A DNA stretch of 20,097 nt from positions 1-20,097 of the IMG/VR virus record IMGVR_UViG_3300023174_000769, one strand, 5' to 3'. A program made the translations under genes and the position numbers. Under the pieces are notes generated by a model. The model was not told the DNA's origin. It saw only the letters and a list, made by a program, of their open reading frames with translations, and ran no database searches. Each line of letters begins with the position of its first letter. Position 1 is the stretch's first letter. Shown here piece after piece: positions 1-20,097 of the stretch. Source of the DNA: a virus.

Positions 1-1
1 A

Positions 2-646
2 CTGATAGCAGCCGCAGGCACATTGGGCAAGATTAAAGAATCTGAATTTAATAGAATTGTTTTCTCTGACAGACAAAAGAACGAGTACACAGAGTTTGGA
101 TCTTATATCAAACCTTTTATAAACAATATGGTACGTGGAGGAACTCAAGTTGGGGAACCTACTAAATTTTTACAAAACTTCATCAACTTTTATCGTGGCA
201 AGATGGAAGGCGAAATTGATAAACTAATGAAAGAAGCAAACTTTACTGACCCGCAAGAGGAACTAATACATCGATACATGGCCACACAGAATGAGTCTGT
301 CAGAAAAACCATCGAACAAGAACTAGTTAAGTCAGGTGTAAAAGCAGCAGTAGTTCGCCGAATTGAAAAAATTGTAGCTAACGAAGAATTCATGGAAAAT
401 AATAGCAACACTTTATTGGGAATTTTGGCAATTTACAAACGAGTAATTGAATGTAAATTGGCGATCCTGGCAAAAATGCAACAAGTTGAAAACATGGGCA
501 CATTTATCAAGACAGACGACGGGTACAAAGTTACCGCACCAGAAGGGTTTGTTGCAATCGGACACGATGGTAGTGCAGTGAAATTAGTGGACAGAATTGA
601 GTTCAGCAGAGCAAATTTTTTGGCCCCAAAACAGTGGAAAAAATAA
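2..646 (+). CDS. C-terminal part of a phage protein, possibly nucleotidyltransferase (ligase-like)
   Basis: The reading frame is open from base 2, so the gene is cut by the window start. A TTG at 23 is the first possible start codon, but nothing like a ribosome site precedes it and the frame continues upstream. About 214 residues are visible, mostly charged and helical. Near the C-terminus, APEGFVAIG is followed about ten residues later by VKLVDR. That spacing and wording resemble motif IV (EGxV) and motif V (K-x-V) of the ATP-dependent ligase/nucleotidyltransferase fold. I recall related proteins in cyanophages that carry a KTDGQN-like motif I in their N-terminal half, which would lie outside this window. 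The protein could instead be an unrelated conserved phage protein. It ends in APKQWKK, and a late-type promoter box follows 6 bases after the stop. Confidence 0.55.
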   Translation: MIAAAGTLGKIKESEFNRIVFSDRQKNEYTEFGSYIKPFINNMVRGGTQVGEPTKFLQNFINFYRGKMEGEIDKLMKEANFTDPQEELIHRYMATQNESVRKTIEQELVKSGVKAAVVRRIEKIVANEEFMENNSNTLLGILAIYKRVIECKLAILAKMQQVENMGTFIKTDDGYKVTAPEGFVAIGHDGSAVKLVDRIEFSRANFLAPKQWKK

Positions 647-652
647 TTAAGA

Positions 653-660
653 CATAAATA
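653..660 (+). promoter_or_regulatory. Late-type promoter box CATAAATA
   Basis: CATAAATA matches the T4 late box TATAAATA at seven of eight positions. It sits just after the stop at 646 and 42 bases before the start at 703, with no -35 element obvious. It would drive the single-gene unit that ends at the terminator at 1131-1157. The assignment is inferred from motif and position only. Confidence 0.5.
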
Positions 661-702
661 ATTATATGCGTTAGTTCGCAGAAATTTAAAAGGAAAAATA
701 AA

Positions 703-1110
703 ATGGCAGTATTTACACGTACAAACGGCAATGCACAAAACGTAGTTAGCGTTGGCAACATTGCATTGAGCACAGAAGCAGCAAGCGCAAACGTTTTGAT
801 CAGCACAGGTATTGGCAAGCCAGTACAAGCATTTGCTATCAACAGCAACGTTAGCATGACAACATCATTCGGTACAGGCGAAGGCGTAGAAACAATCCTA
901 CGTACTATTGGCTTGAACGCAACATTGTTGGCTTACCAAGTTGGTACAGCAAACAACGGTGCAGTTTCCAATGGTTTGTTGAGCGTTCTTGTTGAAGAAA
1001 GCGTATGGGACGCAACTAGCTTGCAAGCTAATATCCGTTCAGCTACAAGCTCTGACTACAACACTACAGGTATTGTTGTTACACAACCTGGTCTACGTTT
1101 AGCTGAGTAA
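703..1110 (+). CDS. Small virion-type protein, probably highly expressed
   Basis: This 135-residue protein begins MAVFTRTNGNAQNVV and is rich in Ala, Ser, Thr, Asn and Val, with no cysteine and one tryptophan. The composition fits a compact beta-rich particle protein. No named domain is recognised. The start is well supported: AAAAGGA at 688-694 lies 8 bases before the ATG. The gene stands alone between a late-type box (653-660) and a strong intrinsic terminator (1131-1157), an arrangement expected for an abundant late protein such as a head decoration or tail-tube-like protein. There is no signal peptide or membrane segment. The virion role is an inference from composition and context; mass spectrometry of particles would settle it. 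Confidence 0.75.
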   Translation: MAVFTRTNGNAQNVVSVGNIALSTEAASANVLISTGIGKPVQAFAINSNVSMTTSFGTGEGVETILRTIGLNATLLAYQVGTANNGAVSNGLLSVLVEESVWDATSLQANIRSATSSDYNTTGIVVTQPGLRLAE

Positions 1111-1130
1111 TCAGTTTGACTGACTAGTAA

Positions 1131-1157
1131 AAAGGCACTTCATGGTGCCTTTTTTTT
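1131..1157 (+). terminator. Intrinsic terminator
   Basis: An 8-bp perfect stem (AAAGGCAC at 1131-1138 with GTGCCTTT at 1145-1152) closes a six-base loop. A run of eight T ends at 1157. It follows the stop codon at 1110 by 20 bases and precedes the next late-type box by 7 bases. Confidence 0.9.
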
Positions 1158-1164
1158 GACTGAA

Positions 1165-1172
1165 CTAAATAC
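1165..1172 (+). promoter_or_regulatory. Late-type promoter box CTAAATAC
   Basis: CTAAATAC occurs in the gap between the terminator at 1131-1157 and the start at 1195. The identical octamer recurs at 5565-5572 and 17700-17707, each 26 to 30 bases before a start codon. It contains the TAAATA core of the T4 late promoter. It probably drives the run of small genes from 1195 to 3181. Confidence 0.5.
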
Positions 1173-1194
1173 TCTATAACCGGAATTAGAAGTA

Positions 1195-1449
1195 ATGGCT
1201 TCCACAGACATAGAAAAAGAAAACCTAGAAGCACATGTAGAACTGTGCGCTGAACGATATAAAAACTTGCACGACAGACTCGACAGTTTGGACACACGCA
1301 TGTCCAAAATTGAAGGCCTTATTGCGGACATCAAGCAAAGTGTCACCGCAGCACCCAACGAATCAAATAAAGCAATCATCGCTATAGGCACCACCGTCTT
1401 GGGGGCAATGATAGGCGCTGTTATCACTCTTATTGTTCATATAAAATGA
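1195..1449 (+). CDS. Coiled-coil protein with C-terminal membrane helix (XhlA-like, holin candidate)
   Basis: This is an 84-residue protein. Residues about 5-50 form a charged heptad-like helix (ERYKNLHDRLDSLDTRMSKI), and residues about 60-82 form one hydrophobic helix (IIAIGTTVLGAMIGAVITLI). A soluble coiled coil followed by one C-terminal membrane anchor is the layout of XhlA-type haemolysin/holin accessory proteins, and similar small proteins are common in aquatic T4-like phages. The sequence does not prove a lysis role. It could also be a membrane-tethered assembly factor. The start lies 23 bases after a CTAAATAC box and has only a weak ribosome site. Its stop overlaps the next start in an ATGA, so the two are translationally coupled. 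Confidence 0.75.
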   Translation: MASTDIEKENLEAHVELCAERYKNLHDRLDSLDTRMSKIEGLIADIKQSVTAAPNESNKAIIAIGTTVLGAMIGAVITLIVHIK

Positions 1450-1649
1450 AAATAGTAGAGATAGCTGGCCATGCTGGCGTAGCCATTACCAATGAAGAAG
1501 CAGAGTTAATGCTGCAATTTGATGATGAAACGCCCACTGTTCCGAGATCAGAACTGTCTGACAGACAAGTGGTAATTGCAAATCACCTAGTCAATAAAAG
1601 TCTTTTGAAAAGAATAAAAGAAAATGGGCGCACAATCTACAAAAAGTAA
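1446..1649 (+). CDS. Small phage protein of unknown function
   Basis: This 67-residue soluble protein begins MKIVEIAGHAGVAI. It has an acidic middle (FDDETPTVPRSELSDRQ) and a basic C-terminus (LLKRIKENGRTIYKK). The C-terminal half, with a predicted helix followed by LVNKSLLKRI, could be a small winged-helix or other nucleic-acid or protein contact module, but this is a weak impression. The start overlaps the previous stop (ATGA) and the end overlaps the next gene by 26 bases, so it sits inside a coupled operon. I do not recognise the family. Confidence 0.65.
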   Translation: MKIVEIAGHAGVAITNEEAELMLQFDDETPTVPRSELSDRQVVIANHLVNKSLLKRIKENGRTIYKK

Positions 1650-2136
1650 GCTGGGTAAAAAACTAATAGACCTTGCTATACGTAAAATCGATCACTGGGC
1701 TGAAACACAGTTAAATGATATCAGATACAAATCCACTTACCCAGTGTGTGTTCAAACATCTCCCACTCATTGGATTGTTGGCCGCTATGAACTTAAAAAA
1801 ATCAACGATCACCGTTTTTGTTTGTTATTAAATGATGAATTAGTGCATACATTTTATAGTAAACAGAGTGCTATGTTTTATGCAGTATTCAATTCTCAAG
1901 GTTATTTTAAAACGGGCGATGCTATATTAAGTCATGATTCGAGAGTTTTAAAATTTTCCGATGATGTGGATCTATTTAAATTTAAACTATATAAACGAAA
2001 TTTAGACAGTTTTAAACATGATTTGTACGTAAATAGACTTAGCGAGGCTGAAAACAAACTGAAATGTGCTCGAGAAGATTTAACGAAAACAATCCAGTCA
2101 GCTAAATATATGAAAGTATGGGATAATATTTTATGA
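1624..2136 (+). CDS. Phage protein of unknown function
   Basis: This 170-residue protein has a basic N-terminus (STKSKLGKKLIDLAIRKI), a central part rich in aromatic residues and His, and a charged C-terminal helix (residues about 135-165, LSEAENKLKCAREDLTKTI) that may be a coiled coil. No catalytic motif or membrane segment is seen. The start overlaps the preceding gene by 26 bases and the stop overlaps the next start (ATGA at 2133-2136). It is therefore co-translated with the virion-like protein downstream, which hints at a structural or assembly role. Its base composition is more AT-rich than that of the next gene. Confidence 0.7.
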   Translation: MGAQSTKSKLGKKLIDLAIRKIDHWAETQLNDIRYKSTYPVCVQTSPTHWIVGRYELKKINDHRFCLLLNDELVHTFYSKQSAMFYAVFNSQGYFKTGDAILSHDSRVLKFSDDVDLFKFKLYKRNLDSFKHDLYVNRLSEAENKLKCAREDLTKTIQSAKYMKVWDNIL

Positions 2137-2804
2137 ACCTTAAAGAACTAGCACCGCAAACTACAAATCGTCTGAACAAAGTAATGGAAAGCCGTTTTGG
2201 TTTTGTTATCGACTATGATAATTTAACTTACGGAAAAGCGCAGCGTCTAAATGCTGCGATCAACGAAAATCTTACTAAGATTCGTCGTAGTTACGGCATA
2301 CACACAGCAGAGAAAAATCCTAAGTACATGGAAATGCTCATGGTACAAGAAGGACTAAGATCTTGGATTTCTCAACAAGATCACCTTTTAACCGAAGGCG
2401 AATTAGAAACTGCTGAAGCAGTGCTTGCAGCCAAGGACATGGTAGACAGCATTCAAGACATGATCACTGATGCCAGCAAAATGATGAACGAAGAACTTCC
2501 TCCACTACTTGATACCATCCGCGATCAATTGGGTGCAGCACAAGCAGATAACTTCAAGAATACCGCACAAGGTGCATTGCAAGGTTTAATGGATGCACTA
2601 AACGTTGCCCGTGACAGTTTGGACCAAGGTAGTCGTGCTTTGGCTGGTGAACAAGTGGCCCAACCAATGGTCATGGGAGCTGACTTGGAAGCTGATTTAG
2701 AAACAGGCTTCATTCCAGCCAACGACCCAGAAGCAATAGACGATTTTGCATCAGTTGACGCAGCTGCAGGCGGAGAAGAAGAACTCGGTAGAGAGCGTCG
2801 TTAA
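2133..2804 (+). CDS. Probable virion or assembly protein
   Basis: This 223-residue protein has helical residues about 1-170, with motifs such as AEKNPKYMEMLMVQEGL and AAKDMVDSIQDMI. A low-complexity acidic tail follows (about 180-215, rich in Asp, Glu and Ala), and a basic end, GRERR. A long helical body with an acidic tail is typical of scaffold or assembly proteins. I recall similar proteins encoded near structural genes of cyanophages, where they are annotated as hypothetical or structural. The start overlaps the upstream stop in an ATGA, and the next gene begins 2 bases after its stop. The precise role is unknown. Confidence 0.7.
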   Translation: MNLKELAPQTTNRLNKVMESRFGFVIDYDNLTYGKAQRLNAAINENLTKIRRSYGIHTAEKNPKYMEMLMVQEGLRSWISQQDHLLTEGELETAEAVLAAKDMVDSIQDMITDASKMMNEELPPLLDTIRDQLGAAQADNFKNTAQGALQGLMDALNVARDSLDQGSRALAGEQVAQPMVMGADLEADLETGFIPANDPEAIDDFASVDAAAGGEEELGRERR

Positions 2805-2806
2805 TT

Positions 2807-3181
2807 GTGCGAGCCAGAGACTTTATACTGGAAGATGATGAAGGTAGTGAGTACTCCAAGGCCGTCACTGCCCTTAGCTTTATGCAGGATAAAGTTAAAG
2901 AAGGTAAACTGTCAACCCAAGTGCCCACACAATTTGTACTTCGGTTGATTCAAAATACTGGATTGCAATCATTTAACTACGACGATCTGGTTAATGCAAA
3001 CGAAATAGAAAATAGTATTAAATCTATTCTTAAAAAAATTACACCTGATGTTGTTACATTCAATACTGGCGCAGCAGATCAGATTTCGAATGTAGATACT
3101 GATGCCACAGCCGCAGTGGATAATCCTGAACAAGTTGTCAGTAACATGGCCAAAAGTGCCATGAAACGTAGACAAGATTAA
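2807..3181 (+). CDS. Phage protein of unknown function, probably paired with the upstream gene
   Basis: This 124-residue protein starts at a GTG (2807), because no ATG is in frame nearby and the frame begins 2 bases after the previous stop. The opening VRARDFILEDD resembles the first residues of several small proteins in aquatic T4-like phages. A helical N-terminal half is followed by a low-complexity Asp/Thr/Ala stretch (about 85-110) and a basic end (KSAMKRRQD). The mix of helical body, disordered linker and basic tail matches the gene before it, so the two may act together in the particle. The last codons contain the -35-like element of the downstream Fe-S operon. Confidence 0.65.
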   Translation: MRARDFILEDDEGSEYSKAVTALSFMQDKVKEGKLSTQVPTQFVLRLIQNTGLQSFNYDDLVNANEIENSIKSILKKITPDVVTFNTGAADQISNVDTDATAAVDNPEQVVSNMAKSAMKRRQD

Positions 3182-3197
3182 TTAAATACTGTATAAT
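3169..3197 (+). promoter_or_regulatory. Sigma70-like promoter with an overlapping late-type box, for the Fe-S operon
   Basis: TAGACA at 3169-3174 (five of six to TTGACA) and TATAAT at 3192-3197 (perfect) are separated by exactly 17 bases. A TTAAATAC box lies in the spacer at 3182-3189, so late transcription from the same site is also possible. The ribosome site AAGGAG at 3203-3208 is followed by ATG at 3215. The -35 falls inside the end of the upstream gene. Confidence 0.65.
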
Positions 3198-3214
3198 AAA
3201 TCAAGGAGAATTAA

Positions 3215-3589
3215 ATGGCCTATTCAGACAAGGTTGTAGATCACTACGAAAATCCACGCAATGTGGGCAAATTTGAAATCGATGATTCAGTTGGTACGGG
3301 CATGGTGGGAGCGCCCGCTTGCGGTGATGTGATGAAATTACAAATAAAAGTACAAGATGGGATTATTACAGATGCAAGATTCAAAACATACGGATGCGGA
3401 AGTGCAATCGCAAGTTCTAGCCTTGTTACGGAATGGGTCAAAGGTCGAACACTTGAAGAAGCAGGATCCATACGAAATAGCCAAATTGCTGAAGAACTTG
3501 CTCTCCCACCAGTCAAAATCCACTGTTCCATCCTGGCCGAAGACGCCATCAAAGCCGCGGTAGCAGACTATCGTCAAAAGCATGTTTAG
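3215..3589 (+). CDS. iscU: Fe-S cluster assembly scaffold IscU
   Basis: This 124-residue, full-length IscU begins MAYSDKVVDHYENPRNVG, almost the same as bacterial IscU. IscU is the scaffold on which IscS-derived sulfur and iron are built into a [2Fe-2S] cluster. The cluster ligands are present: Cys36 in GAPACGDV with Asp38, Cys61 in TYGCGSA, and His103-Cys104 in KIHCSIL. The LPPVK motif (97-101) by which HscA recognises IscU is intact, so it could work with host IscS and HscA/HscB; none of those genes is visible here. A strong ribosome site (AAGGAG) precedes the ATG. The end overlaps the radical SAM gene by 8 bases. Close match to beta/gammaproteobacterial IscU points to acquisition from a host using ISC. 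Confidence 0.97.
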   Translation: MAYSDKVVDHYENPRNVGKFEIDDSVGTGMVGAPACGDVMKLQIKVQDGIITDARFKTYGCGSAIASSSLVTEWVKGRTLEEAGSIRNSQIAEELALPPVKIHCSILAEDAIKAAVADYRQKHV

Positions 3590-4538
3590 AGTCAATGAAA
3601 TTAGACATATTCATTTAGAATTAAGTTCTTTATGTAATGCTAGATGCCCGTTGTGCCCAAGAAATTTTTACGGTTACCCATACAATCTTGGATACACAGA
3701 AACTAATCTATCGCTGGCACGGTTACAAACGCTACTGCCTGGTACATTGGTCAATCAATTAGATGAAGTTATAATCAATGGCAACTACGGTGATTTTGTA
3801 ATGAATCCCGAAAGCGTTGAAATAATCTCATGGTTGAGGTCTATAAATCCAACCATGAAGATACACATCAGCACCAATGGTGGTGCCCGCGACAAGAATT
3901 TTTGGCATCAACTGGCACAATTGAATTTAGAAATCTCCTTCTGTATTGATGGATTAGAAGATACTCATCACATTTATCGTCAAGATACCACATATCAACA
4001 GGTAATCAAGAATGCCAAAATCTACATTGATGCAGGCGGTCGCGCTGTTTGGACAATGACTGAGTTTGAACATAATAAACATCAAGTTAAAGAAGCAACT
4101 CAGCGGTCAAAAGAGTTGAACTTTTTTTCTTTTAACATTCGACCAACCACCAGAAACAAAGGCCCTGTGTACAATCGACAAGGACAAAAGATATTTAAAT
4201 TAAGCAATATAGATTTACAAAAACCCAACACAATAGATGACACATTTGTTGAAAAAAATCACAGACAGAATAATTCAGAGAACTATTTCTCAACTGTGCC
4301 TAAAACTATCACGTGTGAAGCAAAGAAAAATAAATCTGTTTATATCACATCCGAAGGAATAGTTAAGCCTTGTTGTTACCTAGGATTAGATAAAACTAAT
4401 TCAAAGTTTTATTCGGGCTTAGAAGAATTAGATCATTTTCAGTCAATTGAAAATTCTGTCGCTCTGTTTACAAAAATTGAAAAGACCTTTGACAATGGTC
4501 AGCAACTACGTGCTTGTCAATTTTTTTGCAGTATATGA
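3582..4538 (+). CDS. Radical SAM protein with C-terminal twitch/SPASM-type cysteines
   Basis: This is a 318-residue protein. The radical SAM signature CNARCPLC gives Cys18, Cys22 and Cys25 for the catalytic [4Fe-4S] cluster that cleaves S-adenosylmethionine. NGNYGDF (about 66-72) stands where the SAM-binding GGEP-like motif is expected, and HISTNGG follows as the next strand. Cys245, Cys264/Cys265, Cys312 and Cys316 at the C-terminus form a set suited to an auxiliary cluster as in twitch or SPASM proteins. The substrate is unknown; relatives modify peptides, cofactors or RNA, and no precursor peptide gene is obvious nearby. The start lies inside iscU (8-base overlap) and the stop overlaps iscA (ATGA). 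It is thus flanked on both sides by Fe-S assembly genes, the likely source of its clusters. Confidence 0.9.
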   Translation: MFRVNEIRHIHLELSSLCNARCPLCPRNFYGYPYNLGYTETNLSLARLQTLLPGTLVNQLDEVIINGNYGDFVMNPESVEIISWLRSINPTMKIHISTNGGARDKNFWHQLAQLNLEISFCIDGLEDTHHIYRQDTTYQQVIKNAKIYIDAGGRAVWTMTEFEHNKHQVKEATQRSKELNFFSFNIRPTTRNKGPVYNRQGQKIFKLSNIDLQKPNTIDDTFVEKNHRQNNSENYFSTVPKTITCEAKKNKSVYITSEGIVKPCCYLGLDKTNSKFYSGLEELDHFQSIENSVALFTKIEKTFDNGQQLRACQFFCSI

Positions 4539-4858
4539 TCTCGTTTACTGACACCGCTCGAAACAAAATACAAAAGTTAGTCACAGCCAAAGGCTATGCT
4601 GGTATTCGTTTGGGTGTAAAGACCACAGGTTGCTCGGGTCTGGCTTATGTGTTAGAATACGTGAAAGAATACACACACGAACAGTATGTTATCAATTATG
4701 CACAACCGGACTTTGTTGTGCTAGTGAATCAAAAAGACAATGTGTATCTACAAAACATGACAGTGGACTATGTGCGCCAAGGCCTCAACGAAGGTTTTGA
4801 ATTTCGAAATCCCAATGAACGCGACCGTTGCGGTTGCGGAGAAAGTTTTAGAGTTTAA
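4535..4858 (+). CDS. iscA: A-type Fe-S carrier IscA
   Basis: This 107-residue protein starts at the ATG at 4535, which overlaps the upstream TGA. A longer TTG reading from 4514 is less likely. It matches IscA across its length: GIRLGVKTTGCSGLAYVLEY, then LNEGFEFRNPN and the C-terminal CGCGESF. The three conserved cysteines that hold the cluster or iron are Cys33, Cys99 and Cys101. A-type carriers receive clusters from IscU and deliver them to target enzymes. Neighbours are the radical SAM gene upstream and the exonuclease downstream, which begins inside its stop (TAATG). ErpA or SufA are possible alternative names, but the GYAGIRLGV start and NPNERDRCGCG end fit IscA best, and pairing with IscU supports it. 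Confidence 0.93.
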   Translation: MISFTDTARNKIQKLVTAKGYAGIRLGVKTTGCSGLAYVLEYVKEYTHEQYVINYAQPDFVVLVNQKDNVYLQNMTVDYVRQGLNEGFEFRNPNERDRCGCGESFRV

Positions 4859-5568
4859 TGATTGTTCAAAGATATAATTATACCCCGTTGAATAGAGAGT
4901 CGATGGATGGTAAGAGACATTATTGTTTACCTGACGGCAGTAAAGTTCCTAGTGTTACTACAATACTGGATAAAACAAAACCACAAGAAAAAAGAGAAGC
5001 ATTGGCCAATTGGCGGCGAGCAGTTGGCGAACAAAAAGCTCAGCAAATTACCACAGAAGCTGCAAATCGTGGCACACGTATGCATGCCTATTTGGAGCAC
5101 TATGTCATGAGTGCAGACATGAAACCTTTGCCCACTAATACATTTGCCCACCCCAGTTGGTTCATGGCTGCAGAAGTTATTCTTAAAGGGTTATCCAATG
5201 TCGACGAATTTTGGGGAAGTGAAGTGCCAGTTTACTACAGTGGATTATATGCAGGCACTACAGATTGCATTGGAGTCTGGAAAGGACGTCCTGCCATCAT
5301 GGACTTTAAACAAAGTAACAAACCCAAAAAGCGTGAATGGATTGAAGATTACTTTCTACAATTAGCCGCTTATGCCGCTGCTCATAACGAAATGCATGGC
5401 ACCGATATACGTGATGGTGTAATTTTAATGGCCGTACAGCCCAAATTACTTGAAGATAACACATATTCGACGCCGGAATACTTGGAATTTGAAGTCTCTG
5501 GAGAAGAGTTTGATCGTTGGCATAATGAATGGATGAAACGAGTGGAACTCTATTATCTAAGTAACTAA
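4858..5568 (+). CDS. PD-(D/E)XK exonuclease, RecB/MGME1-like
   Basis: This 236-residue protein has a RecB-type nuclease core: RGTRMHAYLEH (about 72-82), SEVPVY (metal-ligand Glu), TTDCIGVWKGRPAIMDFKQS (catalytic Asp, then D-F-K) and DYFLQLAAYAAAHN (Q-x3-Y). The order and spacing match the PD-(D/E)XK family that includes Cas4, RecB and the mitochondrial exonuclease MGME1. Similar single-domain nucleases are found in many aquatic T4-like phages and probably process DNA ends during recombination or packaging, or help degrade host DNA. Only two cysteines are present, so unlike Cas4 and AddB it should not carry an Fe-S cluster despite its place in the isc operon. It starts 1 base inside the iscA stop. 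Its last codons overlap a CTAAATAC late box. Confidence 0.88.
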   Translation: MIVQRYNYTPLNRESMDGKRHYCLPDGSKVPSVTTILDKTKPQEKREALANWRRAVGEQKAQQITTEAANRGTRMHAYLEHYVMSADMKPLPTNTFAHPSWFMAAEVILKGLSNVDEFWGSEVPVYYSGLYAGTTDCIGVWKGRPAIMDFKQSNKPKKREWIEDYFLQLAAYAAAHNEMHGTDIRDGVILMAVQPKLLEDNTYSTPEYLEFEVSGEEFDRWHNEWMKRVELYYLSN

Positions 5569-5572
5569 ATAC
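5565..5572 (+). promoter_or_regulatory. Late-type promoter box CTAAATAC
   Basis: An identical copy of the octamer at 1165 and 17700 overlaps the exonuclease stop codon and lies 27 bases before the start at 5592. It would start late transcription of the fibre/baseplate-type gene downstream. Confidence 0.5.
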
Positions 5573-5591
5573 ACTATTAGGAACATGGATT

Positions 5592-6128
5592 ATGGCGATT
5601 GTACAAATCTCTCAAATTAAACATCGTAGAGGCACTAACGAAAACTTGCCTCAATTGGGCAGCGCAGAATTGGGGTGGAGTGTTGATACCCAACAGTTAT
5701 ACATCGGCAACGGCACCTTGGCAGAAGGCGCACCCGACATTGGTAACACAGAAATTTTGACAGAACTCAGTGCTGCCCGCGGCGACATTCCTGGTCTTCC
5801 TGCTACATATACTCAAACCATAACAGCCAATACTACAGCAAATATTGCGTCTGCTGCATTTGATAGTTCATATCCGGGTACAACAATTAACTATGTTGTA
5901 CAACGCGGCACCAACGTTAGAACTGGTGCAATTAGAATTAGTCAATATTTGAGTAACATGAGTTATGATGAAGAATATAACGAAACAGCAGATATTGCAT
6001 TTACTTTGACAGTGACACAAGTCGGCAATGCATATGCACAACTAAGTGCTACTGCCGCTAACACAGGTGTTAGCGCAGGCATTAATGCTAATATCAAATA
6101 TAGTTTTGCCAACCTTTCGTTTAGCTAA
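5592..6128 (+). CDS. Fibre or baseplate-type virion protein
   Basis: This 178-residue protein begins MAIVQISQIKHRRGT. The N-terminal segment QIKHRRGTNENLPQLGSAEL, followed by GWSVDTQQLYIGNG, is the pattern of N-terminal domains in many phage fibre and tropism proteins (Mtd N-terminal-like): an HRRGT turn, then GELG-type and DTxxLYIGNG strands that attach a fibre to the baseplate or form a short trimer. The rest is Thr/Ser/Asn/Ala-rich beta sequence ending NIKYSFANLSFS. It is short for a receptor-binding fibre, so it may be a short fibre, an adaptor or a baseplate collar protein. A TAGGA at 5578-5582 is 9 bases from the ATG, and a late-type box precedes it. Confidence 0.8.
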   Translation: MAIVQISQIKHRRGTNENLPQLGSAELGWSVDTQQLYIGNGTLAEGAPDIGNTEILTELSAARGDIPGLPATYTQTITANTTANIASAAFDSSYPGTTINYVVQRGTNVRTGAIRISQYLSNMSYDEEYNETADIAFTLTVTQVGNAYAQLSATAANTGVSAGINANIKYSFANLSFS

Positions 6129-6152
6129 TCAAACAATTTATTTTTTTAACAC

Positions 6153-6599
6153 ATGTGGAATCAACTACCCAGTGAGCGCCTCCGCTCCTGGCATAATTTT
6201 CGAAAAGACTTAGACAAACAGTCATTGGAACAAGCATTACAAGATGTACAACATCTTTGGAGTTACGCACCCTATGTGGCACACTACTTGACCACTGATC
6301 AGTTGGCAGCTTGGCCAAACCCATGGGAATTGATGTACGAAAACTACTATTGCGATCTTGCAAAAGCTCTTGGAATAGTGTATACTTTGTATCTAACTGG
6401 GCACAGGCCCGAAATGGAAATACAAGTGTACAGCGATCCGTCGACCAAGGAACAGTATAATTTAGTCTTTGTTGAACAAGGAAAATATGTTCTTAATTTG
6501 ATCCACGACGAGGTTGTAAATAAAGAACATATCGATAAACACCTAAAATTAATTAAAACATTATCTATTATCGATTTGGGGCTGAACAAAATACAATAA
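6153..6599 (+). CDS. Phage protein of unknown function
   Basis: This 148-residue soluble protein is rich in Trp, Tyr and His at its N-terminus. The central stretch WPNPWELMYENYYCDLAKAL looks like a conserved core and is followed by an alternating hydrophobic half (MEIQVYSD, YNLVFVEQGKYVLNLI). There is no signal peptide or membrane helix. I recall similar small proteins beside structural genes of aquatic myoviruses, but no function is known to me. The 24-base gap before it holds only AT-rich sequence and no clear ribosome site, so the start is less certain. It is followed 14 bases later by nrdA. Confidence 0.65.
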   Translation: MWNQLPSERLRSWHNFRKDLDKQSLEQALQDVQHLWSYAPYVAHYLTTDQLAAWPNPWELMYENYYCDLAKALGIVYTLYLTGHRPEMEIQVYSDPSTKEQYNLVFVEQGKYVLNLIHDEVVNKEHIDKHLKLIKTLSIIDLGLNKIQ

Positions 6600-6613
6600 A
6601 GAGAATAATATCA

Positions 6614-8932
6614 ATGACAGCAATTCAAGTAACAAAAAGAAGCGGTAAAAAAGAACCTTTAACAATTGAAAAGTGGCAAGCACAAATAACAAAAGTATGT
6701 AACGGTACAGCAGATGTAAGTCAGAGTATGATCGAGATCAAAGCTCAACCCCATTTTTATAACGGGATGAGCACCAGGGAGATTGATGAAATCACTCTAA
6801 GGGCTATTGTTGATTTGATTGACGTGGAACATAATCCAGATGTTGGCCATGTGAACTATCAATATGTGGCCGGTAAACAGAGATTAAGCATGTTGCGTAA
6901 AGATGTATACGGAAATTATGAAGTTCCGCACTTATACAGCATTGTAAAGAAAAATGTAGAGATTGGTCTATATACGCCGGAACTACTAACATGGTATTCG
7001 GAAGAAGAATGGAATCGCATGAACGACATGCTGGATCATTCCAAGGATGAACAATACTCTTACGCAGCCGTCGAACAACTGATCGAAAAGTATTTGGTAC
7101 GTAATCGTAGTACGAAAGAAATTTATGAAACTCCGCAAATTAGGTATATGATTGCCGCGGCTACAGTGTTTCATAAAGAAGAACCCAACAGTGCAAGAAT
7201 GCGTTACATCAAGGAATATTACAATGCAGCATCAGACGGACTCTTCACTTTGGCAACGCCCGTTCTTGCAGGTCTTGGCACACCCACTAAGCAGTTTAGT
7301 AGTTGTGTTCTTATTCGCTCGGATGATGATCTGGACAGTATTTTCGCGTCCGGAGAAATGATGGCCAAGTATGCCAGCAAACGTGCTGGTATTGGTTTAG
7401 AAATTGGCCGCTTACGTCCATTGGGCTCACCCATACGTGGCGGCGAAATCATGCACACTGGTATGATACCATTTTTAAAGAAATGGTTTGGAGATTTGAG
7501 ATCATGCAGTCAAGGAGGAATTAGAAATGCTAGTGCAACTGTGTTTTATCCCATATGGCATCATCAGTTCGATGACCTCATTGTGCTCAAGAACAATCAA
7601 GGAACAGAAGAAACCCGTGTCCGACACATGGACTATGGGGTTGTGCTTAGTGCTTTTTTCTGGCGTAGATTTAAAAACAAACAAGATATCACGTTCTTTG
7701 ACCCTAACGAGGTGCCGGATCTATATGAAGCATTCTACCGAGACTCGACACTTTTTGAAGAACTGTATGTGGCTTATGAAAAACGATCTGACCTACGCAA
7801 GAAGACTATTTCCGCGGAAGAAGCGTTCAAGGGAGGCATTCTTAAAGAGCGAACAGACACAGGTCGTATATATCTAGTGTTCATTGACAATGTCATGAAC
7901 CAAGGTCCGTTCGACCCAGAGTACCATACCATTTATCAGAGTAACCTTTGTTGTGAAATACTTTTACCTACTAGGTCTTTTAAGCGTCTCGATGATGCTG
8001 ATGGCCGCATCGCTTTATGCACTCTTGGTTCTATCAACTGGGGAGCCTTCCGTAATCCTGAAGATATGCGCAGGGCTTGTCGCATTCTACATAGAAGCCT
8101 CAATAATATATTGGACTATCAAGATTTCTTATCAATTCAGTCAAAGTTAAGCAATGATGAAATTCGTCCTCTGGGCATTGGCATCACTAACTTGGCCTAC
8201 TGGCACGCCAAGAGAGGTCTCCAGTACGGTGAGAAGGATGCCCTAGCAGAAGTCAAGTCTTGGCAAGAACATCAAAGTTTTTACCTAACTGAAATGTCAG
8301 TTGAGCTGGCAGAAGAACGCGGCAAGTGTTTGGGATCAGATCAAACACGTTACGGCCAAGGCGTATTTCCGTGGGAATTACGTGCTACCGGCGTTAACGA
8401 ACTTGCAGATTTTACTCCTGAGCTTGACTGGGAAACACTGCGTACCAAGATGATCAAGCACGGTGTACGAAATGCCACTAATGGCGCTGTTGCTCCAGTG
8501 GAATCCAGTAGTGTTGTTATCAATTCGACCAATGGTATTGAAATGCCAATGAGTTTGATATCTGTTAAAGAATCAAAAGCAGGATCCTTTATTCAAGTGG
8601 TTCCTGAATATCACAAATTGAAGAACAAGTATCAACTTATGTGGGAACAGAAAGACTGCGAAGGTTATATCAAAACAGCGGCAGTTATTGCTGCTTATAC
8701 TGATCAAAGTATTAGCACTAACACATTCTATAATCCAGCGCACTTTCCTGGACGCAAAGTGCCAACTACCATAATTGCCAAGAACCTAATGCAAGCACAC
8801 ATGTGGGGATTGAAGACGTTCTACTACAGTTTAATTAATAAAAAAGGTAGCAAGTCGGAGGAAGACATTCCAGAACCACTTGAAGAAATCAACTTCGACA
8901 ATGTCGAAGATTGCGAAGCCTGCAAACTTTAA
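6614..8932 (+). CDS. nrdA: Class Ia ribonucleoside-diphosphate reductase, alpha subunit NrdA
   Basis: This 772-residue protein (E. coli NrdA has 761) reduces ribonucleoside diphosphates to deoxy forms. Residues 1-95 form an ATP-cone allosteric domain (IQVTKRSGKKEPLTIEKWQA, STREIDEITLRAIVDLI), so activity control by ATP/dATP may be kept. Active-site residues are all visible: Cys231 (FSSCVLI), Asn444, Cys446 and Glu448 (NLCCEIL), Cys469 (ALCTLGS), and Tyr737-Tyr738 on the radical path (TFYYS). The C-terminal shuttle is CEAC (Cys767, Cys770), which glutaredoxin would reduce. AAAGAGAA at 6598-6605 lies 8 bases before the ATG. The beta subunit NrdB is not adjacent: a desaturase gene lies between them. 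Together with nrdB and the glutaredoxin it forms a phage dNTP supply module. Confidence 0.98.
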   Translation: MTAIQVTKRSGKKEPLTIEKWQAQITKVCNGTADVSQSMIEIKAQPHFYNGMSTREIDEITLRAIVDLIDVEHNPDVGHVNYQYVAGKQRLSMLRKDVYGNYEVPHLYSIVKKNVEIGLYTPELLTWYSEEEWNRMNDMLDHSKDEQYSYAAVEQLIEKYLVRNRSTKEIYETPQIRYMIAAATVFHKEEPNSARMRYIKEYYNAASDGLFTLATPVLAGLGTPTKQFSSCVLIRSDDDLDSIFASGEMMAKYASKRAGIGLEIGRLRPLGSPIRGGEIMHTGMIPFLKKWFGDLRSCSQGGIRNASATVFYPIWHHQFDDLIVLKNNQGTEETRVRHMDYGVVLSAFFWRRFKNKQDITFFDPNEVPDLYEAFYRDSTLFEELYVAYEKRSDLRKKTISAEEAFKGGILKERTDTGRIYLVFIDNVMNQGPFDPEYHTIYQSNLCCEILLPTRSFKRLDDADGRIALCTLGSINWGAFRNPEDMRRACRILHRSLNNILDYQDFLSIQSKLSNDEIRPLGIGITNLAYWHAKRGLQYGEKDALAEVKSWQEHQSFYLTEMSVELAEERGKCLGSDQTRYGQGVFPWELRATGVNELADFTPELDWETLRTKMIKHGVRNATNGAVAPVESSSVVINSTNGIEMPMSLISVKESKAGSFIQVVPEYHKLKNKYQLMWEQKDCEGYIKTAAVIAAYTDQSISTNTFYNPAHFPGRKVPTTIIAKNLMQAHMWGLKTFYYSLINKKGSKSEEDIPEPLEEINFDNVEDCEACKL

Positions 8933-8940
8933 AGGTAATC

Positions 8941-9675
8941 ATGATGCTTGAGTGGTATTGGTATTTTGTTTTTTATCTATTGCTGTTTCATATTAAATGC
9001 ACAGTACACACTATCTATGTGCATAGAACTGTTGGACACGGCCACTTTATAGTATCTAAACCACTTGAATACTTTTTTAGATTCATACTATGGACAGGTA
9101 GTCAGGCTGGTCCTCGATGGGCAGAAACGTATGCTAGTAGACACAGAAAACATCACGTTACCAGTGATTCGGATCAGGATCCACACAGTCCCTACAATAT
9201 GACTTTTCAAGAAATGTGTACCAACTGGAAAGTGGATCCATTGGATGCTGATCGTTATTGTCCAGAAATTAAAACTCCCGATGATTGGATGCAAAAAACC
9301 TTACATGAAAAATATAATAATCTTGGCCCATGGGCCATACACATTTTGTCTTTGATATTGTTCGGCCCAATTGGTTTTATCTTGTCTGTGATAATGAGAT
9401 ATATTACCAAGGACTGGTTGTCTATATTTGTTGGAAATTATATAAATCATAAATTTGGTTTCGACTATGCGGGTCATCGTCATCCAACAGACAAATCCAA
9501 AAATGTGTTTCCTTTGGGTCTGCTATTGGCAGGGGAAGAATTGCACAACAATCATCACAATTATCCCAAAGAACCCAATTTTAGAAGATTTTGGTTTGAA
9601 GTTGACTTGGGGTACGTGTATGCTAAAATACTGTCCTACATGGGATTATTAAAAATTAAGAAAGAAATCAAATGA
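8941..9675 (+). CDS. Membrane fatty acid desaturase (acyl-CoA/acyl-lipid type)
   Basis: This 244-residue protein starts at the ATG at 8941 (a second ATG follows at once); AAAGG at 8931-8935 is its ribosome site. The three histidine boxes of membrane di-iron desaturases are present: HRTVGH (His28-His33), HRKHH (68-72) and HNNHH (202-206), plus GHRH at 178-181. Hydrophobic segments occur at about 5-25, 40-57 and 135-165. The family introduces a double bond into fatty acyl chains, usually at position 9, using O2 and an electron donor. It is shorter than cellular enzymes of about 300 residues, but no motif is missing. It lies between nrdA (8-base gap) and nrdB (ATGA overlap), so it is expressed with the reductase. 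It probably alters host membrane fluidity or lipid supply during infection. Confidence 0.92.
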   Translation: MMLEWYWYFVFYLLLFHIKCTVHTIYVHRTVGHGHFIVSKPLEYFFRFILWTGSQAGPRWAETYASRHRKHHVTSDSDQDPHSPYNMTFQEMCTNWKVDPLDADRYCPEIKTPDDWMQKTLHEKYNNLGPWAIHILSLILFGPIGFILSVIMRYITKDWLSIFVGNYINHKFGFDYAGHRHPTDKSKNVFPLGLLLAGEELHNNHHNYPKEPNFRRFWFEVDLGYVYAKILSYMGLLKIKKEIK

Positions 9676-10772
9676 GTGACGCACAATATAATTTAACAAC
9701 AAAGACAGACTATTTGAATCGTAAAATGTTTCTGGATCCAGCTGGTCCTGTCACTATCCAACGATTTGAAGAAGTCAAATACAAAAAGATTGCAGACTAT
9801 GATGCAACTGCACAGGGATTCTTCTGGCGCCCAGAGGAAGTTAGCTTAACTAAAGACAGCAATGACTTTAAAGAAGCAAGTGAAGCAGTCAAACACATCT
9901 TTACTAGTAACCTATTGCGTCAAACAGCATTGGACAGTTTACAAGGCCGCGGCCCCACACAGGTTTTCTCGCCTGTATGTAGTATTCCAGAACTAGAAGC
10001 ATTGATGTACAACTGGGGATTCTTTGAAACAAACATTCACAGCAAGAGCTACAGCCATATTATTCGTAATATCTACAACGTGCCTAAAGAAGTGTTTAAT
10101 ACCATTCACGACACACAAGAGATCGTGGGCATGGCATCAAGTATTGGAAAGTACTACGATCAACTACACCGGATCAACTGCCATAAAGAAGTAGGTGGCC
10201 AGTATTCTGAAGAAGCACACATTCGAGCCATCTATCTAGCCCTACATGCCAGCTATGCGCTAGAAGCTTTCCGATTTATGGTATCATTTGCTACAAGTCT
10301 GGCAATGGTAGAAAACAAGATCTTTATTGGTAATGGAAACATTATCAGTTTGATTCTACAAGACGAACTACTGCACAAAGGATGGACAGCTTTCTTGATT
10401 AATCAAGTGGTCAAAGAAGACCCACGTTTTGCTCAAGCAGCCAAAGAGTGCGAAGCAGAAGTAATTCAAATTTACAAAGACGTTATTGCTGAGGAAAAAG
10501 CGTGGGCGGACTATTTGTTCCAAAAGGGTCCTGTGATTGGATTGAACGCTAATATTTTGAAAGATTTTGTGGATTACACCGCAGTGGGTGCTCTTAAAGA
10601 TATTGGCATTAAGTATTGGACTGCATCGCCCAAGACCACACCCATTCCATGGTTCAACAAGCACAGTGATACTAGTAAGAAACAAACTGCCCTACAAGAA
10701 AGCGAAAGCACAAATTATGTTATTGGTGTAATGAATGAAATGCTAGACTACGATGCGTTACCTCAGATTTAA
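9672..10772 (+). CDS. nrdB: Class Ia ribonucleoside-diphosphate reductase, beta subunit NrdB
   Basis: This 366-residue protein carries the di-iron centre and tyrosyl radical for NrdA. Ligands can be placed against E. coli NrdB: Asp88 (ALDSLQGR), Glu119, His123, Glu198 (LEAFRF), Glu232 and His235 (DELLH). The radical tyrosine is Tyr127 (SKSYSH), and FFWRPEEV holds the Trp of the radical path. The C-terminal tail YVIGVMNEMLDYDALPQI is the type that docks NrdB on NrdA. One oddity: the first Glu and His ligands are in ETNIH, one residue further apart than the ETIH of E. coli. The start overlaps the desaturase stop (ATGA). Glutaredoxin follows after 65 bases. Confidence 0.97.
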   Translation: MSDAQYNLTTKTDYLNRKMFLDPAGPVTIQRFEEVKYKKIADYDATAQGFFWRPEEVSLTKDSNDFKEASEAVKHIFTSNLLRQTALDSLQGRGPTQVFSPVCSIPELEALMYNWGFFETNIHSKSYSHIIRNIYNVPKEVFNTIHDTQEIVGMASSIGKYYDQLHRINCHKEVGGQYSEEAHIRAIYLALHASYALEAFRFMVSFATSLAMVENKIFIGNGNIISLILQDELLHKGWTAFLINQVVKEDPRFAQAAKECEAEVIQIYKDVIAEEKAWADYLFQKGPVIGLNANILKDFVDYTAVGALKDIGIKYWTASPKTTPIPWFNKHSDTSKKQTALQESESTNYVIGVMNEMLDYDALPQI

Positions 10773-10807
10773 TTTCCAACAAGAAATCAAATGCCAGGTG
10801 TAAAAAC

Positions 10808-10818
10808 TGGTATATAAT
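10808..10818 (+). promoter_or_regulatory. Possible promoter (extended -10 type) before glutaredoxin
   Basis: TGGTATATAAT contains TATAAT at 10813-10818 and a TGn-TATATA arrangement at 10808-10816. No good -35 hexamer is seen 16 to 18 bases upstream. It lies in the only gap of the reductase block, 20 bases before the start at 10838, with AAAGG at 10824-10828 as ribosome site. Confidence 0.4.
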
Positions 10819-10837
10819 AAACTAAAGGAAATAAAAC

Positions 10838-11089
10838 ATGTTAACAGTGTATAGTAAAGACAACTGCCCGTTTTGTGTACAGGCAAAAAACTTATTAAAA
10901 CTCAAAGGATTTGAGTTTGAAGAAATTAATATTTCACAACAACCAGAAGCTCGAGAGTTTATCATGAGCGAAGGACACAGAACAGTGCCACAAATTTACC
11001 AGGACGGTAAATTGTTTGTGGAAGGCGGATTCCAAGGTCTATCAAAACTAACTGAAGATCAACTAAAGGAAAAACTAAATGCTATTTGA
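10838..11089 (+). CDS. Glutaredoxin (dithiol)
   Basis: This 83-residue protein has the thioredoxin fold of short glutaredoxins: beta strand MLTVYSK, active site CPFC (Cys10, Cys13), cis-proline motif TVPQIY (Pro51) and the GG turn at 63-64. Dithiol glutaredoxins pass electrons from glutathione to ribonucleotide reductase. The position right after nrdB and the CEAC tail of NrdA make that the likely role. Because the same phage has iscU and iscA, a part in Fe-S transfer is possible but less likely for a CPFC type than for a monothiol CGFS type. The stop overlaps the next start by 11 bases. Confidence 0.95.
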   Translation: MLTVYSKDNCPFCVQAKNLLKLKGFEFEEINISQQPEAREFIMSEGHRTVPQIYQDGKLFVEGGFQGLSKLTEDQLKEKLNAI

Positions 11090-11387
11090 TACCAGCTATA
11101 AATCAAATGAAATTGTTTGCTTTAAATTAGTGAACGGCGACGAAATTGTTGCAAAAATTGTAGAACAAACTGCAACTGGCTGGAAAATTAATAAGCCATG
11201 TACAGTGGTTCCCAGTCATCAGGGGTTGGGGTTAGTGCAGACTCTGTTTTCGGCGGATATAAATAAAAATGTAGAGTTAAAATCAGAACATGTAATGATG
11301 CATTCTGTCACTCTGAAAGCATTAGAGGATCATTATATCACAACCACAACAGGTATTTCTGTGGGTAACGGTTCCATTATTACATAA
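11079..11387 (+). CDS. Small phage protein, possibly Sm-like barrel
   Basis: This is a 102-residue protein. The N-terminal segment IVCFKLVNGDEIVAKIVEQT, then GWKINKPCTVV, has the strand-turn-strand pattern and NGDEI turn of small Sm-like or beta-barrel proteins found in aquatic myoviruses. The C-terminal half contains EHVMMHSVTLKALEDHYITT and ends in a Gly/Ser/Thr tail. Function is unknown to me. It starts within the glutaredoxin gene, so it is translated from the same message. A perfect T4-type late box (TATAAATA) is embedded in its coding sequence at 11258-11265, probably for the genes downstream. Confidence 0.7.
   Translation: MLFDTSYKSNEIVCFKLVNGDEIVAKIVEQTATGWKINKPCTVVPSHQGLGLVQTLFSADINKNVELKSEHVMMHSVTLKALEDHYITTTTGISVGNGSIIT
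11258..11265 (+). promoter_or_regulatory. Late promoter box TATAAATA inside a gene
   Basis: This is a perfect match to the T4 late promoter octamer, lying within the coding sequence of 11079-11387 and 139 bases before the PAAR gene start at 11397. Late promoters inside upstream genes are usual in T4. It would let the spike and virion genes 11397-14143 be expressed apart from the early reductase block. Confidence 0.45.
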
Positions 11388-11396
11388 GGAAAACAC

Positions 11397-11687
11397 ATGG
11401 CGGGCGGAGTCACACGAGAAGGCGATCTATTTGGAGCGGGCGGTATAGTGTTTGGAAACAGTGCAAGTAATGTAACTGTGGACGGTCGTCCAGTGGCCTT
11501 GACCGGTAGTTTTTATACGCCTCATATTTTATGTAGTCCAAAAAGTCCTCTACACTGTTTTGGCATAATCAGTAGCAGTGTGAGCAAAGTATTGGTTAAT
11601 GGTGCTCCTCCATTGATACAAGGCAGCAAAGGCCTATGCGGTCATACTGTGTCGGGCGGAAGCAGTTCTGTGGTGATTTTGGGATAA
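11397..11687 (+). CDS. PAAR-type spike tip protein
   Basis: This 96-residue protein is rich in Gly, Ser and Val with repeated short strands: GGIVFGNSASNVTVDGRPVA, HILCSPKSPLHCF, SSVSKVLVNGAPPLIQGSKG and a final Val-rich strand. This is the pattern of PAAR proteins, whose cone caps the central spike of contractile tails (gp5.4 in T4) and whose His/Cys residues hold a metal at the tip; His23-type spacing varies, but the HILC, LHCF and GHT residues could serve. It implies a contractile-tail phage. AAGGA at 11386-11390 lies 6 bases before the ATG. It is followed closely by two virion-type genes that may be baseplate parts. Confidence 0.85.
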   Translation: MAGGVTREGDLFGAGGIVFGNSASNVTVDGRPVALTGSFYTPHILCSPKSPLHCFGIISSSVSKVLVNGAPPLIQGSKGLCGHTVSGGSSSVVILG

Positions 11688-11690
11688 TCA

Positions 11691-12272
11691 ATGAGAGTAC
11701 CATCAACGTATGCCAATGTAAGTCCGGGAATACAAACATCTGGACTAACACCATTACAAATTGCATTAGTCAACACCATGACCGCAGCACCAGTTAATGC
11801 CAGCAATAGCCCTATTCTTATCAATAAAGCATTTATTAATACCATGAACGCTTACGCAGACTCAGGAGTCCTAAGCCCAACACCATATGATTCTCGTACA
11901 AGCACATTAGTTGATATTAATAGTTTGCCGGGTTATAGCTACGTGACAGAAGGTGACGCTGTTTATCTGTATCGTCGTGCCGAAGACTGTGGCGAACAAG
12001 AAAATAGAGTGGAAAAGGTTTTAATAGGCAACCTGACAGTATTGTCTCAGCAGCTGGGTAAAATCTTATACACCTATTATGGTAGTTTAATTAGAGGCGG
12101 CTCAGTATCCAGTGGTGCAGGCGGCCCGTACGGCACAGGCGGGTTACTAAGTCCTTATCCCGGATCCGACGGTAGCACATACAACACAGACACCATCACT
12201 GGCACATTTGACGATTTTCAAGGCAATGCCGTTGCTTCAACTGCACCTGCGCCCCGAGGAGGCATAGCATGA
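11691..12272 (+). CDS. Virion-type protein, probably baseplate-associated
   Basis: This is a 193-residue protein. The N-terminal half is Asn/Thr/Ala-rich with TPLQIALVNTMTAAPVNASN and AFINTMNAYADSG; the middle holds YSYVTEGDAVYLYRRAEDC and an amphipathic helix ENRVEKVLIGNLTVLSQQL; the C-terminus is a Gly/Ser/Thr-rich low-complexity tail (SVSSGAGGPYGTGG). No named family is recognised. It lies 3 bases after the PAAR gene and overlaps the next gene by an ATGA, so it is translated with spike and large virion proteins. A baseplate or tail role is inferred from that context. Confidence 0.75.
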   Translation: MRVPSTYANVSPGIQTSGLTPLQIALVNTMTAAPVNASNSPILINKAFINTMNAYADSGVLSPTPYDSRTSTLVDINSLPGYSYVTEGDAVYLYRRAEDCGEQENRVEKVLIGNLTVLSQQLGKILYTYYGSLIRGGSVSSGAGGPYGTGGLLSPYPGSDGSTYNTDTITGTFDDFQGNAVASTAPAPRGGIA

Positions 12273-14143
12273 GTGATAATGTAATCGATGCTCGTTATGT
12301 TGGCGGAGCGAAAGTAAATACTTACATTTCAGTGCCCACCGGTCAAGTCGACGCAGAAGGTGCATCAGGCACCATTACCATTTACTTGCCTCAGAATTTT
12401 GATGTACCTAGTCAAGCAGGCGTGTACTCGGGAAGTCTGAGTAGTTTAGGTAACATGGTAGCCATGCAGTTAAACACTGAGGGCTATTTGTTTTATGATG
12501 CTATTTCCGGGGAGCTCGCAGACCCAACTAAAACAAATTTTGGATTCTCGTACAAACAAAATATCGACATCCAAGTAAAACCATACCTGTTGGGGTATTT
12601 TAGACAATATTGGAAAAATCCCGCGGGCAGTACATTTGGAGCAGATAGTCCCATACCCGCACTTACAGGCGTGATGCCTGCAACCAGTGAGTTTGTTGAC
12701 GTTCAAGGGAATTTTTTATTCTATGTGGACCAACAAATGTGTCGTTTGACAGGTGGTGGTGGGGGATTCAACTTTGATTATTTCTACAGTGCATTTAGTC
12801 AGTTGCTAGGCTGGGTAGACACCAGTAACAAATATATACTAGCACTAAAACAAATAGAACAAAGAAATTTAGAATATTACGGATTTAAAAATTATAATCA
12901 ATATGTCACACAGGGATTGACCAAGTATCAAACTGGTCAGTCATTGAGGAAATGTTTAAGTAACATAGGTAAGTTAACACAGACCATCGGCCAAGGCCAT
13001 TTCGGTACACCTGGCGCCGTTGCCAAGTCATTGATTGATAACAATTTGGGATATATCGGCGACTTGAGTCAAAAGCTGTATTTGTCCGGAGTTGTGTATG
13101 ACGATATCTACAATCCAGACTACAAAATATATATCACTAACATTTTACAGTCTATTACTGATCCCGCTGATTTAGAAGTCATACAAGACACGTTGGAAAG
13201 TAAATGTGTAATCTTGAGAAGTCTGATGGATTACACTTCGTTAGAAGCAGCAAGCGGATTACAGAATGATAGTGAATTTGCAAACCTTGAAGAAGTGGGC
13301 AAAGATTTATATTTGAAGTTTCCTAATGCAGAATTTGTTGATGGTAACAGCCTTGTGCGCTTGATCAATGACATTGAAGGAATTTCCGGAAGCTCGGTGG
13401 AGAACGTGGCTGGCACAGACACATTGCTGTCCCCCGGTATCATCGAATCCTTTAAAAACTTTTTACCATTGGCGCAAGGGGACGACCCTATTACCGTAAT
13501 GAATGTCATTGGTACTCCGTCGGGCTATCTAAACGATTACATGCAAAAAGTAGTCCAAGGAATAGACGAGTTAGCCAAAACATCTTACGGTCAGCAAATT
13601 GCCAATGCCCTCATGGAGATCAGTAGAACAGGTGCAGGTATTGCGTTAAACTCTGCCGAACAACGTGCATTTGAACGTTATGTGCCTGTACCTCCACCCG
13701 TATACTCTTCGGACGAATCTGGGACATCGTTGGTATCCGCGGGCGGTCCAGGCTATTGGGTGGTACAATGCAACCAAAAAAAGCAAGCCTACTATGACTT
13801 GTTAAACACAGTAGTCGCAGACAAGAGTGGAAACATTCCTGCAATCATTGAAAAAATTAACAACAATTACCTCGAAGCCTGCAGACTGCTACAAACCGAA
13901 ATTAAAAATTATGCCAAAGCAAACATTAGGGTTGAACCATATGCGTTCAACGGACAAATTTTTAGCTTCGTGGAAAACTTATCGGGACTAGCAGTGGACT
14001 CCGGAAACATCGGCACAGCCTACATGTTGTACAACATGGCTCAAGATAATGACGCTGGCAACTTGTTAAAAACCGTAATTGTCCAAGCAAGAAACGATCA
14101 GAGTCTCGTGGATGCCGGAGTCAAATTAAACGGCCCAGTTTGA
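12269..14143 (+). CDS. Large virion-type protein of unknown function
   Basis: This 624-residue protein is the largest complete unrecognised gene here. Residues about 1-150 are beta-rich (VNTYISVPTGQVDAEG, SGTITIYLPQNFDVPS), a Gly run (TGGGGGF, near 165) marks a linker, and residues about 170-620 are mostly helical with NLEYYGFKNYNQYV and a GTPSGYLNDYMQKVV region. Length and layout suggest a baseplate, wedge or ejected protein. No lysozyme-type catalytic signature is visible. The ribosome site GAGGAGG (12256-12262) before the ATG is the best in the window, and the start overlaps the upstream stop (ATGA). The unit 11397-14143 ends just before a promoter region. Confidence 0.8.
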   Translation: MSDNVIDARYVGGAKVNTYISVPTGQVDAEGASGTITIYLPQNFDVPSQAGVYSGSLSSLGNMVAMQLNTEGYLFYDAISGELADPTKTNFGFSYKQNIDIQVKPYLLGYFRQYWKNPAGSTFGADSPIPALTGVMPATSEFVDVQGNFLFYVDQQMCRLTGGGGGFNFDYFYSAFSQLLGWVDTSNKYILALKQIEQRNLEYYGFKNYNQYVTQGLTKYQTGQSLRKCLSNIGKLTQTIGQGHFGTPGAVAKSLIDNNLGYIGDLSQKLYLSGVVYDDIYNPDYKIYITNILQSITDPADLEVIQDTLESKCVILRSLMDYTSLEAASGLQNDSEFANLEEVGKDLYLKFPNAEFVDGNSLVRLINDIEGISGSSVENVAGTDTLLSPGIIESFKNFLPLAQGDDPITVMNVIGTPSGYLNDYMQKVVQGIDELAKTSYGQQIANALMEISRTGAGIALNSAEQRAFERYVPVPPPVYSSDESGTSLVSAGGPGYWVVQCNQKKQAYYDLLNTVVADKSGNIPAIIEKINNNYLEACRLLQTEIKNYAKANIRVEPYAFNGQIFSFVENLSGLAVDSGNIGTAYMLYNMAQDNDAGNLLKTVIVQARNDQSLVDAGVKLNGPV

Positions 14144-14161
14144 GTAAACTGCTCGTATTAC

Positions 14162-14190
14162 TTGATTTTTTATCTAAATTCTTGTATAAT
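14162..14190 (+). promoter_or_regulatory. Sigma70-like promoter before the cell wall hydrolase
   Basis: TTGATT (14162-14167) and TATAAT (14185-14190) are separated by exactly 17 bases. The remaining leader to 14276 contains ATTAGGTA twice (14201-14208 and 14234-14241, 33 bases apart) and a small hairpin TAAAGT/ACTTTA (14207-14222). The ribosome site AAGGAG (14264-14269) is 7 bases from the ATG at 14277. The 133-base gap 14144-14276 holds no open reading frame. Confidence 0.65.
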
Positions 14191-14276
14191 ACACTACTTT
14201 ATTAGGTAAAGTAGGCACTTTATACTGATTTTCATTAGGTATATAAACTTACACTCTTGAAGAAAGGAGAAGATAT

Positions 14277-14858
14277 ATGGCAACATTAGACGCTATATCA
14301 AATCACTACTATAGTAGAGTGATAGCAGTAACCCAGGCATTACTAATTGCACTGGCACTAATCTTGGCAACAACTTTGGTGGTTTCAATCACCAAGAACA
14401 AACTGAATAACTTGCGGGAGGGATTGGCCTTGCAAGACGCATTTGAAATCTCAACGACCGACAAATTAAAACAACTGGATTGTTTGACCAAAAATATCTA
14501 CTGGGAAGCCGCTAGCGAACCGTTTGAGGGTAAAGTGGCAGTGGCGCAAGTTACTATGAACAGAGTTGCATCTGGAAATTTCGGCAGCGGAGTTTGTGGC
14601 GTGGTTCATCAAAAAAATGTATTTTATCAAAAAGTGGTTTGCCAATTTAGTTGGGTTTGTGAAACTACACATAAGATTAAACCTGTACATCCAACCATGT
14701 ATGCAGAAAGTCAGGAAGTGGCCAAAAAAGTTTTATTTGAAAACTTTAGATTGCCTGGATTAAAAAATGCGTTATACTATCATGCAACTTATGTAAACCC
14801 TGGATGGCGCAAACAAAAAATTGCTCAAATTGGACAACACATTTTTTACAAGGATTGA
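14277..14858 (+). CDS. Cell wall hydrolase, SleB type, membrane-anchored (endolysin candidate)
   Basis: This is a 193-residue protein. A hydrophobic helix at about 15-38 (VIAVTQALLIALALILATTL) without a clear cleavage site acts as a signal-anchor, as in SAR endolysins. Residues about 68-190 match the SleB/CwlJ hydrolase domain: CLTKNIYWEAASEPFEGKVA with catalytic Glu77, AQVTMNRVASGNFG, VCQFSWVC, and the C-terminal LYYHATYVNPGW. The family cleaves peptidoglycan glycan strands (lytic transglycosylase-like). In a phage this would be the endolysin or a late peptidoglycan enzyme. It has its own sigma70-like promoter and strong ribosome site. The three-helix protein that follows 1 base later is a holin candidate. 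Confidence 0.88.
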   Translation: MATLDAISNHYYSRVIAVTQALLIALALILATTLVVSITKNKLNNLREGLALQDAFEISTTDKLKQLDCLTKNIYWEAASEPFEGKVAVAQVTMNRVASGNFGSGVCGVVHQKNVFYQKVVCQFSWVCETTHKIKPVHPTMYAESQEVAKKVLFENFRLPGLKNALYYHATYVNPGWRKQKIAQIGQHIFYKD

Positions 14859-14859
14859 C

Positions 14860-15183
14860 ATGATTTTGGATACATTCACTGGAACAAAGTTTATTGTTTT
14901 GTTAAAAAAATTCTTTGTTGAACATATTAAAAAACTAACCGCAGAAACGCTAGGATGGATGTCCGCTATCACCTTGCATCTTAGCACTGTGCCTTCCATG
15001 GTTGCATTGATGACTGGACTCAGTGACAAAATGCCCGGATTAGACATTGTGGCATTTATATATGTTAGTTTAATTCTAATGTTCGCAAAGGCCATTATAA
15101 TGAAAGATCAGTTAAATATTATTACAATAGGCGTGGGTTTTATTTGTCAGGCCGCGGCCATGGCGTTTATTTTGTTTAAGTAA
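14860..15183 (+). CDS. Three-helix membrane protein, holin candidate
   Basis: This 107-residue protein starts at the ATG at 14860 with AAGGA at 14849-14853; a longer TTG reading from 14821 would overlap the hydrolase and is less likely. Three hydrophobic helices lie at about 33-54 (WMSAITLHLSTVPSMVALMT), 62-81 (DIVAFIYVSLILMFAKAIIM) and 87-106 (IITIGVGFICQAAAMAFILF), with a basic N-terminal segment (LLKKFFVEHIKK). Size, three membrane helices and position directly after a peptidoglycan hydrolase fit a class I holin. The sequence shows no family motif, so the lysis role is inferred from context. Confidence 0.75.
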   Translation: MILDTFTGTKFIVLLKKFFVEHIKKLTAETLGWMSAITLHLSTVPSMVALMTGLSDKMPGLDIVAFIYVSLILMFAKAIIMKDQLNIITIGVGFICQAAAMAFILFK

Positions 15184-15187
15184 TATT

Positions 15188-15859
15188 ATGAACTATTTTG
15201 AATTGTTGGATAAGTTAGACGGTTTATATGATCGTTTAGAAGGACAGCAATTAACAGCTAGTCAAATAGCTGCCAAACTCAGTCGAGCTGTACCTTTTGA
15301 CAGTTGTCAAATCACATCGGTCAACACAATTAACATCAATAGAGATATCGATGTTAGTGGCCAATACGACCCCGACAGTGATGAAGAGGGCGAATCCGCC
15401 ATAGAAATTGAATTGATTTTTCCAAGACGCAGGCGCAAGTTTCAAAAATTCACATTGGATGAATCTGAATTGACTCGAACTGTTTGGCGATGTTTGGTTG
15501 TTGATGTGTGTAGTGTACTGGGCCATGAGTATGTTCATATGGAACAGTTTAGACGTAGGAAGTTCAAAGATGGTAGATACTATCGTAGCACACACAAAAA
15601 TCAAAGTGTAAAAGAAAATCAAGAATATTTTGGTATACCCGATGAAGTGGATGCTTACGCATTTACTGCCGCGGCCGCAATGGCCTACGGATTATGGGAT
15701 AACGGTAAACCTATTCCATATAAAAAGACCAGTGTGTGTCAAATCTATTCTGCATTGTTTGACAAGAAACATCCTGTTCTATTAAAATTAGAACGCTTGA
15801 GTAAAAAATATTATAAACGTTTGGAGCAACAATATTATGTCACATACAGCAGAAACTGA
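15188..15859 (+). CDS. Putative zinc metallopeptidase-like protein (HExxH)
   Basis: This is a 223-residue protein. The helix VVDVCSVLGHEYVHMEQFRR carries HEYVH (His113, Glu114, His117), the zincin zinc-binding motif. About 36 residues later, GIPDEVDAYAFTAAAAM gives Glu153 as the likely third ligand, in the order seen in gluzincins. An acidic stretch DPDSDEEGES (about 60-70) and a basic RRRRKFQKF follow the N-terminal helical part. There is no signal peptide, so it would act in the cytoplasm, perhaps in maturation of a virion protein or on a host target. A structural zinc site without activity is possible. It begins 4 bases after the holin candidate with no Shine-Dalgarno but the context TAATATTATG, and its end overlaps the next gene by 23 bases. 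Confidence 0.75.
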   Translation: MNYFELLDKLDGLYDRLEGQQLTASQIAAKLSRAVPFDSCQITSVNTININRDIDVSGQYDPDSDEEGESAIEIELIFPRRRRKFQKFTLDESELTRTVWRCLVVDVCSVLGHEYVHMEQFRRRKFKDGRYYRSTHKNQSVKENQEYFGIPDEVDAYAFTAAAAMAYGLWDNGKPIPYKKTSVCQIYSALFDKKHPVLLKLERLSKKYYKRLEQQYYVTYSRN

Positions 15860-16043
15860 TTCAGACAACGACATGTTCGACGATATCGACGATACCGATT
15901 ATATTTTTGTTGTGGGCGAAGACGGTAATTTAAAAAGCGTCTTGATGCCCGGTGAATTTGAAAATCAAGTTACTCCCGAAAATGTTGAAAAAATTCTCGG
16001 AATCTTTCAAGTAAATCAATTATACTCTGCCACGTTGCATTAA
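15837..16043 (+). CDS. Small acidic phage protein of unknown function
   Basis: This is a 68-residue protein. The N-terminus is strongly acidic (DSDNDMFDDIDDTDYIF) and the rest holds VVGEDGNLKSVLMPGEFENQ and VEKILGIFQV, a strand-loop-helix order that I recall from small conserved proteins of aquatic myoviruses. Function is unknown. It starts inside the preceding gene (23-base overlap) with the context AATATTATG and no Shine-Dalgarno. The next gene starts 4 bases after its stop in the same context. Confidence 0.65.
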   Translation: MSHTAETDSDNDMFDDIDDTDYIFVVGEDGNLKSVLMPGEFENQVTPENVEKILGIFQVNQLYSATLH

Positions 16044-16047
16044 TATT

Positions 16048-16263
16048 ATGAAACTTCAAATTTGGTCATTGCAAAAACCCGAAACAGTATTCAATCCATC
16101 CAGTAAGGAACATAGGCAAGCATACCATGATTTTTTAAAATCTCGTAGCTGGAAGAATTCTAAATTTCAATTTATACTGGAAGATGATCATTGTGACTTA
16201 CCCAGTTCTATTAATAACAAATTAATAGACTATTATGTCAACAAAGAATTTCAAAAAATGTAA
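16048..16263 (+). CDS. Small phage protein of unknown function
   Basis: This 71-residue soluble protein, with Trp, His and Lys in its first half (MKLQIWSLQKPETVFN, FLKSRSWKNSKF) and an acidic FILEDDHCDLPSS turn, ends in a helix VNKEFQKM. No family is recognised. Its start context TAATATTATG is identical to that of the gene at 15188. It closes the hydrolase operon; no clear terminator follows. Confidence 0.6.
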   Translation: MKLQIWSLQKPETVFNPSSKEHRQAYHDFLKSRSWKNSKFQFILEDDHCDLPSSINNKLIDYYVNKEFQKM

Positions 16264-16354
16264 TACTAATCTATTAGAAGTCCTCGTTCTATCAGACGCA
16301 GAATACTAAACTAAAAGTACTACTTTTGAGATACCCTTCCAAAATGAAGGAGTA
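16264..16354 (+). promoter_or_regulatory. Intergenic leader with two hairpins
   Basis: This stretch holds no gene. One hairpin is AAAAGT-ACT-ACTTTT (16313-16327). A second pairs ATAC/CCTTC (16331-16339) with GAAGG/GTAT (16346-16355) around the loop CAAAAT with one bulged A; its 3' arm contains AAGGAG (16347-16352). Neither has the T-run of a terminator. Both lie upstream of the predicted transcription start, so a DNA-level or read-through role is possible. Confidence 0.35.
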
Positions 16355-16383
16355 TTGCTCATTATTCATTTTGGTGTTATAAT
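16355..16383 (+). promoter_or_regulatory. Sigma70-like promoter before the GIY-YIG gene
   Basis: TTGCTC (16355-16360) and TATAAT (16378-16383) are separated by 17 bases. The -10 ends only 6 bases before the ATG at 16390, so a message started here would have almost no leader. No Shine-Dalgarno precedes either ATG (16390 or 16393). Confidence 0.5.
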
Positions 16384-16389
16384 AACATT

Positions 16390-16704
16390 ATGATGAAACG
16401 CAAAGCCCGACAAGACCGTACACATGCTGTTTACATGTTGGCAAACACCAACACAGGCGAGTACTACATTGGTATTACTGTGTGCAGCCAAAAAGTCAAA
16501 CAAGCATTAAAAGTTCGTGTGCAAAAGCACATCCGCCGTGCCCTTACTGAGGGCAAAGATTGGAACTTGTGCCGCAGTATTCGCGAGCACGGTGCAGATG
16601 CATTTGAATACGAATTGTTAGAAACAGTGCGTGGCCGCAAGCCAGCTCATGCTCGTGAACGTCAACTAATCGCTGAACATGTGCCAGCATTGAATCAATA
16701 TTAA
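16390..16704 (+). CDS. GIY-YIG nuclease
   Basis: This 104-residue protein is a single GIY-YIG domain. The first strand ends in AVYM (Tyr15), the second in YYIG (26-28), Arg43 and His47 follow in RVQKHIRR, and Glu90 in ARERQLI is the metal-binding glutamate; the domain ends PALNQ. This is the full catalytic set. There is no DNA-recognition domain such as those of I-TevI, so it resembles free-standing Seg-type or repair nucleases. It may be a homing nuclease, or act on host or competitor DNA. It could start at 16390 or at 16393. A sigma70-like promoter lies directly before it, and the next gene begins 9 bases after the stop with its own AAGGA. Confidence 0.88.
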   Translation: MMKRKARQDRTHAVYMLANTNTGEYYIGITVCSQKVKQALKVRVQKHIRRALTEGKDWNLCRSIREHGADAFEYELLETVRGRKPAHARERQLIAEHVPALNQY

Positions 16705-16713
16705 GGAATCAAA

Positions 16714-16944
16714 ATGAGTGCAATGAGTGACATTTATACCGAAATTCAAATTATGCTAGAGCAAGGCCATAGTCCGCAGGCCATTGCACAGGTGTTGGAA
16801 GTGCCAGTCAGCTGGGTGTATGAAGTGTATGAACAGTTGACAGAGGACATGCCCGAACCTCCAGCGCCGACTGAGGACGAACTGGACGACATGGCTGACT
16901 ATTACAGCAACTACAGCTCGGAACAATATCATGAATTTGATTAA
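16714..16944 (+). CDS. Small protein with possible helix-turn-helix and acidic tail
   Basis: This is a 76-residue protein. Residues about 8-42 (IQIMLEQGHSPQAIAQVLEV, then PVSWVYEVYEQL) read as helix-turn-helix, like the DNA-binding part of short sigma or resolvase-type domains. The C-terminal 30 residues are strongly acidic (EDELDDMADYYSNY), which might mimic DNA or contact a partner. It could be a small transcription modulator; a non-DNA-binding helical protein is the alternative. AAGGA (16703-16707) lies 6 bases before the ATG; a second ATG at 16726 is possible. The end overlaps the next gene by 14 bases. Confidence 0.7.
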   Translation: MSAMSDIYTEIQIMLEQGHSPQAIAQVLEVPVSWVYEVYEQLTEDMPEPPAPTEDELDDMADYYSNYSSEQYHEFD

Positions 16945-17191
16945 TTGTTTCTTTCATTTGACACATCGTCAAATTGACAATATCTTAAAATGGATAGCAA
17001 CTGCAATAACACTGGCAGGTGCGGTGTTGACCAGTTTGGCTGTGGATCCCTATAATGTTTACTTGTTAAACACAGGTGCATTTATCTTTCTCATTTGGGC
17101 AGTTCGTATCAAGGATGGCGCCATGATTGCAGTTAATGCAGGCCTGTTGGTAATTTATGCAATTGGCACACTCAGGGCAATTATTCAATGA
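16931..17191 (+). CDS. Three-helix membrane protein of unknown function
   Basis: This is an 86-residue protein. Membrane helices lie at about 18-38 (ILKWIATAITLAGAVLTSLA), 41-60 (YNVYLLNTGAFIFLIWAVRI) and 63-85 (GAMIAVNAGLLVIYAIGTLR). The DPYN and RIKDGAM turns and three-helix size loosely recall SemiSWEET or PnuC half-units, but no PQ motif is present, so transport is only a guess. It begins inside the preceding gene and its stop overlaps the next start (ATGA). It lies in the GIY-YIG block away from the lysis genes, so it is not an obvious holin. Confidence 0.7.
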   Translation: MNLINCFFHLTHRQIDNILKWIATAITLAGAVLTSLAVDPYNVYLLNTGAFIFLIWAVRIKDGAMIAVNAGLLVIYAIGTLRAIIQ

Positions 17192-17346
17192 ATAAGAAAC
17201 AAGAACTCTTTAAGATCACCTGGCGACAAACCTATACTGATTGGCAAGTCAATGAGCTGGCTGATCCCGTAGAGTTGGCTTTGATGGATAGTGATTTTAA
17301 CGAAGCTAGGGAGTTGATTGAAAAGGTTAAAAATTTAAATGAGTAA
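17188..17346 (+). CDS. Small 52-residue protein
   Basis: This short open frame begins MNKKQELFKITWRQTYTDW and ends LIEKVKNLNE, with an acidic, helical second half (ADPVELALMDSDFNEARE). The start overlaps the upstream stop (ATGA at 17188-17191) and the end overlaps the next start by 8 bases. The two neighbouring genes are otherwise separated by 147 bases, which is unusual in this packed block, so this frame fills the space exactly. Function is unknown. Coding status is inferred from the double overlap. Confidence 0.65.
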   Translation: MNKKQELFKITWRQTYTDWQVNELADPVELALMDSDFNEARELIEKVKNLNE

Positions 17347-17680
17347 CACCTTTGTGCTCAGTTGGGACTGTTTGGGACTGGAAGCCTGTGTCAACGTCAC
17401 GGACATTGACAAGCGCAAGATGTGGTCCACCCTTAAAGATGAAGATACCAGCAGGGATCCAAACATCGGCCATATTGTTAGCATGCTGACACTCAGGGCT
17501 CGTTATAATGGACAGAGACATTACGAAATATATGCAATTGACACAGTTGAGGAAATTACAGAAAAAGATCTCAGGCAGATGTTTGAACAGGATCCACAAG
17601 GAAGTTCGGATCTAATTAGACAGCGTGGCAGGCAGTTGTACAGTGATAGATATTCTGAGAATCAGATAAAAATACGTTAA
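17339..17680 (+). CDS. Conserved phage protein of unknown function
   Basis: This is a 113-residue protein. It begins MSNTFVLSWDCLGLEACVNV, then DKRKMWSTLKDED, GHIVSMLTLRARYNGQRHYE and LRQMFEQDPQGSSDLIRQRG. I recall the FVLSWDCLGLEA opening and the RARYNxQRHYEIY stretch from many aquatic T4-like phages, always without assigned function. It is soluble with mixed strands and helices. The start overlaps the 52-residue gene by 8 bases, and it ends the operon, with an intrinsic terminator 12 bases after the stop. Confidence 0.8.
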   Translation: MSNTFVLSWDCLGLEACVNVTDIDKRKMWSTLKDEDTSRDPNIGHIVSMLTLRARYNGQRHYEIYAIDTVEEITEKDLRQMFEQDPQGSSDLIRQRGRQLYSDRYSENQIKIR

Positions 17681-17692
17681 GTTTAAAATCAT

Positions 17693-17725
17693 AATCCCGC
17701 TAAATACGATATAGCGGGATTTTTT
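17693..17725 (+). terminator. Intrinsic terminator with a promoter box in its loop region
   Basis: A 10-bp perfect stem (AATCCCGCTA at 17693-17702 with TAGCGGGATT at 17712-17721) closes a nine-base loop and runs into a T-stretch ending at 17725. It ends the GIY-YIG block. The late-type box CTAAATAC (17700-17707) spans the stem-loop junction, and the fibre start codon follows directly at 17726. Confidence 0.88.
17700..17707 (+). promoter_or_regulatory. Late-type promoter box CTAAATAC
   Basis: This is the third identical copy of the octamer, 26 bases before the tail fibre start. A transcript begun about 6 bases after the box would contain only the 3' arm of the terminator hairpin, so the stem could not form and GCGGGA would stay free as a weak ribosome site. 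Confidence 0.5.
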
Positions 17726-20097
17726 ATGACTCGACAAATTATTAATATTGGAACTGGGCCAGACAGTTACACTGGCGACAATCTTAGAACAGCATTTACC
17801 AAGGTAAATGATAACTTTGCGCAACTTTATGCAGGTAATGTGGGTGCTAATACAACCATTAATGTACTAACCGCAAACGCTGTGTCCACGAACGGCAATG
17901 TATACGCAGGCAATGTAATAGTACAATATCAGGTGGTATATAATGGCAACATAAGTGCTCCGTATTTTGTTGGTAATGGCAGATATTTAACAGGTGTTTT
18001 GGTTTCCGCTAACTTGGGTAATTTATCAATCGGTGGGCCCAATAATCTAACCATATCGGGCTCGGTTGCTGGAAATATTGTATTAGATCCAGCAGGTGAT
18101 GGCAATGTTAGTATCGTCAGTGATGTCATTCCTGGGGCCAATGTTACCTACAATTTAGGCAGCAGCACTAGACAATGGAAAGACCTGTGGCTGAGCAACA
18201 GCACCTTGTATCTGGGTGGATTTCCTGTCACAGTGTCCAATACAGGTGCGCTGTCAGTAAATGGCAGTCCAGTGACCAGCAGCTACGGCAATGCCAATGT
18301 GACTGCATTCCTACCTACTTACAGCGGATTATTGGGCGGAACTTTAAGCACAGTCAGTCAGCCAAACATCACAGCAGTGGGCACATTGACCAGTCTGACT
18401 GCCACCAACGACATTACCACAACCAGTGGCAGATTTATTGGCAACGGTTCTGGTTTAACTGCCATTACTGGCGCAAATGTAAATGGCACAGTGGCCAATG
18501 CTACTTACACAGTCACCGCACAATTTGTTACTGGCCTGACCGGTGCCAATGTTACCACAGCATTGGGCTATGTGCCGTTAAACAGTAATTCGGCCAACAC
18601 TTATTCCAACACCAATGTGGCTGCATACCTTACTCGCGGAACATCTCTTATTCCTGGTGTTACTTTGGCAGGAAATATATTTGCAGGTCCGATATCTGGA
18701 TCCGCAGCAGAACCAGGATTCCGTCGATTAACAACTAACGATTTGCCAGACCTAAGCGGAAACATTTCAAGTTACTTGCCAACATACACTGGCAACATTG
18801 CAGGTAACATTGTCAAGAATGACTACACCTGGACCTTTGGTACAGATGGTAACTTGGCATTGCCCGCAGGCGGAGTTTTATTGGTAAGTGGAGGAATAGC
18901 ACCGGCATCATTGATTACAAGCCCTGCTCCTTACCTAAGTGGTTTCGGCAGCATTAGTTCGCAAACGATGACTGCCACAGGTAACATCAGCGGCAATTAT
19001 ATTTTAGGTAATGGAAGTCAGTTAACTGGACTGTCAGCAACTTATTCAAACACCAATGTGGCCAGTTACCTACCTACCTACACAGGCAATATTTCTTCTG
19101 GCAACATCAGCACCGGCGTGATTACACTCACAAATGGTGCAGTGATTCGAGACACAGCCGGTGATGCCATAGCATACGGACGAAATGCTGGACTAACCTC
19201 ACAAGGCAGTGAGACTGTAGCAATTGGTGTGGCCGCGGGTAGTTTAGCACAAGGTACTGGTGCAGTGGCAATCGGCAGTGCTGCCGGTCTCACCAATCAA
19301 GGTACTAATTCTATAGCAATTGGCAGGGTGGCGGGTTCAACCAATCAAGCCACCAACTCAATCATCCTGAATGCCACTGGTACTGTCTTGGATCAAACCA
19401 CTGCCAACACATTCACAGTGGCACCGGTCCGAAACGATGTGGCCAATGTATCGCAGGTCATGTTCTACAACACCACTTCAAAAGAAGTCACTTATGGTAA
19501 TACCATTAGCGTTGCTGGTAACATCAGCGGTGCTGCGTTAACATCAAATGCATCTATTACAGCAATTACAACAATTAGTGCATTGGGCGGATTACAAGCA
19601 ACTCCAATTGGCAATGTAGTGGGCCGAGCAAGCTCGGGCTCATTTACTACCATTACTGCCAATGGAAACTTAACAGTTAGTGCAGTGTCGATTAATAACT
19701 CAGCAACTGTTGGTACAACGTTGGGAGTGACTGGTAATGTCACAGTTGGTGGCAACTTGACTGTCACTGGCAATATTACAGGCAATGTTGCTACAACATT
19801 CCAAAGCACTTGGACTGTGCCTACAGGCAACAGCACCCAGAGTTTCACAGTGAATAGCGGCACATATAGTATGTGGGTCGATTGCAATATCACCAATGGT
19901 ATCTTGGTTTGGAATGCCACGGCTACTGTTACCAACACCAACGTGCCTGTTGTGGGTTCTCAGTATGCCTGGGTCTACAACGGCGGAGGCACACCCATTG
20001 ACTTTACTAGCATACCCAATCAGTTTACAGGCACTGCCAATGCCATCGTGCGTAGCAATACGGCTCCCAGTGCAACTACCAATAGATTTGACTTTGG
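17726..20097 (+). CDS. Long tail fibre protein (3' end beyond the window)
   Basis: The frame is open from the ATG at 17726 to the window end, giving at least 790 residues. The start INIGTGPDSYTGDNLRTAFT, then KVNDNFAQLY, is the N-terminal module shared by many fibre proteins of aquatic myoviruses and probably attaches to the baseplate. The body is Gly/Asn/Thr/Val-rich with repeated units NVxxYLPTYTG (near 18284, 18600, 18765 and 19039) and GNGSGLT-type turns, as in trimeric beta-rich shafts. Residues 478-541 hold four 16-residue repeats of the YadA/Hep-Hag head type (xxAIGxxAG). A distinct region rich in Trp and Asn follows from about residue 690. It would be the host-recognition fibre. The C-terminal tip is not visible. 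Confidence 0.9.
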   Translation, partial: MTRQIINIGTGPDSYTGDNLRTAFTKVNDNFAQLYAGNVGANTTINVLTANAVSTNGNVYAGNVIVQYQVVYNGNISAPYFVGNGRYLTGVLVSANLGNLSIGGPNNLTISGSVAGNIVLDPAGDGNVSIVSDVIPGANVTYNLGSSTRQWKDLWLSNSTLYLGGFPVTVSNTGALSVNGSPVTSSYGNANVTAFLPTYSGLLGGTLSTVSQPNITAVGTLTSLTATNDITTTSGRFIGNGSGLTAITGANVNGTVANATYTVTAQFVTGLTGANVTTALGYVPLNSNSANTYSNTNVAAYLTRGTSLIPGVTLAGNIFAGPISGSAAEPGFRRLTTNDLPDLSGNISSYLPTYTGNIAGNIVKNDYTWTFGTDGNLALPAGGVLLVSGGIAPASLITSPAPYLSGFGSISSQTMTATGNISGNYILGNGSQLTGLSATYSNTNVASYLPTYTGNISSGNISTGVITLTNGAVIRDTAGDAIAYGRNAGLTSQGSETVAIGVAAGSLAQGTGAVAIGSAAGLTNQGTNSIAIGRVAGSTNQATNSIILNATGTVLDQTTANTFTVAPVRNDVANVSQVMFYNTTSKEVTYGNTISVAGNISGAALTSNASITAITTISALGGLQATPIGNVVGRASSGSFTTITANGNLTVSAVSINNSATVGTTLGVTGNVTVGGNLTVTGNITGNVATTFQSTWTVPTGNSTQSFTVNSGTYSMWVDCNITNGILVWNATATVTNTNVPVVGSQYAWVYNGGGTPIDFTSIPNQFTGTANAIVRSNTAPSATTNRFDF
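19157..19348 (+). repeat. Four tandem 16-codon repeats in the tail fibre
   Basis: Four 48-base units encode 16-residue repeats with the pattern GxxxxAIGxxAGxxxQ (units at 19157, 19205, 19253 and 19301). Residues AIG and AG recur in register, as in the left-handed beta-roll of YadA-like heads. The DNA copies are diverged, so the repeat is old or kept at protein level. Confidence 0.8.

Follow-up and report, generated by a model that had tools for sequence, protein, structure and literature searches.

The ribonucleotide reductase locus of the window

The window, i.e., the whole stretch of DNA analyzed, is a virus record of 20,097 bases with virion and lysis genes (a PHROG structural protein, a PAAR-like protein and an endolysin). 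Its + strand contains, in this order, the genes of the large and small subunits of a ribonucleotide reductase (RNR), nrdA and nrdB, separated by a 244-aa open reading frame (ORF) and followed by a glutaredoxin gene (Table 1). This ORF, which codes for a putative fatty-acid desaturase, is the only one in the nrdA/nrdB gap. The RNR is of class Ia, as both NrdA and NrdB are present and NrdB conserves the radical tyrosine and the iron ligands, with D88, E119, H123, Y127, E198, E232 and H235 being invariant in the NrdB alignment (A7). E119 and H123 are separated by one residue more than their E. coli counterparts: the iron-ligand helix reads E-T-N-I-H at residues 119–123, versus E-T-I-H (EXXH) in E. 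coli, an insertion common to the clade and to the cultured phages X1 and Moby.

Table 1. Coordinates of the features of the RNR locus in the window
Feature	Position	Strand	Evidence
nrdA, class Ia RNR large subunit, 772 aa	6614..8932	+	Pfam PF02867 (7e-108)/PF00317/PF03477, PHROG 84; ATP cone present
nrdA/desaturase spacer, 8 nt	8932..8940	+	AAAGG Shine-Dalgarno-like, overlapping the nrdA stop; sequence
Putative membrane fatty-acid desaturase, short DesA-type, 244 aa	8941..9675	+	PF00487 2.5e-10; ATG start, AAAGG 5′ of ATG
Histidine box 1, HRTVGH, residues 28–33 (H28-RTVG-H33)	9022..9039	+	Alignment
Histidine box 2, HRKHH, residues 68–72	9142..9156	+	Alignment
N166xxxH170, counterpart of the NSAAH metal-site motif in SCD1	9436..9450	+	Alignment to 4ymk
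Histidine box 3, HNNHH, residues 202–206	9544..9558	+	Alignment
ATGA overlap, desaturase stop/nrdB start, 4 nt	9672..9675	+	Sequence; present in L002 and L003 too
nrdB, class Ia RNR small subunit, 366 aa	9672..10772	+	PF00268 3.7e-41; aligns to E. coli NrdB along its length
Glutaredoxin, downstream member of the RNR cluster	10838..11089	+	PF00462 3.6e-20

An earlier note on this DNA, made from the sequence alone, had placed the desaturase within the RNR operon by virtue of an ATGA overlap with nrdB. Both points were confirmed by the gene order and by the overlap itself, which probably couples the translation of the desaturase to that of nrdB. In the window and in two related loci, L002 (73% identical) and L003 (70%, partial), the desaturase frame ends on the TGA that is shared with the nrdB ATG. 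Since independent contigs agree on the order and the overlap, an assembly artefact was rejected. It should be said that 61 of 70 loci have ATGA where nrdB begins anyway, as NrdB in this clade usually opens with ATG-AG(C/T), so the informative feature is that the desaturase frame stops precisely at that TGA. Scans for promoters and late promoters gave no more matches than shuffled sequences, and expression as an operon is therefore deduced from the layout.

Other features were observed around the locus. At 3215–4858 of the window, three overlapping head-to-tail genes code for IscU, a radical SAM protein (with weak matches to models of tungsten-cofactor maturase and MoaA) and IscA; L002 lacks the middle one, and there IscU runs directly into IscA. 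L002 also has two additional genes (279 and 353 aa, at 7841–9738) in the interval from nrdB to glutaredoxin, which in the window is a gap of 65 nt. A blastn search of positions 10838–14200 against phages gave no match.

A short DesA-like protein with intact active-site ligands

The 244-aa ORF passes the curated cut-off of PF00487, FA_desaturase (41 bits versus 29.7), and this was the sole domain found; with no HNH or GIY-YIG domain, its identity as a free-standing homing endonuclease of the mobE kind was rejected. The three histidine boxes that the earlier note had recognized are aligned and conserved, and a search for relatives lacking them, which would have spoken against a desaturase, found the boxes kept. 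Among 44 aligned phage and bacterial homologues the iron ligands are invariant or nearly so, H170 being invariant and N166 present in at least 90%. An alternative reading of box 1 as HTIYVH was discarded in favor of H28-RTVG-H33, because its first histidine, H23, is replaced by F or Y in relatives.

The AlphaFold model, built with the 44 aligned rows, had a pLDDT of 94.3 and a pTM of 0.90, and its fold resembles that of stearoyl-CoA desaturase (SCD). The best solved matches were SCD1/SCD, with a Foldseek value of 5e-6 and VIA Z scores of 17.4–17.8 across 229–233 residues (for SCD1 4ymk, Z 17.8, 229 residues, 3.3 Å). The only other plausible match among those listed, the alkane hydroxylase AlkB, was far weaker (Z about 6). 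A sequence-profile search likewise recovered SCD1 at 1.5e-20. The phage protein shares with SCD1 (4ymk, 6wf2, 4zyo) the fold, the nine histidine ligands and the NxxxH motif, although it is shorter and only 15–18% identical by structural alignment. The gene is under purifying selection, with a dN/dS of about 0.12 (dS 0.19, unsaturated; dN 0.022) for the desaturases of L089 and L093, the pair on which this figure rests, as dS is near saturation in the remaining ones. Taken together, motifs and model support that the protein would be a real membrane fatty-acid desaturase of the SCD/DesA type, with its predicted active-site ligands intact.

Concerning its kinship, the nearest NCBIfam family is NF049918, DesA (7.9e-45, residues 3–241 aligned). 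The phage protein scores 153.6 bits against a family cut-off of 400 and stops at residue 244, so the C-terminal region beyond residue ~241 is absent, while bacterial DesA proteins have 391–397 aa. Because of the score under the cut-off and the missing ~145 C-terminal residues, the phage protein is classified, by its sequence, as a short DesA-like branch rather than a DesA member, and for the same reasons its substrate may differ from that of bacterial DesA. The bacterial proteins (NF049918; Burkholderia, Legionella, Pseudomonas) share the box pattern, and in the trees no other bacterial group lies as close to the phage clades; four of them are 29–34% identical to the phage protein, which differs from them also in its location within a phage RNR operon. 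A tblastn search in cultured phages gave nothing at 1e-5, the only match being Pelagibacter phage Mosig (27%), and no close relative was found in 50,697 phage records. A scan of genome contigs yielded one distant planctomycete desaturase only, and the plasmid relatives were at most 35% identical. No electron donor gene was identified beside the desaturase.

The nrdA/nrdB gap as a cargo slot

The earlier note had proposed comparing the nrd loci of related phages. The insertion recurs not only in L002 and L003 but also in a second lineage (L088–L096 and L099, with contigs up to 364 kb), where a 58% identical desaturase occupies the same gap in the order nrdA, desaturase, methyltransferase-like gene, class II aldolase, 211-aa protein, nrdB. 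All the slot desaturases of this RNR (type 1) form a single clade with 100/99 support. Xanthomonas phage X1 and Stenotrophomonas phage Moby, whose NrdA proteins are respectively 60% and 53% identical to that of the window, are the nearest relatives in culture, and neither has a gene between nrdA and nrdB.

The gap was then considered in 70 loci with both genes, drawn from the 80 closest NrdB relatives (81–87% identical) plus the second lineage. The two genes touch or lie at most 14 nt apart in 19 of the 70, while the gap exceeds 60 nt in 51 and 400 nt in 44, reaching up to 3.2 kb. By comparison, the gap between nrdB and glutaredoxin exceeds 400 nt in 11/80 (Fisher p about 4e-10), a comparison that, like the other slot statistics, is descriptive because the loci and contigs are related and not independent. 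The inserts make up about 30 ORF clusters, some of them short or doubtful and nearly all on the operon strand. The commonest cargo is class II aldolase (23 of 70 scanned ORFs), with Fe/Mn-SOD (7), IscA (3) and IscU (2) also represented; further cargo includes the desaturase, a Tim44-like protein, a 2OG-Fe(II) oxygenase, a class V aminotransferase, a methyltransferase and an SGNH-like protein (by eye), among others, and HNH/NUMOD homing endonucleases in L052 and L062. The nrdA/nrdB gap is thus a general cargo slot which different phages fill with differing genes. Fe/Mn-SOD-like genes were seen within the gap of L018, L022, L030, L035, L047, L051, L073 and L081.

A deeper scan revealed that at least 571 viral loci encode relatives of the desaturase. 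Seventy-two further loci were examined, of which 26 had the desaturase near RNR genes, 28 did not and 18 were unassessable. The nearby RNR was mostly of another type (type 2), with an NrdA of about 604 aa, only 22% identical to type 1, and a small subunit of about 326 aa. The desaturase lies within the nrdA/nrdB gap in six loci (e.g., L194: nrdA, desaturase, thioredoxin, nrdB) and directly 3′ of nrdB in most of the other RNR-near loci of the 26. The reverse scan, with the type-2 small subunit, found nrdA and nrdB together in 69 loci, five of them with a desaturase in between; the gap contains thioredoxin in most, and also aldolase, IscU/IscA or the 211-aa protein. In L210 (1488–2546) and L204, the type-2 nrdB gene is apparently split by an intein-like insert starting AVIEGTEVLSESGWIPIELL.

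The slot desaturases of both RNR types are 36% identical and fall in two distant clades, each with 100/99 support, from which it follows that, as judged from the tree, desaturases entered an nrdA/nrdB gap at least twice, independently. On the same tree, the RNR-adjacent label requires seven changes, at least three of them forced. Aldolase is 79% and IscU 85% identical across the two operon types, so some cargo has either passed from one of these unrelated operons to the other or come from a common pool. A 211–214-aa protein (PHROG 3704) is also found in the nrdA/nrdB gap of each RNR type (L169, 3348–3992; L093, 6511–7146). In spite of the "ferredoxin" label of this PHROG, it is not counted here as an electron donor, as no classical [2Fe-2S] cysteine pattern could be recognized by eye.

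Interpretation of the desaturase and its position

The earlier note had taken the position of the gene as a sign that dNTP synthesis and lipid desaturation are connected, and this is not borne out by the slot, which mostly holds class II aldolase, nor by the location of the other desaturases. The 21 records inspected, most of them long contigs, contain 18 desaturase sites: three at or inside RNR (G003, G024, G025), 13 away from it and two in a 32-kb contig without nrdB. Several genomes have three or four desaturases (G003, G006, G008; one of them with four). In the same records aldolase lies near nrdB in 5/5 sites and IscU within about 4 kb of nrdB in 3/6 genomes, while SOD is near nrdB in 0/3 genomes showing both. 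Since most desaturases in these phages sit elsewhere, position alone is no proof of a functional RNR–lipid link; it is evidence for a cargo habit, not for shared function. The 32-kb contig, L098, without an RNR small subunit, shows tandem DesA-like desaturases (4001–5507 and 5919–6452), with an Fe/Mn-SOD gene on the opposite strand and three radical SAM-like genes adjoining.

In our opinion, the window gene probably codes for a working membrane desaturase, which freshwater T4-like phages would carry as auxiliary cargo that can be exchanged and is co-expressed with the RNR. The protein would be a membrane di-iron enzyme of the SCD/DesA type, adding a cis double bond to host acyl chains, with existing phospholipid or acyl-CoA as its presumed substrate. 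Because the slot is inside the operon and the frames are closely spaced or overlapping, the cargo would need no promoter of its own and would be transcribed and translated along with the RNR. The most likely outcome would be a greater fluidity or a remodelling of the host membrane during replication and release.

The earlier note had also suggested that NrdB and the desaturase share a demand for iron and oxygen, which may be extended to an RNR-linked module (desaturase, SOD, IscU/IscA, 2OG-Fe(II) oxygenase and thioredoxin) whose members would depend on iron, O2 or a [2Fe-2S] donor in common with the NrdB cofactor, or would shield its radical. The recurrence of these families in or beside two unrelated RNR operons is suggestive of this, and an RNR neighborhood was found in 26 of the 54 assessable loci of the DesA type, with the label changes on the tree already mentioned. 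Against it, the top type-1 cargo is an aldolase, accompanied by methyltransferase, SGNH-like, Tim44-like and endonuclease genes, and in long contigs SOD lies away from the RNR, as do 13 of the 18 desaturase sites, against three at the RNR and two in the contig without nrdB. So, an iron/oxygen link between desaturase and RNR is possible, but it seems unlikely that such a module explains the locus, and rather doubtful that a mobile iron/oxygen/redox gene set has been placed repeatedly at unrelated RNR operons to support or share the cofactor resources of NrdB.

The FA_desaturase superfamily is chemically broad, and the protein might act instead as a hydroxylase, a ketolase or on a non-lipid substrate. 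The several divergent copies in these phages and the absence of the C-terminal region of bacterial DesA agree with this, yet the fold is nearer to SCD than to AlkB and HR(x)3H/HRKHH/HNNHH is a desaturase pattern, making another chemistry rather improbable. As for the idea that the slot is just a place of frequent recombination, to which homing endonucleases might have given access, with a desaturase of little benefit as neutral or selfish cargo, endonucleases do occur in it and T4 has mobE in the nrdA/nrdB spacer (PMC2988022, PMC3653736). The intact ligands, the purifying selection and the retention of several desaturases per genome speak against this explanation, which we regard as very unlikely.

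With respect to precedents, Roitman reportedly described fatty acid desaturases of cyanophages in 2018. Two viruses from Arctic brines have five desaturase copies each (PMC7300359) and one Nitrospirota phage from Lake Baikal has a desaturase (PMC7678222). The cyanophage, Arctic and Baikal desaturases are likewise auxiliary genes, with multiple copies per virus in the Arctic case, but unlike the window gene no nrdA/nrdB position is reported for them in the parts of PMC7300359 and PMC7678222 consulted. On the other hand, the mobE homing endonuclease gene of T4 and relatives is a free-standing, promoterless gene with a start/stop overlap in the same spacer, as is the window desaturase, the difference being that the latter is a metabolic enzyme (PMC2988022, PMC3653736). 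In a literature search, with subscription papers mostly outside it, no paper was found that describes this spacer as a slot for metabolic genes or for a desaturase. Phage desaturases and nrdA/nrdB spacer inserts were known before, and what is new is that many uncultured freshwater phages accommodate a changing set of metabolic genes in the spacer, some of this cargo being common to unrelated RNR operons. This raises the testable question of whether the iron/oxygen flavor of part of the cargo serves the RNR, and it offers a simple route to phage auxiliary genes, namely to inspect what lies between nrdA and nrdB.
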